From the NCBI GenBank assembly GCA_945890645.1, contig CAMDCV010000017.1, positions 1 to 64,000 on the forward strand: a stretch of DNA of 64,000 nt. The letters run 5' to 3'. How positions within the stretch are numbered: the first letter of the stretch is position 1; each line of letters starts with the position of its first letter. The position numbers and the translations under genes are program-made. This document shows positions 1 through 64,000 of this stretch, in pieces. Source of the DNA: Akkermansia muciniphila. GTDB taxonomy: Bacteria; Verrucomicrobiota; Verrucomicrobiia; Verrucomicrobiales; Akkermansiaceae. Under the pieces are notes generated by a model. It was not told where the DNA came from. It saw nothing but the letters and a program-made list of their open reading frames with translations, and made no database searches.

Positions 1-441
1 TTTACTGATTGGGCTCTTTCCACACTGGGAAGCCACGGCACGGCAGAGGAATTCATCGCCGCGTGGCGCTCCATTTTCACACCGATTCACAAAACGTGGC
101 GGCTCGCCGAACGATGGGCAGGTGATGGCCATCGATTGATTCTTTTTTCTAACATTAACGCCATCCATCACCCTTGGATCTTCGAGGCTTTTCCCGTCTT
201 CCAACACTTTCACGGAGCTGTCATGTCCTATGAAATCGGTTGCATGAAACCGCATGATGGATTCTATCAGTCCGCTATCGAGGCATATCAACTCATCCCG
301 CAAGAAACGTTTTACATCGACGACCTCCCCGCAAACATCGCCGCGGGAGAGCGTTTCGGATTTCATTGCCACACTTATGATCACCGCGCACATCATGCGT
401 TAGAAGCGCGCGCTACAGCGTTAGGATTGAAGATATCATAA
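1..441 (+). CDS. HAD-superfamily hydrolase, C-terminal part (cut by window edge)
   Basis: The reading frame is open from base 1, so the N-terminus with the nucleophile Asp motif lies outside the window. The visible 146 residues hold the later HAD motifs: motif II as LFSNIN near residue 48, motif III as the Lys of GCMKPHDGFY near 81, and motif IV as the acidic pair in YIDDLPANIAAG near 107. Spacing and sequence resemble the YihX/epoxide-hydrolase-N branch of small cap HAD phosphatases, which act on sugar phosphates or similar small molecules in the cytosol. The substrate cannot be told from sequence. The gene converges on the outer-membrane barrel gene. Confidence 0.8.
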   Translation, partial: FTDWALSTLGSHGTAEEFIAAWRSIFTPIHKTWRLAERWAGDGHRLILFSNINAIHHPWIFEAFPVFQHFHGAVMSYEIGCMKPHDGFYQSAIEAYQLIPQETFYIDDLPANIAAGERFGFHCHTYDHRAHHALEARATALGLKIS

Positions 442-444
442 AAA

Positions 445-470
445 AAGGCGACCACTTTCGTGGCCGCCTT
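445..470 (-). terminator. Intrinsic terminator of the outer-membrane barrel gene
   Basis: An 11-bp stem (AAGGCGaCCAC / GTGGcCGCCTT, one A-C mismatch) with a 4-base loop sits between two convergent genes. On the minus strand the stem is followed by a run of T, so it works best for the barrel gene at 497-1231. It may also stop the HAD gene. Confidence 0.75.
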
Positions 471-496
471 CTGTAAATTAGTTAGATTGCGAACAA

Positions 497-1231
497 TTAG
501 AACGCAACGCTGAGAGTCACACCGGTGATGAAATTTTCATCGCCGAACTCGCCGCTACCAGTGGTGAAATCCGAAGGGAAGTCGCTGGAAGCATCCGTGA
601 ATTTCACGTATGGGCTAACAGTGAGGTTCTCTTTTGGAGTCCAAGCAAAACCAGCTTTGATGTAGTAGTGATTCACACCGTCATCGAAACCATCGTAGCC
701 TTCATAGAGACCCAAGCCTGCATTCAAGTTGAATGCGAGTTGCTCGTTGATTTCGAAGGACTTGCCGAGGTCGAAGGAGAAATAGAAGCCTTCATACAGG
801 TCGAAGTCGTAGAATGCGCTACCAGTAGCAACGATGCCGTAGCCGATTTCACCGCTGAGAGCGAGGAAGATCTCTTGGCTGTTGGAATCATTGTCTTCGG
901 GATACGAATAGAAAATGTAACCCAGAGTCGCGGTCACAGCACCGAAAGTTTTGCTAGCGGTAAGTGTGTAGTCAGCTTCGTTGTCCACGAATGCTTCGTC
1001 GTCGTTAGTGGAAGCGTACCAAACGTTACCGGCGAAGGTGATGCCATTGTACTCAGTGCTGAGAGCAATGCTTGCATCAACAAGTCCGTCACCTTGGTTG
1101 GCGCCACGGAATTCATACATGCTGTGGTATCCAGCAGATACACTGCCTTCAATCTCAGCCGATGCTTGATTCACCATCAGAGGTGCAGCAACTGCCAAAA
1201 GGCCCATCATTTTTTTGGTTGTCATCTTCAT
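497..1231 (-). CDS. Outer-membrane beta-barrel protein, TorF-type putative porin, sigma-54 controlled
   Basis: The 244-residue protein has a signal peptide (about 1-25, ending ASA), then alternating polar/aromatic strands and a C-terminal Phe (VAF), as expected of a BAM-inserted outer-membrane barrel. The N-terminal Tyr-x-Phe-Arg-Gly segment (YEFRGANQGDG) fits the TorF/TIGR02001 family of putative porins; membership is from memory of the family. It is divergent from two ammonium transporter genes and has a full-consensus sigma-54 promoter at 1293-1308. I infer a role in uptake of ammonium or another nitrogen source across the outer membrane. An ATG two codons downstream could also be the start. 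Confidence 0.75.
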   Translation of the reverse strand: MKMTTKKMMGLLAVAAPLMVNQASAEIEGSVSAGYHSMYEFRGANQGDGLVDASIALSTEYNGITFAGNVWYASTNDDEAFVDNEADYTLTASKTFGAVTATLGYIFYSYPEDNDSNSQEIFLALSGEIGYGIVATGSAFYDFDLYEGFYFSFDLGKSFEINEQLAFNLNAGLGLYEGYDGFDDGVNHYYIKAGFAWTPKENLTVSPYVKFTDASSDFPSDFTTGSGEFGDENFITGVTLSVAF

Positions 1232-1292
1232 GTTTATTTTTAGTTGGTTGGGTAACCCCGGCGAAATTTGCCGAAGTATTACGAAAAGTCAA

Positions 1293-1308
1293 AGCAATTA
1301 TCGTGCCA
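1293..1308 (-). promoter_or_regulatory. Sigma-54 promoter of the outer-membrane barrel gene
   Basis: On the minus strand the site reads TGGCACG-ATAA-TTGCT, matching the -24/-12 consensus TGGCAC-N5-TTGCW in every defined position with the required GG-to-GC spacing. Transcription should start about 12 bases downstream, giving a leader of about 50 bases. An RpoN holoenzyme plus an enhancer-binding ATPase is needed. Confidence 0.85.
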
Positions 1309-1663
1309 TGATAAAAAAAGTTCCCGACACATCCTGGTCTTATGTTAGGCATTCCAGGTGTTCCGGTCTTACTACTATGTTCATAGTGTCATAGCTTGTA
1401 GCCGTATTCTCTCTCCGCAGCACTGAAAACAGAAGACTATTCTAACAAACAAGGAATACTGGGCCAAAAAATGCGCGAGCATGACTGTTTGGCTAGACGA
1501 AAAGGACAAGAATTCCGTGGAAACGAATCAAGTGAACTTTTCATACGTCTCATAAATTTTTTTCATGAGGCGACTCAAAACCTTGATTTTCATGACATTG
1601 GCAGACGAATTCGCGATTCTCCATGAGATAAATTTGTAGGTTCGATCAGATTCCTGACAAATC
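1309..1663. other. Divergent intergenic control region, no gene seen
   Basis: This stretch separates the -24 elements of two divergent sigma-54 promoters. No open frame in it looks coding. It is relatively AT-rich on the right side. One short perfect palindrome (1374-1387) is the only candidate protein-binding site I can point to. I find no copy of the NtrC consensus. Confidence 0.6.
1374..1387. promoter_or_regulatory. Candidate enhancer-binding-protein operator (ACTATG-N2-CATAGT)
   Basis: A perfect 6-bp inverted repeat with a 2-base centre lies about 66 bases upstream of the -24 element of the barrel promoter, a usual distance for an activator of sigma-54 RNA polymerase. It does not resemble the NtrC site. 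A palindrome of this size can occur by chance, so it is only a candidate. Confidence 0.3.
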
Positions 1664-1679
1664 TGGCACGCTTTCTGCA
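1664..1679 (+). promoter_or_regulatory. Sigma-54 promoter of the first ammonium transporter gene
   Basis: The site reads TGGCACG-CTTT-CTGCA: GG at 1665-1666 and GC at 1677-1678, with the standard spacing and only one departure from consensus. Transcription should begin near 1690. That excludes the upstream ATG at 1679 as the translation start. Confidence 0.8.
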
Positions 1680-1720
1680 TGATTGCGCCGAACGCGTTGA
1701 GCGAACAACCTGTAGAATCT

Positions 1721-3202
1721 ATGAGAAAACGAACCATGACAACTACGATACGATCCCTGTTTCTGATTGCCTCCTTGGCTTTCGCATCTGTGCTTGGTGC
1801 ACAGGAAGAAACAGCGCCCGCCACGCCACCGCCTGCGGTGGAAGAAGCCGCCACTACTCCAGCGCCTGCCGCTGAGGAGCCTGCCGCTGAGGTGGAGACT
1901 CCTCCGGGCACGCCCGATGAAGGGCTCGCAACCTTGATGGCTGACCAAGGACCAGCCTTCGATTTCTTCACAGTTTCCAACTTGTGGATTTTGATCGCCA
2001 CAGCCTTGGTGTTCATCATGCACCTCGGTTTCTCCTGCGTTGAGTCGGGTCTGTGCCAATCGAAAAACACGAACAATATTCTCTTTAAGAACGTGTTCAT
2101 TGTTTGCATGGGCGTTTTGGCCTACGGCGTATGGGGTTACAACGCTATGTATCCCGGCGTTGCTGGAACGTGGAATGGTTATTTCGCCATGGGCAAACCA
2201 TTTAACAATGTGCTCAGCGGGGCTGATTTGACCTATGACTACGGCAAAACAGCATTGTGCATGACGAAATACACCGACTTTTTATTCCAAGCAATGTTCG
2301 CCGCTACAGCAGCTACGATCGTATCGGGTGCTGTTGCTGAGCGTGTAAAACTTGGCAGCTTCATGGTGTATGCAATCATCCTCGTGACTTTCGCCTATCC
2401 AATCACCGGATCTTGGCAGTGGGGTCAAGGCTGGTTGTTTGCCCGCGACTTCAAAGACTTCGCTGGTTCTACGCTGGTTCATGCATTCGGTGGATTTGCC
2501 GCTCTGGCCGCCATCATCGTTCTCGGTGCCCGCAAAGGCAAATATCTTCCCGGTGGCAAAGTTCGCCCTATCCTTCCACACTCTACTCCCTTGGCTACCA
2601 TTGGTGTATTCCTCTTGTTCCTCGGCTGGTTCGGTTTCAACGGCGGTTCGGTACTCAGCGCCAATCCCGGTGCTCTCTCCTTGGTGTTTGTTACCACCGC
2701 TTTGGCTGGTTGCGCCGGTGGATTGGGTGCCATGCTTACCTCTTGGATCGCGCTGAAAAAGCCTGACCTCTCCATGATGCTGAACGGCATGCTGGCAGGT
2801 CTTGTTGGTATCACCGCAGGTGCCGACGTGGTCGCAGTCTGGAGCGCAGTGCTCATCGGACTAATCGCTGGTGTTCTTGTAGTTGTATCGGTCCTGCTGC
2901 TCGACAAACTTAAACTGGACGATCCAGTAGGTGCCGTTTCCGTGCACGGTGTTTGTGGTATCTGGGGCACAGTGGCTGTTGGCTTCTTCTCCCTCGATCC
3001 CAAGTTCACGGTGATGACCCAGTTGATTGGCACACTCTCCGTAGCAGCCTTTGCTTTTGTCTTCTCCTTGATCCTCTGCTTGATCCTTAAGATGGTAGTC
3101 GGAATTCGAGTGAGCGAAGACGAAGAGCGAAAAGGTCTCGATGTGGAAGAGCACGGCACTCCTGCTTACCACTTCGGCACTGATGCTAACGAGTTGACCT
3201 AA
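1721..3202 (+). CDS. amt: Ammonium transporter (Amt/AmtB family), first copy
   Basis: The Amt fold is clear: about eleven hydrophobic segments, the first pore His in FAGSTLVHAFGG, the GWFGFNGGS segment and the second pore His in VSVHGVCG. Amt proteins conduct ammonia/ammonium across the inner membrane. A signal peptide and an Ala/Pro/Glu-rich segment of about 45 residues come before the first core helix. The frame is open back to 1679, but the sigma-54 promoter at 1664-1679 puts the transcript start near 1690, so ATG 1721 (MRKRT) or 1736 is the real start. A second, different amt follows with its own promoter. No PII gene (glnB/glnK) is beside them. Confidence 0.95.
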   Translation: MRKRTMTTTIRSLFLIASLAFASVLGAQEETAPATPPPAVEEAATTPAPAAEEPAAEVETPPGTPDEGLATLMADQGPAFDFFTVSNLWILIATALVFIMHLGFSCVESGLCQSKNTNNILFKNVFIVCMGVLAYGVWGYNAMYPGVAGTWNGYFAMGKPFNNVLSGADLTYDYGKTALCMTKYTDFLFQAMFAATAATIVSGAVAERVKLGSFMVYAIILVTFAYPITGSWQWGQGWLFARDFKDFAGSTLVHAFGGFAALAAIIVLGARKGKYLPGGKVRPILPHSTPLATIGVFLLFLGWFGFNGGSVLSANPGALSLVFVTTALAGCAGGLGAMLTSWIALKKPDLSMMLNGMLAGLVGITAGADVVAVWSAVLIGLIAGVLVVVSVLLLDKLKLDDPVGAVSVHGVCGIWGTVAVGFFSLDPKFTVMTQLIGTLSVAAFAFVFSLILCLILKMVVGIRVSEDEERKGLDVEEHGTPAYHFGTDANELT

Positions 3203-3229
3203 TTTTCTCCCGCACATCAATCTGGCACT

Positions 3230-3264
3230 ATCCCGATCAAGCTCAGCTTGGTCGGGATTTTTTT
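3230..3264 (+). terminator. Intrinsic terminator after first amt
   Basis: A 14-bp stem (ATCCCGATCAAGCT / AGCTTGGTCGGGAT, one mismatch) with a single-base centre is followed by a run of T. It separates the two amt genes into independent transcripts. Confidence 0.9.
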
Positions 3265-3279
3265 GCTCACGGACAAAGT

Positions 3280-3295
3280 TGGCATGTCGAATGCT
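3280..3295 (+). promoter_or_regulatory. Sigma-54 promoter of the second ammonium transporter gene
   Basis: The site reads TGGCATG-TCGA-ATGCT, with GG at 3281-3282 and GC at 3293-3294, the same 12-base spacing as the other two sites. The transcript should start near 3306, 44 bases before the ATG. It lies just after the terminator of the first amt, so the second gene has its own nitrogen-type promoter. Confidence 0.8.
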
Positions 3296-3349
3296 TATTA
3301 GTAAAATTCATACAGGGGCGTTGCTCCTGCACGAAACCCACCTAACCAT

Positions 3350-4888
3350 ATGAACAAAAGAAGTTTCATCTGCCTGCCGTCGCGACTCTTGAGTCTCGGA
3401 ATTGCCTTATTTACCAGTCATGCCAGCCTATTGCCAGCTCAAGATGCTCCCCCCAGCACTCCTGTGGTCGAGGCTGCCGCAGCGACGCCTGCGGATGCCG
3501 CACCCGTACCGACGGTCGATGAGCGCCTCGCAGACTTAGAGGGCTATGTCAAAAACGCTGCGCCCACGAGTCAGCTGAAAGACACACCTGGCCCTGGTCA
3601 CAATGGGTTCATCATGATTTGTGCGGCGCTTGTGTTATTCATGACACTACCGGGCTTGGCACTATTTTACGGTGGTTTGGTGCGCAGCAAAAACGTTCTA
3701 TCGATCTGCGCGCAGTGCTGCGGGATCGCGGGAATCGTCGCCATCCTCTGGTGGGCGGTCGGCTACAGTCTGGTTTTCGGCGAAAGTTTCAATTCACCCT
3801 ACCTCGGCGGAACGGAATTTTTCTTCCTTAAAGGAGTAGGCGCCGCACCGAACACCGACTACGCAGGCTGGGTCTCGCAAAGTGTGTTTTGCATGTTTCA
3901 AATGATGTTCGCCATCATCACCCCGGCACTTATCATCGGTGCTGTCGCCGAGCGTATGAAATTCAAAGCCATCATGCTCTTCGTATTCTTATGGATGTTG
4001 GTGGTCTATTTCCCGATGGCTCACATGGTCTGGGGCAGCACGGGCCTAATGAATGGCGTCTGGAATGGTGATGCCAAAGTCACTGCCATCGACTTCGCGG
4101 GCGGCACAGTAGTTCATATGACATCTGGTTGGTCCGCATTGATTCTCTGCATTCTGCTGGGCAAACGCGTCGGCTTCGGCAAAGAAAAAATGTCCCCGCA
4201 TAGCATGGTTCTCTGCTTTGTTGGCACAGGTATGCTATGGGTCGGTTGGTATGGATTCAACGCAGGCTCGGCTCTCGCTGCAGATGGGGTCGGCGCGAAT
4301 GCTTTCATGACGACCACCTTAGCAGCGGCAACCGCTGGTTTTGTTTGGGCCCTGATGGAAGGCTTCCATCGCGGCAAGCCCAGCGTGCTGGGTTTCTGTT
4401 CAGGTATTGTCGGTGGTTTGGTCGTCGTAACACCTGCTTGTGGATTCATCGACGCAAACGGTGCCATGCTGATTGGCGTTCTTGCGGGTGTCATCCCCTA
4501 CATTTTCGTGGCTTTCATCAAAGGCAAGCTCGGTTATGACGACGCTCTTGATACTTTCGGCGTGCATGCCGTGGGCGGAACACTTGGTGCCATTCTCACC
4601 GGTTTCCTCGCCACCAGTGAGGCGAATGGAAATCTCATTCTCGCTGATTACGCTGGTAAGAACGGACTCGCCAAAGCACTGGAGGACGGTTCGTTTGCCC
4701 TTGATAAAGGTGCTTTGATGACAGGCCAATTGATCGCTATAGGAATCACCTTGGCTCTGAGTATCATAGCTACCATCGTTATTACCTATATCGTGAAAGT
4801 TCTTGTGGGACTGCGTCCTACACCGGAAGAGGAGCGCGAAGGTCTCGACCTTGCCAACCACGGCGAACAAGGCTACGAACACCAGTAA
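3350..4888 (+). CDS. amt: Ammonium transporter (Amt/AmtB family), second copy
   Basis: This is a 512-residue Amt protein of the inner membrane. It has a signal peptide (about 1-30), an Ala/Pro-rich linker and the Amt core with eleven helices. The pore His residues are in FAGGTVVHMTSGW and TFGVHAVGG, and GWYGFNAGS is typical. The C-terminal tail (TPEEEREGLDLANHGE) has the conserved form that in other Amts touches the pore or PII. It is clearly diverged from the first copy, so it is not a recent duplication; the two may differ in affinity. It has its own sigma-54 promoter and its own terminator. Confidence 0.97.
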   Translation: MNKRSFICLPSRLLSLGIALFTSHASLLPAQDAPPSTPVVEAAAATPADAAPVPTVDERLADLEGYVKNAAPTSQLKDTPGPGHNGFIMICAALVLFMTLPGLALFYGGLVRSKNVLSICAQCCGIAGIVAILWWAVGYSLVFGESFNSPYLGGTEFFFLKGVGAAPNTDYAGWVSQSVFCMFQMMFAIITPALIIGAVAERMKFKAIMLFVFLWMLVVYFPMAHMVWGSTGLMNGVWNGDAKVTAIDFAGGTVVHMTSGWSALILCILLGKRVGFGKEKMSPHSMVLCFVGTGMLWVGWYGFNAGSALAADGVGANAFMTTTLAAATAGFVWALMEGFHRGKPSVLGFCSGIVGGLVVVTPACGFIDANGAMLIGVLAGVIPYIFVAFIKGKLGYDDALDTFGVHAVGGTLGAILTGFLATSEANGNLILADYAGKNGLAKALEDGSFALDKGALMTGQLIAIGITLALSIIATIVITYIVKVLVGLRPTPEEEREGLDLANHGEQGYEHQ

Positions 4889-4908
4889 ATCATCGATTCA
4901 ATGAGAAA

Positions 4909-4938
4909 ACGGGCTACCGCAAGGTAGCCCGTTTTTTT
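4909..4938 (+). terminator. Intrinsic terminator after second amt
   Basis: A perfect 10-bp stem ACGGGCTACC / GGTAGCCCGT with loop GCAA is followed by seven T. Confidence 0.95.
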
Positions 4939-4976
4939 GCGTTGCATTCGCAGGCATTACGCATTCACATCGCTAC

Positions 4977-5402
4977 GTGCGACGCTACATAACCCCGCTA
5001 CTCATAATTCTACTGCTGATGAGCGGGCTGTGGACGGCATGGCAATGGTTTCGTCCCTATGAATTAGGCAATCAATCTCCATGGCAAGTGCAGCAAGTCA
5101 CGGTCCGACGCGATCACGATTATGCTTGGATGGAAATCGAGTTGGCCCTTCGATCCCATGAAGCGATACCTATGCCCCCGCTCAGCCGATTGATGGATGC
5201 GATGGGCACCCGCAAAGAACCTGCTGATGCCAAAATCAGCAGCGATGGCCAATCTTGTCAGGTCCGCTATTGGCTGGAGTGGTCAGAGCTGGAATCTGCT
5301 TGGAGTTTGCAAATGCTTACCGATACCCTGCGCATCAAAGAATCCGGGACGATCCAATTAGAACACGGACAGACGCGCACCTTCCGCCAACCAAATTGGT
5401 AA
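4977..5402 (+). CDS. Membrane-anchored hypothetical protein upstream of coaX
   Basis: A 141-residue protein with a GTG start. Residues 5-25 are an uncleaved signal or membrane anchor; the remaining 115 or so residues form a soluble, Trp-rich domain expected outside the membrane. I recognise no family. It ends two bases before the ATG of coaX, so the two are probably translated from one message. Confidence 0.6.
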   Translation: MRRYITPLLIILLLMSGLWTAWQWFRPYELGNQSPWQVQQVTVRRDHDYAWMEIELALRSHEAIPMPPLSRLMDAMGTRKEPADAKISSDGQSCQVRYWLEWSELESAWSLQMLTDTLRIKESGTIQLEHGQTRTFRQPNW

Positions 5403-5403
5403 T

Positions 5404-6138
5404 ATGATCTATCTTCTCATCGACAACTCCAACACCCGCACCAAGTTCCGCCTCGCGGATCGTGAGAAACTGTTAGAATGGCAGGGATGGTTGCCGACAC
5501 ATGAGATCAGTCTTGAGGCGGTGAAAAATCTCACGAGAAATCTCACATTCGATGCCGTTCTCCTTTGCTCCGTCGTGCCAGAAAAAGCAGCAATTCTACG
5601 CGAATGTTTCAGCACGCAGCAGCCTTTCCATCAAGTCAACTGCTACAGCAAGATGCCGCTGAGCATCGACTACCCATTGCCAAAGCAAATCGGCGCCGAC
5701 CGTCTCGCCAATGCCGTCGGTGTAGTGAAGCATTACCCCGTGCCCGCCGTTGTGATTGATTTCGGCACTGCGGTGACTTTCGATGTCATTTCTGCGGAGC
5801 CCGCCTATTGTGGAGGAGTGATCGCACCGGGACTTGGCGCGATGAATGATTACCTCCATCGGAAAACTGCTCTGCTTCCTTTAGTTGAATTGGCAGAACC
5901 GGCACAAGCGATTGGAAAATCCACACACGAAGCGATGTTAGCCGGCGCTGTTTATGGCTACCGTGGTTTGGTGAAAGAAATCCTCGTAAAATTGTTAGAG
6001 GAAATCGGTTCTCCTACAACCATCATTGCCACTGGCGGGGATGCAGCACTCATCGCAGCGGGTGTAGTAGGAATCGATCATGTCGACCCCTCACTCACAC
6101 TGGAAGGCTTGCGTGCACTCGCGATGGAAAATCTTTAA
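5404..6138 (+). CDS. coaX: Type III pantothenate kinase
   Basis: CoaX phosphorylates pantothenate, the first step of CoA synthesis, in the cytosol. The 244-residue length fits the family. The ASKHA-fold signatures are present: the N-terminal phosphate loop IDNSNT (6-11), GADR (97-100), DFGTAVT (119-125) and GGVIAPGL. The start ATG follows directly on the upstream membrane protein gene. Another CoA gene, coaD, lies about 5 kb away on the other strand. Confidence 0.95.
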   Translation: MIYLLIDNSNTRTKFRLADREKLLEWQGWLPTHEISLEAVKNLTRNLTFDAVLLCSVVPEKAAILRECFSTQQPFHQVNCYSKMPLSIDYPLPKQIGADRLANAVGVVKHYPVPAVVIDFGTAVTFDVISAEPAYCGGVIAPGLGAMNDYLHRKTALLPLVELAEPAQAIGKSTHEAMLAGAVYGYRGLVKEILVKLLEEIGSPTTIIATGGDAALIAAGVVGIDHVDPSLTLEGLRALAMENL

Positions 6139-6159
6139 GATTTCCTGGGCAACAATCCG

Positions 6160-7446
6160 TTAGTTACTGCGTTGTTGTTCGCGCTGAAGGTTGCGGTTAA
6201 GGCGATCAACGACATTGGGGGGAAGCGTATTTCCATTGACCCAATTGAGAGCCGCCTGTTGATCACGCTCCATCCACCATTCGATGGTGCGAGTGTACAT
6301 GCGCTCTTGTTCTTCTGGATTCGTCATGCGCGAGATATTCGCCACTGCGGTTTGCGGGTCCTGACGGAAAGAGTGCCAGACAAATTGTTGCACGGCGCGA
6401 TCAGTGAGATCGCCACTGTGTGAATCCATCAGTGCAGAAGCTTTTTGCGGGTCGTCCGATGCGACGGCATTGATGATGCCACGCAGAGCATTGGAACGGG
6501 CCTCGCCAGAAGGCAATTTACTGAAGTAGTCGAGTGCCGCCGATTGATCTTTGTTCGCCATGGCATAAAGCGCATCGTCAATGCGACGATTGGCCGCTTC
6601 CGAAGGATTCGCGACGAGCCAGTCGGCTGTGCCCTGCGGATCTTTCGCCGCTGTGCTTTCAGCCACCCGAGAGATCGCACCTTCTTTCAAGGCAGGGTCC
6701 GTTATGGAATCGACCCAATCACGGGTCTCCGCGATGCCACGCTTTAACAAAGCAGGCAATAGATTGTCGAGTGCTTCACCTCTCTCTTGGGAACGGGGCA
6801 TTTCCATGAGTAGCGAAGAAGCACGATCGGGATCCTGGAAAGCCAAGCCTTTGATCACACCGACCATCCACGGATTCGCGCCCTCCCCTGTGTGATTGGA
6901 TTTAGCCCAAGAAATTGCGGAATCGGGATCATAACCGGCCCATGATGCCAAAATTGTTTGACGGGCAAAAGGATTATTCGTTGCCTTGGAAGCATAATCG
7001 AGTGCTTCTTGTGGATTCACTTTAGCCCATGCGCTCAGCAACATCGAATAATCACCCATCCGCTCGGAAGGAATTCCATCGGCGCGGAAAGCGGCCACAA
7101 AATCTTGAAACTGATCAGGAGAGAGCGAGTCCACTAATTGAAGCCAAAGCCGGGCGCGTTCAAGTGGGTCGTTAATCTCACTGAGTGCACGCATACGGGC
7201 GACAGGATCCGTTTTCGTTTTGTCCATTGAGGAAGCAATATCTGTTCCGGTTCTTGCCGTCGCACTGCTACGGCGAACATCACTGGAGGAAGAGAGATTG
7301 CTACCACTCGAAGAACGCATCGCTGAACTACCTCCCGCAGAAATTTGATTGTTTTTGTCTGAACCCTTGTCCGTATTGCGCCCGACCATAAAGCCGATAG
7401 CACCAACGATGATAGTGAGAGAGATGGGTAGAATTTTTGCTTTCAT
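6160..7446 (-). CDS. Envelope-anchored helical-repeat protein of unknown function
   Basis: A 428-residue protein with one N-terminal membrane segment (about 5-22) and a Ser/Asn-rich linker to about residue 80. After that comes a solenoid of short helical repeats, with the recurring pattern W-x-x-x-[DN]P-x-x-A followed by a helix, e.g. WAKVNPQEALDYA and WLVANPSEAANR. I know similar Trp-Ala-Asp-Pro repeat proteins as common in Verrucomicrobia, but no function is established. The domain is expected on the outer face of the inner membrane. It is convergent with coaX. Confidence 0.75.
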   Translation of the reverse strand: MKAKILPISLTIIVGAIGFMVGRNTDKGSDKNNQISAGGSSAMRSSSGSNLSSSSDVRRSSATARTGTDIASSMDKTKTDPVARMRALSEINDPLERARLWLQLVDSLSPDQFQDFVAAFRADGIPSERMGDYSMLLSAWAKVNPQEALDYASKATNNPFARQTILASWAGYDPDSAISWAKSNHTGEGANPWMVGVIKGLAFQDPDRASSLLMEMPRSQERGEALDNLLPALLKRGIAETRDWVDSITDPALKEGAISRVAESTAAKDPQGTADWLVANPSEAANRRIDDALYAMANKDQSAALDYFSKLPSGEARSNALRGIINAVASDDPQKASALMDSHSGDLTDRAVQQFVWHSFRQDPQTAVANISRMTNPEEQERMYTRTIEWWMERDQQAALNWVNGNTLPPNVVDRLNRNLQREQQRSN

Positions 7447-7616
7447 GGAGTAATGGGTCAGTTACGGAGATAAGTTTATGAATCTTGCATCGCTTGTGCG
7501 CATGAAAAGTGCCTTAATGTTCAACACAGCGGCACGGAGTAGCTGGTTTGCGTGTAAAAATCGAGATTTACGGTTTTTCCATTGTAAGGGTAAAGGTGTT
7601 TCGCTTGATTCATGGC

Positions 7617-7949
7617 ATGCCCGATGGTGAATCCTCGCTCGTAACTGTATTGATGGTCTTGCTGCCTTTGATGTTGCTCCTACTTTTTGTGGTGTTTCTC
7701 ATTGTCTTGCGGATTTCGGCTCGATTGCGACGCTTGGAAAGAATTTGGGAAGAAACGCAACCCAGCCCCGAAGAAGTCGCAGTGCAGAAGCGTGAAACGC
7801 AAAAACTGGAGAATTCGGAATATGAAGAGTTTTTGCGCGAGGATGGCAAAAGAAGTCTACTCAGCAAGCGTGAACAATCCGCTGCATTTCGCGAGTGGCG
7901 CCGCGAGCGAGGCAAAACATGGAACGCATCGGATCGCTCGGATACTTAA
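7617..7949 (+). CDS. Small membrane protein with charged cytoplasmic tail
   Basis: The reading frame opens at a TTG at 7548, but the ATG at 7617 is the more likely start (110 residues). It gives a short N-terminus, one long hydrophobic helix of about 25 residues, then a highly charged Glu/Arg-rich tail likely to be helical or coiled. No family recognised. Its last four bases overlap the stop of the DEAD-box gene on the other strand. Confidence 0.5.
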   Translation: MPDGESSLVTVLMVLLPLMLLLLFVVFLIVLRISARLRRLERIWEETQPSPEEVAVQKRETQKLENSEYEEFLREDGKRSLLSKREQSAAFREWRRERGKTWNASDRSDT

Positions 7950-9094
7950 CGTCGTTCACTAAATTCGATCGACAAGGTTTGCTCCATCTCGCGGATTTTG
8001 TGTCGCTCTCGCGGGTCGATCAAGGCGAGAGACAGCCCCGTTTTCCCAGCGCGCGCGGTCCGTCCGCTGCGGTGAGTGTAGTATTCGATTTGATCTGGTA
8101 GCTGATGATGAATCACAAATGATAAGTCGGGCACATCGATGCCGCGCGCGGATACATCCGTGGTTACGAGAACGCGCACTCGCTCTTTTTTAAAGGCACG
8201 CATCACCTTGTCTCGTTCAGTCTGCATCAGATCGCCATGCAAAACATCCACGGCAAATTCGCGCGCATGTAACTGTTGCGCGAGTTTAATCGCGATTTCG
8301 CGGGTACGACAAAAAATCAACCCCCGTTGTTCCGTATGCTTTTCGAGAAATTCACTAATACGATCGAGCTTTTCATCGCGCGTCGTGACCAAACATTGGT
8401 GGTCAATGTGGCGGTTGACGACGTGGCGACGATCAACTTTCAACACAGGTGCATTGGCGGCCATGTGTTCGCGAATCAGTTGTGAGATACCCTCATGGAT
8501 GGTAGCAGAAAATAACCACGTTGTTCGGCGCTGCGGTAACTGGCGCAGAATCACCTGCAATTCTTTGCGAAAGCCCATGCTGAGCATTTCGTCAGCTTCA
8601 TCGAGGATCAAGTGACGCACGTGTTCCAGTGTGAGGGCTTTGCGTTTGAGTAAATCGATCAATCGCCCTGGAGTGACGACGATGATGTGGGTCGGGCGTT
8701 GCAAAGCGATGACTTGTCGATCGATTTTATCGCCACCGGCAAGCACTTCGACAAAGACCTTAGCACTGTATTTCGTGTAACGGAAAAGCTGCTTACCAAT
8801 TTGCTTCGCGAGCTCACGAGTAGGCGCGATCACCAGCCCCTGAATGCGTGCTGTCGTGGGATCGATTTTTGTGAGCAAGGGCAATCCGAAAGCGGCGGTC
8901 TTGCCCGTACCCGTCTGGGCTTGAGCGATCAGATCAGAATCTTTTTCTAGCAAAAACGGAATCGCCTGCGTTTGTATGGATGTGGGGGTGACGATGCCCA
9001 TCTCAGTGAGGGCTTGGCATAAATCGTCGCGAACGCCGAGTGCAGTAAATGTATTCAAGAGAGTAAAAACGGGTGAATTCGCAACGTAAGGCAT
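7946..9094 (-). CDS. DEAD-box ATP-dependent RNA helicase
   Basis: A 382-residue superfamily 2 RNA helicase core without a long C-terminal extension. All motifs are visible in order: Q motif (F...LG, PTSIQ near 37), I AQTGTGKT (59-66), Ia PTRELA, Ib TPGR, II DEAD, III SAT, and VI HRSGRTARAG. Such enzymes unwind short RNA duplexes in ribosome assembly or mRNA decay, often under cold stress. The RhlE/DbpA-like core cannot be assigned further. Confidence 0.95.
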   Translation of the reverse strand: MPYVANSPVFTLLNTFTALGVRDDLCQALTEMGIVTPTSIQTQAIPFLLEKDSDLIAQAQTGTGKTAAFGLPLLTKIDPTTARIQGLVIAPTRELAKQIGKQLFRYTKYSAKVFVEVLAGGDKIDRQVIALQRPTHIIVVTPGRLIDLLKRKALTLEHVRHLILDEADEMLSMGFRKELQVILRQLPQRRTTWLFSATIHEGISQLIREHMAANAPVLKVDRRHVVNRHIDHQCLVTTRDEKLDRISEFLEKHTEQRGLIFCRTREIAIKLAQQLHAREFAVDVLHGDLMQTERDKVMRAFKKERVRVLVTTDVSARGIDVPDLSFVIHHQLPDQIEYYTHRSGRTARAGKTGLSLALIDPRERHKIREMEQTLSIEFSERR

Positions 9095-9438
9095 CCAACG
9101 TGGAAATACAAGCCGCGTGTTTCAGCACCAAGCATCGACTGCTTCTTGCCATGGATGCCTGGGCATGATACTAGATGCCTATCAAACGATGAATGAAGCT
9201 TTTCAAGAGCCTGTGAAAAAAAAGTTGGTGGAACCTTGAGTCGTATTTCACCTTTACTTCGTCTCGCAATGTTACAAAAGAATGCCCTGATGCTCAGGGG
9301 TGGAAAATGGCAGCCTCCAAAAGATGATGGAACCCTCGTTCGAAAAGTTGTTGGTAAAACTCGCTGATGCGGAGATGTGAGATTCTATATTTAGGAAAAT
9401 ATTAAGAAGACTAGCTACCAAACACAATCGATTTTGAG
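9095..9438. other. Intergenic region of 344 bases, no gene seen
   Basis: No frame here looks coding; the longest minus-strand frame runs into eboE and has no plausible composition. The only structured element is the hairpin at 9285-9299. The right end is AT-rich and would suit a promoter for eboE, but I cannot define -35/-10 boxes with confidence. Confidence 0.5.
9285..9299. repeat. Short hairpin with GATGCTC centre
   Basis: CCCTGA-TGC-TCAGGG, a perfect 6-bp stem with a 3-base loop. The seven central bases GATGCTC are the same as in hairpins of the 29.1 and 41.9 kb repeat copies although the outer stem differs. Confidence 0.4.
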
Positions 9439-10611
9439 TTGCAAAAACACAATCCCGCGCAAGGATGGGGCGTGTATCTCGCCTACTGCACCAACATCCA
9501 TCCCGCCGAAACTTGGCAGGAGACATTCACTGCGCTGCAAACACATGCGCTAAGGTTAAAAGAAATTCTTGATGGTGAATCAAAATTGTTGAAGCCTTTC
9601 CCACTGGCACCGCGACTCTCCGCCAAAGCCGCAGCGGAATTACTCGAAGGCACAAATCTAACGGATTTTGTGCAGTGGGTGAAACAAAACGACTGCTGTG
9701 TCTTCACGATTAATGGCTTTCCGTTTGGCGCTTTTCATGGCACGCGGGTGAAAGAAAATGTCTATCGCCCCGATTGGACCGAGCGCATTCGACTCGATTA
9801 CACCCTGCAGTTGTTTCGAATCTTATTGCCGTTTTTGCAACCCGGTGAGCAAGGATCGGTCTCCACTTTACCCGGTTCGTTCAAAGCATTCCACGCGAAT
9901 GAAACGCTCATCTTCCACCATCTTATTCAGTGCGCGGAAGAGATCGAGGCCATGTCGCAAGCGAGTGGGTGCGACTTGCACTTGGGTCTAGAACCCGAAC
10001 CGCTCGGGCATTTTGAAAACACACAAGAGACCTTGGAGTTTTTCCATCGACTTTGGGACTACGCGCAAGACCCAGCCGTGGTGCAGCGCCGGATTGGGGT
10101 CAATTACGATACCTGCCACTTCGCCTTGGAGTATGACGACTGTGTCAATTCGCTCGAAGCGTTTCGCCAAGCGGGCGTTCGTATTTCCAAAGTACATCTC
10201 TCCGCGGCTCTGGCCCTTGACCCACGGGATCCACAAGCCCTAGAGGCATTGCGTAGCTTCGATGAACCTACCTACTTGCATCAAGTTCTGCTGCAAATGC
10301 CGGATCAAAGTATTACGCGCTTCACTGACCTACCCGATTTTTTTACCGCAGATCCACGACTGGCAGCGCAGGCTGACGAAGCACGGGTGCATTTCCATAT
10401 TCCCCTCGATGCGGATCCCATGCCGCCCCTTCGTTCGACAAGGGAACATGCCGCGGAATTGTTAGCCTATCGGAATTTACAACCGGATTTTTGTGTTCAT
10501 TACGAAATTGAAACCTACACCTGGGGCGTTCTGCCTGGTGCGCTTCAACGGCCGCTGGAAGAACATCTCGCGGCCGAGTATCGATGGGTCTTAGAACGAG
10601 TGCATGTATGA
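9439..10611 (+). CDS. eboE: EboE-like TIM-barrel protein (metabolite traffic family)
   Basis: A 390-residue xylose-isomerase-like TIM-barrel protein. The opening YCTNIHPAETW, the VFTINGFPFGAFHG segment, VYRPDW and the later GVNYDTCHFALEYDD are typical of EboE. EboE belongs to the ebo cluster (eboA-F), which in cyanobacteria and other bacteria is linked to moving a precursor to the periplasm. None of eboA, B, C, D or F is in this window, so this copy is isolated or the rest lies elsewhere. No ATG is available: TTG 9439 is used here, but GTG 9472 has a better Shine-Dalgarno (AAGGA) and is a real alternative. Its stop overlaps the next start by four bases. Confidence 0.8.
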   Translation: MQKHNPAQGWGVYLAYCTNIHPAETWQETFTALQTHALRLKEILDGESKLLKPFPLAPRLSAKAAAELLEGTNLTDFVQWVKQNDCCVFTINGFPFGAFHGTRVKENVYRPDWTERIRLDYTLQLFRILLPFLQPGEQGSVSTLPGSFKAFHANETLIFHHLIQCAEEIEAMSQASGCDLHLGLEPEPLGHFENTQETLEFFHRLWDYAQDPAVVQRRIGVNYDTCHFALEYDDCVNSLEAFRQAGVRISKVHLSAALALDPRDPQALEALRSFDEPTYLHQVLLQMPDQSITRFTDLPDFFTADPRLAAQADEARVHFHIPLDADPMPPLRSTREHAAELLAYRNLQPDFCVHYEIETYTWGVLPGALQRPLEEHLAAEYRWVLERVHV

Positions 10612-11366
10612 AATCGATTTTTTTACGGATGGTGGCAGCGGCCATGTTTCTATTTCTCGGGGCGTGCCTCGGTGGGCGCGAAGAATTTTGGTTTGAGAGC
10701 AATGGCAGCGGTCGATTAGAGGCTGAGTATGAGATTCCGGCCTTCGCGATCGCGTCGTTAGGCGGAGAAGTAAAGCTGCGCAAACTCATCGGAGATTTTT
10801 TCGCCCAAGAGCCGGGCGTTTATTTGGACGATTTTGCAGTCGAATCCAAAGGAGGGCAGGCAGTCTTGAAACTCCGCGCCCGCTTTGACTCAGTCTTGCA
10901 ATTGTCAAAGTTGATCGAGCATTCCAAAGAAAAAACAGGCGCCGAATCATTGCCCAAACCGATGCTCAAACTATTCGGTGATGTGAAAGTGAAACGCGCC
11001 GGTCTATCGGTGGATTTTCACCGTCGGATCGATCCCAGTCAGGTCTTCGCCGGTGGTTTACTCAGCCCTTCTCAGGACCAAATGAAAGGGTATAAGCTCG
11101 AATACATCATGCACCTACCTACCAAAGCGACGCAGTCAAATGCGCATCAAGTGCAAGACGATGGTCATACGCTCATTTGGAGCTACGCGCTAGCCGATGC
11201 GATGAAACAACCTGCCGAGACGAATTTCGTCACACCGATTCCGATTCCATTGTGGGCATGGTTTACACCGACAATTGCCTTGTTGCCGATTTGGTGGCTG
11301 TGGAAACGCAAGCGAAAAGCTCAACGACTCTCACACAATGCTGTGAACACGGGAGCTGGCACGTAA
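10608..11366 (+). CDS. Lipoprotein with C-terminal membrane anchor, unknown function
   Basis: A 252-residue protein with a lipobox (LGAC near residue 20) and, at the other end, a hydrophobic segment followed by a basic tail (WLWKRKRK). The middle is a beta-rich soluble domain. This layout of lipid anchor plus C-terminal helix recalls LppM-type proteins, but the resemblance is topological only. It overlaps eboE by ATGA, so the two are translationally coupled. Its last 46 bases are antisense to the end of coaD. Confidence 0.7.
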   Translation: MKSIFLRMVAAAMFLFLGACLGGREEFWFESNGSGRLEAEYEIPAFAIASLGGEVKLRKLIGDFFAQEPGVYLDDFAVESKGGQAVLKLRARFDSVLQLSKLIEHSKEKTGAESLPKPMLKLFGDVKVKRAGLSVDFHRRIDPSQVFAGGLLSPSQDQMKGYKLEYIMHLPTKATQSNAHQVQDDGHTLIWSYALADAMKQPAETNFVTPIPIPLWAWFTPTIALLPIWWLWKRKRKAQRLSHNAVNTGAGT

Positions 11367-11806
11367 CGGCGCACAATGTCTTCCCATCCCGCAGGGCCGA
11401 TGAGACTCTTGATCATCGATGATGATAATTCGGCGATATCGCGAGGAGGCATCAGAAAAACGGTATCGATCTCTGGTGCCATATCGGAATTAATGTGTCG
11501 CATCACCCGCTCATATTCATAGTCGTGAGGCGACCGAATCCCGCGCAGGATATAAGTAGCATTCATGCGTTTGGCGTAATCGACGAGATACCGGTTGTCA
11601 AAATGGGCGATCGTCAGACGCTCGCACGTATGGGTTGAGGCTCGCAAGAACTCCATCCGCTGCTCCACGGAATAGCTGTATGATTTCTGCGGGTTATTGC
11701 CGATCGCAACAATCAATCGATCAAACAACTCCAAACCGCGTTGGATCATCCAGATGTGACCATTGGTGGGAGGATCGAAGGAACCTGCATAAACAGCTGT
11801 GCGCAT
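11321..11806 (-). CDS. coaD: Phosphopantetheine adenylyltransferase
   Basis: CoaD transfers AMP to 4'-phosphopantetheine, the penultimate step of CoA synthesis, in the cytosol. The 161-residue length is standard. The nucleotidyltransferase signatures are visible: GSFDPPTNGH (8-17) with the T/HxGH ATP-binding motif, YILRGIR near 88, and the SSSMIK (ISSTxIR-like) motif near 128. Its 3' end overlaps the lipoprotein gene by 46 bases. Confidence 0.96.
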   Translation of the reverse strand: MRTAVYAGSFDPPTNGHIWMIQRGLELFDRLIVAIGNNPQKSYSYSVEQRMEFLRASTHTCERLTIAHFDNRYLVDYAKRMNATYILRGIRSPHDYEYERVMRHINSDMAPEIDTVFLMPPRDIAELSSSMIKSLIGPAGWEDIVRRYVPAPVFTALCESR

Positions 11807-11896
11807 GGCAGCACCATAGCGAATAAAAAAGTCAGCGTCAATGTGTGACTAAAAATTTCATTTTTCCAACTGGACTTCAGTCGTGAATTTGGCTAT

Positions 11897-14800
11897 GTGA
11901 TAAGTATGGTTGGGAAACATGTAACAGTGCTGGGCATTATACTGACGACATCATGGGTAAAAGCATGGAGTCCCGGCATCGCATCTCCCGTGCCCGTAAC
12001 CGACCTAACGGTTGATACGACCAATCGAAATGATGTCATTTCCTTTTATCAACACGTTTTCAAAGCCTCCGAAAATTACGCTTCGGTCATCAACTGGACA
12101 GGCAATCATACGACTTGCACCCCCGGCACCTTGCCGCAGGCCTACGTGGAACTCGTGCGACGCCGAGTCAATTATTTTCGTGCGATGGCTGGCATTACTG
12201 CCAACATCACGATGAATACCAATTCCACCGTAGCGACCGCCAGCGATCCCTCTGCAGCACCATCGACCACCACCAAAGCAGTGGCAGCGCAACAATCGGC
12301 TATGCTGTTGAGCAAAACATTTATCCTTTCGCATACGCCTAATTCAAGCTGGGACTGCTATACAAAGGAAGGTCACAACGGCAGTTTTTTCGGGAATGTC
12401 GGACTCGCGATTTATGGTCCACCGGTTATCGAAGCTTACATGCGCGAAGATGCCGAGAACGCCGCAGCAGGTCACCGTCGCTGGATCCTGTTCACCCGCG
12501 CCACCAATTTTGCCACCGGCGATGTACCTGGTGTAGCTAATACCTTTGCCGCTGCAAATTCTCTCTATGTCAGGCAACGCGATGACGAATTAGTTGATGG
12601 TCAAGTTAAATTTGTCGCTTGGCCACCAGCAGGATACCTGCCATGGCGGAATTCTACGGAATACTGGTCACTCAGCTATCCAGGCGCGGATTTTACGAGT
12701 GCCACGATTTCTGTCACAAAAAATGGAGTAACGGAGCCGATCGATAGCATTAACCGAACGCAAGGCCTTGGCAATAATGGCATCGTCTGGCGGGTTCCCG
12801 GTGTTGCCAAAAGCGGCGTTGATACAACCTACCAAGTAACCGTCGCCAACATTGGGATTTCAGGTGTTCCGAGTTCCCACACCTACAATGTGACTCTTTT
12901 CAATGCAGAAAATTTATTACAAGCTCCAGTCCTCACGGGCGCGAGCACTATTCCACCCGGCGGCAGTAGCATGTTCAGTGTCAGTCCGGTCAGCATTGCA
13001 GATGAATACCGACTCGAGGTCAGCAAAACCATCCCGCTTCCCACCACTACTGTCGAAGGAGGAGAAGATGCCACACCATTACTCCTCATTCCCGGTCCAG
13101 TAACAGGATATCCGATAAGAGCCTCGACTTTCGGTTTTGTCAAAGCCGGTTCAAAGGCTCTGAACCTCGCCTTTACCGAACCGAGTCAATCTGAGCAATG
13201 GATCGAATTGGATCGTACTCTGATGCCGAAGGCCGCTGCGTCGATCAGTTACTACCGCCGCATAGGATACATGAGCAGCAACACGCAGTTCGTGGTGCAA
13301 TACAGCCTCAACAACGATGGTCAGTGGAAAGATATTCCCGGGACGGAAAAATTCGGCAACAGCCCTCTCTCTTCCTCCACCTCGGTGACCGAATCCGGAT
13401 ACTCTGCTATACTCACATTTACTCTACCCTCTGAGACCCTTAACACTCCGACAAGCATTCGTTTTTTGATCCGCAAAGCAGAAGGGTCGGAATTCTTAGC
13501 GGAAGCAGGTACTCCGAACGTATCCGGTACATTTATTGATGATGTTTCTTTCACCAACGTCGATTGGCTCAGCGCCCGCACCTATACAAACTACCCCGCG
13601 AACGCTACGACCGTCACACTTAACGCAACCACAGCGGGCGGGACCATCACCAGCGGAACACAATACAACCTTCGGCTTCAGCCACGCGTCGCTTCCGCAT
13701 GGATGACCGCCAGTACCTTGAAAACCGTTACGAGCGCAGTTGTCACGAATGTCCCTCCCACTCTTGATACAATCAGCAGTCCCCTCACGATTCTAGAAGA
13801 TGCTGGGGCACAAATCATTCCGCTTGCAGGCATCACCGCAGGCTTTGGCGAAACGCAAGCGTTGACGGTCACCGCGACCTCCAGCAATACAACACTGATT
13901 CCCCACCCCACCATCACCTACACCAGTCCCAATACTACTGGGTCTCTACAACTCCAACCAGCGTTGAATCAATCGGGCTCTGCCACCATTACCGTGACAG
14001 TCAATGATGGTCAGGCCACCAATAATACAGTTTCACGCACCTTCACGGTCAACGTCTCGGCAGTCAATGATGCTCCCACGATCTCTATTATCACGGATCG
14101 TAGCATCAATGAAGACACCAATACGGGTGCCATTGCGTTCACCATCGGCGACGTTGAGACAGCGGTGGGATCATTGACGGTCACTCGTGCTTCTCTCAAT
14201 ACTACGCTGCTGCCACTGGCCAACGCCACTCTCGGGGGCAGCGGGGCCAACCGCACCATCACTCTGGCGCCAGTCGTCAACCTATCTGGCACGGCTACGA
14301 TTGAAATCATGGTGAGTGATGGCACCACAATTACAAAGAGGTCGTTTGTTCTCACTGTTCTCCCGATCAACGATGCTCCCACACTTACGACGATTGCGAA
14401 TCGTTCTGCTATTCTTGAGGACGCAACCATGCAAACGGTTGCGCTCAGCGGCATCGGTGCCGGACCTAGCGAAAGCCAAACACTCACCATCACTGCCACC
14501 TCCAGCAATCCGAGCATTATACCCCATCCAACGGTGGTATACACCAGCCCGAATGCCAGCGGCTCTCTTCAATACACGCCCGTTGCGAACGCCAATGGTT
14601 CCGTCACCATCACCGTCACCGTGAATGATGGCCAGGCGAGCAATAACACAGTAGTCCGGAGCTTTACCGCAGCCGTCACCGCTGTTAACGATGCACCCAC
14701 GATTTCAGCGTTCTCACCTCGGATCATGGTGCAAAATACCACTCTTCCAACGATTAATTTTACTGTCGGTGATTTGGAAACGGCGGCAACATCACTAACA

Positions 14801-15979
14801 GTGACTGGGGCCTCGAACAACACCACAAAAATACCGAACAATAAGATCGTGCTCGGAGGATCAGGTGCCAATCGTACTGTCACCATCACTCCAGCAGCAA
14901 ACCAAACCACCACTGGCACACCGGTCACTGTCACACTGACTGTGAGCGACGGAAATAAGACCAAAACCAGTTCTCAGATCGCTATCACCATCAATTCACA
15001 AAATAGTGCGCCGACCATCACAAGTATCAGCACGCAAACAATCAATGAAGACAGCGCCACAGCGGCGATTCCATTTACGATCGGAGATCCAGAAGAATTG
15101 AACGGCTTGCTCACTGTCTCGGCAATCTCTAGCAATACCACCTTGCTGCCGCCCAGTGGCATCTCATTAGCGGGTTCCGGCCTGAACCGCACGATTGCCC
15201 TCACACCTGCCGCCAATCAATTCGGCTCCGCCACTGTTACCATCACAGTGAATGACGGCCAGAGTATCAACGCCACAGCTACCACCACATTTACCTTGCA
15301 AGTCAACTCGGTCAATGACCCGCCTTCCATTAGCTCTATTGGCAATGTTTCGATCAATCAAAACACCAGCACAGGCGAGATTTCGTTCACTGTCGGTGAT
15401 ATTGATCACAATCCTAACTCGCTGATTATCTCTGCTTCTTCTACGAATTTGACACTGACCCCCCCTGAGACCATTTCTCTCTCGGGTAGTGGCAGTAATC
15501 GCAAGATTTCTATCAACCCTACCAATGGTATTGCAGGTCAAAGCACGATTACCCTCACGGTAAATGATGGAGCCCTCACAAACACAAGCACTTTTGTCCT
15601 TACTGTGACAGCTCCAACTGTCGTCGGCTTTGATGCTTGGGTGCAGAATACTTACCCGCAGTTGGTTGGTTCAGCATTTAATGACGATTTTGATAAGGAC
15701 GGTATACCGAATGGCGTTGAATACGCTTTTTCGTTAAACCCGACCACATCAAGCACACTCGGAGCACTAGGTCTCAATGAAGTAGCCCACACCATGAGCC
15801 TTGTCATGCCGCTCCCAGCGGTGCGAGACAACATCATCTATAGCGCCGAATATTCCGATAATCTTCAAACATGGAACACGAGCGGTATGGTCGTCTCGAT
15901 CGCCAGCGGACAAATTACCGCCACATGCCCGATGGGAGTCAATCGCCGTCACATGCGTTGGAAAATCATCAAGAACTAA
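11897..15979 (+). CDS. Large secreted protein: CAP-like domain plus six tandem cadherin-like domains
   Basis: A 1360-residue secreted or surface protein. After a signal peptide, residues about 35-240 resemble a CAP/SCP domain (NYFRAMAG, a helix with AAQQSAMLLSK, and EDAENAAAGHRRWIL near 183). A beta-rich spacer follows. Then come six domains of about 100 residues (about 618-1240), each opening with a VNDAPT-like motif and carrying VTVNDG; units 1 and 3 share extra sequence (SSN..IPHPT..YTSPN) absent from the rest. The C-terminus has a Ca-binding-like segment (DDFDKDGIPNGVEYAF) usual in Verrucomicrobia exoproteins. Likely adhesion or matrix function. The start is GTG 11897 or ATG 11906. Confidence 0.85.
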   Translation: MISMVGKHVTVLGIILTTSWVKAWSPGIASPVPVTDLTVDTTNRNDVISFYQHVFKASENYASVINWTGNHTTCTPGTLPQAYVELVRRRVNYFRAMAGITANITMNTNSTVATASDPSAAPSTTTKAVAAQQSAMLLSKTFILSHTPNSSWDCYTKEGHNGSFFGNVGLAIYGPPVIEAYMREDAENAAAGHRRWILFTRATNFATGDVPGVANTFAAANSLYVRQRDDELVDGQVKFVAWPPAGYLPWRNSTEYWSLSYPGADFTSATISVTKNGVTEPIDSINRTQGLGNNGIVWRVPGVAKSGVDTTYQVTVANIGISGVPSSHTYNVTLFNAENLLQAPVLTGASTIPPGGSSMFSVSPVSIADEYRLEVSKTIPLPTTTVEGGEDATPLLLIPGPVTGYPIRASTFGFVKAGSKALNLAFTEPSQSEQWIELDRTLMPKAAASISYYRRIGYMSSNTQFVVQYSLNNDGQWKDIPGTEKFGNSPLSSSTSVTESGYSAILTFTLPSETLNTPTSIRFLIRKAEGSEFLAEAGTPNVSGTFIDDVSFTNVDWLSARTYTNYPANATTVTLNATTAGGTITSGTQYNLRLQPRVASAWMTASTLKTVTSAVVTNVPPTLDTISSPLTILEDAGAQIIPLAGITAGFGETQALTVTATSSNTTLIPHPTITYTSPNTTGSLQLQPALNQSGSATITVTVNDGQATNNTVSRTFTVNVSAVNDAPTISIITDRSINEDTNTGAIAFTIGDVETAVGSLTVTRASLNTTLLPLANATLGGSGANRTITLAPVVNLSGTATIEIMVSDGTTITKRSFVLTVLPINDAPTLTTIANRSAILEDATMQTVALSGIGAGPSESQTLTITATSSNPSIIPHPTVVYTSPNASGSLQYTPVANANGSVTITVTVNDGQASNNTVVRSFTAAVTAVNDAPTISAFSPRIMVQNTTLPTINFTVGDLETAATSLTVTGASNNTTKIPNNKIVLGGSGANRTVTITPAANQTTTGTPVTVTLTVSDGNKTKTSSQIAITINSQNSAPTITSISTQTINEDSATAAIPFTIGDPEELNGLLTVSAISSNTTLLPPSGISLAGSGLNRTIALTPAANQFGSATVTITVNDGQSINATATTTFTLQVNSVNDPPSISSIGNVSINQNTSTGEISFTVGDIDHNPNSLIISASSTNLTLTPPETISLSGSGSNRKISINPTNGIAGQSTITLTVNDGALTNTSTFVLTVTAPTVVGFDAWVQNTYPQLVGSAFNDDFDKDGIPNGVEYAFSLNPTTSSTLGALGLNEVAHTMSLVMPLPAVRDNIIYSAEYSDNLQTWNTSGMVVSIASGQITATCPMGVNRRHMRWKIIKN
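13748..15618 (+). repeat. Six tandem coding repeats of about 306-320 bases
   Basis: The units begin near 13748, 14060, 14366, 14681, 15001 and 15310, each at a codon run for (V/I)NDAPT or a variant. They are diverged, so unequal exchange is not recent. Units 1 and 3 are closer to each other than to their neighbours, which suggests a two-unit duplication in the past. Confidence 0.8.
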
Positions 15980-17341
15980 TCAAAAGTCGCAAGACCCCGG
16001 GGTTCGCGCGAAGGGAATGACGTCACGGATGTTACTCATGCCTGTAGCAAACATCAGCATGCGTTCAAAGCCCATGCCGAACCCTGCGTGAGGAACGCTA
16101 CCGTAACGACGCAAATCAACGTACCACCAGTAGTCTTCTGGATTGAGGTGATGTCGTTTCATGTTTTCTAACAGTACGTCGAGGCGCTCCTCCCGCTGGC
16201 TCCCCCCCACGATTTCGCCGATACCTGGCACGAGCACGTCCATGGCGGTTACGGTTTTTTCATCATCGTTGAGGCGCATGTAGAACGGTTTGATCTCTTT
16301 CGGGTAGTTGTACACTGTGGTTGGCTTTTTAAAATGCTCCTCAGTCAGCCAACGCTCGTGCTCGCTCTGGAGATTGAGTCCATAGGCGACAGGATACTGA
16401 AATGTTTTTCCGCTTTTCAATAACAACTCCACGGCCTCGGTGTATGTTACACGCTCGAACGGACGCTCTGCCACGAATTCCAATCGCTCGCGTAAACTTT
16501 TATCGACAAACTTTTCAAACACCGCCAAGTCACCCTCGCTATTTTCTAACGCATTACGCACAAGATACTGCACCAAGGCTTCGGCCAAATCCATGTCACC
16601 CTGTAAATCGCAGAACGCCACCTCCGGTTCGATCATCCAGAACTCTGCCGCATGCCGTGAGGTATTTGAATTTTCCGCGCGGAACGTAGGCCCAAAGGTG
16701 TAGATGTTCGACAAGGCGCAGGCAAATGTTTCGCCCTCCAATTGCCCGCTCACCGTTAGATAAGAACGTTTCCCGAAAAAGTCCTCCGCGTCTTGCGCCG
16801 CCTTATCAGGCGGCAAGGTCGTAACGCGAAACATTTCCCCGGCTCCCTCGCAATCACTCGCGGTGAGAATCGGTGTATGCACATACGTGAAATCCCGCTC
16901 TTGGAAAAACTGATGGATCGCAAAAGCCATGCGACTGCGCATCCGAAACACGGCCCCATGCAAGTTCGTGCGAGGACGCAAATGGGAAATGCTGCGGAGA
17001 AATTCCAGACTGTGACCCTTTTTCTGCAAGGGATAATCAGCGGGCACTTCCCCCACGAGTCGCACGCGATCCGCATGCAGTTCCCACTGCTGCCCCTGCC
17101 CCAATGAAGGTACCAAACGGCCTGTAATTTCCACCGATGCTCCCGTCAGCATACGCTCAACTTGATCGTAGCCCGCTATGCCCGCATCCACCACCACTTG
17201 CAAGTTCGCCAGGCAGGTGCCGTCATTGATTTCCAAAAACGAAAACGCTTTTGAATCCCTTCTGGTACGAACCCAACCCGCGATTGTCACTGAATCTCTC
17301 TCCTTCTCACTCCGCAGCACTCGCTTGATCAATTCACGCAT
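15980..17341 (-). CDS. asnS: Asparaginyl-tRNA synthetase
   Basis: A class IIb synthetase charging tRNA-Asn. An OB-fold anticodon domain (about 15-105, [18 protein letters not shown]) precedes the catalytic core. Motif 2 contains [21 protein letters not shown] in pieces typical of AsnRS rather than AspRS, and motif 3 is GFGMGFERM near the end. A TTG two codons earlier is open, but ATG 17341 is the natural start. The stop codon abuts the stop of the 1360-residue protein gene with no base between. Confidence 0.96.
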
Positions 17342-17455
17342 GAGCAAGGGTTACCAAATGGATTCCCCGCTGTCAATCCGACCCGATTATTCCACGCCCA
17401 AACACACAAACTTTTACTTGCCAATCCACATTTCCTATCCTAGAGAGGTGTTCGC

Positions 17456-18109
17456 ATGACTTCACGACTGCTATCCATTTTTTCTCCGGTACTGGCTCTG
17501 ATGCTCGCACTAACGAGTTGCAGCAAAAACGACAATACCGTGGACGCGAACGGCGTCAGCAAAAAGCCCTTTGTCAATCCCCACAAGCCAGGCACTTACG
17601 AGCACTTTACCGCTGAACCTTCCTATCCGAAATCGTATAGCATTTACAAAAATAGCGAGCTATACTCACAAACTCATTCTGGCAATTCTCACATCATTTT
17701 GGATACAGCGAAGCAACGAGCGATGCTGATGAACGGCGAGCAAGTCGTCATGGATTACCCGATCTCCAGCGGCCGTCGCTCTCACCCGACACCGAAAGGT
17801 CGCTTTGTGATTTTAGAAAAAATCGTCGATAAAAGCTCTAACCGCTACGGCAGAATCTATGATGCGGAAGGGAATGTGGTGAATTCAGATGGTGATGCGT
17901 TCACTGATACAATTCCAGAAGGCGGTAAATTTGTGGGGGCCCCCATGAAATATTGGATGCGACTTACGTGGGACGGTGTAGGCCATCACATTGGCCCGAT
18001 CCCTAGCAGCCGCAATGCGGTGTCGCACGGATGCATCCGTGGCTACCACAAGGCCATGCCAGACGTGTATGCCAAGGTGAAGACCGGCACCTCTGTAACC
18101 ATTCAATAG
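17456..18109 (+). CDS. L,D-transpeptidase (YkuD domain) lipoprotein
   Basis: A 217-residue lipoprotein (lipobox LTSC near 22) with a YkuD catalytic domain in the C-terminal half. The active-site motif is complete: the His of GHHIG, then SHGCIRG with catalytic Cys near 193. Such enzymes make 3-3 cross-links in peptidoglycan or attach proteins to it, in the periplasm. Free-standing gene. Confidence 0.93.
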   Translation: MTSRLLSIFSPVLALMLALTSCSKNDNTVDANGVSKKPFVNPHKPGTYEHFTAEPSYPKSYSIYKNSELYSQTHSGNSHIILDTAKQRAMLMNGEQVVMDYPISSGRRSHPTPKGRFVILEKIVDKSSNRYGRIYDAEGNVVNSDGDAFTDTIPEGGKFVGAPMKYWMRLTWDGVGHHIGPIPSSRNAVSHGCIRGYHKAMPDVYAKVKTGTSVTIQ

Positions 18110-18186
18110 GCGATTTGCTCCTATCCCGGAGACAAGTTTCAGAAAAAGGACTTTGATTTTTCGCGGCTGCACCGTATGAGTGGCTT

Positions 18187-19386
18187 GTGATCAGTCCTAG
18201 CAGCTTAGCCTATTACCAAGAGACCTTGTCGCAAATTCATGCCGATGGCCTCTACAAAGTGGAACGTCCGCTCGCATCATCGCAAAATTCGCAGGTGATC
18301 CTTGAGGATGGGCGCAGCGTCATCAATATGTGCGCCAACAATTACCTCGGTCTCGCCGATCATCCACGCATTGTCGAAGCGGCAAAAACATCTCTCGCCA
18401 AGTGGGGATTTGGTATGGCATCGGTGCGCTTCATTTGCGGAACGCAGTCTCTCCATTGCGAATTGGAAGATACGATTACTCGCTTTCTCGGCACGGAGGA
18501 CACCATTCTTTATCCCAGTTGTTTCGATGCAAATGGCGGGTTATTCGAAACACTGCTCACCGATGCCGATGCCGTAATCTCGGACTCGCTGAATCATGCA
18601 TCGATTATCGATGGCGTCCGCCTCTGCAAAGCGAAGCGCTACCGCTACGCAAACAATGACATGGCGGATTTGGAAAAGCAGTTGCAACAAGCGACCGCCG
18701 ATGGAGCACGCCTCAAACTGATCACCACCGATGGCGTCTTTTCCATGGATGGTATCATCGCCTCGCTTGATGACGTCCACGCACTCGCCCAAAAATATGA
18801 TGCGATTGTTCACTTCGATGACTGCCATGCCACGGGATTTCTCGGCGCACGTGGTCGTGGCACGCACGAGCACTGCGGACTATTTGGCAAGATCGATCTC
18901 ACCACTGGCACACTTGGCAAGGCGCTAGGCGGTGCTTCCGGGGGCTATACCTCGGGAAAAAAGGAGCTAATCGAGCTGCTGCGTCAGCGCTCCCGCCCCT
19001 ATCTATTCTCGAACAGTATCGCCCCAGTAATCGTCGCCGCATCGCTCGAAGTATTCCGTATGTTAGAGGAATCGACGGAACTCGCAGACAAGGTAAAAGA
19101 AAACACGACCTATTTCCGCACGGCAATGGAGCAAACTGGATTCACCATCAGTGGTAAAGATCACCCGATTACACCGGTGATGCTCGGCGAAGCGACCTTG
19201 GCCCAAGAATTTTCTCGTCAATTACTCGATCAAGGCATCTATGCCATCGGCTTCTTCTTCCCTGTCGTACCCCAAGGTAAAGCTCGCATTCGCACACAAA
19301 TCAGTGCCGCGCACAATCGTGAACAACTCGATACCGCGATCGATGCCTTTGTCAAAGTCGGCAAAAACCTCGGAGTAATTGCGTAG
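18187..19386 (+). CDS. kbl: Glycine C-acetyltransferase (2-amino-3-ketobutyrate CoA ligase)
   Basis: A 399-residue PLP enzyme of the alpha-oxoamine synthase family with a GTG start. [12 protein letters not shown], the [12 protein letters not shown] segment, the [12 protein letters not shown] cofactor site and [12 protein letters not shown] with PLP Lys 245 match Kbl more closely than BioF. Kbl splits 2-amino-3-ketobutyrate to glycine and acetyl-CoA in threonine breakdown. The partner threonine dehydrogenase gene (tdh) is not adjacent, so a BioF-like role is not excluded. Confidence 0.88.
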
Positions 19387-19395
19387 CATTAAAAA

Positions 19396-20367
19396 TCACA
19401 TCCCCGGCAAATCGACTGACTTGGAGAACTCGTAAGAGTGTTCTGCAAGAAACTTGGCTTTCGCTTCCGCGTCAGCAAATTTGCGCGACTTCATCTGGTT
19501 TAATCCGAAGTCGGAGAGAACGGTGATACTGATCTCGGCTCCCGTCACTTTGCCCGTTTTGATTTCAGCGTTAGTCGCCGTGAGCCCACCGGCAGCAACC
19601 GCAGCGTCGGTATCAATTCGATCGCCGTAGACTCGCAGTGTGCTTGCCGTAGAGTTTTCTCCCAACGTAACGCGTACAGGTTTCACCAGTGTAGTAGTTC
19701 CGGTGACCGTTGTCACATCGACGCGAAAAGTGATCGAGTATTGGTAAATGTTTTCACATATAAAGCTGTATTTTGCATCTTCGCTATTCGAACCGGCGGT
19801 GATACGAGTTTCATACTTATCATTTCCTGCCGTAGCTGTGAAAGCTGCTTTGAGATCGGGTTTACCCAAAAGGGTATCGAAGGTAGGCTTCGGATCGACG
19901 AGTTGACGATAAAATACGAAAGTCGAGTTCGTGTTGTCCAAGCCTTCCAATGGATCTTGGTAGGCGAGCTTGTAGGATACGGTGCATACGTCTCCGCCCT
20001 TGTCTGCCGCTGTTCCCGCACCACCATTGTATCGATCAGTTGCCGCGGAAAAGAAAATAAACTCCGCGGCATTGGTGCTGCGATCGTTGGCATTGCCGGG
20101 CATGGTGGTTTCCGTTTTGGCGTATATCCATTCATTGATATTGCCGGAGCGAATCACTAAACTTTCCAAATCCTTTGCCATCACATCAAGCATCGACTTC
20201 GCCTGACGGGACGCCCGCACTTCCGCACGACTCCGCTGCCATGCTCCCATCGCCACATTAGTAATGCCAACCAGCATGCCCATAATGATGATCGCAATGC
20301 CCATAGCCACCATCAGCTCGATGAGGGTAAAACCTTTTTGAGAACGTTTGTGAGAGTGAGATTTCAT
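19396..20367 (-). CDS. Prepilin-like protein, Verru_Chthon cassette protein C type
   Basis: A 323-residue pseudopilin with a prepilin peptidase site (KGFTLIELMVAMG, Gly before FTLIE with Glu+5) and a hydrophobic N-terminal helix, followed by a large globular region. It resembles GspJ/PulJ. Order and size fit protein C of the Verru_Chthon cassette. It is the last of three same-strand prepilin genes (D, B, C) with gaps of about 22-25 bases, surely one operon. The large protein A of the cassette is not here. Confidence 0.8.
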   Translation of the reverse strand: MKSHSHKRSQKGFTLIELMVAMGIAIIIMGMLVGITNVAMGAWQRSRAEVRASRQAKSMLDVMAKDLESLVIRSGNINEWIYAKTETTMPGNANDRSTNAAEFIFFSAATDRYNGGAGTAADKGGDVCTVSYKLAYQDPLEGLDNTNSTFVFYRQLVDPKPTFDTLLGKPDLKAAFTATAGNDKYETRITAGSNSEDAKYSFICENIYQYSITFRVDVTTVTGTTTLVKPVRVTLGENSTASTLRVYGDRIDTDAAVAAGGLTATNAEIKTGKVTGAEISITVLSDFGLNQMKSRKFADAEAKAKFLAEHSYEFSKSVDLPGM

Positions 20368-20391
20368 AAAAAAAGGGTTTTGAAAAATCGG

Positions 20392-21111
20392 TTATCGACG
20401 CACCGCAAGATTGCGGGTGAACATCGGCTTGGTATATTTGGCGACGTCAAACTTTCCGCCTGTTTTGAGGAAATTAGGATCCGTAGTCTGGATTTCGAAG
20501 AATTCAGCGGTAAAAGGAATCACTGCCTCTGGAAATGAATCGGCACCAGTGCCTGCAAGCGGCGTAGATCCCGTGGGTGGTGTGATTTTACCGGATTCTC
20601 CAATTTTCAGACCATTCGTACCATCGAATACCAATTGGGTCATTTTTACAAAAAACACCCGTCCTTCCAGTGCCTTCAGGTCGTTGATGAATTCGGTATC
20701 ACTGCGACGACGGAACATCGGCTGCACCACAAAATCCTTACCAGCCTGGCCTCCTTTGGTCACATACGGCTCCATCGTACCATCACGACGCAGTTGGTTA
20801 GGATTACCGCGATATTGATACGCGAAGACTACATCGGCACTCTGATGCGAGCTGAGAATCCAATTGTATGCTTTGTGAAACGCTGTGATGTCTTCAGCGC
20901 CTGTAGCTGTCGGACGATTGGTGGACAATTCTTTTTCCAGAGTGCTGGTCAGGCGATCCGCCTCCTGCACGTTGATGGAGCGACGAATACCACGTGTCGC
21001 CGGGCCAAAGACAGCCATGAATGCAGTCAGCATTACCACCAGCACACCGATGGCAATGACGGTTTCCATCAATGTGAAACCAGCGACTTTTTTGGGTAGG
21101 AGTTTTTTCAT
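20392..21111 (-). CDS. Prepilin-like protein, Verru_Chthon cassette protein B type
   Basis: A 239-residue pseudopilin. The N-terminal methylation motif AGFTLMETVIAIG follows a short basic leader (MKKLLPKKV). The globular part has no recognisable enzyme motif. It is the middle gene of the three-gene prepilin operon and fits cassette protein B in size and motif. Confidence 0.78.
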   Translation of the reverse strand: MKKLLPKKVAGFTLMETVIAIGVLVVMLTAFMAVFGPATRGIRRSINVQEADRLTSTLEKELSTNRPTATGAEDITAFHKAYNWILSSHQSADVVFAYQYRGNPNQLRRDGTMEPYVTKGGQAGKDFVVQPMFRRRSDTEFINDLKALEGRVFFVKMTQLVFDGTNGLKIGESGKITPPTGSTPLAGTGADSFPEAVIPFTAEFFEIQTTDPNFLKTGGKFDVAKYTKPMFTRNLAVRR

Positions 21112-21132
21112 AAAAGACGTTCGCGTGAATCG

Positions 21133-21819
21133 TTAGAAGTTTTTAATGCTACTCAAATCGCCGATTTGCGTAGGATTGCGAAAGGTAGATGTCTCGCCAT
21201 TACCCCAAATTGCGAAGGCGGCAAAGTCGCGTTTGGCGGATCCGGTCACGATTGGAGCGGAACCTTTGGGGCGGGAGCCTGAACCGATCACAAATGTAGC
21301 GCCCGGAGTCGTGCAAATGCCCTGACCGTTGAACTCGTAAACCACATACTGACCACTATCAGCGCTTTTAGAGAGCGTGACGGATTCGGGCTGCATTTTG
21401 GAACTGCCCGCACCGTCTTTTTTGCTGAGGTCGACACTGTAAAATGTGCCGTCGGGCAGCGTATAACCGCGACTGGTAAGACTCCAAGAATTCGTAGGCT
21501 GCCCTGTGTTTGGGTCAATATCTTGCGCTGCGATTACGATGCGGCGGAGGTAGTTGCTTTGGTCGTTGATGTTTTTTACATCGATCAACACCCGCGCACC
21601 AGCGCTGCGGCCTAAAGCGGTGGCACGAGCCTCGGCAAAAACGGCTTCGGCATTGGCAATCGCGGTTGACGTCCCTTTACCACCTGTCAAATTGCGAATT
21701 CCCATTGCACCCATGGTCATCAGGATGGTCATGATCACAATCACTACAAGCAATTCGACCAAACTGAAGCCGCGTTGATTGTAAGAGTGACCCGTATTGT
21801 GGAAAGGTGGTTTTTTCAT
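21133..21819 (-). CDS. Prepilin-like protein, Verru_Chthon cassette protein D type
   Basis: A 228-residue pseudopilin of GspH-like size with leader MKKPPFHNTGHSYNQRG and methylation motif RGFSLVELLVVIVIM. It is the first gene of the operon D-B-C. Cassette proteins are known from Verrucomicrobia and Chthoniobacter-type genomes in many paralogous sets; their job, perhaps an exported pseudopilus, is not established. Confidence 0.78.
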   Translation of the reverse strand: MKKPPFHNTGHSYNQRGFSLVELLVVIVIMTILMTMGAMGIRNLTGGKGTSTAIANAEAVFAEARATALGRSAGARVLIDVKNINDQSNYLRRIVIAAQDIDPNTGQPTNSWSLTSRGYTLPDGTFYSVDLSKKDGAGSSKMQPESVTLSKSADSGQYVVYEFNGQGICTTPGATFVIGSGSRPKGSAPIVTGSAKRDFAAFAIWGNGETSTFRNPTQIGDLSSIKNF

Positions 21820-21914
21820 ACAGGAGGTGGGTTACGAGAATGAAAGTAGCAAATGTTCGGGATTACGCAATAAAAATTTGTGATTACATCGCAATTACTT
21901 GATGGCGGAATTTG

Positions 21915-22922
21915 TCACGAGTTATAGCGACCATTTCGTGGGCCATTCATCCACTGCCAAGCGGATTTCACAGTTTCCTCAATGTTCGTGTGTTTCGCTC
22001 GCCATTGCAGACGCCGCCACGCCAATGAGGGATCTGCCACCAACTGAGCAGGATCGCCTGCACGACGAGGTCCCATCACCACAGGAACAGTCTTTCCTGT
22101 CACTTTTTCCACAGCAGCAATGATCTCTTTCACGGATATTCCGATGCCCGTACCGAGGTTGACCCGCAGCGACTCGCCACCTTCTGCTAAATGGTCCAGC
22201 GCACGTGCATGTGCCGCCGCGAGGTCTTCAACATGGATGTAATCGCGGATGCAGGTGCCATCAGGTGTAGGATAATCTGTGCCAAAAACTTCTACCGGAC
22301 CTGCTTCGCCCGTCAATGCCATCAGCACGCGTGGAATCAAGTGAGTTTCCGGATTGTGATCTTCGCCGATGACGCCATCAGCCGAACAACCGCTTGCATT
22401 GAAATAGCGCAAACAAGTCGATCGCAGGCCCCAAGCGGTTTCGCAGTCGGCCAAAATCCATTCGAGCATTAGCTTGCTGCGACCGTAGGGATTGATGGGT
22501 GACTGCACGGTTTCTTCCGTAATCGGGATGGTCGTCGGCACGCCATATGTCGCGCAAGTCGAGGAAAACACAAACTGTCGGCAACCAAACTCTTGCATGA
22601 TTTCCAGCAAGGCCAGGGGAGCGGATGTATTGTTGCGATAGTATTTCAATGGGTTCGTAACTGATTCCCCCACATAGGCAAATGCGGCAAAATGCACCAC
22701 GGCAGAAAATTTATGCTCTTCGAACAAGCTGCGCAGCAACGTATGGTCACCAATATCGCCGCGAACAAGTTGCACCGCATCATCCACAATCGCCTCTTCA
22801 TGGCCATAGACCATGTTGTCGAGCACGACAATCCGAAGCCCCTGTGCGGCAAGTAAACGCACCGTGTGTGAGCCAATGTAGCCTGCACCACCGGTAACCA
22901 GAATCATATTTTTTGTCGTCAT
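21915..22922 (-). CDS. galE: UDP-glucose 4-epimerase
   Basis: GalE interconverts UDP-glucose and UDP-galactose for envelope polysaccharide synthesis. It is an extended short-chain dehydrogenase with the NAD motif VTGGAGYIGSH close to the N-terminus, SSTCATYG with the catalytic Ser/Thr, and YGRSK with the Tyr-Lys pair. The frame is open 45 bases further up, but ATG 22922 (MTTKN) gives the usual N-terminus and 335 residues. Confidence 0.94.
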   Translation of the reverse strand: MTTKNMILVTGGAGYIGSHTVRLLAAQGLRIVVLDNMVYGHEEAIVDDAVQLVRGDIGDHTLLRSLFEEHKFSAVVHFAAFAYVGESVTNPLKYYRNNTSAPLALLEIMQEFGCRQFVFSSTCATYGVPTTIPITEETVQSPINPYGRSKLMLEWILADCETAWGLRSTCLRYFNASGCSADGVIGEDHNPETHLIPRVLMALTGEAGPVEVFGTDYPTPDGTCIRDYIHVEDLAAAHARALDHLAEGGESLRVNLGTGIGISVKEIIAAVEKVTGKTVPVVMGPRRAGDPAQLVADPSLAWRRLQWRAKHTNIEETVKSAWQWMNGPRNGRYNS

Positions 22923-23036
22923 AAATTTGTGTGCCGCAATCCAATCCAATGCAGGCCTCGCTGTCAATTACGCAAAGCGACAAGATTGTTTTTTCCTTTT
23001 TGAATAAATCATCTTCAGTCTCGTCACACGCTTGCT

Positions 23037-23927
23037 ATGAAAAAATATCTTTTGTTCGCCACCGCTGGTATCGGCCTGCTAGCCAGTTCATGTTACTACG
23101 ACCCGAGTTACGGAGGCGGTGGAAGTTATGGTGGATCTGCGAGTTATGGCGTAAGTTCCTATGGAAGCGGATACAGTTCCTCCGTTTTTGTTAGTACTGG
23201 CGACCCTCGTTGGTCGTACGATCCATATCGCTATTGCTATTACGATCGTTACAGTTCGCGTTACTACGACCCGTATCGCTACGGCTATTACCCTGTCGGC
23301 TATCGTCCTATAGCCGTTCGCGGATGCCCTCACCCCTACAACTGGTCCGGCCGTGGCTACTGCCCGCCTCCACGCAGTGTTCGCTCGCATACATTGTCGG
23401 ATTGCGACAACCGTATCAATTATTACCGCTCTGCCAACCACCATTGGTCGCGCAATGTTAGCACCTCAGGCTCTTCCTCGTGGATGAATTCCTCGGAACG
23501 CTCGAATTTGCAAAAACAATCCAGCTACAACAACCATCGCAGCGGAAATTCCGATCATTCCAATTGGAGAAGTGACGACAACCGTCAACGACCTGACTCG
23601 CGCTACCAGAGCACGCCCCCTTCGCGTGGTTCCTACAATTCGGCGCCTCGTCCGCAATCATCGTCATGGAACAGCAGTTCTTCACGACCACAACCACAAA
23701 ACTACGTGCGTGAAACACCTTCCATCCAACCTCGCCCCACCAGCGGCGGATTGTTTAATGGCATGGATCGCAATTCCCGTCAGCCCGACGTGCAGCGCAA
23801 TGAACCGCAGCGTCAGAACTTCACCCCACCCACACCACAACCATCGCGCCGCGATAACGACCGTAATTCGCAAAGCAATGATCGGGACTCGGACAAAAAA
23901 AATCCCTTCCGTCGATTCGGTGACTGA
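23037..23927 (+). CDS. Tyr/Ser/Arg/Asn-rich low-complexity lipoprotein
   Basis: A 296-residue protein with a lipobox (LASSC, Cys near 19). Residues 20-95 are Gly/Ser/Tyr-rich with repeated YYDPYRY-type motifs. A short folded-looking piece with several Cys (about 95-125) follows, and the C-terminal half is disordered, rich in Ser, Asn, Arg, Gln and Pro. Likely a surface or periplasmic structural protein; no family recognised. It has its own terminator. Confidence 0.75.
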   Translation: MKKYLLFATAGIGLLASSCYYDPSYGGGGSYGGSASYGVSSYGSGYSSSVFVSTGDPRWSYDPYRYCYYDRYSSRYYDPYRYGYYPVGYRPIAVRGCPHPYNWSGRGYCPPPRSVRSHTLSDCDNRINYYRSANHHWSRNVSTSGSSSWMNSSERSNLQKQSSYNNHRSGNSDHSNWRSDDNRQRPDSRYQSTPPSRGSYNSAPRPQSSSWNSSSSRPQPQNYVRETPSIQPRPTSGGLFNGMDRNSRQPDVQRNEPQRQNFTPPTPQPSRRDNDRNSQSNDRDSDKKNPFRRFGD

Positions 23928-23947
23928 TTCAAATTGATTTCTTACTC

Positions 23948-23977
23948 AAGGCCGGAGACGCGTTCTCCGGCCTTTTT
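23948..23977 (+). terminator. Intrinsic terminator after the Tyr-rich lipoprotein gene
   Basis: An 11-bp perfect stem AAGGCCGGAGA / TCTCCGGCCTT with a short loop is followed by five T. Confidence 0.92.
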
Positions 23978-24035
23978 GCGTATGATGGAAAATGAGGCTT
24001 GGTTTCCACTTGCTAGTGTTTGATGCGCTATTAGG

Positions 24036-25034
24036 ATGCGCCCGATGAAACGAGTTTTCGATGTCTTCCCTGATGGTGGTGCTAAAGCCATGCGCTCTTT
24101 TTCTTTGAAAAAGCTGCTCTACATTCCAATATTCATTCTTTTGTTGATCGGTGCTTTCACCTGCTTTTACACGGTGAATGCCGAGTCGGTTGCCGTTGTG
24201 CAGCGCTTCGGAAAATACTCGCAAACCGCCCCGCCGGGACTGCATTTTAAAATCCCCTTCGGCGTCGATAAGGTCACTGTCGTACCCACACTACGCCAAT
24301 TAAAAGTGGAATTTGGTTTCGCAACTCGCGGTGCCACCAATGAATATCAGGGCAGTCAACAACCTGACCTTGAACGCAATATGGTGACAGGAGATTTGAA
24401 CGCCGCTGAGGTTGAGTGGGTCGTGCAATACGGGATTTCCGATCCGGTGCAATACCTGTTCCACGTGCATGAGCCCGAGGCCACCCTGCGCGATATTTCC
24501 GAGAGCTCGATGAATGAAGTCGTGGGCGATCGCACCATCGATGAAGTCCTCACCTATGGCCGTAGCGAAATCGAAATCGATTGCTTGAAAAAATTACAAA
24601 CGACCATGGAGCAGTTCAATATGGGCATCCGCGTTGAGCAGATTCAGTTGAAAAACGTCCACCCACCGCGTGCCGTGCAGAACTCGTTCGATGAAGTCAA
24701 CCGCGCCCAACAAGAACGGGAAGAGCGCATCAACATCGCCAATGGCGAGAGAAACAAAGTCATCCCCAAGGCCAGCGGACTAGCCCAGCAAATGATCTCT
24801 TCCGCAGAGGGTTACGCGCTCCAACGCACGAACGAAGCGCAAGGTGATGTCGCGCGTTTCAGCCAGTTGCTGGTGCAATATGAAAAAGCGCCGCTCGTTA
24901 CGAAACAACGTCTCTATCTCGAAACCATGAACACCGTCCTGCCAAAAATGGGCAGCAAGATCATCATCGATGAAGACGCCAAGCAGTTCCTGCCGCTCAT
25001 GAATCTGCAACAATCCCCCACTCCCAAACGCTAA
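24036..25034 (+). CDS. hflK: HflK-type SPFH membrane protease regulator
   Basis: A 332-residue SPFH/band-7 protein with one N-terminal membrane helix (about 27-47) and the band-7 domain starting at ESVAVVQRFGKY. It pairs with hflC six bases downstream. In other bacteria HflK and HflC form a large ring around FtsH and temper its proteolysis. The Gly-rich N-terminal extension of enterobacterial HflK is absent. The C-terminal helical part (SAEGYALQRTNEAQGD) is typical. Confidence 0.9.
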   Translation: MRPMKRVFDVFPDGGAKAMRSFSLKKLLYIPIFILLLIGAFTCFYTVNAESVAVVQRFGKYSQTAPPGLHFKIPFGVDKVTVVPTLRQLKVEFGFATRGATNEYQGSQQPDLERNMVTGDLNAAEVEWVVQYGISDPVQYLFHVHEPEATLRDISESSMNEVVGDRTIDEVLTYGRSEIEIDCLKKLQTTMEQFNMGIRVEQIQLKNVHPPRAVQNSFDEVNRAQQEREERINIANGERNKVIPKASGLAQQMISSAEGYALQRTNEAQGDVARFSQLLVQYEKAPLVTKQRLYLETMNTVLPKMGSKIIIDEDAKQFLPLMNLQQSPTPKR

Positions 25035-25040
25035 TTTTTT

Positions 25041-26045
25041 ATGAACAAACTCTCTTTTCCCGCTATCTTGTTCGCTGGTTTTATCGCCATCATCGTGCTC
25101 TCTAGCAGCGCCTATGTGATCGATGAAACCGAACAAGTCATCATCACCGAATTCGGAAAACCGGTGGGCACCCCCATCAACAGCGACCCGAATGTCAAAG
25201 AAGCTGGTCTCCATTTCAAAAAGCCTTTTATCCAAACCGTCAATCGCATCGAAAAACGTGTAATGGAATGGGACGGTCCTGCTACTGAAATGCCCACACG
25301 CGACAAGCTCTACATCACAGTCGATAACTTCGCGCGCTGGCGTATTTCTGATCCGAAAAAATACTTCGAGAGCTTGCGCGACACACGCACGGCCCTCTCA
25401 CGACTCGATGACGCCATCGGTGGTGCCACCCGTAGTGTCATTGCCAAACATGATTTGATTGAAGTAATCCGAACCGACAAAGCGCGTATCGCAACTCTGC
25501 CCGATGACTTGGTCGAGACCGGCATCCCCGCCACGCTGCCGACCATTCGCTATGGTCGCCACGCGCTCGATCAGGAAATCCTCGCTGCAGCCAAGAGCAA
25601 AGCAAAACTCTGGGGCATCGACCTCATCGATGTGCGCTTCAAGCGCATCAACTACAAGGCTGGCGTGATCGACAAAATCTACGACCGCATGCGCACCGAG
25701 CGTCAGCAAATCGCTTCGAAATACATTTCGGAAGGTGAGGGCGAGGCCGCGAAAATCAAAGGCTTAACAGAAAAAGAATTGTTAGAAATTCAATCCAAAG
25801 CCTATCGCCAGGAGCAAGAAATCAAGGGCAAAGCCGATGCCGAAGCCACGCAGATTTATGCCACAGCCTACAACAGCAGTGCAAAGGCCCCGGACTTCTA
25901 TCAGTTTCTGAAAACACTCGATACGTATGAAAAAACGATAGATCAAGAGACGACTGCGATTTTCACAACGAATAGCGATTTATTCCAATTGCTGAAGAGC
26001 GTGGAAAAAGAAGTGTCTGCGGAGCCTGCCGTGCCTACGCCATAA
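25041..26045 (+). CDS. hflC: HflC-type SPFH membrane protease regulator
   Basis: The 334-residue partner of HflK, with an N-terminal membrane anchor (about 8-28) and the band-7 domain (ETEQVIITEFGKPVG ... GLHFKKPF). The conserved coiled coil with MRTERQQIASKYISEGEGEA is clear. It is cotranscribed with hflK. Its last 11 bases overlap the 3' end of the DJ-1 gene on the other strand. Confidence 0.92.
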   Translation: MNKLSFPAILFAGFIAIIVLSSSAYVIDETEQVIITEFGKPVGTPINSDPNVKEAGLHFKKPFIQTVNRIEKRVMEWDGPATEMPTRDKLYITVDNFARWRISDPKKYFESLRDTRTALSRLDDAIGGATRSVIAKHDLIEVIRTDKARIATLPDDLVETGIPATLPTIRYGRHALDQEILAAAKSKAKLWGIDLIDVRFKRINYKAGVIDKIYDRMRTERQQIASKYISEGEGEAAKIKGLTEKELLEIQSKAYRQEQEIKGKADAEATQIYATAYNSSAKAPDFYQFLKTLDTYEKTIDQETTAIFTTNSDLFQLLKSVEKEVSAEPAVPTP

Positions 26046-26577
26046 TCGCGCGAGCAATTTGCTCACGCACTGTTTCGCCGCTCATCACCTCGACTAGAGC
26101 GAGCCCGAAGTCGAGCGCAGTGCCCGCACCTTGGGAAGTGATCAACGCGCCATCGATGATCACTTTTTCGGTTTGCAGAGCGCTTGTCAGTTCGGCCCAA
26201 CAACTATCATGACACGTGAAATCTTTACCGTCTAACAAACCAGCATCCTGCAACAATAAAGGCGCGGCACAGATCGCGCCCAGTGGTTTCCCGGTAAAAT
26301 TATACTCGCGCAGAAAACCCAACAAGTCGGCCCGCTGTCGCAGCGCCATTACGCCAGGACCGCCAGGAAGCACCAGCAGATCGACATTCGACGCATCGAT
26401 GTCCGCAAAGCTTTGATCCGCCTGAATGACAAAACCCCCGCGCGTGTTCACCAGTCGCATTTCTTCCGTGGAGGCAAAACTCACCTCCAACCCTGCTCGA
26501 CGCAACATATCGGCGGGAGCGATGAGTTCCAATTCTTCAACCCCATGACCAAAAACAAACAAAGCTTTTTTCTGCAT
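26035..26577 (-). CDS. DJ-1/PfpI family protein (YajL-like)
   Basis: A 180-residue cytosolic protein. The oxidisable Cys sits in the elbow motif AICAAPLLLQDAGL, the partner Glu in GVEELELIAP, and the SQGAGTALDFGLALVE end is characteristic of the DJ-1/YajL branch. Family members are linked to protein or nucleotide deglycation and oxidative stress; the exact activity is debated. The frame is open to 26619, but ATG 26577 (MQKKAL) starts the conserved first strand. Confidence 0.9.
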   Translation of the reverse strand: MQKKALFVFGHGVEELELIAPADMLRRAGLEVSFASTEEMRLVNTRGGFVIQADQSFADIDASNVDLLVLPGGPGVMALRQRADLLGFLREYNFTGKPLGAICAAPLLLQDAGLLDGKDFTCHDSCWAELTSALQTEKVIIDGALITSQGAGTALDFGLALVEVMSGETVREQIARAIMA

Positions 26578-26662
26578 GAATGAGCCATAGCCGAAGTCAC
26601 GAAAACTTTCCAATCGCAATCTTGCATTGCCCGAGGAAATCCGCTACCATCCCCTTTCCCCG

Positions 26663-27916
26663 ATGAACACCGCCGCTGATTTTTCTCAATACGTATTGCC
26701 GACCTACGGTCGTTTTCCGCTTGTCCCTGTCAAGGGTCAAGGCTCGTATCTATGGGATGATGCCGGCAAACGATACCTCGATTTCTGCACCGGCATCGCC
26801 GTGTGTTCCATCGGTCACTGCCACCCCGCCCTCACCGCCGCGATCCAAAATCAGGCCGCGACCTTGATGCATTGCTCGAACCTTTACCAAATTCCGCAAC
26901 AAGCAGAACTGGCACGCGTGATTGTGGAAAATCACGTCAAACTCCCGGGCAAAGTCTTTTTCTCGAACTCCGGCGCGGAGGCCAATGATGGCCTTATCAA
27001 AACCGCCCGTCGTTTCGGCCACGCTCGCCCACAAGCTAACGGCGAAGCTCGCTACGAAGTGATCACCTTCACACAATCGTTCCACGGTCGCACACTCGGC
27101 TCCATGGCTGCCACGGCGCAGAAAAAAATCCACGAGGGTTTTGATCCGCTGTTACCCGGATTTCGCTATTGCCCTTTCAATGATCTGGCGGCACTGGAAG
27201 CTGCCATTTCTCCTATCACGGCGGCGATTCTGTTAGAGCCGGTGCAAGGCGAAGGCGGCGTCCACATCGCGAGTGCCGAGTTCATGCGCGGTGCCGCGGC
27301 CTTGGCGAAAAAACACGACTTGTTGTTGTTTTTCGATGAAGTGCAAGCGGGCTTCGCTCGTTGTGGTCACGCGATGGCATGGCGCGCACTGTGCCCCGAG
27401 ATTGAGCCCGATGGCATTTCCTGGGCCAAGGGTATGGGCGGTGGTTTTCCCATCGGCGCGTTCTGGGTTTCGGACCGCATGATTGATGATGCAAAGTCTC
27501 TCAGCTCGCTCATGAATCCCGGCTCGCACGGCTCCACTTACGGCGGCAATCCTCTCGCTTGCGCGGCATCACTTGCCGTGCTCGAAGTCATCGAGCGCGA
27601 GCAACTTGGCGACCACGCCCTTGCCATGGAGGCTTACATTCGCGAGCAATTTGCTACGTGGCAAACTCCCACCATCACTGGCCTTCGCGGACTTGGATTA
27701 TTGTTAGGTTTCTCGTTAGATGCCGCACTCATCCCTGCCGTCGAAGGAAAAACACCGGCGCAAGTCATCGTCGCGCAACTCATGGAGCGCGGACTCCTCA
27801 CCGTACCCGCGGGTCCTGATGTGATTCGTTTTCTTCCGCCGCTCACCGTCAGCCGCGAAGAAATCGAAGACGCTCTCCGCCTCTTGCACGACACTGTTTC
27901 CTCATTACCCCACTAA
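26663..27916 (+). CDS. argD: Acetylornithine aminotransferase
   Basis: A PLP-dependent class III aminotransferase of arginine synthesis. The motifs FFSNSGAEANDGLIKTAR, SFHGRTLGSM, LLLFFDEVQAGFARCG and the PLP Lys in SWAKGMGGGFPIG (about residue 256) are all present. It is followed after four bases by argF, which fixes the pathway. A TTG at 26627 is open, but ATG 26663 gives the normal length (417). Confidence 0.95.
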   Translation: MNTAADFSQYVLPTYGRFPLVPVKGQGSYLWDDAGKRYLDFCTGIAVCSIGHCHPALTAAIQNQAATLMHCSNLYQIPQQAELARVIVENHVKLPGKVFFSNSGAEANDGLIKTARRFGHARPQANGEARYEVITFTQSFHGRTLGSMAATAQKKIHEGFDPLLPGFRYCPFNDLAALEAAISPITAAILLEPVQGEGGVHIASAEFMRGAAALAKKHDLLLFFDEVQAGFARCGHAMAWRALCPEIEPDGISWAKGMGGGFPIGAFWVSDRMIDDAKSLSSLMNPGSHGSTYGGNPLACAASLAVLEVIEREQLGDHALAMEAYIREQFATWQTPTITGLRGLGLLLGFSLDAALIPAVEGKTPAQVIVAQLMERGLLTVPAGPDVIRFLPPLTVSREEIEDALRLLHDTVSSLPH

Positions 27917-27920
27917 CGCC

Positions 27921-28817
27921 ATGCAACACCTCCTCTCCATCGAAGAACTGGACGCTGCCACCATCGAGCACCTGCTCGCCGATGCCACGCGCCTCAAGGC
28001 CCAGCGCGGTTCTCATGAAACGCCGCTTACCGGCCAGACATGGGCGATGATTTTCACCAAGTCCTCGACACGCACCCGCGTTTCGTTCGAGGTCGGTATC
28101 CGTGAGCTCGGCGGCTTCCCGATGTTTCTCTCGAAAAACGACATCCAACTCGGTCGCGGCGAGCCGATCCAAGATACAGCCCGTGTGCTCGGTCGCATGG
28201 TTCACGGCATCGTCATTCGCACCTTTGATCAAAAGGATGTTGTTGATTTCGCGCAACTCTCCGGCATCCCTGTGATCAACGCGCTCACCGACGAAGAGCA
28301 TCCCTGCCAAATCCTCGCCGATCTCCTCACGGTGCAGGAATTTCTCGGCGGCTGGGCGGGAAAAAAAATCGCATTCATCGGCGATGGCTTCTCGAACATG
28401 ACCATCTCCTGGATGTGGGCAGCGAAACATCTCGGCTTCGAGTTGGCCGTCGCTTGTCCCGCTGATTACCAACCGAGTGATGCCTTTTTGCAAAAACTCA
28501 ACGCACCGAATGTCACCATCACCCACGATCCCATCGCCGCCGCACGCGGTGCCCACGTCATCAATACCGATGTCTGGCTCTCGATGGGTCAAGAAGATCA
28601 AAAAGACAAAGAACTAGCCTTCGGCCCCTTCCAAGTGAATGCCGAACTGCTTGCCCACGCCGCGCCCGACCACATCGTGCTGCATTGCCTACCCGCCTAT
28701 CGCGGCAAGGAGATCACCGAAGAAGTGTTAGAAAATCATGCCAGCGTCATCTTCCAACAAGCCGAAAACCGCCTCCATGCGCAGAAAGCCATTCTTGTGG
28801 CGATCGCGCGGAAGTGA
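27921..28817 (+). CDS. argF: Ornithine carbamoyltransferase
   Basis: ArgF makes citrulline from ornithine and carbamoyl phosphate. The 298-residue length is right. Carbamoyl phosphate binding is shown by KSSTRTRVSFEVG, then HPCQILADLLT, and the ornithine loop HCLPAYRGKEITEEV near the C-terminus. It forms an operon with argD. Confidence 0.96.
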   Translation: MQHLLSIEELDAATIEHLLADATRLKAQRGSHETPLTGQTWAMIFTKSSTRTRVSFEVGIRELGGFPMFLSKNDIQLGRGEPIQDTARVLGRMVHGIVIRTFDQKDVVDFAQLSGIPVINALTDEEHPCQILADLLTVQEFLGGWAGKKIAFIGDGFSNMTISWMWAAKHLGFELAVACPADYQPSDAFLQKLNAPNVTITHDPIAAARGAHVINTDVWLSMGQEDQKDKELAFGPFQVNAELLAHAAPDHIVLHCLPAYRGKEITEEVLENHASVIFQQAENRLHAQKAILVAIARK

Positions 28818-28847
28818 TGGCTTTTAAAAGCGGGAAAAACATCAAAT

Positions 28848-29102
28848 ATGCTCACTGTTTTGATTCGATTCATCCCCCTGCTGATGCAAATATTTGGCAT
28901 CGCGGGAATCATTTATGGTTTCTTGTATTCAGGCAGCATGATCCTAGGTTCCGGGATTGGTAGCCCGACGGGCAAACCGTCAGATGATCATTACGTGACT
29001 GCGGCTTGGATGATTGGCGTGCCAGTTTTGATTTTTCTCATCGGCTGGCTGTGGATGGTGATCGGATTTCTCACGGCTCCGAAGCGCAGAGTAGAAAAAT
29101 GA
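28848..29102 (+). CDS. Small two-helix membrane protein
   Basis: An 84-residue protein with two hydrophobic helices (about 5-27 and 53-75) joined by a Gly/Ser-rich loop and ending in a basic tail (APKRRVEK). No family recognised. It lies 30 bases after argF and is directly followed by the 29.1 kb repeat. Confidence 0.6.
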   Translation: MLTVLIRFIPLLMQIFGIAGIIYGFLYSGSMILGSGIGSPTGKPSDDHYVTAAWMIGVPVLIFLIGWLWMVIGFLTAPKRRVEK

Positions 29103-29110
29103 ATTTCAAC

Positions 29111-29252
29111 GGCGCAGCCGCCTTGAACTGCTGTGGGAATCACAGCTTTTCGATCGGTCATTGAACATGGTAACAACGATAGACCTGTTAGCCGCTTGAT
29201 GAAGTAAGGAAAGCGGTGATGCTCACCGCAGTCCAAGGCCTTCGGCTTTACA
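29111..29252 (+). repeat. Interspersed intergenic repeat, copy 1
   Basis: This copy is homologous along its whole length to the reverse complement of 41883-42025. The ends are near-perfect inverted repeats: GCCTTGAACTGC at the left, GCAGTCCAAGGC at the right. Inside are two hairpins, GCTGTG-N5-CACAGC (29130-29146) and GCGGTGA-TGC-TCACCGC (29213-29229). The middle has the shared words TCGGTCATT/TCGATCGGTCATT and GGTAACAACGA. It lies between a small membrane protein gene and the stop codon of purF, which it just includes. No protein is encoded. Confidence 0.85.
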
Positions 29253-31173
29253 AGGGCAGCTCGTAGCCGCGTCCGCTCATGCCTTCGAACCAACGGAGGT
29301 AGGCAGAGTTTACGGTGGCGTAGCCGCCGGGGGTGGGGTAGTCGCCAGTGAAGTACCAGTCGCCGCAGGGGCCTTTGATGGAGGCGTGCAGGTTCTCGAT
29401 GGTTTGGAAAAGAATTTCTACATCGCCACTCCAGTTCATGTCTTCGGGATAGACCATTTTACTGATCTCGGCTGACACTTCTTCGTGAGTGAACGCTTCA
29501 TACACGCGCTTCACAGCATTCTTCACCTCGGCGGGTGGTTTGGCTAATTCTTCACGGCACTCGTTTGCCACTTCATCGAGCAGATGCTGACGACCCGCAC
29601 GACGATGCAATGCAACGGCGGCTTGGAAGGCAATGAACTTGCCCATCTCTGACATATCGATGCCGTAGCAATCGGGATAGCGGATTTGCGGCGCAGTGGA
29701 ACAGACGACAATCTTTTTCGGATTGGTACGGGCGAGGATTTTGAGAATCGATTTTTTCAATGTCGTGCCGCGCACGATGGAGTCATCGATCACGACGAGG
29801 ATATCGTTCTCTTTCACGACGCCGTAGGTGATGTCATAGACGTGCGAGACCAATTGTTCGCGGCCTTTTTCCTGGGTGATGAAAGTGCGCATCTTGATGT
29901 CCTTGTGCGCGATTTTTTCGCCACAGGGCCAATTTTTCAGGATCAAGGAATCGACTTTCTCGGGCGTGAGAGTTCCCTCCGCAAGACCTAACAGAATTTC
30001 CGAACGCACTTGTTGTCGGCGATACATGCGCAGTCCATCCATCATGCCGTAGTAGGCCGTTTCTGCAGTGTTCGGGATGAAGGAGAAGACGGTGTTGTCG
30101 AACGTGTGATCGATGCTTTTGACGATCTGATCGACCAAGGCCGCGCCCATCGCTTTGCGTTCGCGATAGATGGAGGGATCGTTGCCGCGGGAGAAATAAA
30201 TTTTTTCAAACGAACAAGGCGAGGGCTTCGCGCCGGTGGCGAACTTGCTTTCGCGAATGGTGCCATCGGCCTTGATGACGACGAGGGAACCGGGCTCGAG
30301 GGCGCGGACTTCGGTGGCGCTGGCCTCGAATACGGTCATGAGCGGCACGCGCTCGGAGGCGAAGGCGATGACTTCTTCGTTCAGCAACATGTGACAGGGA
30401 CGAATGCCGTGTGGGTCGCGCATGACAAACATGTCGCCATTGCCGACGACGCCGACGATCGCGTAACCACCATCCCACGCTTGGGCGCTGATCTGCACAA
30501 TGTTTTCGACGTCGAGCATTTCGGAAATTTTATCAGGGATATCATGGCCATCGCCGCCCTCATCGCGGAGGCGACGATACAAATCCGTGTGTGCCTCATC
30601 GAGGTGGAAACCGATTTCTTCGAGCACCGTTTGCGTGTCCGTGCCGAAGACCGGATGCTGGCCGCGCTCGATGAGCTTGCGGTTCAGTTCGCCGGTATTG
30701 GTCATGTTAAAATTCCCCATCACCATGAGGGTGCGCGTCGGCCAGTTGCTGCGGCGCAGGTAGGGATGGCAGGAGCCGGAATCGAATTCTCCCGAGGTGC
30801 CGTAGCGCAGGTGACCGATGAGAATTTCGCCACCGAAGTCGAAGTTTTCCTTCACACTCGAGGGGACTTTCGGGTCGAGTTTATCTTTGCGAGCGAGTTT
30901 ATTGAACCACTTGATCTCATCGCGGAACAAGCTAGCGAGCGAATCCTTTTCCGCATCGCGACGACGGAAAATATAGGGCGCGCCGAGTGGCATGTTGAGC
31001 TTGGCGCAGCCGATGCCGACACCGTCGTGGCCACGGTTGTGCTGCTTTTCCATGAGTAGGAAGAGCTTTTGGAAACCCCACAAACAAGTGCCGTAACGGT
31101 CGTGAAAATACTCCAACGGCTTGCGCAGTCGCACCGCGGCAATTCCGCACTCGTGTGTCAAAAAATCACTCAT
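29248..31173 (-). CDS. purF: Amidophosphoribosyltransferase (long form)
   Basis: PurF makes phosphoribosylamine from PRPP and glutamine, the first committed step of purine synthesis. The class II glutamine amidotransferase Cys is residue 9 (HECGIAAVRL), so an eight-residue propeptide must be removed. The PRPP loop VVIDDSIVRGTTLKKS is near 480. At 641 residues it is the long form I associate with Bacteroidetes and Verrucomicrobia, not the roughly 500-residue enteric form. purM lies 24 bases upstream on the same strand. The stop codon falls in the edge of the 29.1 kb repeat. Confidence 0.93.
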   Translation of the reverse strand: MSDFLTHECGIAAVRLRKPLEYFHDRYGTCLWGFQKLFLLMEKQHNRGHDGVGIGCAKLNMPLGAPYIFRRRDAEKDSLASLFRDEIKWFNKLARKDKLDPKVPSSVKENFDFGGEILIGHLRYGTSGEFDSGSCHPYLRRSNWPTRTLMVMGNFNMTNTGELNRKLIERGQHPVFGTDTQTVLEEIGFHLDEAHTDLYRRLRDEGGDGHDIPDKISEMLDVENIVQISAQAWDGGYAIVGVVGNGDMFVMRDPHGIRPCHMLLNEEVIAFASERVPLMTVFEASATEVRALEPGSLVVIKADGTIRESKFATGAKPSPCSFEKIYFSRGNDPSIYRERKAMGAALVDQIVKSIDHTFDNTVFSFIPNTAETAYYGMMDGLRMYRRQQVRSEILLGLAEGTLTPEKVDSLILKNWPCGEKIAHKDIKMRTFITQEKGREQLVSHVYDITYGVVKENDILVVIDDSIVRGTTLKKSILKILARTNPKKIVVCSTAPQIRYPDCYGIDMSEMGKFIAFQAAVALHRRAGRQHLLDEVANECREELAKPPAEVKNAVKRVYEAFTHEEVSAEISKMVYPEDMNWSGDVEILFQTIENLHASIKGPCGDWYFTGDYPTPGGYATVNSAYLRWFEGMSGRGYELPL

Positions 31174-31202
31174 GAAAACTTTGGGTTAACCAACTTAGAC
31201 CA

Positions 31203-32198
31203 TCACTCACCAGCGACCTTCACGTGGACGCCGTCACCCGCGCGCATGGTGCCTAGCACTATGCCACCAGGACCGGCGGCGCAGGCTTTTTCTGCATCTT
31301 CCGGGGCGACAATCGCCACCCATCCGATGCCCATGTTGAGGGTGTGGAAACGATCTTCCGCGTCGATGAATTCGTAAAGCTTGTGAATGCCCGGCAGATC
31401 CCACGCGGGGATGGTCAGGTCGGCACCGAGACCTTGGAACAAACGCTCCAAGTTTTCGGGCAATCCACCGCCGGTGATGTGGGCCATCGCGCGTGGCTTC
31501 GCGCCCGCCGCCTTCAGTGCGCGGGTGACATCGTGGTAGAGGCGCGTGGGCTTGAGCCACTGTTGCAATTCTTCTTCGGTAGCGAGGTCGGGTTGCTCGC
31601 GCAATACGCGCCGCACGAGACTCCAACCGTTCGCATGAATGCTGTCGGACGCATAACCCACCAATACATCGCCAGCGGCGACAGTAGTGGGATCGATCAA
31701 ATCGCTTTTCTCGGCGCAGCCGATGCAGAAACCGGAAAGTTCGATCACGCCCTCGGGGACGATGCCCGGCATTTCCGCTGTTTCACCACCGGCGAGAATG
31801 CAACCGCAGCTTTCCAAATAATCTGCCATGCCAGCGATGAGACGCTCGATTTTTTCACCATCGAGCGCGGGGATGCCGATATAGTCGAGAAACATCAGCG
31901 GGTCGCCACCAGTGGTCAGGATGTCGTTCACGTTCATCGCGACGAGGTCTTTTCCAGCGGTTTCATACATGCCGCGCTCTAACAAAAGATCGATCTTGGT
32001 GCCGACACCGTCGCAGCCGGTCATGATTACAGGCGCTTTATATGAACTGAGATCATAGCAAGCGGCAAACAATCCGAACGCCCCCAGCAGTTGGCGCTCT
32101 TTTTGCGTGCGCTTCACATGGCTCTTGATGTCCCCGACAATCGCCGCGGCTTTCCGCGTATCGACCCCTGCTTGTTGATAAGTCAATTTTCCCGACAT
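31203..32198 (-). CDS. purM: Phosphoribosylformylglycinamidine cyclo-ligase
   Basis: PurM closes the imidazole ring to AIR in purine synthesis. Signatures: LTYQQAGVDTRKAA at the N-terminus, TGCDGVGTKIDLL, the MNVNDILTTGGDPL segment and ITGGGLPENLER. The frame is open to 32234, but ATG 32198 (MSGKLTY) gives the usual N-terminus and 331 residues. It precedes purF in one unit. Confidence 0.95.
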   Translation of the reverse strand: MSGKLTYQQAGVDTRKAAAIVGDIKSHVKRTQKERQLLGAFGLFAACYDLSSYKAPVIMTGCDGVGTKIDLLLERGMYETAGKDLVAMNVNDILTTGGDPLMFLDYIGIPALDGEKIERLIAGMADYLESCGCILAGGETAEMPGIVPEGVIELSGFCIGCAEKSDLIDPTTVAAGDVLVGYASDSIHANGWSLVRRVLREQPDLATEEELQQWLKPTRLYHDVTRALKAAGAKPRAMAHITGGGLPENLERLFQGLGADLTIPAWDLPGIHKLYEFIDAEDRFHTLNMGIGWVAIVAPEDAEKACAAGPGGIVLGTMRAGDGVHVKVAGE

Positions 32199-32354
32199 TG
32201 CGTTCAGTGCCTCGCGGCGAAACGCTTGTGCCACCCCCGCGCCCCTGAGTCACGCCTAAAAACCGCGCGGGGTGAGTTTTCTGAAAATGGCTTTATCTGC
32301 CGTATTCCTTTTCACTTTGCGCAGTGCTCCGAAGCGTGCTACCTACAGCTAGTC

Positions 32355-33767
32355 ATGCCACGCATTTTCCTCATTGTCTGCTTTCTTACCGCCTTTGCTC
32401 AGGGACAGGGATTTGCACCATCGCGCGAGCAAGTTCCGCCCATCGCACGGGAATTTCGCGGCACTTGGGCGGCGGTGATTTATAATATCGACTGGCCGAG
32501 TTCCAGTAAACTCAGTGCCGCAGAGCAGCAGTCAGAAATGCGCGCGATTCTGGACCGCATGGTGTCGCTGAACCTCAACGCCCTGATCTTCCAAGTGCGC
32601 CCGCAATGCGATGCCGTGTATGCTTCGCCGAACGAACCATGGTCGCCGTGGCTTACTGGCACGATGGGAAAATCCCCCGGCTACGACCCACTGGAATTCA
32701 CCATCCGCGAGGCCCATCAGCGCGGCATCGAGGTGCATGCTTGGTTCAATCCGTTTCGCGCTTTATCGAATGCGAATGCCACCACCTCCGCCAATCACAT
32801 CACCCGCAGCGCCCCACAACTCACGAAACGCTACGAAAACCTCATCTGGTGCAATCCTGCACTGCCAGAGTCTCGCCAGCGCGCCCTCACGGCGATGCTC
32901 GATGTGCTGCGTCGCTATGATGTCGATGGCCTCCACCTCGATGATTACTTTTACCCGTATCCGCAAAAGGGAAAACGCTTCACTGACGGCCTCAGCAATG
33001 ATGCGCGGCGTCAAATCATCGATGCCTTCATGGCTGAACTTTACACCCAAGTGAAACGCATCAAACCTTGGGCACGCGTCGGCATCAGTCCCTTCGGCAT
33101 TTGGAAACCCGGCGTTCCTGCTGGCACCACCGCCCAACTCGATGCCTTCGAAGATCTCGCCTGTGATGCCCGTAAGTGGTTGCAAAACGGCTGGTGCGAT
33201 TACCTCGCGCCGCAACTCTATTGGCGCATCGAAGGACCACAAAGCTACACGCTCCTTTTAGAGTGGTGGCGTCAACAAGGCTCGCGTCCTGTGTGGCCGG
33301 GTATCGCATCTTCACGCATCGGCAGCACCGAAGACCCGACGCGCAAGGCCACGGAAATCATCAATCAAGTGCAACTCAGTCGCAGCATTGGCAGCAACCA
33401 CGCCGGTCACATTCATTGGAGCGTAAAGGCCATTATGCAAAATCGCGATAACATCAACGAGCAGTTGAAGACCCGCTATACCGCACCTGCACTTGTGCCG
33501 CCCATGCCATGGCTGAGCAAGGCCGTGCCACTCCCCCCCCGAGTCACCGCGCAAGCCGAAGGCGGAAAAGTCACCGTCCGCTGGCAAATTAGCGATGCCA
33601 CCACCAATAAAGTCGTCGTGCAAGTGCGCCGCGCCCAACAATGGTACACGATCCGCGTCGCCCCATCGAACAGCGGTGGCATCGTGCTGCCACCCGTGGA
33701 TGCCGTAGCCCTTACCACCGTGAATCGATTCGGCAATACCAGCGCGCCTGTTGTGTTGCGCAAATAA
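32355..33767 (+). CDS. Secreted glycoside hydrolase-like protein (GHL10/YngK family)
   Basis: A 470-residue exported protein with signal peptide (about 1-18). The GHL10 TIM barrel starts at EFRGTWAAVIYNIDWP; further marks are NALIFQVRPQCDAVY, EVHAWFNPFRA, VDGLHLDDYFYPYP with acidic residues, and ISPFGIWKPG. The C-terminal 80 residues look like a fibronectin-type or Ig-like beta domain. Members act on cell-wall or other glycans; the substrate is unknown. The frame runs open far upstream through purM antisense, but ATG 32355 directly precedes the signal peptide. Confidence 0.88.
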   Translation: MPRIFLIVCFLTAFAQGQGFAPSREQVPPIAREFRGTWAAVIYNIDWPSSSKLSAAEQQSEMRAILDRMVSLNLNALIFQVRPQCDAVYASPNEPWSPWLTGTMGKSPGYDPLEFTIREAHQRGIEVHAWFNPFRALSNANATTSANHITRSAPQLTKRYENLIWCNPALPESRQRALTAMLDVLRRYDVDGLHLDDYFYPYPQKGKRFTDGLSNDARRQIIDAFMAELYTQVKRIKPWARVGISPFGIWKPGVPAGTTAQLDAFEDLACDARKWLQNGWCDYLAPQLYWRIEGPQSYTLLLEWWRQQGSRPVWPGIASSRIGSTEDPTRKATEIINQVQLSRSIGSNHAGHIHWSVKAIMQNRDNINEQLKTRYTAPALVPPMPWLSKAVPLPPRVTAQAEGGKVTVRWQISDATTNKVVVQVRRAQQWYTIRVAPSNSGGIVLPPVDAVALTTVNRFGNTSAPVVLRK

Positions 33768-33849
33768 ATGCACATTCGACCAACTGCTTCAAACCCAAGA
33801 TACCAAAGGAATGTTTTGACGATGTTACCAAAAATGGTCAAATTCCTGC

Positions 33850-34596
33850 ATGCCACAATTTGAAGGAAAAATTGCAGTCGTTACTGGCGGAGGCCGAGGC
33901 ATCGGTCAAGCTATCGCCACCGCATTTGTTGAACAAGGTGCCAAAGTCGCCGTGGTAAGCCGCAGTGCGTCTAGCTGTGGTGCCGTCGCTGATGAACTCA
34001 ATGCCCGCTTCCCAGGTAGCGCCATAGCCTATGCCGTCGATGTTGCCGATCACGAAGCCGTGCAAGAGCTGGGCAAAAAAATCGTAGCTGACTTCGGGCA
34101 CATCAACATCCTCGTCAACAACGCCGGCGTCACTCGCGATGGCTTATTGATGCGCATGAAAGAAGAAGACTGGGACACGGTGCTGGACACCAATTTGAAA
34201 GGCGCATTCAACACCGTCAAAGCCTTCATGCGCACACTCATGAAAGCACCCGATCCACGCATCATTAACATCGCATCGGTCATCGGAATTATTGGCAATG
34301 CCGGTCAAGCAAACTACTCCGCGAGCAAAGCAGGACTGATTGGTTTCACCAAAGCCGTGGCTCGCGAACTCTCCGGACGCGCCGTCACTTGTAATGCCGT
34401 CGCCCCGGGCTTCATCACCACCGACATGACAGGGGAACTTCCCGAAGCCGTGCGTGAGCAAGTCATGGCAAAAATCCCACTCTCGACCTTTGGCAATCCT
34501 GCCGACATCGCCCACGCGGTGCTTTTCCTCGCCAGCACCGAGGCCCGCTACATCACCGGTCAAGTGCTCGCTGTCGATGGCGGTATGACCATGTAA
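33850..34596 (+). CDS. fabG: 3-oxoacyl-[acyl-carrier-protein] reductase
   Basis: FabG reduces 3-oxoacyl-ACP in fatty acid elongation. It is a 248-residue classical SDR: cofactor loop TGGGRGIG (12-19), NNAG, the catalytic Ser in NIASVIG, and YSASK with Tyr near 156. The VTRDGLLMRMKEEDWD stretch is characteristic of FabG among SDRs. Other fab genes are not adjacent. Confidence 0.92.
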   Translation: MPQFEGKIAVVTGGGRGIGQAIATAFVEQGAKVAVVSRSASSCGAVADELNARFPGSAIAYAVDVADHEAVQELGKKIVADFGHINILVNNAGVTRDGLLMRMKEEDWDTVLDTNLKGAFNTVKAFMRTLMKAPDPRIINIASVIGIIGNAGQANYSASKAGLIGFTKAVARELSGRAVTCNAVAPGFITTDMTGELPEAVREQVMAKIPLSTFGNPADIAHAVLFLASTEARYITGQVLAVDGGMTM

Positions 34597-34606
34597 TTTT
34601 ATCTTC

Positions 34607-35116
34607 ATGGAACTCATTTTACTGCGACACGGCAAAGCGGAACCGCACGGACACCCCCATGGGGATTCCGAACGCGCACTAGTTTCTAAGGGAGTCGAGC
34701 AAGCACGCCGGGCCGGAGCATACCTACGCATGGCAGGCCAGTTGCCGGAAATCATTCTCACAAGTCCACTATTACGAGCCAAACAAACGGCCGAAGTTTT
34801 CAGCGTTGCGGCGCACCTTCCCGGTCCTGTGGTTCAGTCGTGGCTAACTATCGGCATGCACCCGGATCTCGCCTTGCGCGAATTGGCAGCCTTCTCCGAA
34901 TTCAAACGCGTGTGCTTGGTCGGTCACGAGCCCGACTTTTCTTCTTTCATTGCCTGGGTAACCAATGGAGAAGGCGGTGCCGTCGAAATGCGAAAAGGTG
35001 CTATAGCATTGATCGAAGTCCCCCCCCCCAGTCGCGCCGGAATTCTTCGCTTCTTGATTCCGCAGCGCATGATGCAACCCGTCACTTTCTATCAGCCAAA
35101 CCTAGATGATCCTTGA
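34607..35116 (+). CDS. sixA: SixA-like phosphohistidine phosphatase
   Basis: A 169-residue histidine-phosphatase-superfamily protein with the catalytic RHG (residues 7-9, LLRHGKAEP), the TSPLLRAKQTAE segment and the second catalytic His in VGHEPDFS. It is small like SixA, which removes phosphate from phosphorelay or PTS histidines. It starts 11 bases after fabG and may share its transcript. Confidence 0.85.
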   Translation: MELILLRHGKAEPHGHPHGDSERALVSKGVEQARRAGAYLRMAGQLPEIILTSPLLRAKQTAEVFSVAAHLPGPVVQSWLTIGMHPDLALRELAAFSEFKRVCLVGHEPDFSSFIAWVTNGEGGAVEMRKGAIALIEVPPPSRAGILRFLIPQRMMQPVTFYQPNLDDP

Positions 35117-35149
35117 CGCTACCATCGAATTTGTTAGAAATTTAGCGTT

Positions 35150-35338
35150 ATGAAAAAACAAATACTACTACTCTGCTCCGCCGCTTCCTTTCTCGTTTGC
35201 TCATGCAGTGTAGGTGTCAGCGCCGGCGTGGGAACTCCCAAAACCTGCTGTGGATCCGACAAGTGCAAAGGTTGCGATCAATGCGAATGCAGTCCCGCCG
35301 CCATCAAATCCGGCCAATGCACTTGCAAAAAGCCGTAA
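35150..35338 (+). CDS. Small Cys-rich lipoprotein, possible metal binder
   Basis: A 62-residue precursor with a signal peptide and lipobox (VCSC). The mature part is very short and rich in Cys: CCGSDKCKGCDQCECS and QCTCKKP, spaced as CC, C-x2-C, C-x-C and C-x-C. Such spacing is typical of metallothionein-like metal clusters. Similar tiny Cys-rich lipoproteins occur in Verrucomicrobia, but I know no assigned function. Confidence 0.65.
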   Translation: MKKQILLLCSAASFLVCSCSVGVSAGVGTPKTCCGSDKCKGCDQCECSPAAIKSGQCTCKKP

Positions 35339-35413
35339 CTTGCAGAGCTGCAACGGCCGAAATTTTGGATGTGCGGCAATTGGCTACCCATTCTTCGCTC
35401 AAGCGTAAAGCGT

Positions 35414-35854
35414 TCATATAACCCATCCCTGAATCGATGCCGCTTGGCGAATCCAAGATATCATGAGTTCCTCGTCCCACTCGCTGTCTTCGTAAAGATC
35501 AATCCATCGTGCTTGACCGCTTTTCTCCGTGCCTCCAGGCGGGACAGGCACGAGAGACATGCCGGAAAAGAAGGTGACTTTTACATAGCGGGTGAGAACG
35601 TGAGTGGAAAGAAACCACCCGAGTTCTTCGACGCCATACAACGGCGAATTCCATTTCACGGCTTTTTTCACGTGGGGAATTTCGCGCACAATGAGGTCGT
35701 CTAGTTTTTTACCCACAGCACTCTTCCACCCTGGCATGGCAGCAATGTATGCCTGCACCGGCGCATCGCCATCGGCTTTCGCGATCTGAGGATTCCCTCC
35801 AGACAACAGCATAACTTCTCCTGACTTGGAGGCGGACTTCGAGTCTTTTTTCAT
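35414..35854 (-). CDS. DUF1801 (YdhG-like) family protein
   Basis: A DUF1801-type protein: DAPVQAYIAAMPGWK, then VKKAVKWNSPLYGVEELGWF and YVKVTFFSG, and WIRQAAS at the end. The fold is small alpha/beta; function is unknown, although some members are tied to iron or cold stress. Start uncertain: ATG 35854 (MKKDSKSAS) gives 146 residues, while the frame is open to 35935. The opposite frame has no family features. Confidence 0.82.
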   Translation of the reverse strand: MKKDSKSASKSGEVMLLSGGNPQIAKADGDAPVQAYIAAMPGWKSAVGKKLDDLIVREIPHVKKAVKWNSPLYGVEELGWFLSTHVLTRYVKVTFFSGMSLVPVPPGGTEKSGQARWIDLYEDSEWDEELMISWIRQAASIQGWVI

Positions 35855-35986
35855 ATCAGCTGATGTAATAAACTCGGCATACTTTGTCCACCTCTCACTT
35901 CGCATCAACGGTTCTAACGAACCTCTTCGATTCAATACTTCCCTTTTTCCCTATTCATTGCCCAATCGTTTTGTTATCGTATCTTC

Positions 35987-36475
35987 GTGAAAATTTTCAC
36001 TCTAATTTTTTCTCTCTTACTCATGGCCTCATGCGCAAGGCCCAGTGGACACGAAGGTTACATGACGCGTTCTTACACGGTACGTGGCCAATCCTATCAA
36101 CCGATGTCGGTCGATAGCGCCTTGCACTATTCCGAAGAAGGCACGGCATCCTGGTATAATGAATCGAAGTTTTTAGGACTCATCCGTGGCAATACATCAC
36201 TTGGGGAAAAGGTCATGCCGTGGCACATGATCGCTGCTCACAAGACCCTCCCCTTGCCTTGCTTGGTAAAGGTCACCAATCTCTCTAACGGGAAATCGGT
36301 CAAGGTGCGTGTGAATGATCGCGGGCCATTCATCGCGGGACGCATCATCGATCTCTCGCCTCGCGCAGCAGGGAAGATCGGGATGAAAGAGCAAGGTCTC
36401 GCCGAGGCGCGCGTGGAAGTCATTTCGGTGGGTGATGGCTCCTACAAACGCAAACCACGCCGCGGATTTTGGTGA
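35987..36475 (+). CDS. rlpA: RlpA-like septal/rare lipoprotein
   Basis: A 162-residue lipoprotein (GTG start, lipobox MASC near 16) with a double-psi beta-barrel: GTASWYN near 45, TSLGEKVMPW, AAHKTLPLPCLVKV and VNDRGPFIAGRIIDLS. RlpA proteins act as lytic transglycosylases on denuded glycan at the septum; the C-terminal SPOR domain of enteric RlpA is missing here. Its stop overlaps the preceding codons of the next frame, but the next gene proper starts at 36511. Confidence 0.9.
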   Translation: MKIFTLIFSLLLMASCARPSGHEGYMTRSYTVRGQSYQPMSVDSALHYSEEGTASWYNESKFLGLIRGNTSLGEKVMPWHMIAAHKTLPLPCLVKVTNLSNGKSVKVRVNDRGPFIAGRIIDLSPRAAGKIGMKEQGLAEARVEVISVGDGSYKRKPRRGFW

Positions 36476-36510
36476 AATGTTTTTTGAAGCCTCTCAGTAT
36501 TGATACGACC

Positions 36511-36891
36511 ATGAAAAAATTCTTCGTCGTCTTATTCGCCGCTGTGCTCAGTTCTTGCTCCACCATTGCACCTCCGGCTCCGAGCGGCTCTGTGGATCAC
36601 TTGGTGTTTTTCTGGCAGAAGCGTCCGGGCAATCAAGAAGATCGCAAAAAAATCACCGATGCGATTGATCGACTGCGCGTTATAGAGGGCATGACCGCTC
36701 TCGATTATGGTGTAGCCGTGCCAAGCGATCGTCCAGTCGTCGATGATTCATTCGATCTCGCGATGCGCATGCGCTTCACGAGTCTGCAGGCCTTGCATAG
36801 CTACGAAACCGACCCGCGCCACGTGAAGGAAGTGAAAGAAGTCTTGTTGCCGCTAACGAAGAAAATCCAAGTGTATGACTATACGCCCTGA
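36511..36891 (+). CDS. Dabb-domain lipoprotein
   Basis: A 126-residue lipoprotein (MKKFFVVLFAAVLSSCS) with a Dabb (stress-responsive dimeric alpha-beta barrel) domain: VDHLVFFWQK at the start, DLAMRMRFTSLQALHSYETDPRH in the middle and VYDYTP at the end. Dabb proteins dimerise, and some are enzymes; a lipid-anchored version is a common planctomycete/verrucomicrobial form. The upstream ATG 36469 would place the signal peptide internally, so 36511 is chosen. Confidence 0.8.
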   Translation: MKKFFVVLFAAVLSSCSTIAPPAPSGSVDHLVFFWQKRPGNQEDRKKITDAIDRLRVIEGMTALDYGVAVPSDRPVVDDSFDLAMRMRFTSLQALHSYETDPRHVKEVKEVLLPLTKKIQVYDYTP

Positions 36892-36903
36892 GTTCAAACT
36901 CAG
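36888..36903. other. Hairpin spanning the stop codons of two convergent genes
   Basis: CTGAGT-TCAA-ACTCAG includes the stop of the Dabb gene (36889-36891) and the stop of der (36900-36902). There is no T-run, so it is not a classical terminator. Confidence 0.4.
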
Positions 36904-38300
36904 TGACTCTTCTGAGAAAAGGTGCCCGGCGTGAGATCACGACGCTCGCGGGAACGTGGGGAGAAAACGATCGGAATTCCTGGGGAGGGATGCGACTCCC
37001 GCATCTGATTGCGCAGGTACTGGGCGTAGCTTTGATTCAGCAGTTTCTTGTCGTTGACGAACAAAATATAGGTCGGCACGGGAATGAGTTCGCTGGTTTT
37101 GTCGGTGGCTACGGTGCCGTAGTAGAGCTTGAGACGTCGTTTCAATTTCGAGTCAATCGGTGGTGGATTTTTCTCTAACGCTTTTTGCAGCATGCGATTG
37201 AGAATGCCAGTGGTGGGGAATTTTTGCGATTGATTGCGTACCTTGATCACCTCCTTGAGGATCATGTCCACCGAATCATTTTCTTTGGCCGAGACGATCG
37301 CAAACGGTGCGTAGTCGAGGAAAAACAATTCGCGTTTGACGTGGTCGGTCGCTTCCTCGATGCGGGATTTTTTCTTGGCGCCGGGGTGGTAGAGGTCGAA
37401 TTTGTTCAGCACGACGATGCAGGGTTTATTCTCCTCTAAAATCAACTGCGCGATCTTGCGATCCTGCGCGGTGATGCCGGAGGCGAGGTCAATCACCAGC
37501 AAGGTTAGGTCGGCGCGACGAATCGCTTTCTCCGTGCGCATCGCTGAGAAAACTTCCACGGAAGTATCGCGCTTCGCCCGTGGACGCAGACCGGCGGTGT
37601 CGATGAGAGTGAAATGTTCGTTTTTGAACTTAAGGGGCAAGTCCACCGCATCGCGGGTGGTGCCGGCGATGTCGGAAACAATCGTGCGTTGGTCGTGCAA
37701 GATCGCATTGGCGAGCGAGGACTTGCCAGCATTCGGCTTGCCGACGATGGCGATGCGAATGCCATCGGGTTGACGCATTTCGGGCGTTTCGCCTTCGGCG
37801 GGAGAGATGGGTTCGAGCAGGGCGTCGATGGCATCGATGAGTTCGCCAAAATTTCGACCGTGTTCCGCAGAGACGGCAATTGCGTTGCCGAGACCGAGTT
37901 TCGTGAATTCGGAAAAGGAAGATTCGTGATTGTCGTGATCGACTTTGTTCATCACCAGCATCACTTGCGCTTTCGCCTTGCGGAGTTTCTGGCTGAGCGC
38001 GGAATCGATGGCGGTGATGCCATCGTGGGCATCGACGACAAACAAAATAATATCCGCCGTGGAAATGGCGATATCGACTTCAAACGCGACTTGTTCGGCA
38101 AAGCCATCATCGAGCGTGGCACCGATGCCGCCGGTATCGACAATTTCGCAGGGAAATTTCGTGACCTTCGCCGGCGCGGAGAGGCGGTCACGAGTGATGC
38201 CCGCTTGGTCGTGGACAATGGCGATTTTTCGTCCGACAAGACGATTGAACAGAGCCGATTTCCCCACATTCGGGCGACCAACGATAGCAACAGTAGGCAT
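36900..38300 (-). CDS. der: Ribosome-associated GTPase Der (EngA)
   Basis: Der has two tandem GTPase domains and is essential for 50S assembly. First P-loop GRPNVGKS (8-15), second GKPNAGKSS near 190; NKVD and NKFD are the G4 motifs, and DTGG/DTAG the G3 motifs. A KH-like C-terminal domain follows with an Arg/Lys-rich tail. ATG 38300 (MPTVAIVG) is chosen over an open start at 38336. Convergent with the Dabb gene. Confidence 0.96.
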   Translation of the reverse strand: MPTVAIVGRPNVGKSALFNRLVGRKIAIVHDQAGITRDRLSAPAKVTKFPCEIVDTGGIGATLDDGFAEQVAFEVDIAISTADIILFVVDAHDGITAIDSALSQKLRKAKAQVMLVMNKVDHDNHESSFSEFTKLGLGNAIAVSAEHGRNFGELIDAIDALLEPISPAEGETPEMRQPDGIRIAIVGKPNAGKSSLANAILHDQRTIVSDIAGTTRDAVDLPLKFKNEHFTLIDTAGLRPRAKRDTSVEVFSAMRTEKAIRRADLTLLVIDLASGITAQDRKIAQLILEENKPCIVVLNKFDLYHPGAKKKSRIEEATDHVKRELFFLDYAPFAIVSAKENDSVDMILKEVIKVRNQSQKFPTTGILNRMLQKALEKNPPPIDSKLKRRLKLYYGTVATDKTSELIPVPTYILFVNDKKLLNQSYAQYLRNQMRESHPSPGIPIVFSPRSRERRDLTPGTFSQKSH

Positions 38301-38411
38301 GGCGGCGAGTATGCCTGAAAGAATGTCAATGACCAAGTCTAAAAAAACTTACGATAAAAGAGCGCTGCAAAAATACTGGCAAACCGCGCTCGTAGCGCTA
38401 GCTTTTTGCCT

Positions 38412-38825
38412 GTGAGCGCAACACTTAAGACACTTGAAATCCTCAGTCAATACTACGCCTGCTTCAATGCGGGCCACACCGATGGCATGCTAGCCTTGAT
38501 GGCAGACGATGTGATTCACGACATCAACCAAGGCGGCAGTGAACATGGCATCGAGGCATTTCGCGAATTTTTCGTGCGCATGAATCGCTGTTACAAGGAA
38601 AACGTCAGCGATTTGCAATTGTTCGCTAGCGACGATGGCACGCGAGCGGCGGCGGAATTCATCGTCCACGGAACCTATTTATCGACCGATGACGGTTTAC
38701 CCGAAGCCCAGGGACAAACCTACGATCTGCCAGCAGGAGCATTCTTTCGCCTTCACAACGACAGAATCACCCGCGTGACCATGTATTACAACCTCCAAGA
38801 TTGGCTAAATCAAGTTCATGAATAA
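38412..38825 (+). CDS. SnoaL/ketosteroid-isomerase-like protein
   Basis: A 137-residue NTF2-fold protein of the nuclear-transport-factor/ketosteroid-isomerase group: YYACFNAGHTDGMLALMADDVIHDIN, then GIEAFREFF and the C-terminal strand ITRVTMYYNLQDWLNQV. GTG 38412 is a better start than TTG 38406. Substrate unknown. It overlaps the sulfatase gene by eight bases. Confidence 0.8.
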   Translation: MSATLKTLEILSQYYACFNAGHTDGMLALMADDVIHDINQGGSEHGIEAFREFFVRMNRCYKENVSDLQLFASDDGTRAAAEFIVHGTYLSTDDGLPEAQGQTYDLPAGAFFRLHNDRITRVTMYYNLQDWLNQVHE

Positions 38826-40104
38826 AACCCTACTTATACTGGTTGGTGCTCTGTGCCTGTTCCGCGCGCACGCAGAGCCCTTGAACATCGTCTATATCAT
38901 TTCCGATGACCATGCGTGGACGGATTATTCCTTCATGGGCCATCCGCAGGTGAAAACGCCGCACATCGATCAACTCGCCAAGGAGTCGCTGCTCTTTAAG
39001 CGCGGCTATGTGCCATCGAGCCTCTGCTGTCCCAGTCTCGCAACCATTCTCACGGGAAAATACCCGCACCAGAATAAAATCACATCGAATGATCCACCGA
39101 TGCCCAAGGGAATGGCCCGCGGGAGTTTTCAAAAATCTGATGCGTTCAAGAAGGGTCGCGAGCGCATGAACCAATTCATGGACGCGCAACAAACCCTTCC
39201 GCGTATTTTATCGGAACAAGGCTATCTGACACTGCAAACCGGCAAATGGTGGCAGGGCGACTTCACTCGCGGCGGCTTCACCCATGGCATGACGAAGGGT
39301 GGACGCCATGGCGATGCAGGCCTCGAAATCGGACGCACGACGATGAAGCCCATCGACGATTTTCTCGATTTATCGATCAAGGAAAAGAAGCCGTTTTTTG
39401 TTTGGTATGCGCCGTTGTTGCCGCACGACCCCCACACGCCGCCGCAGCGCTTGTTAGAAAAATACCAAAAGCTCACACCGTCGATTCACCAAGCACGCTA
39501 CTGGGCGATGATCGCGTGGTTCGATGAAAGCATCGGCCAGTTGCGCGAGAGCCTGAAGCAGCGCAACCTTGCTGACAACACTCTCATCGTTTATGTCACC
39601 GACAATGGCTGGATCCAAAGTCTCGACGCACCGCGTTATGCCCCGAAATCCAAGCAATCACCCTACGATGGCGGCCTGCGCACTCCCATCCTTTTCCATT
39701 GCCCGAAACTCCTCAAGGCACAAGACGCGCCGGAGTTGGCGAACTCCATCGATATCCTGCCGACCGTTCTTTCTTTAGCAAAAATCGAAGCACCGAAAGA
39801 TCTGCCCGGCATCAATCTCAGCGATGCCGAATCACGCGGCAAACGCGATCACATCACCGGCGCCTGTTTCCAACACAATGCCGTGGACCTCGATATTCCA
39901 GCGAGCAGTCTGCGTTGGCGCTGGGTGATACAAGGCGAATGGAAACTGATCTTACCCAGCGCGCAAGAGAAAGACGCCAAGCCGGAACTTTACCGCATCC
40001 TTGATGATGTCACCGAAACGAATAATCTTGCGGAAAAAGAATCGGAACAAGTGGAGAAGCTGACAAAAGTTCTCGATCGCTGGTGGAAGCCTAACCTGCC
40101 ATAA
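38818..40104 (+). CDS. Secreted sulfatase with altered Cys-x-Pro-x-Arg signature
   Basis: A 428-residue exported type I sulfatase-like protein. Signal peptide to about residue 19; metal site IISDDHAWTD near 28; active-site segment SLCCPSLATILTGKYPH with Cys70. The consensus C-x-P-x-R needs Arg at position 74, where this protein has Leu. The later TLIVYVTDNGW and GKW motifs are normal. Sulfatases need Cys or Ser turned into formylglycine. Arg to Leu could change recognition by the converting enzyme; I believe a planctomycete/verrucomicrobial subfamily shares CCPSLA, so it may still be active. Confidence 0.85.
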   Translation: MNKTLLILVGALCLFRAHAEPLNIVYIISDDHAWTDYSFMGHPQVKTPHIDQLAKESLLFKRGYVPSSLCCPSLATILTGKYPHQNKITSNDPPMPKGMARGSFQKSDAFKKGRERMNQFMDAQQTLPRILSEQGYLTLQTGKWWQGDFTRGGFTHGMTKGGRHGDAGLEIGRTTMKPIDDFLDLSIKEKKPFFVWYAPLLPHDPHTPPQRLLEKYQKLTPSIHQARYWAMIAWFDESIGQLRESLKQRNLADNTLIVYVTDNGWIQSLDAPRYAPKSKQSPYDGGLRTPILFHCPKLLKAQDAPELANSIDILPTVLSLAKIEAPKDLPGINLSDAESRGKRDHITGACFQHNAVDLDIPASSLRWRWVIQGEWKLILPSAQEKDAKPELYRILDDVTETNNLAEKESEQVEKLTKVLDRWWKPNLP

Positions 40105-40171
40105 TGGCTCATTTTCGCTTGCCTCGGCGCTCTTCCCCACGCACGGTTGCCGCGCGCCTCCGCGCTATGCC

Positions 40172-40921
40172 ATGACTGATCTCGCACTCGCTACTCACGC
40201 CGCTCTCGAAGCAGGAAAATTGTTGCACGAAAAATTCGGCCAACTCGCAGTGGTCGATGAAGCCACACACCACGACATCAAGCTCCAGCTCGATAAAACT
40301 TCCCAGGACCTGATCACGAAAATCCTTCTCGACGCCTGCCCGGGTGACGCCCTCTATGGTGAAGAAGGCATTGCGGGTAATCAGGAATCCGACCGCCAGT
40401 GGATCGTCGATCCCATTGATGGCACGGTGAATTTTTTCTACGGCATCCCGCATTTTTGCGTCTCGATTGCCCTGCGCATCAAAGGCGAAATCGTCGTCGG
40501 CGTCATTCACGATCCGATGGTGCGCGAAACATGGACTGTCGAAAAAGGCGGACCCGCCATGCACAATGGCGTGCCGATCACAGTATCGAAGCGCGACAAA
40601 CTCGAGGAGTCGATCCTGTTCGTCGGCTGCGGCAAGGACGGCGACGCCCTTCGCACCGGCATGGATCGCTTTGCCAAGGCCTCGCTACGCGCCCGTAAAA
40701 TGCGCATGATGGGCTCAGCTGCATTGGGCATGGCCTACATCGCTTCAGGCCGACTCGATGCCTATGTGGAATCGAAAATTTCCCTCTGGGACATTGCTGC
40801 TGGTCAGTTGCTAGTGGAAACCGCAGGCGGAAAAGTCGAGTTATCCCCCTCTCCCGGGCATCCTGATTCCTACGCAATCGTTGCCACCAATGGTCTCATC
40901 CCCATCGAAGAAATACTCTAA
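40172..40921 (+). CDS. suhB: Inositol monophosphatase family protein
   Basis: A 249-residue metal-dependent phosphatase. Motifs: Glu pair in YGEEGI, IVDPIDGTVNFFYGIPHF, and WDIAAGQLLVETAGG near the end, all typical of the IMPase/SuhB group. It hydrolyses inositol-1-phosphate or similar sugar phosphates. It lies just before a PfkB sugar kinase gene and may work on related compounds. The symbol is by family only. Confidence 0.85.
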   Translation: MTDLALATHAALEAGKLLHEKFGQLAVVDEATHHDIKLQLDKTSQDLITKILLDACPGDALYGEEGIAGNQESDRQWIVDPIDGTVNFFYGIPHFCVSIALRIKGEIVVGVIHDPMVRETWTVEKGGPAMHNGVPITVSKRDKLEESILFVGCGKDGDALRTGMDRFAKASLRARKMRMMGSAALGMAYIASGRLDAYVESKISLWDIAAGQLLVETAGGKVELSPSPGHPDSYAIVATNGLIPIEEIL

Positions 40922-40933
40922 CATATTTTTCAT

Positions 40934-41881
40934 ATGCCCGCGTTTCCCGTTATCGTCGGTGGCACAGTTGCTATCGACAATGTCATCACTCCTCACGCCG
41001 AAGCCAAAGAATTGCTCGGTGGCTCAGCATCCTACGCCGCGCTTGCGGCTGCCTATTTTACGAGCCCAGTGCATTTGGTCGGAATCATCGGCCACGACTA
41101 CCCCCAGCAGCACCTCATGATGCTGCAAGAACATGGAGTAACGCTCGATGGCGTAGAACGCTCTGCCGGCGAATCCTTCACTTGGACCGGCGAATACCAC
41201 GATAACATGAACGACCGCACCACACATCGTGTGGGCTTGAATGTGTTGGAAAACTGGGAAGTCAAAGTTCCGGCTTCGATCGCTACTACGTCCATCGTAG
41301 TTCTGGCCAACATGTCGCCCGACAACCAATTGCAAATGTTAGCGGGCTGCACGGCATCGCCACGATTCGTTATTGCCGATACGATGGACTTATGGATCAA
41401 TATCGCCAACGAGCGCCTTCACGATGTGTTACGCGAGCTCGATTTGTTTGTGATCAACGAAGGAGAAGCCCGCGAGTTCACTGGCACCTCCAACTTGATT
41501 CTCGCTGGTCAGCGATTATTGGAAAAAGGCCCTCGTAACGTCATCATTAAGCTCGGTGAATTCGGAGCCATGCTTTTCACCGGCTCTGCCAACGGTTGGC
41601 AAGTAAGTCCTACGACTTTTTTCCGCTCCGCCGCATTTCCGTTGCATGAAGTTTCAGACCCTACTGGTGCCGGCGACACCTTCCTCGGCGCTCTGGCAGG
41701 CTATCTCGCTTCTCTCGGCAAGACGGAATTCACTTTTGATGACATCCGCCAAGCAGTGATCAAGGGATCGATTCTCGCCTCATTTACGTGTGAAGAATTT
41801 TCCACCCGCAAGCTGCAATCCTTGAGCCCTGAAGAAATTCAAGAGCGTGAAGATTTGTTCAAAGTATTGACGGCCTGGTAA
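40934..41881 (+). CDS. PfkB-family sugar kinase
   Basis: A 315-residue ribokinase-fold kinase. The anion-hole/catalytic motif DPTGAGDTFLGAL lies near 242 with the catalytic Asp; LLGGSASYAALAAAYF is the N-terminal PfkB signature. LFVINEGEAREF is usual for sugar kinases of the adenosine/ribokinase type. It begins 13 bases after the IMPase gene. Substrate not assignable. The 41.9 kb repeat starts just after its stop. Confidence 0.88.
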   Translation: MPAFPVIVGGTVAIDNVITPHAEAKELLGGSASYAALAAAYFTSPVHLVGIIGHDYPQQHLMMLQEHGVTLDGVERSAGESFTWTGEYHDNMNDRTTHRVGLNVLENWEVKVPASIATTSIVVLANMSPDNQLQMLAGCTASPRFVIADTMDLWINIANERLHDVLRELDLFVINEGEAREFTGTSNLILAGQRLLEKGPRNVIIKLGEFGAMLFTGSANGWQVSPTTFFRSAAFPLHEVSDPTGAGDTFLGALAGYLASLGKTEFTFDDIRQAVIKGSILASFTCEEFSTRKLQSLSPEEIQEREDLFKVLTAW

Positions 41882-41882
41882 T

Positions 41883-42025
41883 CAGCCGAAGGCCTTGGAC
41901 TGCAGTGGAATCACCGCTTTTCTTACACTCGTCGGTGACCTAACAGGATTTTTCGTTGTTACCGAATGAAATGACCGACCGAAAAGCTGCGATGCTCGCA
42001 GCAGTCCAAGGCGGCGGCGCCGCTA
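41883..42025 (-). repeat. Interspersed intergenic repeat, copy 2
   Basis: The reverse complement of this stretch aligns with copy 1 (29111-29252). End repeats CGCCTTGGACTGC and GCAGTCCAAGGCC form a long terminal inverted repeat. The first internal hairpin is GCTGCGA-TGC-TCGCAGC (41986-42002) where copy 1 has GCTGTG-N5-CACAGC: both arms change together. The second, GCAGTG-GAAT-CACCGC (41902-41917), also keeps its stem with one G-T pair. The element lies between the stop of the sugar kinase and the stop of queA, which it includes. Confidence 0.85.
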
Positions 42026-43018
42026 CAGAATCAGCATACAATCCCCGTAGCTGTAAAAGCGGTATTCTTGCTCCACCGCTTGCCGGTACGCTTCCAAAAT
42101 CAAATCGCGCGAGGCAAAAGCACTGACCAGCATCAATAGCGTGCTCTGCGGCAAGTGGAAATTCGTAAGCAAAGCGTCGATCGCACGCAGTTGGTACGGT
42201 GGATAAATAAATATATCCGTGCTGCCACTATGATTGCCCACAGGAATTCGTTCTCCGGGAGATGCAGATTTCGCGAGATGCTCTAATACGCGTGTGACCG
42301 TCGTTCCCACTGCTACCACACGTCCAGCATGATTAATGGCACCTGAAGTAGCAGCCGATACGTGAAAATTTTCCGAATGCATCTCATGCTCCTCGGGACG
42401 TTCGGCCTTAACCGGACGAAAGGTTCCCACACCCACATGCAAGGTCAAAAACACATGCGGCAGCTTCTCTAACAATTCCGGCGTGAAATGCAACCCGGCA
42501 GTCGGCGCTGCGATGGCACCCTCCTCGCGTGCAAAAACAGTTTGATAGCGATCGCGATCGCTTGGCTCGTCATCGCGATTCATGTAGTGCGGTAGTGCGA
42601 GATGACCGTGAACATTGAGATCAATTTCGCGATCCCATTCGATCAAGCGGTCGCCATTTTCATAAACTTCCACCACCGATCCTATGGCCTCGGCGATTTG
42701 GATGGTCGCTCCGACCCGCATTTTTTTGCCCGGCTTCACAAGGCAACGCCACAGTGTGGGGCTACTCCGATCCAGGCACAATAGCTCACTTTTGCCATCG
42801 TTCGAAAACAAGCGAGCTGGAATGACTTTTGTGTCATTGAGCACCAACAAATCATCCGCGTTAAGGTATTCCGAAAAATCACGAAACATCCGGTGCTCAA
42901 TCGTTCCGCTTACCCGATGCACCACCATCATGCGCGAAGCTGCGCGATCCGCCAGTGGTCGCGAGGCAATGCGCTCTTCTGGGAGATGGTAGTCAAAGTC
43001 TTGGGTGAGGAAATTCAC
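42023..43018 (-). CDS. queA: S-adenosylmethionine:tRNA ribosyltransferase-isomerase
   Basis: QueA adds the epoxycyclopentane ring to preQ1 in tRNA during queuosine synthesis. The 331-residue length and the sequence DFDYHLPEERIASRPLADR, VLNDTKVIPARLF, APTAGLHFTPELLEKL and NFHLPQSTLLMLVSAF are unmistakable. Its stop codon falls in the edge of the 41.9 kb repeat. Other que genes are not in the window. Confidence 0.97.
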   Translation of the reverse strand: MNFLTQDFDYHLPEERIASRPLADRAASRMMVVHRVSGTIEHRMFRDFSEYLNADDLLVLNDTKVIPARLFSNDGKSELLCLDRSSPTLWRCLVKPGKKMRVGATIQIAEAIGSVVEVYENGDRLIEWDREIDLNVHGHLALPHYMNRDDEPSDRDRYQTVFAREEGAIAAPTAGLHFTPELLEKLPHVFLTLHVGVGTFRPVKAERPEEHEMHSENFHVSAATSGAINHAGRVVAVGTTVTRVLEHLAKSASPGERIPVGNHSGSTDIFIYPPYQLRAIDALLTNFHLPQSTLLMLVSAFASRDLILEAYRQAVEQEYRFYSYGDCMLIL

Positions 43019-43182
43019 GGCGCCATGAGAGGGAATAGCGCCGTGCTTGGCAATCCAATTTCTTGTCGAGATTTACCAGTTTCTGAGGAACATGGCGCGA
43101 TCCTTGCTTGAATTTATCATGTTCATGAGTAGGTTGCGCTGCCGCAGCGCCCCGACGCGCTTGACTTCTCTCACATTCAGAC

Positions 43183-44916
43183 ATGTCCACCATTCCCTTT
43201 GTTCCAGACGACGCACCTTTCACACCCGAACAGCGCTTGTGGCTGAATCGATTTTTTGCCGCGAATTTTTCCGCAGCTGGTGCTGTCAATGTGAGCGCTG
43301 GACCCGCCATACCGGTCACACTGCTCTACGCTTCCCAGACGGGTAATGCGGAGACATTGGCCAAAAAGTTGATGAAGGATCTAAAAAAAAGCAATTTCCT
43401 GCCGACCATCACTGATATCGCGCAATACGACACAGCCAAACTCGCTACGGAAAAAAATCTCCTCATCATCACCAGCACCTACGGCGATGGCGAGCCGCCT
43501 GACTCCGCTCTGGCCTTCCATCAGTGGCTGCACTCGGATGCTTCGCCCTCCCTCGCTGGGGTGAAATTTTCCGTGCTTGCGCTCGGCGACACCACCTACC
43601 CTGATTTCTGCCAATGCGGCATTGAATTCGATACGCGCTTCGCCGCTCTCGGTGCCGAGCGGATCTATCCACGCGTCGATTGCGATGTTGATTTTGATCC
43701 CGGCTACAAAACGTGGTCGCAAGGGGTGATGGCCGTTCTCGCTCCTGGAGGTGTGACAACCGTCGCGCCCACGGCACTCGAGCAAGAAGAAGACGGCTAC
43801 TCGAAAACACGCCCTTTCCCTTCTCGTTTACTGCGTCAGTATAACCTTAACACCGCAGGTGCCGAAAAACAAACGCAGCACCTCGAATTTTCGTTAGAGG
43901 GATCGAGCCTCGACTATCAAGTCGGCGATGCGCTCGGCGTCGTGCCGCACAATGACGAAACGCTTGTCGATGAATTGCTAGGCCATCTACCGTTCAACAC
44001 CAAAACCGATGTCGCCAGCCCTGACGGGGGAGAAATTTCACTGCGCGATGCCCTGATTCGTCATTACGATATCCGCACCCTCAGCAATAGCCTGATCGAA
44101 AAATGGCAAGCCCGCAGTGGTTCTCCATTTCTTCGCTCGCTCGTGCAGGCGAATGACAAAAAGGCCTATCAAGATTTCATTTGGGGACGCGAGTTGATCG
44201 ATCTGATTATCGACTACCCCGCCGACTTCGGTGATGCCGATGACTTTCTTGCGGTCCTTCGCAAACTACAACCGCGCTTGTATTCGATTTCCTCCAGTCC
44301 GAAAGCCCATCCCGGTGAAGTGCATCTCACCGTCGGTGTCGTGAAATACCGCAGCCTCGGCCGTGACCGCGCGGGTGTTTGTTCCTCGTTTCTTGCTCGT
44401 CTAGCAGCGGGTGATACCTCCGGTGTTTATATCCACCACAACAACGCCTTCCGCATGCCGGAGGATAACAGTACGCCGCTTATTATGGTCGGTCCCGGCA
44501 CAGGCATCGCACCGTTTCGTGCCTTCCTCGAAGAACGCTCCGCTACAAACGCCACCGGCAAGAACTGGTTGTTTTTTGGCAATCCCTACCGCGCCACCGA
44601 TTTCCTTTACGAAGAGCAACTGGAGAAATTTGTCAGCGATGGCGTATTGCATCGACTCGATACCGCCTTCTCCCGCGACCAAGCGAAAAAAATCTACGTG
44701 CAAGACCGCATGCGCGAACAAGGGGCCGACTTGTGGAAATGGTTAGAAAACGGTGCCGCCTTCTATGTCTGTGGCGATGCCAACCGCATGGCAAAGGATG
44801 TTGATCAAGCCCTGCATGATGTCATCAGCGAGCACGGCAAAAAATCCCCTGAAGAAGCTGCCGCATATGTAGCGCAGCTCAAAAAGTACAAACGCTACCA
44901 GCGTGATGTTTATTGA
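43183..44916 (+). CDS. cysJ: CysJ-like NADPH flavoprotein reductase
   Basis: A 577-residue diflavin reductase: flavodoxin FMN domain (YASQTGNAE near 47, TSTYGDGEPPD), FAD domain with RLYSISSSPKAH, and an NADPH domain (GPGTGIAPFRAFLEER, VYVCGDA-type ending, final KRYQRDVY). It matches sulfite reductase alpha (CysJ), which passes electrons to the CysI haemoprotein. No cysI is nearby, so the electron acceptor is unknown. Confidence 0.88.
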   Translation: MSTIPFVPDDAPFTPEQRLWLNRFFAANFSAAGAVNVSAGPAIPVTLLYASQTGNAETLAKKLMKDLKKSNFLPTITDIAQYDTAKLATEKNLLIITSTYGDGEPPDSALAFHQWLHSDASPSLAGVKFSVLALGDTTYPDFCQCGIEFDTRFAALGAERIYPRVDCDVDFDPGYKTWSQGVMAVLAPGGVTTVAPTALEQEEDGYSKTRPFPSRLLRQYNLNTAGAEKQTQHLEFSLEGSSLDYQVGDALGVVPHNDETLVDELLGHLPFNTKTDVASPDGGEISLRDALIRHYDIRTLSNSLIEKWQARSGSPFLRSLVQANDKKAYQDFIWGRELIDLIIDYPADFGDADDFLAVLRKLQPRLYSISSSPKAHPGEVHLTVGVVKYRSLGRDRAGVCSSFLARLAAGDTSGVYIHHNNAFRMPEDNSTPLIMVGPGTGIAPFRAFLEERSATNATGKNWLFFGNPYRATDFLYEEQLEKFVSDGVLHRLDTAFSRDQAKKIYVQDRMREQGADLWKWLENGAAFYVCGDANRMAKDVDQALHDVISEHGKKSPEEAAAYVAQLKKYKRYQRDVY

Positions 44917-44964
44917 AGTGGTCAGTGTGAAGTGAGCAGTGACCAGTAATTTTGAAGCGAGTAA

Positions 44965-45540
44965 CTACGGCAAAAGCTCTGCTGGGATATTGCGTGGATC
45001 GATTGCTTTCGGTCGGTTGCGAGAAATCCATAAAAACGCACGCGGCAGGAAAAACGCGATGATGAGCATTTTCACGATCACTAGCCAACCTACAGCCGTC
45101 CACATGTAGAACAACACGATGGCCAGAACGAACAAGCTGCCGCACATGAATAAGGTACTGAACAGCCAATTCAACCAAGACACACCTCCACGAAACTTGC
45201 ATTGCGGTTGTTGTGAGGCAACGCGTGCTATGAGATTTTCAATCAAATCACGGTAGGTCTCACTGCGGTCTTCAAACTGCCCCACACCGGCAAAGTGATG
45301 ATTTTTCAATTGCCACGCCTTGCCACTGCGCGTCCGAATATGACAGCGATACATCCGCGCGACATAACGAGTCGGCGAGTATTCCAAACGAATCTCCGCA
45401 ATATCTGATAGTAGAGTCATATCATGAAACTCCTCCGCACTCCATGCCAAGGTGTCGGAAAGCAAAACCCATCGACGCTCTTTCTCAATGAGTGACGGAC
45501 GAAATGAATACACCAAATCCAGCGGCGGCGGCTGTGACAT
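44965..45540 (-). CDS. Hypothetical protein with two C-terminal membrane helices
   Basis: A 191-residue protein. The first 120 or so residues are a soluble domain (possibly PH-like: alternating strands with IRLEYSPTRY and CHIRTRSGKAWQLKN), followed by two hydrophobic helices (about 127-147 and 150-170) and a short Pro-rich tail. No family recognised. Convergent with the CysJ-like gene. Confidence 0.65.
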   Translation of the reverse strand: MSQPPPLDLVYSFRPSLIEKERRWVLLSDTLAWSAEEFHDMTLLSDIAEIRLEYSPTRYVARMYRCHIRTRSGKAWQLKNHHFAGVGQFEDRSETYRDLIENLIARVASQQPQCKFRGGVSWLNWLFSTLFMCGSLFVLAIVLFYMWTAVGWLVIVKMLIIAFFLPRAFLWISRNRPKAIDPRNIPAELLP

Positions 45541-45618
45541 AAAATCTATCTAGCGAGGACCGCATCGCACGACAAGGATAAAGGCTAGGTTATGGGAAGC
45601 GCAACTGCCATGAATGAA

Positions 45619-45996
45619 TCATTTGTTTTGCACTCTCCACGGATCCAATCCAAATCCTATTTCCGTGATTTCTCCTTCTGGATTGAGTATTAGGATCGCA
45701 CATTCATCCGATAAAATGGCAGGATCATTTTTTTCACCTAATTGATAAAACAACACAATATTCTGGTCAACTCCATCAATTCGGAATTCTTCCGGCCCTT
45801 GCTCCGCTTTGATTGTTTCATACGAAACTTTTTTGCCAAAACCTAACTCTACTGCCTTTTTTAAGAAATACTCTTCGGTATCTTTGGGATGTAAGTTTTT
45901 TAAGTATTCTTCTGTGGGATCCTCCTGATTTGCGAATAGGAAAAATAAAACTGTAGCGATAAGCAATCCAGCGAAAACCATGAGCGCTTTTTTCAT
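45619..45996 (-). CDS. Short anchored hypothetical protein, AT-rich gene
   Basis: A 125-residue protein with one N-terminal hydrophobic helix (about 4-22) and an acidic soluble part outside the membrane. Base composition is visibly richer in A/T than its neighbours, so it may have come by transfer. No family recognised. Confidence 0.6.
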   Translation of the reverse strand: MKKALMVFAGLLIATVLFFLFANQEDPTEEYLKNLHPKDTEEYFLKKAVELGFGKKVSYETIKAEQGPEEFRIDGVDQNIVLFYQLGEKNDPAILSDECAILILNPEGEITEIGFGLDPWRVQNK

Positions 45997-46070
45997 TGGA
46001 GAAGATTTTTCAAGCTGTTAGGTTCAATTTCGGAACGCTTATCTTCACAAGAAATTACTTCGGAAGGCCA

Positions 46071-46121
46071 GCAGGCGGGACGCCTGCGCCACTTTTTGGA
46101 GCTATGCGCTTGGAAAGCGCA
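46071..46121. repeat. Double hairpin with GGA loops next to clpC
   Basis: Two perfect 7-bp stems follow each other: GCAGGCG-GGA-CGCCTGC (46071-46087) and TGCGCTT-GGA-AAGCGCA (46105-46121). Both loops are GGA on the plus strand. It lies between a small hypothetical gene and the 3' end of clpC and has no T-run. This pairing of unlike stems with the same loop is a REP-like intergenic layout. Confidence 0.6.
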
Positions 46122-46128
46122 GCCACGG

Positions 46129-48693
46129 TTACTCGTCTAGTGCAGTATCTTCTTTGGCGGTTAGCGTGGGGACTTCAGCGGCGTGGGATTGGAAGAGGAG
46201 CTCTTCGCTGTTGTCGCGACGGATTACTTCAACGTGGTCGCCAGTCTTCACGTCGCCGCGCAAGAGTGCTTCGGCCAGCGGGTCTTCGAGGTAGCGCTCC
46301 ACAGCACGACGCATCGGACGCGCGCCGTAGCTGGGGTCGTAGCCTTTGGCGATGAGCAGATCGCGTGAGGATTCGGTGAGTTCGATGGTGATCGATTTGT
46401 CCTTAAGGCGCTTCGCGAGCTTGGAAATTTCCAGATCGATGATGCGCGAGAGATCGGGCTTTTCGAGCATGTGGAAAACGACCAACTCATCGAGACGATT
46501 GAGGAACTCGGGTTTGAATGCGCGCTTGGCTTCATCGATGATTTTTTCTTTCATCGTGTCAAAGTCACCTTCATCGGCATTCATGGCATTGAAACCGAGA
46601 GTGCTTTGGCGTTTGATTGTCGAGGCACCGACGTTTGATGTGAGAATGATGATTGTGTTGCGGAAGTCGATCTTGCGCCCCATGGAATCCGTGACCATGC
46701 CTTCTTCGAGAATCTGCAAAAGCAGGTTCATCACATCGGGGTGAGCTTTCTCGACTTCATCGAACAAGATCACGCTATACGGACGACGGCGAACTTGCTC
46801 AGAGAGCTGACCACCTTCTTCATAACCCACATAACCCGGAGGCGAACCGATCAAGCGGCTCGATGTGAATTTCTCCATGTATTCCGACATGTCGATCTGA
46901 ATGAGCGATTCTGGATCGCCAAACATGAACTCGGCAAGATTGCGAGCGAGGTAAGTTTTACCAACACCGGTAGGTCCGAGGAAAAGGAAGGAACCGATGG
47001 GACGTCGCGGGTCCTTGAGGTCGGCACGTGAACGGCGAAGGGCTTTGGAAATCGATTTCACTGCTTCGTTCTGACCGATGACGCGCGTTTGTAGCTCGTC
47101 TTCCATCTTTAAAAGTTTTTCCGTTTCGCTTTCCTCCATGCGGCGCAATGGCACGCCAGTCCACTTCGATACCACGGCCATGATGTCCTCGTCATCGACC
47201 TCAATGATCGACTCCTCGGACTGCGCACGCCAAGCTTTCAGCGTGTCTTCGAGTTTTTTCTTTGCGTGCTTCTCGGCATCGCGCATAGCGGCGGCTTTTT
47301 CGAAATCCTGGTCGGCAATGGCGGTGAGCTTGTCTTTGTTGATGGTCTCGATTTCCGCTTCTAACTCCTTGATCGCCGGTGGTCGGGTCATTTGCGAGAT
47401 GCGAGCGCGCGAGCCAGCTTCATCGAGCACGTCGATGGCTTTGTCGGGCAAATAGCGACCGGTTAGATAGCGTGCCGTCAATTTCACCGAGGCTTCAATC
47501 GCAGCGGGAGTGAAACGTGCCTTGTGGTGCGTCTCATATTTGGTGCGCAGGCCGTAAAGAATTTTGATCGCATCTTCTTGGCTTGGCTCCTCGACTTTGA
47601 CTTGTTGGAAGCGGCGCTCCAAAGCCGCGTCTTTTTCGATATACTTTCGGTATTCGTTGAGCGTAGTGGCACCGATGCATTGCATCTCCGAGCGGCTAAG
47701 AGCGGGCTTGATGATGTTCGAGGCATCCATCGCGCCTTCTGCTGAACCGGCACCCACGATGGTGTGCAGCTCATCGATGAATAAAATTACATTCTTCACC
47801 TTGCGGATCTCATCCATCACCGCTTTGATTCGTTCCTCGAACTGGCCACGATATTTCGTGCCAGCGACCATCAGTGCGAGGTCGAGCGTGATAACACGTT
47901 TGTCGCGCAAAATTTCTGGCACGTTGCCCGAGGCGATTTCTTGCGCCAGTCCCTCGGCGATAGCGGTTTTACCGACACCCGCTTCACCGATGAGCACCGG
48001 ATTGTTTTTGGTGCGACGGCAAAGAATTTGTATGACGCGCTCAATTTCACTCTCACGTCCAATCACGGGATCCAGCTCACCATCCTTCGCGCTCTTGGTA
48101 AGATCACGACCAAAGGCTTTCAATGCAGGAGTTTTCGTTTTGCCTTCTTGCGGTTCAGGAGCAGAGTTGGAAGACTTTTCCGCTTCGGAAAAAATGTCCT
48201 CATCTTCCGGTTCATCACCGTCCACGTCATTGTCGTCAGCCTGATCAGAAGGTACAAAGTTAGGATCGATCTCTTTTAAAATTTCTTCACGAGCACTTTG
48301 GATATCGACTTCGAGTTGCTGCAACACGCGTGCGGCCACACCATCACCTTCGCGCAATAGGCCTAACAAAATGTGTTCTGTACCCACGTACGAGTGATTC
48401 AACGCTTTCGCCTCTTTATCAGCAAGAGCCAGAACTTTTTTCACACGCGGGGTATAAGGAATGTTGCCGCCGCTTTGCCCCGCAGTGCCAGTGCCCACTT
48501 CTTTCTCGACTTCGACGCGCACGCGGTCCAGATCCAGTCCCATGCGTTCGAGCACATTGACGGCCACGCCCTGACCGAGTTTGATCAATCCTAGCAGGAT
48601 ATGTTCCGTGCCGACGTAATTGTGGCTGAAGCGATCCGCTTCTTTACGCGCCAAGGCGAGGACTTGTTGGGCTCTGGGAGTGAAGTTGTTCAT
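46129..48693 (-). CDS. clpC: ClpC-type AAA+ unfoldase of the Clp protease
   Basis: ClpC unfolds substrates for ClpP. The 854-residue protein has an N-domain with two repeats ([18 protein letters not shown], then [13 protein letters not shown]), first Walker A GEAGVGKT near 237, a UVR/M-type coiled middle domain ([14 protein letters not shown] near 465), and second Walker A GPTGVGKT near 571. The presence of the UVR motif separates ClpC from ClpA/ClpB. It overlaps mcsB by ATGA and is the last gene of ilvE-mcsA-mcsB-clpC. In Firmicutes ClpC reads arginine-phosphorylated proteins marked by McsB. Confidence 0.96.
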
Positions 48694-49817
48694 AGCTCAG
48701 ATGAGGAAGGTGGTTCGTTGTAGGGAAGTTTTTTGGTTTGTGCAGTTACCATAACAGGGCTTGGCACGTTTTGCAAATTTGCGCGGATGATTTGCGCTCG
48801 TCGCTCGTCCCGCTGTTCGGGCGACAACTTAATGCCACGCTGCAATTGCAAGTGGGCAGGCTGAATTTCCATCAGCAAATTGTCGCAAAGACGCACGGTT
48901 TCCAGTGGGAAAAATCCGAGGTTTGCCCCCATTCGTAGGATAGAAAGGTGATTGAGAGCTTCTTTCGAATCGATCAGCCAAGCATGTTGTAAGATTCCGA
49001 AAGAACGCCCCATTTTATCGTGCACCATCAATGGATCATCTTCAATTAGCTTCCATCGCGCGTTTAGTTCGTGAAACGCAACCCGCGAGATGACACGCTC
49101 CAAACGATCAATGATTTGCATTTCCGTCTCACCCAAAGTCGATTGATTCGAAATCTGATAGAGATTACCCAGAGATTCAGTACCTTCGCCATAAAGACCG
49201 CGCACCGCGAGCCCCATGCGACCAATCGCATTCAACACCTGGCCGATCTGGTCGCTAAGAACAAGACCCGGCAAGTGCAACATCGCCGAGGCACGCAAGC
49301 CAGTGCCGAGGTTGGTCGGACAAGTCGTGAGATAGCCGAGCCTACGGTCGAAGGCGAACTGCAATGTTTGCTGTAATTCATCATCTACCTCGTTGAGTGC
49401 CTCGAATGCCACTCGCAGATTCAGACCGGGGCGAATCGACTGCATGCGCAGATGATCTTCCTCATTGACCATGATGCTGAGCGATTGACGGCGCTCGATC
49501 ACGGCAGCGCTACCCTCGGTGCGTGCCGCATGTTCACGACTGATGAGATGTCGCTCGACGAGCACTTGTTTTTGCACCGAGGTGAGGCCACTGAGCGATT
49601 GCGCGAAGGCATCCTTCATCGGACGCAGTTCTTGGATCACTGGCAAAATCTTGTCCATCGCCTGACGACGTTGCTCGGCAGTCGCCCATCCCGGAAAGGG
49701 CGCCAAGTGCAAATTGCGCGCCAATCGGATGCGCGATGTCAGCACCACGGCATTGTCCACCGCCCCGCCGATCATCCAATCAGCCGGGTGACGAATCAAT
49801 GTAGAAAAACGCATCAT
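48690..49817 (-). CDS. mcsB: Protein arginine kinase McsB
   Basis: A 375-residue phosphagen-kinase fold protein that phosphorylates protein arginines. LTSRIRLARNL, VNEEDHLRMQ, LRASAMLHLPGL and GLYGEGTES with the catalytic Glu are all present, so it should be active. It sits between mcsA and clpC and overlaps each by four bases (ATGA at mcsA and at clpC). In Firmicutes McsB tags damaged proteins for ClpCP and inactivates CtsR; no ctsR is seen here. A second ATG one codon later is equally possible. Confidence 0.95.
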   Translation of the reverse strand: MMRFSTLIRHPADWMIGGAVDNAVVLTSRIRLARNLHLAPFPGWATAEQRRQAMDKILPVIQELRPMKDAFAQSLSGLTSVQKQVLVERHLISREHAARTEGSAAVIERRQSLSIMVNEEDHLRMQSIRPGLNLRVAFEALNEVDDELQQTLQFAFDRRLGYLTTCPTNLGTGLRASAMLHLPGLVLSDQIGQVLNAIGRMGLAVRGLYGEGTESLGNLYQISNQSTLGETEMQIIDRLERVISRVAFHELNARWKLIEDDPLMVHDKMGRSFGILQHAWLIDSKEALNHLSILRMGANLGFFPLETVRLCDNLLMEIQPAHLQLQRGIKLSPEQRDERRAQIIRANLQNVPSPVMVTAQTKKLPYNEPPSSSEL

Positions 49818-50338
49818 AATGGTGAAGCAGTGGGCTTAGGAGTTTCGAGGTCACGAATCTCATCGCGCAGAGAGGCAGCCGTTTCGTAATTTTCCAGAGT
49901 GATGGCTTCTTCCAATCGTCCGCGCAATTCTTCGAGCTTTTCGTCGCGTGCATGGATTTCCTCGAAGCCTTTGGGCACTTTGCCAACGTGAACGACGCCC
50001 TGGTGCATACCTCGCAGGATCAACTCGACTTCCGAGCGAAACACCTGAAAGCATTCACTGCATCCAAAGCGTCGCACACGATTGAGATCATCGGCGCTGA
50101 AGCCACAGTTCGGACATTTTTTACCACCACTGTTGCGTGTTTTGACGAAGGGAGCAGCACCCACGAGAGCACTCGTGGGAACGCCACCCATCAGCATGTC
50201 GGCTAACGAAAATCCCGTCGGATCGGTCACTCCTTTTTCTTGAGAACAGCTCTCGCAGAGGCAGACTTTTTTCATCTGCCCCTCCACCAACTGTGTCAAA
50301 AACACAGTCGCTTTCTGGTCGCAAAAATCACACTTCAT
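49814..50338 (-). CDS. mcsA: McsA zinc-finger activator of McsB
   Basis: A 174-residue zinc protein: C3/C6 and C26/C28/C31 in the first cluster, C75/C78 and C93/C96 in the second. A UVR motif follows near the C-terminus (KLEELRGRLEEAITLENYETAASLRDEIR, about 133-162). McsA activates McsB. The gene lies ten bases after ilvE and overlaps mcsB by ATGA, so all are translated together. Confidence 0.94.
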   Translation of the reverse strand: MKCDFCDQKATVFLTQLVEGQMKKVCLCESCSQEKGVTDPTGFSLADMLMGGVPTSALVGAAPFVKTRNSGGKKCPNCGFSADDLNRVRRFGCSECFQVFRSEVELILRGMHQGVVHVGKVPKGFEEIHARDEKLEELRGRLEEAITLENYETAASLRDEIRDLETPKPTASPL

Positions 50339-50348
50339 GGAAAAATTG

Positions 50349-51218
50349 TTAGGAAATCGGAGTACCGGTCGAGTTTGCTAGAGTGCGGAAGGCCTCAATG
50401 AAACGAGCAGTCAATGTACCAGGTTTGCCATCACCGATCGGACGACGGTCCAGAGCGATGACAGGAATCACTTCGGCAGCAGTTCCGGTAAGGAAACATT
50501 CATCGGAAATAAAGATATCGTAGCGCGTCAGCGTCTGCTCTTTCCACGGAATACCGAGCTGGTCAGCGAGTTCGAGGATGACTTGACGAGTCACGCCATC
50601 GAGCGCTCCATCGGCCACGGGCGGTGTCAACAGCGTGCCATTTTTCAGCAAGAAAATATTATCGCCCGTGCATTCGGCGACGTAGCCCTGCTCATTGAGC
50701 ATCAAGGCTTCCATCGCACCGGCTTGGATCGCCTCGACCTTCGCCATGATGTTATTGAGATAATTCAGCGACTTCACTTGCGGCATCAATGCGGCAGGTG
50801 CTGGACGACGTGTCGCGCAGGTGACGATGGCCAAACCATTCGTGTAATACTCCTGCGGATACAAACTGATCGTCGAGGCGATGATGAACATGCTCGGGCG
50901 TTCGCAAAGATACGGATTCAACCCAAGACCACCAGTGCCACGCGTGACGACCAAACGCACGTAGCCATCCTTGAGGCCATTCGCTTTAATGGTATCGACA
51001 GTGAATTGCATCACCTGTTCCTGCGTCCAAGGCATCGTCAGCACAATCGCGCGGGCGGAATCGAACAAACGTCGAATGTGCTCTTCCAAACGAAAGACCC
51101 GACCATTGTAAAAACGAATGCCTTCAAACACTCCATCGCCATAGAGCAAGCCATGATCAAACACGGAAACTTTCGCGTCTTGCTCGTCCACCAATTTTTC
51201 ATCCAACCAAATCTTCAT
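50349..51218 (-). CDS. ilvE: Branched-chain amino acid aminotransferase
   Basis: A class IV PLP aminotransferase. KVSVFDHGLLYGDGVFEGIRFYNG, the PLP Lys in QVKSLNYLNNI, EALMLNEQGYVAEC and LDGVTRQVILEL fit IlvE (leucine, isoleucine, valine) rather than D-amino acid transaminase or PabC, but the specificity is not certain. ATG 51218 (MKIWLDE) is chosen. It lies ten bases upstream of mcsA on the same strand, an unusual partner for the McsAB-ClpC operon. Confidence 0.9.
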   Translation of the reverse strand: MKIWLDEKLVDEQDAKVSVFDHGLLYGDGVFEGIRFYNGRVFRLEEHIRRLFDSARAIVLTMPWTQEQVMQFTVDTIKANGLKDGYVRLVVTRGTGGLGLNPYLCERPSMFIIASTISLYPQEYYTNGLAIVTCATRRPAPAALMPQVKSLNYLNNIMAKVEAIQAGAMEALMLNEQGYVAECTGDNIFLLKNGTLLTPPVADGALDGVTRQVILELADQLGIPWKEQTLTRYDIFISDECFLTGTAAEVIPVIALDRRPIGDGKPGTLTARFIEAFRTLANSTGTPIS

Positions 51219-51278
51219 GTGCAAGCCCAAGTTAGCCGTCCTATTTCGTCTGACAAGCCCCTAAAATGAAGAATTTAT

Positions 51279-51354
51279 GGAGAAGGGTTTTGCAAACCCT
51301 TTTTCACAACCTGAGTCAAATTCTCTGAAGCAAGGGATTTAAAATCCCTTCTCC
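51279..51354. repeat. Nested inverted-repeat element at the 3' end of the DUF4130 gene
   Basis: Outer arms GGAGAAGGG and CCCTTCTCC enclose two hairpins, AGGGTTT-TGC-AAACCCT (51284-51300) and AAGGGAT-TTAAA-ATCCCTT (51332-51350). The layout, inverted outer arms around two unlike hairpins, is the same as in the 29.1/41.9 kb repeat, though the sequence is different. The stop codon and last five codons of the neighbouring minus-strand gene are inside the right arm. Confidence 0.65.
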
Positions 51355-52208
51355 TTATTCAGCTCTTCATTCATCGCCTGCAGCGATTTGAGATACTTGT
51401 TATCCGGCGCGAGTTTGACCTTTCGATTTTCCGTTTCAAGCATTTGCCTCGTGCGGTTACCGCTCCCGGCGACGAGCTCGGAAATCACCTCGGCTTCGGG
51501 GAGATTTTTCCAGTATTTTTTGGGCATCTGCGACTGCATGGTCTTCGCTTTGAGGCGGGCGGGATTGAAAATGCTGCGATAATACGTCCGCCACAGTTCA
51601 TCGAGGCTGTCTTCATCGGGCGCGGCACTGCGCGCAACTCCCGGCGTGAAATGAAGTTTTTTGCCGTCCCAATGCGCGCATTCGTAGGGCGTGAGGATGG
51701 CCCAATCCATGCCGACAAAACGCTTTTCAAAATAGGAAATCGCGAGGCGCACGATGCGATGCTCCGGCTCGAACCACGCTACGAATTGCTCGCGACCCGT
51801 TGCTTCATTGACACCGACAAGACGAAAGCGGACAAAGGCATGCATTTTATGAATATCGCGTCCTATTGTTTTGCACCATTGCTGGGCTAGGCGCACATCG
51901 GGATCGGTCGTCATGCCGAGTAGGTGCCTTTCACCGCCATGCGTGAGTCGCCATAACATCCGATATAGAAGCGCCCATCGGCGTGAATCCGAGTGCGCGG
52001 CGACAGTGGCCGCGATGTCCATGAAGGCTTTGGAAACTTTGGGCGGCGGCGATGAGGCATAGGGCGTGATTTCTTCGTGAACAAATAGAGTTTTCCCCTG
52101 CTCTTCATCGTTCCATAAAATTCCCTCAGGTGGTACGGCCTCGGCGAGCAGCCGACGAGCCTGCGCGCGCCATGATTCAAGACTCGGCTCAATGACAATC
52201 GTGCGCAT
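51339..52208 (-). CDS. DUF4130 / TIGR03915 family putative DNA-repair protein
   Basis: A 289-residue protein of the family always found beside a particular radical SAM protein. Marks: LWRLTHGGERHLLGMTTDPDVR, MHAFVRFRLVG, WFEPEHRIVRLAISYFEKRF and WRTYYRSIFNPARLK. The family is known as SAM-linked DNA metabolism and is sometimes fused to UdgX-type uracil-DNA proteins; biochemical function is not settled. It starts one base after the radical SAM stop codon, thus a strict two-gene unit. Its last codons run into the repeat at 51279-51354. Confidence 0.9.
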   Translation of the reverse strand: MRTIVIEPSLESWRAQARRLLAEAVPPEGILWNDEEQGKTLFVHEEITPYASSPPPKVSKAFMDIAATVAAHSDSRRWALLYRMLWRLTHGGERHLLGMTTDPDVRLAQQWCKTIGRDIHKMHAFVRFRLVGVNEATGREQFVAWFEPEHRIVRLAISYFEKRFVGMDWAILTPYECAHWDGKKLHFTPGVARSAAPDEDSLDELWRTYYRSIFNPARLKAKTMQSQMPKKYWKNLPEAEVISELVAGSGNRTRQMLETENRKVKLAPDNKYLKSLQAMNEELNKEKGF

Positions 52209-52209
52209 G

Positions 52210-53496
52210 TTAGATTTCTCCCGAACGCGCGGAAAGGATGTCACTCGGTTTTGGCGCAGGGTTTCCAAAATTCAGTTCCAACTGTTTCGGTGGCGGCAAA
52301 AATCGAGCGCGCAAATTGTCATCATCCAGCCCGAGCTGCAGCGGATGGTGATCGGTCGTGATGATGAACGGCATGATTTTTTTCATCTGCAATCGCAAGG
52401 TCAACAAGTCCGCCAAGCGAAGTTGCGTGTAGCGTCGCGCGGCGATGATGCGCTCGACATTGCGAACGCCGATTCCCGGAATGCGCAATAGCGATTCGCG
52501 CGGCGCAACGTTGATATCGATGGGAAAGGACGCGCGATTTCTCAGGGCCCACGAAAGTTTCGGATCGAGATCAAGATCCAGATTGGGCTCCGCGGCGGTG
52601 GTGATTTCCTCGACAGAAAAATGATAGTAGCGGAGCAACCAATCCGCTTGGTAGAGGCGATGTTCGCGCACTAGCGGTGGGGATTTCAGTGGCAGAATAA
52701 TAGAGGGTTCCGGGATCGGGCTGAAGCCGGAATAATAGACGCGGCGGAGCTTGTAGCCATTGTAAAGAGTATCGGCCTTTTTCAAAATCACGAGGTCCGT
52801 GGAGTCATCGGCACCGATGATCATCTGCGTGCTCTGTCCGGTGGCAAAAGGGGCGGGTTTGGGAGCATCGGGCTTCCGCCGTTCGTTGTGCGATTCTTGA
52901 ATTTTATCGCGAATGTGCCCCATGGCTTCTTGCGTGCGCTGCAGGTTTTTTTCCGGAGCGAGAGTCGCCAGACTTTCCTGCGTGGGTAGCTCGATATTGA
53001 TGCTAATCCGATCGGCATATCGACCTGCGAGCTGGATTAATGCGGGCGATGCCTCGGGGATGGTTTTCAAATGGATGTAGCCGCGAAAATGATGCTCCTC
53101 CCGCAACCGCCGCGCGACATCGATGACCAACTCCATGGTGTAATCCGCACTGCGAATGATGCCGCTACTGAGGAACAAGCCCTCGATGTAATTTCGCTTG
53201 TAAAAGTCTAACGTAATTTTCACCACTTCCTCCGGTGTGAAGCGCGCGCGCTGCACATTGCTCGAGCGACGGTTGATGCAATAGTGGCAATCATAGAGAC
53301 ACGCATTGGTCATCAGCACTTTCAAAAGTGACACACAGCGACCATCAGGCGTGTAGGAATGGCATATCCCCGCGCCGCCCGTGGAGCCGACACCTTTGCC
53401 GCCGCGCGAATCTTTTTTCGCCGCGCCACTGCTCGCGCAGGAGGCATCGTATTTCGCCGCATCAGCTAGGATTTCCAGTTTCTTCGTAAGCTCCAT
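52210..53496 (-). CDS. Putative DNA modification/repair radical SAM protein (TIGR03916)
   Basis: A 428-residue radical SAM enzyme. The cluster-binding CLYDCHYC (C66, C70, C73) is complete; a TIM barrel follows, and the C-terminal part has a helix-hairpin-helix segment (LLRIPGIGVRNVERIIAARRY) that suggests DNA binding. N-terminal Gly/Ser/Lys-rich region with extra Cys (20, 45, 54). ATG 53496 is the start; a TTG three codons earlier lies in the operator. An SOS-type box and a -35/-10 pair lie directly upstream. It is coupled to the DUF4130 gene. Confidence 0.9.
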   Translation of the reverse strand: MELTKKLEILADAAKYDASCASSGAAKKDSRGGKGVGSTGGAGICHSYTPDGRCVSLLKVLMTNACLYDCHYCINRRSSNVQRARFTPEEVVKITLDFYKRNYIEGLFLSSGIIRSADYTMELVIDVARRLREEHHFRGYIHLKTIPEASPALIQLAGRYADRISINIELPTQESLATLAPEKNLQRTQEAMGHIRDKIQESHNERRKPDAPKPAPFATGQSTQMIIGADDSTDLVILKKADTLYNGYKLRRVYYSGFSPIPEPSIILPLKSPPLVREHRLYQADWLLRYYHFSVEEITTAAEPNLDLDLDPKLSWALRNRASFPIDINVAPRESLLRIPGIGVRNVERIIAARRYTQLRLADLLTLRLQMKKIMPFIITTDHHPLQLGLDDDNLRARFLPPPKQLELNFGNPAPKPSDILSARSGEI

Positions 53497-53498
53497 TT

Positions 53499-53512
53499 TG
53501 TTCAAATGAACT
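53499..53512 (-). promoter_or_regulatory. LexA-type SOS box at the radical SAM/DUF4130 pair
   Basis: TGTTC-AAAT-GAACT on the plus strand keeps the full GTTC-N4-GAAC core of the verrucomicrobial LexA site, with one outer base changed. It ends three bases before the ATG. Upstream on the minus strand are GTGACA (53532-53537) and TACAGT (53510-53515) with 16 bases between, so the box overlaps the -10 region and start site, the usual position for repression. Confidence 0.7.
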
Positions 53513-53537
53513 GTATTTCACATTCGCGATTTGTCAC
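53510..53537 (-). promoter_or_regulatory. Candidate sigma-70-type promoter of the radical SAM gene
   Basis: GTGACA, 16 bases, TACAGT on the minus strand, just upstream of and overlapping the SOS-type box. Moderate match to TTGACA/TATAAT. Confidence 0.45.
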
Positions 53538-53549
53538 GAAGTTTTGTGG

Positions 53550-53795
53550 CTAAAATGTTTCTGCCTCCGGCCCTTTGAATCGAGCTTCCATCAACTTGCG
53601 GTGCTTCGTCACGCGACCACTCACCCGCTTGCGCCACATCCGATAGCTGGAGGGCTTGAGCTCGGCGCGCATGATCTCGATGACTTGTTTTTCCACAAGA
53701 CCCGTTCGTTTCTGAATGTCTTCAAAGCTCGTGCGATCTTCCCACGCAAGCCGGATGATTTGCGAAGTTTGTTCGGATGTGAATTTTGATTTCAT
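53550..53795 (-). CDS. DUF2805 / TIGR03643 family small protein
   Basis: An 81-residue basic protein with helix-turn-helix character: TSEQTSQIIRLAWEDRTSFEDIQKRTGLVEKQVIEIMR in short helices, then YRMWRKRVSGR and a Lys/Arg-rich end. Widely conserved, function unknown. ATG 53795 is used. It precedes the radical SAM gene on the same strand but 53 bases with a separate promoter lie between. Confidence 0.85.
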   Translation of the reverse strand: MKSKFTSEQTSQIIRLAWEDRTSFEDIQKRTGLVEKQVIEIMRAELKPSSYRMWRKRVSGRVTKHRKLMEARFKGPEAETF

Positions 53796-53796
53796 A

Positions 53797-53865
53797 CTCA
53801 AAGTTGACTAAATCGCGAGGACTGTCATGCCGTGTTACTAAACTAACCGAACTTTGAGCCCTCGC
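53797..53865. other. Crossing inverted repeats in the proS/TIGR03643 divergent region
   Basis: Arm A CTCAAAGTT (53797-53805) pairs with AACTTTGAG (53850-53858). Arm B GCGAGG (53815-53820) pairs with CCTCGC (53860-53865). The order A-B-A'-B' cannot form two nested hairpins at once; it could be alternative structures, a pseudoknot in RNA, or paired protein sites. Confidence 0.4.
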
Positions 53866-53969
53866 AAATTTTTCTTATAAAAGAGCGCCGAGAGTAATTT
53901 TAGTGCGCTCACCATTCAAAAAAAGCCGTGATTTTTCTGGCAACGAGTGATACCTTCCTGCCCCGCCTT

Positions 53970-55499
53970 ATGTCAGACGCCAAAACAGCCATCACCCCAA
54001 CCCGCACCGAAAATTTCCCCGAGTGGTACCAACAGGTCATTCGCGGAGCCGACCTCGCGGAAAATTCCGAAACACGCGGCTGCATGGTCATCAAGCCGTG
54101 GGGATATGGCATTTGGGAATTGATCCAACAACAGCTCGACCGACGCTTCAAAGCCACGGGCCATCAAAACGCCTACTTCCCGCTGCTGATTCCCTTATCC
54201 TTTCTCGAAAAAGAAGCCGAACACGCGGAAGGATTTGCCACCGAGTGCGCCGTTGTCACGCACCATCGCCTCGAAGCCTACAAAGATCCTGAGACCGGCA
54301 AAACGCGCATGATCCCAACAGGCAAACTTGATGAACCCTACGTCATCCGCCCTACTTCTGAAACAATCATCGGCGCGGCCTTTGCGCGTTGGGTAAATTC
54401 TTACCGCGATCTTCCTCTGCTTATCAACCAGTGGGCCAACGTCATGCGTTGGGAGATGCGTCCGCGCATGTTTTTGCGCACTGCCGAATTCCTTTGGCAA
54501 GAAGGTCACACCGCTCACGAAACAAGAGAAGAAGCCATCGAGGAAACGAGCCTGATGCATCGCGAATACGAAGCATTCCTCCGCGATCACCTCGCTATCC
54601 CTGTGATCCCCGGTGAAAAAACGGAAAACGAGCGCTTCCCTGGCGCGGAGATGACGCTCACCGTCGAGGCGATGGTGCAGGACCTCAAAGCAATCCAGGC
54701 AGGCACTTCGCATTACCTAGGACAGAATTTTTCGAAAGCGCAGGACATCAAATTCACGGGTCGCGATGGCACCATCCAACACGTCCACACGACTTCATGG
54801 GGCGTATCCACTCGCATGATCGGCACACTCATCATGGCGCACTCCGACGATGACGGGCTCGTCCTACCACCCCGCGTAGCGACCCAACAAATCGTCATCA
54901 TTCCGGTCACACCCAAAGAAGACACCAAGCAAGCTGTCATTGAATCCTGCCAAGCCCTTGCATCGACTCTGCGCAATCAATCTTACCACGGCGATCCACT
55001 GCGCGTCCATGTCGATACCCGCGACGTTGGCGGTGGCGTGAAAAAATGGGACTGGGTGAAAAAAGGCGTGCCCATTCGCATCGAGATCGGTCCGCGCGAC
55101 CTCGAGTCCCGCAAGGTTGCTCTCTCTCGCCGCGATCAACCATCGAACGAAAAGTCTTTCCTCGATAAAGAAGAATTCCTCCGCGAGGCTGTGGAAATTC
55201 TCGCGTCCATCCATCAAACCATGCTTGACCGCGCCACCACGCTGCGCGATCAAAACATCCACTACTGCGACAAGCTCGATGCCTTCCACGCCCATTGGGA
55301 AAAGGAAAATCCCGGCTGGTTGTTGACCCCCTGGAATGGTAGCCCTGAGCAAGAAGAAACACTCGCAAAGCAGCACAAAATCACCATCCGCTGTCTGCCT
55401 CTGGCCGATGTCCCCTTGCCCCAAGCACCAAGTTCCGCCGACTGCATCCTCACTGGCACCGGCACCTCGCGCATGGCGATTTGGGGTCGCAGCTACTAA
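53970..55499 (+). CDS. proS: Prolyl-tRNA synthetase, eukaryote/archaeon-like type
   Basis: A class II synthetase of the type 3 (eukaryote-like) ProRS group: FPEWYQQVIRGADLAENSETRGCMVIKPWGYGIWE, RPTSETIIGAAFARW, RMFLRTAEFLWQEGHTAHET and a C-terminal end at GRSY, all typical. The INS editing domain of bacterial ProRS is absent. ATG 53970 is chosen over an open GTG at 53928. Such ProRS genes are scattered among bacteria through old transfers. Confidence 0.96.
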   Translation: MSDAKTAITPTRTENFPEWYQQVIRGADLAENSETRGCMVIKPWGYGIWELIQQQLDRRFKATGHQNAYFPLLIPLSFLEKEAEHAEGFATECAVVTHHRLEAYKDPETGKTRMIPTGKLDEPYVIRPTSETIIGAAFARWVNSYRDLPLLINQWANVMRWEMRPRMFLRTAEFLWQEGHTAHETREEAIEETSLMHREYEAFLRDHLAIPVIPGEKTENERFPGAEMTLTVEAMVQDLKAIQAGTSHYLGQNFSKAQDIKFTGRDGTIQHVHTTSWGVSTRMIGTLIMAHSDDDGLVLPPRVATQQIVIIPVTPKEDTKQAVIESCQALASTLRNQSYHGDPLRVHVDTRDVGGGVKKWDWVKKGVPIRIEIGPRDLESRKVALSRRDQPSNEKSFLDKEEFLREAVEILASIHQTMLDRATTLRDQNIHYCDKLDAFHAHWEKENPGWLLTPWNGSPEQEETLAKQHKITIRCLPLADVPLPQAPSSADCILTGTGTSRMAIWGRSY

Positions 55500-55508
55500 T
55501 TATCTCAC

Positions 55509-55793
55509 ATGTCACGCGCCCGCCAACTCTGGAACTCATTCCTCATCATCAGCATCATCATCGGTGCGGTTGTGGGGCTGTGGGCCGGACGTTTCTTGCC
55601 GGGCAAAGCAGGTGAACTTTTCGGTCGCATCTTCCACATTCTCACCACCCCGATCATCCTCGAGATCAGCTTCGGGATTTTAGGGATTATCATTGTGCTA
55701 GCACTCTCCCACTACCACGAAAAAAATGCCGACGAATGGGTAGAAATGGACATTCCCAACGACCCCACGCCGCAAGAGTCAAACGAGCATTAA
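55509..55793 (+). CDS. Small two-helix membrane protein
   Basis: A 94-residue protein with helices at about 10-30 (with WAGRF loop) and 43-67, and an acidic C-terminal tail (DEWVEMDIPNDPTPQESNEH) facing the cytosol. It starts nine bases after proS and likely shares the transcript. No family recognised. Confidence 0.6.
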   Translation: MSRARQLWNSFLIISIIIGAVVGLWAGRFLPGKAGELFGRIFHILTTPIILEISFGILGIIIVLALSHYHEKNADEWVEMDIPNDPTPQESNEH

Positions 55794-55817
55794 TGATCAG
55801 TCAGATCCGTCTGATCA
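55794..55817. other. Inverted repeat between convergent genes
   Basis: TGATCAG and CTGATCA separated by ten bases, located between a stop codon and the end of the methyltransferase gene. No T-run follows the stem on either transcript, so terminator function is doubtful. Confidence 0.35.
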
Positions 55818-55823
55818 AAAAGT

Positions 55824-56870
55824 TCAAGGCACTCGCCAAAACAGCGTGAACTCATGTCGATTATACGTCAAATGCGTCTGCGCTAGCAATTCCAGTCCAC
55901 CCCGCCGCGCCTGCGCCAACACCCGATGATGCAACGCAAGTATCTCTTCCATGCCCGCCGCTTTGTGCGTTTTCAGAGTGAAGACCACCAAGGCACCCGA
56001 CCGCAAAACGGCCCGCTTGCTTAACACAATCGCCAGCGATTCCTCGGCACTGCCATTCATATCGCACAACAACGCATCATACAAGGTGCCGCGCGGTGGC
56101 AAAAACGTTGCCGCATTTTCCGCAAAAAATTCCAGTCGCGGATGCGATGCCACGCGTGGGTCCAGCGGCGCGCGATCCACCGCTGTCACGGCAAAGCCAC
56201 GCTCTAACAACTCCGCCGTCATCCCACCAGGACTCGCACCTAGCTCTAACCATCGAGTCGTCTCCGGCAGCGCTGGATGAAACAAGCGCAGGAAATGCAA
56301 AGCCTCCGCCACCTTCGCACCGGCACGACTGATGCTATGCGGCGCGTTGTGACTGATGTATTTGCTACCACCCGCATAAAATCCCCGACACGAACGTGGC
56401 GATGCCATCGCACAAAACAACCCTTCCTTGCCTAACAAGCCAAACAAGGTCAAGGCCTCCGCCTCCTGTTCCTCAGGATCCAATCGCGCACGCGGCGGGC
56501 AAAATTCCTGCCGTAAATTTTGCTGCAATTGTGAAGCAAGTTTTTTATACACTGGATGCGGTGACCCCGCCACCAATGGACTCACCATCACCTGCTGCAG
56601 TGGCGAGGTAGCGAACTTTCGCACCAGCGCACGCGTGGCTTTTTCGAGAAAGTCCTCGGTCTGTTCCGGCACACAAGGCCACGCATGATCGACCGACATC
56701 TGCCAACGCACGAACAAGCCCGCCTCCAGCTTCGAGAGATCCAGCGGCGTCTCCCGCGAAAACAACCAATACTCCGTGCCCAAACGTTTCGCCGACCCAA
56801 TCCCCAAGCGCGCGAGAATTTCCTCATGAATCGGCGCGAACACCTCGGAGATACGAATCAATTGCTGCAT
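55824..56870 (-). CDS. RlmM-like 2'-O-methyltransferase
   Basis: A 348-residue SAM-dependent methyltransferase resembling RlmM (C2498 of 23S rRNA). SRAGAKVAEALHF supplies the first catalytic Lys, LELGASPGGMTAELLERGFAVTAVDRAPL the SAM site, LLCDMNGSAEES the catalytic Asp, and LKTHKA a second Lys. The N-terminal 150 residues are weakly conserved and could be a THUMP-like RNA binding part. The rRNA target is inferred. Confidence 0.8.
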   Translation of the reverse strand: MQQLIRISEVFAPIHEEILARLGIGSAKRLGTEYWLFSRETPLDLSKLEAGLFVRWQMSVDHAWPCVPEQTEDFLEKATRALVRKFATSPLQQVMVSPLVAGSPHPVYKKLASQLQQNLRQEFCPPRARLDPEEQEAEALTLFGLLGKEGLFCAMASPRSCRGFYAGGSKYISHNAPHSISRAGAKVAEALHFLRLFHPALPETTRWLELGASPGGMTAELLERGFAVTAVDRAPLDPRVASHPRLEFFAENAATFLPPRGTLYDALLCDMNGSAEESLAIVLSKRAVLRSGALVVFTLKTHKAAGMEEILALHHRVLAQARRGGLELLAQTHLTYNRHEFTLFWRVP

Positions 56871-56981
56871 GCCCCACCACCCTGCGCCCTATCCCCCAGA
56901 AATCCAAGTGATAAAACAGAAGATGGTAAGACTAGGAAAATGAGCCATATCGATCGCTTGTCACATCATGCATTTTATCCA

Positions 56982-57011
56982 ACAAGAGCGGTGATCGCTC
57001 ACCGCTCTTGT
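56982..57011. repeat. 13-bp perfect hairpin near recA 3' end
   Basis: ACAAGAGCGGTGA-TCGC-TCACCGCTCTTGT, 24 bases downstream of the recA stop. The core GCGGTGA/TCACCGC is the same as the second hairpin of the 29.1 kb repeat. There is no T-run, so it may be REP-like rather than a terminator, although a terminator-like effect on recA is possible. Confidence 0.6.
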
Positions 57012-57035
57012 GCACTATACAACTTCAGAAGATGA

Positions 57036-58076
57036 TTACTTCTTCGGTTCGTTGAGTTTGGCTAGCACGGCTGTTTCCAATTCGGCATAGAGTGCTGGAT
57101 CGCTTTTGAGCATGTCCTTGGCGGCATCGCGGCCTTGGGCGAGTTGGGTGCCGTTGTAGCTGAACCAACTGCCGCGCTTTTGCACGATTTCCATTTCCAA
57201 TGCGAGATCGAGCAAGGAGCCCGTCGAGGAAATGCCTTCGTTGAACATGATGTCAAATTCTGCTTCGGCAAAGGGAGGTGCCACTTTGTTTTTCACGCAT
57301 TTGATCTTCGTGCGATTGCCGGTGACGGTGCCATCGGAAGATTTGATTTGGCCGATGCGACGAATGTCCACGCGCACCGAGGAGAAGAATTTCAGAGCAC
57401 GACCGCCAGGTGTGGTTTCGGGGTTACCGAACATGACGCCGATTTTTTCGCGGATCTGGTTGGTGAAAACGCAGACTGTGCGTGCCTTCGAAATAAAGCT
57501 GGTGAGTTTGCGCATGGCGGCACTCATCAAGCGGGCCTGGGCACCGACGGTGGAGTCGCCAATTTCGCCATCGAGTTCCTGTTTGGTCACGAGAGCCGCT
57601 ACGGAGTCGAGCACGACTACGTCGATCGCATTGGAACGGACCAGCGCTTCACAAATTTGCAAGGCTTCTTCGCCGGAGGATGGTTGCGAGACGAGAAGGT
57701 CATCGAGATTCACGCCGAGACGACGTGCGTATTGGGGATCGAGCGCGTGTTCGACGTCGATGAAGGCTGCCAAACCGCCGCGTTTTTGTGCTTGGGCGAT
57801 GAGGGTGAGGGTGAGGGTCGTTTTACCCGAAGATTCAGGACCAAAGATTTCGACGATACGTCCGCGGGGGAAACCGCCGACGCCGAGCGCGCGGTCGATG
57901 AGAAGATTTCCTGTGGGGATGACTTCGACATCCATGCGAGTGTTATCGCCCATGCGCATGATCGCTGCTTCTCCGAATTCTTTGTGAATGTGGGAGATTG
58001 CTGCATCGAGATTGCGCTTGCGTGCTTCGGCCATTTTATCGGCCCCGGTGTCTGTAGGAGTAGTTTTAGCTGCCAT
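57036..58076 (-). CDS. recA: Recombinase RecA
   Basis: RecA drives homologous strand exchange and triggers LexA self-cleavage. The 346-residue protein has Walker A GPESSGKT (79-86), the Walker B region [11 protein letters not shown], the DNA-binding loops including [18 protein letters not shown], and a C-terminal domain with a shortened acidic tail. ATG 58076 (MAAKTTPT) is preferred to the open frame at 58151. An SOS box lies 61-74 bases upstream. Confidence 0.97.
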
Positions 58077-58136
58077 GTGATGATTTGGTTGACGGCGCCA
58101 TTTTGCAGAAATTCTGCCCATCGTCAACAAAAAAGA

Positions 58137-58150
58137 TGTTCGATTGAACA
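58137..58150 (-). promoter_or_regulatory. LexA-type SOS box of recA
   Basis: TGTTC-GATT-GAACA, a perfect palindrome of the form TGTTC-N4-GAACA that I recall as the reported LexA motif of Verrucomicrobia. It lies 61-74 bases before the recA ATG. Just downstream on the minus strand is TTGACG (58122-58127), a fair -35 box with a weak -10 (AAAATG). Confidence 0.85.
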
Positions 58151-58219
58151 AAAATGTGCCTTTTTTCGCGGATTTTTGGCCAAAATCCCTCTAATGGCTT
58201 TGCTAACGCGCCTTACAAA

Positions 58220-58630
58220 TTACTCAGCCCAAGTCCATGTCACGTCCACCTGAATATCAGGATGAATGCTGTGATGCACGGGGCAGGCGTGAACAGCGGC
58301 TTCTAATAACGGCGCTAAAGGATGATCGGCAGAAATCGGCATGGCAATGGCGACCGGTAGGGCGACGATGCGACGCGGGGTATCGGTGCTCATTTGTTTG
58401 TGCACGACGATTTTCATGCCGGCGAGATCGACTTCCTTACGCTTCGCGACGATGCCCATGACCGTTGCCATGCAGGCACCGAGAGCGGTCGCGACGAGAT
58501 CTGTCGGAGAAAATGCTTCGCCACGGCCGTTATTATCGACGGGGGCATCAGTGACTAAAACATTGCCTGAAGGAACGTGGAGCGCGGAGCAATGAAGCTC
58601 GCCTTCATAATCGATGCGGATTTCTACCAT
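58220..58630 (-). CDS. OsmC/Ohr family peroxiredoxin-like protein
   Basis: A 136-residue OsmC-fold protein, with the two redox Cys in ALGACMATVM (C53) and HACPVHHS (C116). Such proteins reduce organic peroxides in the cytosol; this one resembles the OsmC (YhfA-like) subgroup more than Ohr. It overlaps the end of the kinase gene by seven bases and is therefore probably the last gene of the sigma-kinase operon. Confidence 0.9.
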   Translation of the reverse strand: MVEIRIDYEGELHCSALHVPSGNVLVTDAPVDNNGRGEAFSPTDLVATALGACMATVMGIVAKRKEVDLAGMKIVVHKQMSTDTPRRIVALPVAIAMPISADHPLAPLLEAAVHACPVHHSIHPDIQVDVTWTWAE

Positions 58631-61200
58631 GAGTTTTTAAGTTGTGTGGTTTCGGGATCTTTGGTGACTTTAGCGATGACAACCCGGAAGCCGTATAAGT
58701 TGTCGCGACGGCTGGAGTGTTTGATGACGTGGCGAAAGGTGATGGAGAGTTTCTCCTCACTGTAGGTATTCCAACCACCGCCGCGCACAACACCACTATT
58801 CTTCAGCGCATCGTAGTCATCCGCAACCCATTCGTGCACATTGCCATTGAGGTCATAAATGCCATAAAGGTTGGGGGCAAAAGAACCCACTGGCGCGGTT
58901 TTTTCAAAGCCATCAGTGTAACCGCGGATGATGCGTTCTGGGCTGGCGTTACCTTCGTTTGCGGCGGTCTCATCCGCAAAGTTGCCTGATCCCGGCGGAG
59001 GTGGCCAAGTTTTCCCCCACGACCAAACTTGCAATCCTTGGATATCGCGCTGCCCCGGGGTGTTGCCTTTTTCGTTTTGCAAGCCCGCCATGATCGACCA
59101 TTCCAAATCCGTAGGGAGCCGGTACTCGTATGAAAATTGGATGCGCTCTTCTTTTCGCTCTCGCTGCGTGAGCCACTCGCAAAAAGCGATGGCATCGGGG
59201 CGATTGATATACACCACGGGATGATCAGGTCCATGGGCGTAATCCGGCACAGGATTGCGCGGATGTTTGCTTTCCTTGAGAAAGAGAGCGTAATCCTGCA
59301 TCCGTGTCTCCCACGCCGAGACCATCAAGTCCTCACCCACGGGCACAAATTTCATACCTAACGCATTTTCCCAGGGTTTGCCAAAAATAACTCCTTGGTT
59401 TTGTTTCAGTGTCACTGCGACATCAAGCCGCTCACCATTTTGCAAATGGAGTTGCTGCGTTTGTGGTTTGTAGCCATCGAGGAGAAACATCAAATCAACA
59501 GGGCCTGGGCGGATTTTTTCAATCATTGTAGGGCCATAGATGCGACCCCGTGATTCATCGTTAACGTAAACCTCGACTCCTTCCGGTTGAGCGGACACTT
59601 GGATGGAGCCATAGGGTACCTCGCGCACAATCACACGGAACGGATAGAAACTTTTCGCGCGCTGCTGCTCGGTGAGTGCCGGATTGGAAAAACCAGATTC
59701 CACCCGTGGCAAAATTTCCTGATCCGCGGTGAGATAGGATGGTGTCGCCCCCAGCTCCAGCCATCGACAAAACAACTCAGCCTCGCTCTCTGACGTCACC
59801 ACCACTCGGCTGCCCTTACCATTTTCACTGATTTGAATGATCTCGCCGACGTTCGCAGGACGTTTCTCCGCAGTCAGGTATTGCTTCCAATATTTTTCCG
59901 ATAGAAAATCGAGTGAGACATGAACATCATTTTCCGGCAGATATCGAATCCCGAGATGGTCTACCCAAGGCTCGCCAATGATGGGCGGAGAGAAAATTTT
60001 CAGATTGCCGCCTAACAGTTCGGGCTCGTCAGTATCCTTGACCTCGTGCTTGATTTTCATTTCCTGATAGCCGCTCTTGCGCAACGTAAAACGCAAGTTC
60101 GTCCCGACAGGGTAGGATAATACACCAGTCTGCGTTTCTCCCATATAAACATCTTGATCATCAAACACAGCGGCGCCCTCGGGTTCGGTGAGAATTTTTA
60201 CCTGACCCATTTTTTGTTCGATGACAGGAATCACTTGCTCGCGCTGAAAAAACTGATTAGCCCAGGCGAGCACGTCGTCTTTTTCCAAAAACTTCCAAGC
60301 GAGAAAACCAGAGCCCGCGAGAAGAATCGAAAGTGTCATCAGCACTCCTGCGCCACGACTGCGCCGACGTTTGCCGCGTTGGATGCGACGCAAGGCATCG
60401 GCGAGTTCGCCAGCGGTTTTGATTGTGCGCTTCGAGAGATGAGGTTCGCAGACGTCGCAGATCACGCGGTTCAGTGCGAGCCACTTTTTGCGGTCGGCAC
60501 CCTGTGGCAACTCATCGGGGAGTTCGGGGAAATCGAGTCGGTCCTTTCCAGTAGCGATCTCGTAAAGCACCTTGCCTAACGAATAAACATCCGCCTGCGC
60601 CGAGCCGGGGCCTTCGGGTGGGACGAAGCCTTCTGTGCCGACAAAAGTGCGTTGTCCGCGCGCGGCGACGAGTCCAATATCGGCGAGCTTGGCTTTGCCG
60701 CCGACGAAGATCACGTTCGATGGTTTGACATCGCGGTGAGCGAGACCTTTTTCATGCAAGTGCCCGAGAGCTTCGGCAAGTCGCAAGCCCACTTCGAGGC
60801 ATTGATCGATGGGAAATTGTTTAGCTTTGGTGTCCTTGCTATCGGCGCGAAGCGTACGTGCTTCATACTCGACAGGATGAATTTCCGTGCCGTGAAGTAT
60901 GTCATCACCGAGCTCCATCACATAATAATAAAACGAGTGACGATCGGGACTGCGTCCGACGTGGAGCACGTTGACCAAACCCGGATGATCACGCGATATC
61001 GGTTCAAAGCGCAAGATGCCTTCGAATTCCCGTTCAAACGTACGCTCGTCTTCGAAGTCCTCGCGCCATACGACTTTTACGGCACGCATGGCACCGGTCA
61101 CGCCGCGCGCCAGCCATACCTCGCCATAGGCACCACCGCCAATTTTGCGGAGCACCTCATGGTCAGGAATGATTGGATCAGGTCGTTGTTTAATCGCCAT
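58624..61200 (-). CDS. Ser/Thr protein kinase with PEGA and formylglycine-enzyme-like domains
   Basis: An 858-residue transmembrane kinase. The kinase domain is at 14-275: GGGAYGEVW (21-29), Lys42, HRDVKPSN (155-162). The DFG motif is DIG (174-176), and the APE motif is replaced by PPEGPG. A membrane helix (about 285-303) leads to the outside, where two PEGA-like domains and a C-terminal FGE/sulfatase-modifying-factor fold occur (LNGNVHEWVADDYD, VVRGGGWNTYS, YGFRVV). A shorter FGE-like piece lies between the PEGA domains. The oxidising Cys pair of true FGE is absent, so the fold is probably a sensor or binding domain. It follows an ECF sigma gene with 11 bases overlap. Confidence 0.92.
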   Translation of the reverse strand: MAIKQRPDPIIPDHEVLRKIGGGAYGEVWLARGVTGAMRAVKVVWREDFEDERTFEREFEGILRFEPISRDHPGLVNVLHVGRSPDRHSFYYYVMELGDDILHGTEIHPVEYEARTLRADSKDTKAKQFPIDQCLEVGLRLAEALGHLHEKGLAHRDVKPSNVIFVGGKAKLADIGLVAARGQRTFVGTEGFVPPEGPGSAQADVYSLGKVLYEIATGKDRLDFPELPDELPQGADRKKWLALNRVICDVCEPHLSKRTIKTAGELADALRRIQRGKRRRSRGAGVLMTLSILLAGSGFLAWKFLEKDDVLAWANQFFQREQVIPVIEQKMGQVKILTEPEGAAVFDDQDVYMGETQTGVLSYPVGTNLRFTLRKSGYQEMKIKHEVKDTDEPELLGGNLKIFSPPIIGEPWVDHLGIRYLPENDVHVSLDFLSEKYWKQYLTAEKRPANVGEIIQISENGKGSRVVVTSESEAELFCRWLELGATPSYLTADQEILPRVESGFSNPALTEQQRAKSFYPFRVIVREVPYGSIQVSAQPEGVEVYVNDESRGRIYGPTMIEKIRPGPVDLMFLLDGYKPQTQQLHLQNGERLDVAVTLKQNQGVIFGKPWENALGMKFVPVGEDLMVSAWETRMQDYALFLKESKHPRNPVPDYAHGPDHPVVYINRPDAIAFCEWLTQRERKEERIQFSYEYRLPTDLEWSIMAGLQNEKGNTPGQRDIQGLQVWSWGKTWPPPPGSGNFADETAANEGNASPERIIRGYTDGFEKTAPVGSFAPNLYGIYDLNGNVHEWVADDYDALKNSGVVRGGGWNTYSEEKLSITFRHVIKHSSRRDNLYGFRVVIAKVTKDPETTQLKNSW

Positions 61201-61849
61201 CTTGACGCAGTTTCTCCAGTTCTTTTTTCAACACAGAACCCACGCGATGTTTGGCCAAGTACACTTGTGCCATGCTGACCCCGAGATGCTTCTGCACCTT
61301 GGTGGCATCCCACTCGCGCAGGACATAATAATCGAAAATCTGATACTGTTTCGGCGAGACCTGGGCTTTTACGCGCGTGAGTGCGGCATCGGCCATATTG
61401 CGACGCCACTCCGTGTCCCATACGCGATCCAACTGCATGCCATTCGGGTCTTCAAATCGATCGATAACAGCGGTCTTGCGCTCGTCATCCCACTCACCGC
61501 TATTCATCGCCGTGTCTTTTTTCCGCTTGCGGAATTGGTCATTGATGCGCCAGCGGGTCATATTCATGAGCCACGATTTGAAGGAGCCTTGCTCAGGATC
61601 GTAAAGCTTCTTCTTGCTCTGCTTCGCAATCGATAAAATCGTTTCCTGCACACAATCAAACGCCTCGTCGGGTCGCAAACCGGCTTTCACCGCCACGGCA
61701 TAGATCAGCTTCCAGTACGTTTGATAAAACTCATCCCATGTCTTCTGGTCCTCCCAGTTGTCGAGCCGCGCGATCAGGCTCTTGCGCGTTTTAGCGCAGA
61801 TCGACGCCAAGGCTTCGTCGTGTTCCGGATCTTTTTCTGCATCGCTCAT
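61190..61849 (-). CDS. ECF sigma factor paired with Ser/Thr kinase
   Basis: A 219-residue sigma-70 family protein with regions 2 and 4 only: DEFYQTYWKLIYAVAVKAGLRPDEAFDCVQETILSI and AWKSWLMNMTRWRINDQFRKRKK-like region 2, then YVLREWDATKVQKHLGVSMAQVYLAKHRVGSVLKKE for region 4. The gene overlaps the kinase gene by 11 bases. No anti-sigma gene is near. ECFs next to Ser/Thr kinases are, in the established cases, activated by phosphorylation of region 2. ATG 61849 (MSDAEKD) is the likely start. Confidence 0.92.
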   Translation of the reverse strand: MSDAEKDPEHDEALASICAKTRKSLIARLDNWEDQKTWDEFYQTYWKLIYAVAVKAGLRPDEAFDCVQETILSIAKQSKKKLYDPEQGSFKSWLMNMTRWRINDQFRKRKKDTAMNSGEWDDERKTAVIDRFEDPNGMQLDRVWDTEWRRNMADAALTRVKAQVSPKQYQIFDYYVLREWDATKVQKHLGVSMAQVYLAKHRVGSVLKKELEKLRQDGD

Positions 61850-62011
61850 CTGCCTTGCTATAGCATAGCCCCCCCGGCTTGTCTCGCCCAGTTTCACGCT
61901 TTGCGCTTTTTGTTTGAGAAACACGTAAATTTAGCGAAAGCGAAAAATTACAGTGCTCATTGATCAATCCGCCACGGCTCCAATCAATTCGGCGGGCCCC
62001 GTAGCAGTGCT

Positions 62012-62392
62012 TCAAGGTTTGATGAGCTCCTGTTTTTCCGCAGCCCACGACGTCACACCGCCCTTGAGTTCATGGAGTTGGGAAAAGCCAGCTGCCTTCA
62101 GTGTAGCAATCGCTTTCGCACTTCTGCCACCACTAAGGCAATAAACGAGAACGGGCTTGTCTGGGGAAGCCACTTTTTTTACGCGCTCGACAAAATCATC
62201 GCCGCCAATGGTCACCAGTACCGCCCCCGGCAGGTGGCCTTGGGAAAATTCCTCCGCCGTCCGTACATCGAGGACAACCGTTTTGGATTCTTTCGCGAGA
62301 AATTCTTTGGCCGCAGCAACATCATGCTGTATCGGCTCGGCAGCATAAAGAGTGGAAAACGCGAGGACACCTAGGATAAAAATGATTTTCAT
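62012..62392 (-). CDS. Periplasmic single-domain rhodanese
   Basis: A 126-residue exported rhodanese. Signal peptide ends near AAEP (about 19); VVLDVRTAEEFSQGHLPGAVLV is the substrate loop; the active-site loop YCLSGGRSAKAI carries the catalytic Cys near 83. PspE-type; transfers sulfane sulfur. ATG 62392 is right; the frame continues upstream without a signal peptide. Confidence 0.9.
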   Translation of the reverse strand: MKIIFILGVLAFSTLYAAEPIQHDVAAAKEFLAKESKTVVLDVRTAEEFSQGHLPGAVLVTIGGDDFVERVKKVASPDKPVLVYCLSGGRSAKAIATLKAAGFSQLHELKGGVTSWAAEKQELIKP

Positions 62393-62504
62393 AGTTCCAA
62401 CGCAATGATAACATTCCATTCGATAAAAGCAAGGACGGGAAAAAATCACAGCGCTCGCATAAATCCTATTGTCGAACCCCGTGCATGCTTTACTATCCCG
62501 CTTG

Positions 62505-64000
62505 TGAGTTACCAGGTCTTCGCCCGCAAATACCGCCCCGCCACCTTCGATGATGTTCTGGGCCAAGATCACGTCGTGCGCACGCTGCGCAATGCGATCG
62601 AACAAAAACGCTTGGCACATGCCTACCTGTTCGTCGGCCCGCGTGGCACCGGCAAGACCTCCACCGCACGGATTTTCGCCAAGGCACTCAATGGCCCCGG
62701 CGGTCCAAAAGTTGACTTCGATCCCAATGATCCCGTCTGCCTGCAAATCGCCGAAGGTACTTCGCTCGATGTGGTCGAGATCGACGGTGCCTCAAACAAC
62801 GGCGTCGATGAAGTGCGAGCGCTGCGCGAATCCGTGAACTACGCACCGATGCACGGGCAGTTTAAAATTTATTACATCGACGAGGTGCACATGCTCACCA
62901 ACCAAGCATTCAATGCCCTGCTGAAAACTCTCGAAGAACCGCCTCCGCACGTGAAGTTCATCTTTGCTACCACCGAGGTACATAAAATTTTACCGACCAT
63001 TCTCTCGCGTTGCCAACGCTTTGACCTTCGTCCCATCCCCACGGAAATCATCGCCGAGCATTTGCTCCATATCGCATCGAAAGAAGGCGTCACGCTCGAT
63101 CAAGCCGCCGCGTGGGCGATTGCCAAAGGAGCCGATGGCGGCATGCGCGATGCGCAGTCGATGCTCGATCAACTCGTTGCCTTTTGCGGCAATCAGATCA
63201 CCGAGCCGGACGTATTGAACATTTTCGGTTTCACTTCTCGGGAAACCATCGCCTCACTGTGCGATGCAATTTTTCAAAAGAACACCGCCGCCGCCTTGCA
63301 GATCATCCAGCGCGAGGCTTCAACTGGTCGCGATGTCTCACAACTGCTCAATGAACTCATCGGAGCCCTGCGCGCGATCATCGTCGCCAAGGTTGATCCC
63401 AACGCACCCAATGAAGGCATTCCGCTTGCCATTTGGGAACAATTGTTAGAGTCGTCGAAAAATTGCAAAGCCGATCGTTTGCTCGCCGTGATCGATGTCT
63501 TTGGCGATACCGAAGGTCGCATGAAATGGGCCAGCAATCGCAAACTGCACCTTGAACTCGGCGTGATTAAGGCGATCCAAGTCGTGGGTGAAGCCCGCAT
63601 TTCGGATATCATCCATGTGTTATCCACATCGTCAGGTTACTTCGCCGATGCTCCCACCGCCACCCCGCCCGTAGCGCCCTCAAGTCCCGAAGAAGAACCT
63701 GTGAAGCAGGAAACACTTGAGCCTGCACCTGTCGTCGTAACGAGTCCCCTAGAAGTAGCCGCGCCACAAGTCGCCGCGCCCACCCCTGCCCCACGTGCGC
63801 CAAGCAAGCCGCTCGATGCCTTCGCCGCTCTCGATGCGATGATCGACTCTGCCACGGATCGCCCCGAGGAAGAAGCGCCCGTCGCCGTGGCAGCCCCCGT
63901 CATCGCGCCGCTAGCGCCACCACCACCCAAGGAAACACCGCGAGAAGCCGATGATTATCAAAAGGATCCACTCATTCAAAAAGCCCTCGAAATTTTCTCC
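62505..64000 (+). CDS. dnaX: DNA polymerase III gamma/tau subunit, 5' part
   Basis: DnaX is the clamp-loader ATPase. GTG start, then YQVFARKYRPATFDDVLGQ, Walker A GPRGTGKT (45-52), YYIDEVHMLT (DEVH box), LSRCQRFDLRP. The usual four-Cys zinc module after the Walker A motif is nearly gone: only Cys79 remains. A Pro/Ala/Glu-rich tail begins near residue 385. The gene runs off the window, so frameshift or tau forms cannot be judged. Confidence 0.93.

Follow-up and report, generated by a model that had tools for sequence, protein, structure and literature searches.

Repair of DNA by radical chemistry is already known from spore photoproduct lyase (SplB), and so is the control of this repair by LexA. 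SOS control of COG4277 together with COG1573 is reported for Verrucomicrobia, Alphaproteobacteria, and Bacteroidetes in PMC8565304 and in the articles that it cites. Aravind 2013 predicted DUF4130 to be an enzyme related to mutagenesis, with links to UDGs and SplB-like radical SAM proteins, and suggested that DUF4130 with a UDG might modify thymines (PMC3765255). The physiological role of UdgX is not settled (PMC10359453).

Here we describe a gene pair of this kind in a 64,000-nucleotide stretch of Akkermansia muciniphila DNA (the window). The pair is a member of a widespread cassette family whose SOS control is already published. A preliminary description of the locus had suggested that radical DNA repair under LexA control would be a new type of reaction worth testing. 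SplB is a precedent for that combination, and SOS control of this operon had likewise been reported (PMC8565304). The useful additions from our sequence comparisons are a clamp-type tail and an extra cysteine site. In our main reading, to which we assign a probability of about 0.6, the radical SAM enzyme is induced by the SOS response, docks on the clamp, and works together with DUF4130 on a damaged base in DNA, the substrate and the reaction being what we infer.

A predicted LexA operator at the start of the radical SAM gene

The genes of the radical SAM protein and the DUF4130 protein are separated by one base (52209), as the preliminary description had it. Their positions and those of the associated features are given in Table 1. 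The radical SAM protein matched TIGR03916 with 565.8 bits against a curated cutoff of 343.5 and also matched Pfam PF04055. The DUF4130 protein matched TIGR03915 with 216 bits (cutoff, 112.25). The next gene upstream, also on the minus strand (53550-53795), encodes an 81-aa TIGR03643/DUF2805 protein and lies 53 bases from the ATG of the radical SAM gene.

Table 1. Features of the gene pair and its control region, with positions in the window
Feature	Coordinates	Strand	Evidence
DUF4130 protein, 289 aa, TIGR03915, no UdgX fusion	51339..52208	-	TIGR03915, 216 bits; PF13566
Radical SAM protein, 428 aa, TIGR03916/COG4277 type	52210..53496	-	TIGR03916, PF04055, barrel fold
QLELNF, beta-clamp-binding-like motif, residues 405-410	52267..52284	-	Homologue tails
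Helix-hairpin-helix segment LLRIPGIGVRNVERIIAARR, residues ~331-356	52429..52506	-	Weak ComEA/RuvA HhH matches
Radical SAM cluster codons, C66-X3-C70-X2-C73	53278..53301	-	Invariant in 105/105 homologues
Segment with C20, C45, C54, and H46	53335..53439	-	Invariant in 105/105; possible second metal/Fe-S site
Predicted LexA (SOS) operator TGTTC-AAAT-GAACT = TGTTCAAATGAACT	53499..53512	.	9/10 fixed positions; conserved at relatives' start codons
Sigma-70-like promoter GTGACA-16-TACAGT	53510..53537	-	Consensus match only; -10 overlaps operator
recA LexA box TGTTCGATTGAACA, for comparison	58137..58150	.	recA identified by profile match

The LexA motif of the Verrucomicrobia, reportedly described by Erill et al. 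in 2016, is said to be TGTTC-N4-GAACA. The predicted operator agrees with nine of its ten fixed positions and has T rather than A at the last outer base. The claim that this box equals the recA box of the window save for one outer base is borne out over the ten fixed positions; two spacer bases also differ. The radical SAM ATG occupies 53496-53494 on the minus strand, so that two bases separate it from the operator. The earlier placement of the box over the -10 element stands, whereas the distance of three bases to the ATG does not.

The core motif TGTTC-N4-GAAC has about 17 unique sites in the 3.82-Mb genome, and about 0.0003 would be expected within 60 nt upstream of one given start. It showed no genome-wide enrichment over a reversed control, and the evidence for an operator is therefore positional and comparative. 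As judged from the sequence, the LexA-box signal lies in position and company and not in genome-wide abundance. That company consists of motif sites directly before lexA, recA, ssb, dinB, and an SNF2-type helicase gene. The genome has a single lexA, with the box TGTTCTGTCGAACA in its own promoter, and a lexA autoregulation box is present in many relatives.

In the same genome, the site TGTTCAATCGAACT (G000:C3:77761-77774; L003), which has the same outer-base variant as the radical SAM operator, is flanked by two divergent genes, one encoding an SNF2-type helicase and the other a DedA-like (VTT) membrane protein. Two genes, one for an Eco57I-type methylase and one for a BsuBI/PstI-type restriction endonuclease, also have the same palindrome at their start codons, as TGTTCACTTGAACT and TGTTCATTTGAACT (G000:C28:10438-10451 and 13069-13082; L013 and L014), and their upstream regions are near-duplicates. 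These palindromes may mark either an SOS-controlled restriction system or a restriction-modification control box that mimics a LexA box.

A phylogenetic footprint, proposed earlier as a check, came out in favor of conservation. We examined the 60 nt from the start codon in 26 relatives that carry the radical SAM gene (own genome excluded); the operator was present with at most one mismatch in 13 and with at most two in 19. Random segments of the same loci gave 0 and 0.016 (1.6%), respectively. The exact position of the operator varies among species, as would be expected if it is under selection. In two relatives (G008 and G021), the motif is retained at lexA and missing from the radical SAM gene, and the operator is also absent from the closest named homologues (L053-L057). 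In three others (G044, G056, and G036), the palindrome is absent from both lexA and the radical SAM gene, which suggests a change of LexA operator in that family. In the G044 lexA promoter (L145), a direct repeat, two copies of AGATCATATGAAC, replaces the TGTTC-N4-GAACA palindrome.

The operon appears under unrelated operators in other bacterial classes

We gathered 80 named loci for a comparison of operators across classes. In the alphaproteobacteria, GTTC-N7-GTTC, which we take to be the LexA box of that class, was found within 150 nt upstream in 41 of 43 operons (expected, 0.3). CTGT-N8-ACAG was present at the operon in all three betaproteobacteria and in one Pseudomonas. None of these boxes was present at the operon in the six Xanthomonads tested, which share a GTCTCA-N5-TGAGAC-type palindrome at about the same place upstream of it. 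Two Stenotrophomonas genomes contained three exact sites each, and the reversed control gave none. These sites lie at this operon, uvrA, a DEAH-box helicase gene, and a PA0069-type radical SAM gene; at the operon, the palindrome is exact in one genome and has one mismatch in the other. Exact sites are rare in the Stenotrophomonas and Luteimonas genomes (L152-L158; one to three per genome, and none for the reversed control). The Xanthomonads thus apparently have a LexA-independent or altered-LexA damage regulon with this operator. Its occurrence at both uvrA and the pair in Stenotrophomonas connects the pair with damage of the nucleotide-excision type.

The operon has apparently come under local damage control repeatedly, by operators of unrelated sequence, and such recurrence is strong functional evidence. 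These observations bear on the alternative that the palindrome arose by chance and that the operon escapes LexA regulation in this organism. The mismatched outer base and the absence of genome-wide enrichment speak for this alternative, but the box sits at a start codon and a -10 element, is conserved in relatives, and has local LexA boxes as counterparts in other classes. We regard it as extremely improbable. The LexA control proposed in the preliminary description is strongly supported by the conserved operator and by the local operator types acquired anew in other classes.

The radical SAM protein has additional invariant cysteines and a helix-hairpin-helix segment

Both protein features named earlier, the intact cysteine cluster (CX3CX2C; C66, C70, and C73) and the helix-hairpin-helix segment, are present. 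Six cysteines are invariant across 105 homologues: the three of the cluster and C20, C45, and C54; H46 is invariant as well. The additional cysteines suggest a second metal or Fe-S site, in a segment modeled with low confidence where cluster binding is putative.

The barrel had lipoyl synthase and HydE as structural neighbors (Z, 16 to 17; 212 to 228 residues; rmsd, ~3; 10 to 16% identity). In the model, this likeness indicates the radical SAM fold and not the reaction. A sequence search found no solved relatives. SPL was not among the radical SAM fold matches listed, an absence that we do not count as evidence. These neighbors, the three extra cysteines (auxiliary clusters of lipoyl synthase and MiaB are held by three cysteines), and the NCBIfam name of TIGR03916, putative DNA modification/repair radical SAM, would suit an enzyme that modifies DNA instead of repairing it. 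Such an enzyme would use an auxiliary cluster, in the manner of lipoyl synthase or MiaB, to methylate bases or insert sulfur into them by a radical reaction, as marks at SOS-stressed forks. The structural similarity is, however, general for the barrel, and the cysteine spacing is unlike that of lipoyl synthase, which has a CX4CX5C pattern. SOS control and the UdgX fusions of relatives indicate damage, and we consider such marking distinctly improbable.

The C terminus resembles a clamp-docking motif

The tail of the radical SAM protein, a region of low pLDDT, carries a beta-clamp-binding-like motif of the QL(S/D)LF type (QLELNF). A relaxed form of the motif was found in the tails of 103 of 105 homologues and a strict form in 88, compared with 1.3% of shuffled tails. 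The canonical QLSLF and its relatives QLSIF, QLSLGF, QLSFF, and QLSLW occur in Bacteroidota, Clostridia, Acinetobacter, a gut contig, and Gemmatimonadota. In the SOS mutasome, ImuB uses a motif of this sort for docking (QLPLWG; PMC10421592). The tail resembles a site for docking on the replication clamp, and it is from this short motif that we infer clamp binding. A narrow literature search found no report that joins radical SAM proteins with clamp binding or remarks on the tail of this family.

DUF4130 is a strict partner and is fused to UdgX in many relatives

The DUF4130 and radical SAM genes share a strand in 101 of 107 loci, and in 89 of these no more than 50 nt separate them. In the four relatives whose sequence extends far enough downstream but shows no DUF4130 close by, a copy lies elsewhere in the genome. 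Conversely, ten relatives that lack the radical SAM gene also lack DUF4130, and none was seen in G005, where a contig end truncates the radical SAM gene. By this strict co-occurrence, DUF4130 is an obligate partner of the radical SAM protein. We considered that split DUF4130 genes might keep a box of their own and rejected this: in split-gene relatives, DUF4130 has no clear LexA box, and only the radical SAM gene retains one, which is weak.

Co-occurrence that persists even when the genes are unlinked would also be expected if DUF4130 were the substrate, as a protein partner is for many radical SAM enzymes. The radical SAM enzyme would then install a radical or a crosslink in DUF4130, which would be the DNA-acting protein. 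Against this, the helix-hairpin-helix and the clamp-like tail sit on the radical SAM protein itself, and in split genes the weak LexA box stays with the radical SAM gene only. We judge this arrangement quite unlikely and favor a radical SAM enzyme that itself acts on DNA.

In 68 of the 101 paired loci, DUF4130 carries a fused UdgX-type uracil-DNA glycosylase. GEQPG is present in 68/68 of the fused forms, motif B in 65/68, and the R-loop xRxH in 64/68; Mycobacterium smegmatis UdgX, a self-crosslinking enzyme, has this signature (PMC10359453). The 289-aa protein in the window stops after DUF4130 and is not of the UdgX-fused (TIGR03914) form, and its genome encodes no TIGR03914 protein over the cutoff (best match, 84 bits versus 190, without GEQPG). 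The link between DUF4130 and uracil-DNA proteins that had been put forward thus holds in relatives, through the fusions; in the present genome, DUF4130 is unfused and no UdgX passes the cutoff.

The UdgX fusion bears on a further alternative, direct reversal as by spore photoproduct lyase, in which a UV or crosslink thymine lesion would be split with a single cluster and DUF4130 would be the lesion-recognition subunit. SPL sets the precedent for radical SAM DNA repair, the Xanthomonad operator is common to uvrA, and Aravind 2013 calls the type SplB-like and suggests thymine modification by DUF4130 with a UDG (PMC3765255). Pure reversal, however, gives no reason to expect a UdgX fusion or three extra invariant cysteines. 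COG4277 is listed separately from SplB (COG1533) in PMC8565304, and our HMM scans assigned TIGR03916 and no SPL family; no SPL model in NCBIfam or Pfam matched at an E value of 0.001. We consider direct reversal unlikely.

The DUF4130 model had a pLDDT of 87.5. Its top fold matches all belonged to the DHH/DHHA1-type phosphoesterase superfamily, with PAP phosphatase at Z 8.5 (rmsd, 4.3; 179 aligned) and RecJ at 7.9 (3.9; 177), values near the usual background; the absence of better matches is not counted as evidence. Two records in a phage collection (CAKLQH020000003.1 and CAKLQF020000004.1), named Acinetobacter phage, carry the pair beside glyS/glyQ, and at least one of them looks like bacterial chromosome filed as phage. 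The other phage-collection matches to the pair were mostly unannotated fecal contigs. The PADLOC anti-phage defense models matched neither protein.

A proposed radical base-repair step in the SOS response

A role in DNA damage, as the preliminary description had suggested, is well supported by SOS control, the helix-hairpin-helix, the UdgX fusion, the clamp-type tail, and the operator shared with uvrA in Stenotrophomonas. We propose that LexA bound at 53499-53512 would cover the -10 element and the transcription start and keep the two-gene operon off, and that RecA-dependent cleavage of LexA after DNA damage would turn it on. The C-terminal QLELNF could then anchor the radical SAM protein to the beta sliding clamp, and its helix-hairpin-helix domain could grip DNA; both motifs are present and both binding activities are predicted. 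Its [4Fe-4S] cluster would cleave SAM and direct the 5'-deoxyadenosyl radical at a damaged or modified DNA base at a blocked fork or gap, and the second metal site at the invariant C20, C45, and C54 may assist the reaction. DUF4130 probably presents the lesion or completes the reaction. In many relatives, the fused UdgX would capture or remove a uracil-like product or an abasic site, a step that in the present genome would be absent or performed by other proteins.

A bolder version, offered tentatively and at less than even odds, is that the enzyme, docked on the clamp and equipped with a second metal site, attacks damaged bases by a radical reaction without precedent among known repair enzymes and, in many species, feeds the self-crosslinking UdgX. 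If this is true, UdgX gains a physiological partner and the SOS response gains a radical base-repair step at the fork. Because the role of UdgX is not settled (PMC10359453), its partnership with the pair is a direct lead. We found no literature on the radical SAM protein with UdgX or on mutant phenotypes. The pair is among the more widespread SOS-controlled gene pairs of unsolved chemistry, and the tail, the extra cysteines, and the UdgX fusions lead to specific predictions that can be tested, on the site of action (the clamp), on the requirements (SAM, DNA, two metal sites, and DUF4130), and on the product that UdgX might capture.

Comparison with known systems

The locus is closest to the TIGR03916/TIGR03915(/TIGR03914) cassette, with which it shares the families, their order, strict pairing, and SOS control; it differs as the unfused form without UdgX and is otherwise ordinary. 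With the Verrucomicrobia LexA regulon it has in common a TGTTC-N4-GAACA-type operator, an autoregulated lexA, and boxes at recA, ssb, and dinB, whereas its own predicted operator has T in place of A at the outer base. SplB (COG1533) resembles the radical SAM protein in its CX3CX2C cluster and its SOS-linked DNA repair; the protein described here differs in having three more invariant cysteines, a helix-hairpin-helix, a clamp-like tail, and DUF4130 as a separate partner. The M. smegmatis UdgX is recognizable by motif A (GEQPG), motif B, and the R-loop His in the DUF4130-fused domain of relatives, a domain that is absent from the present locus. Lipoyl synthase and HydE share the radical SAM barrel only: they lack the helix-hairpin-helix and the clamp tail and have another cysteine pattern upstream.
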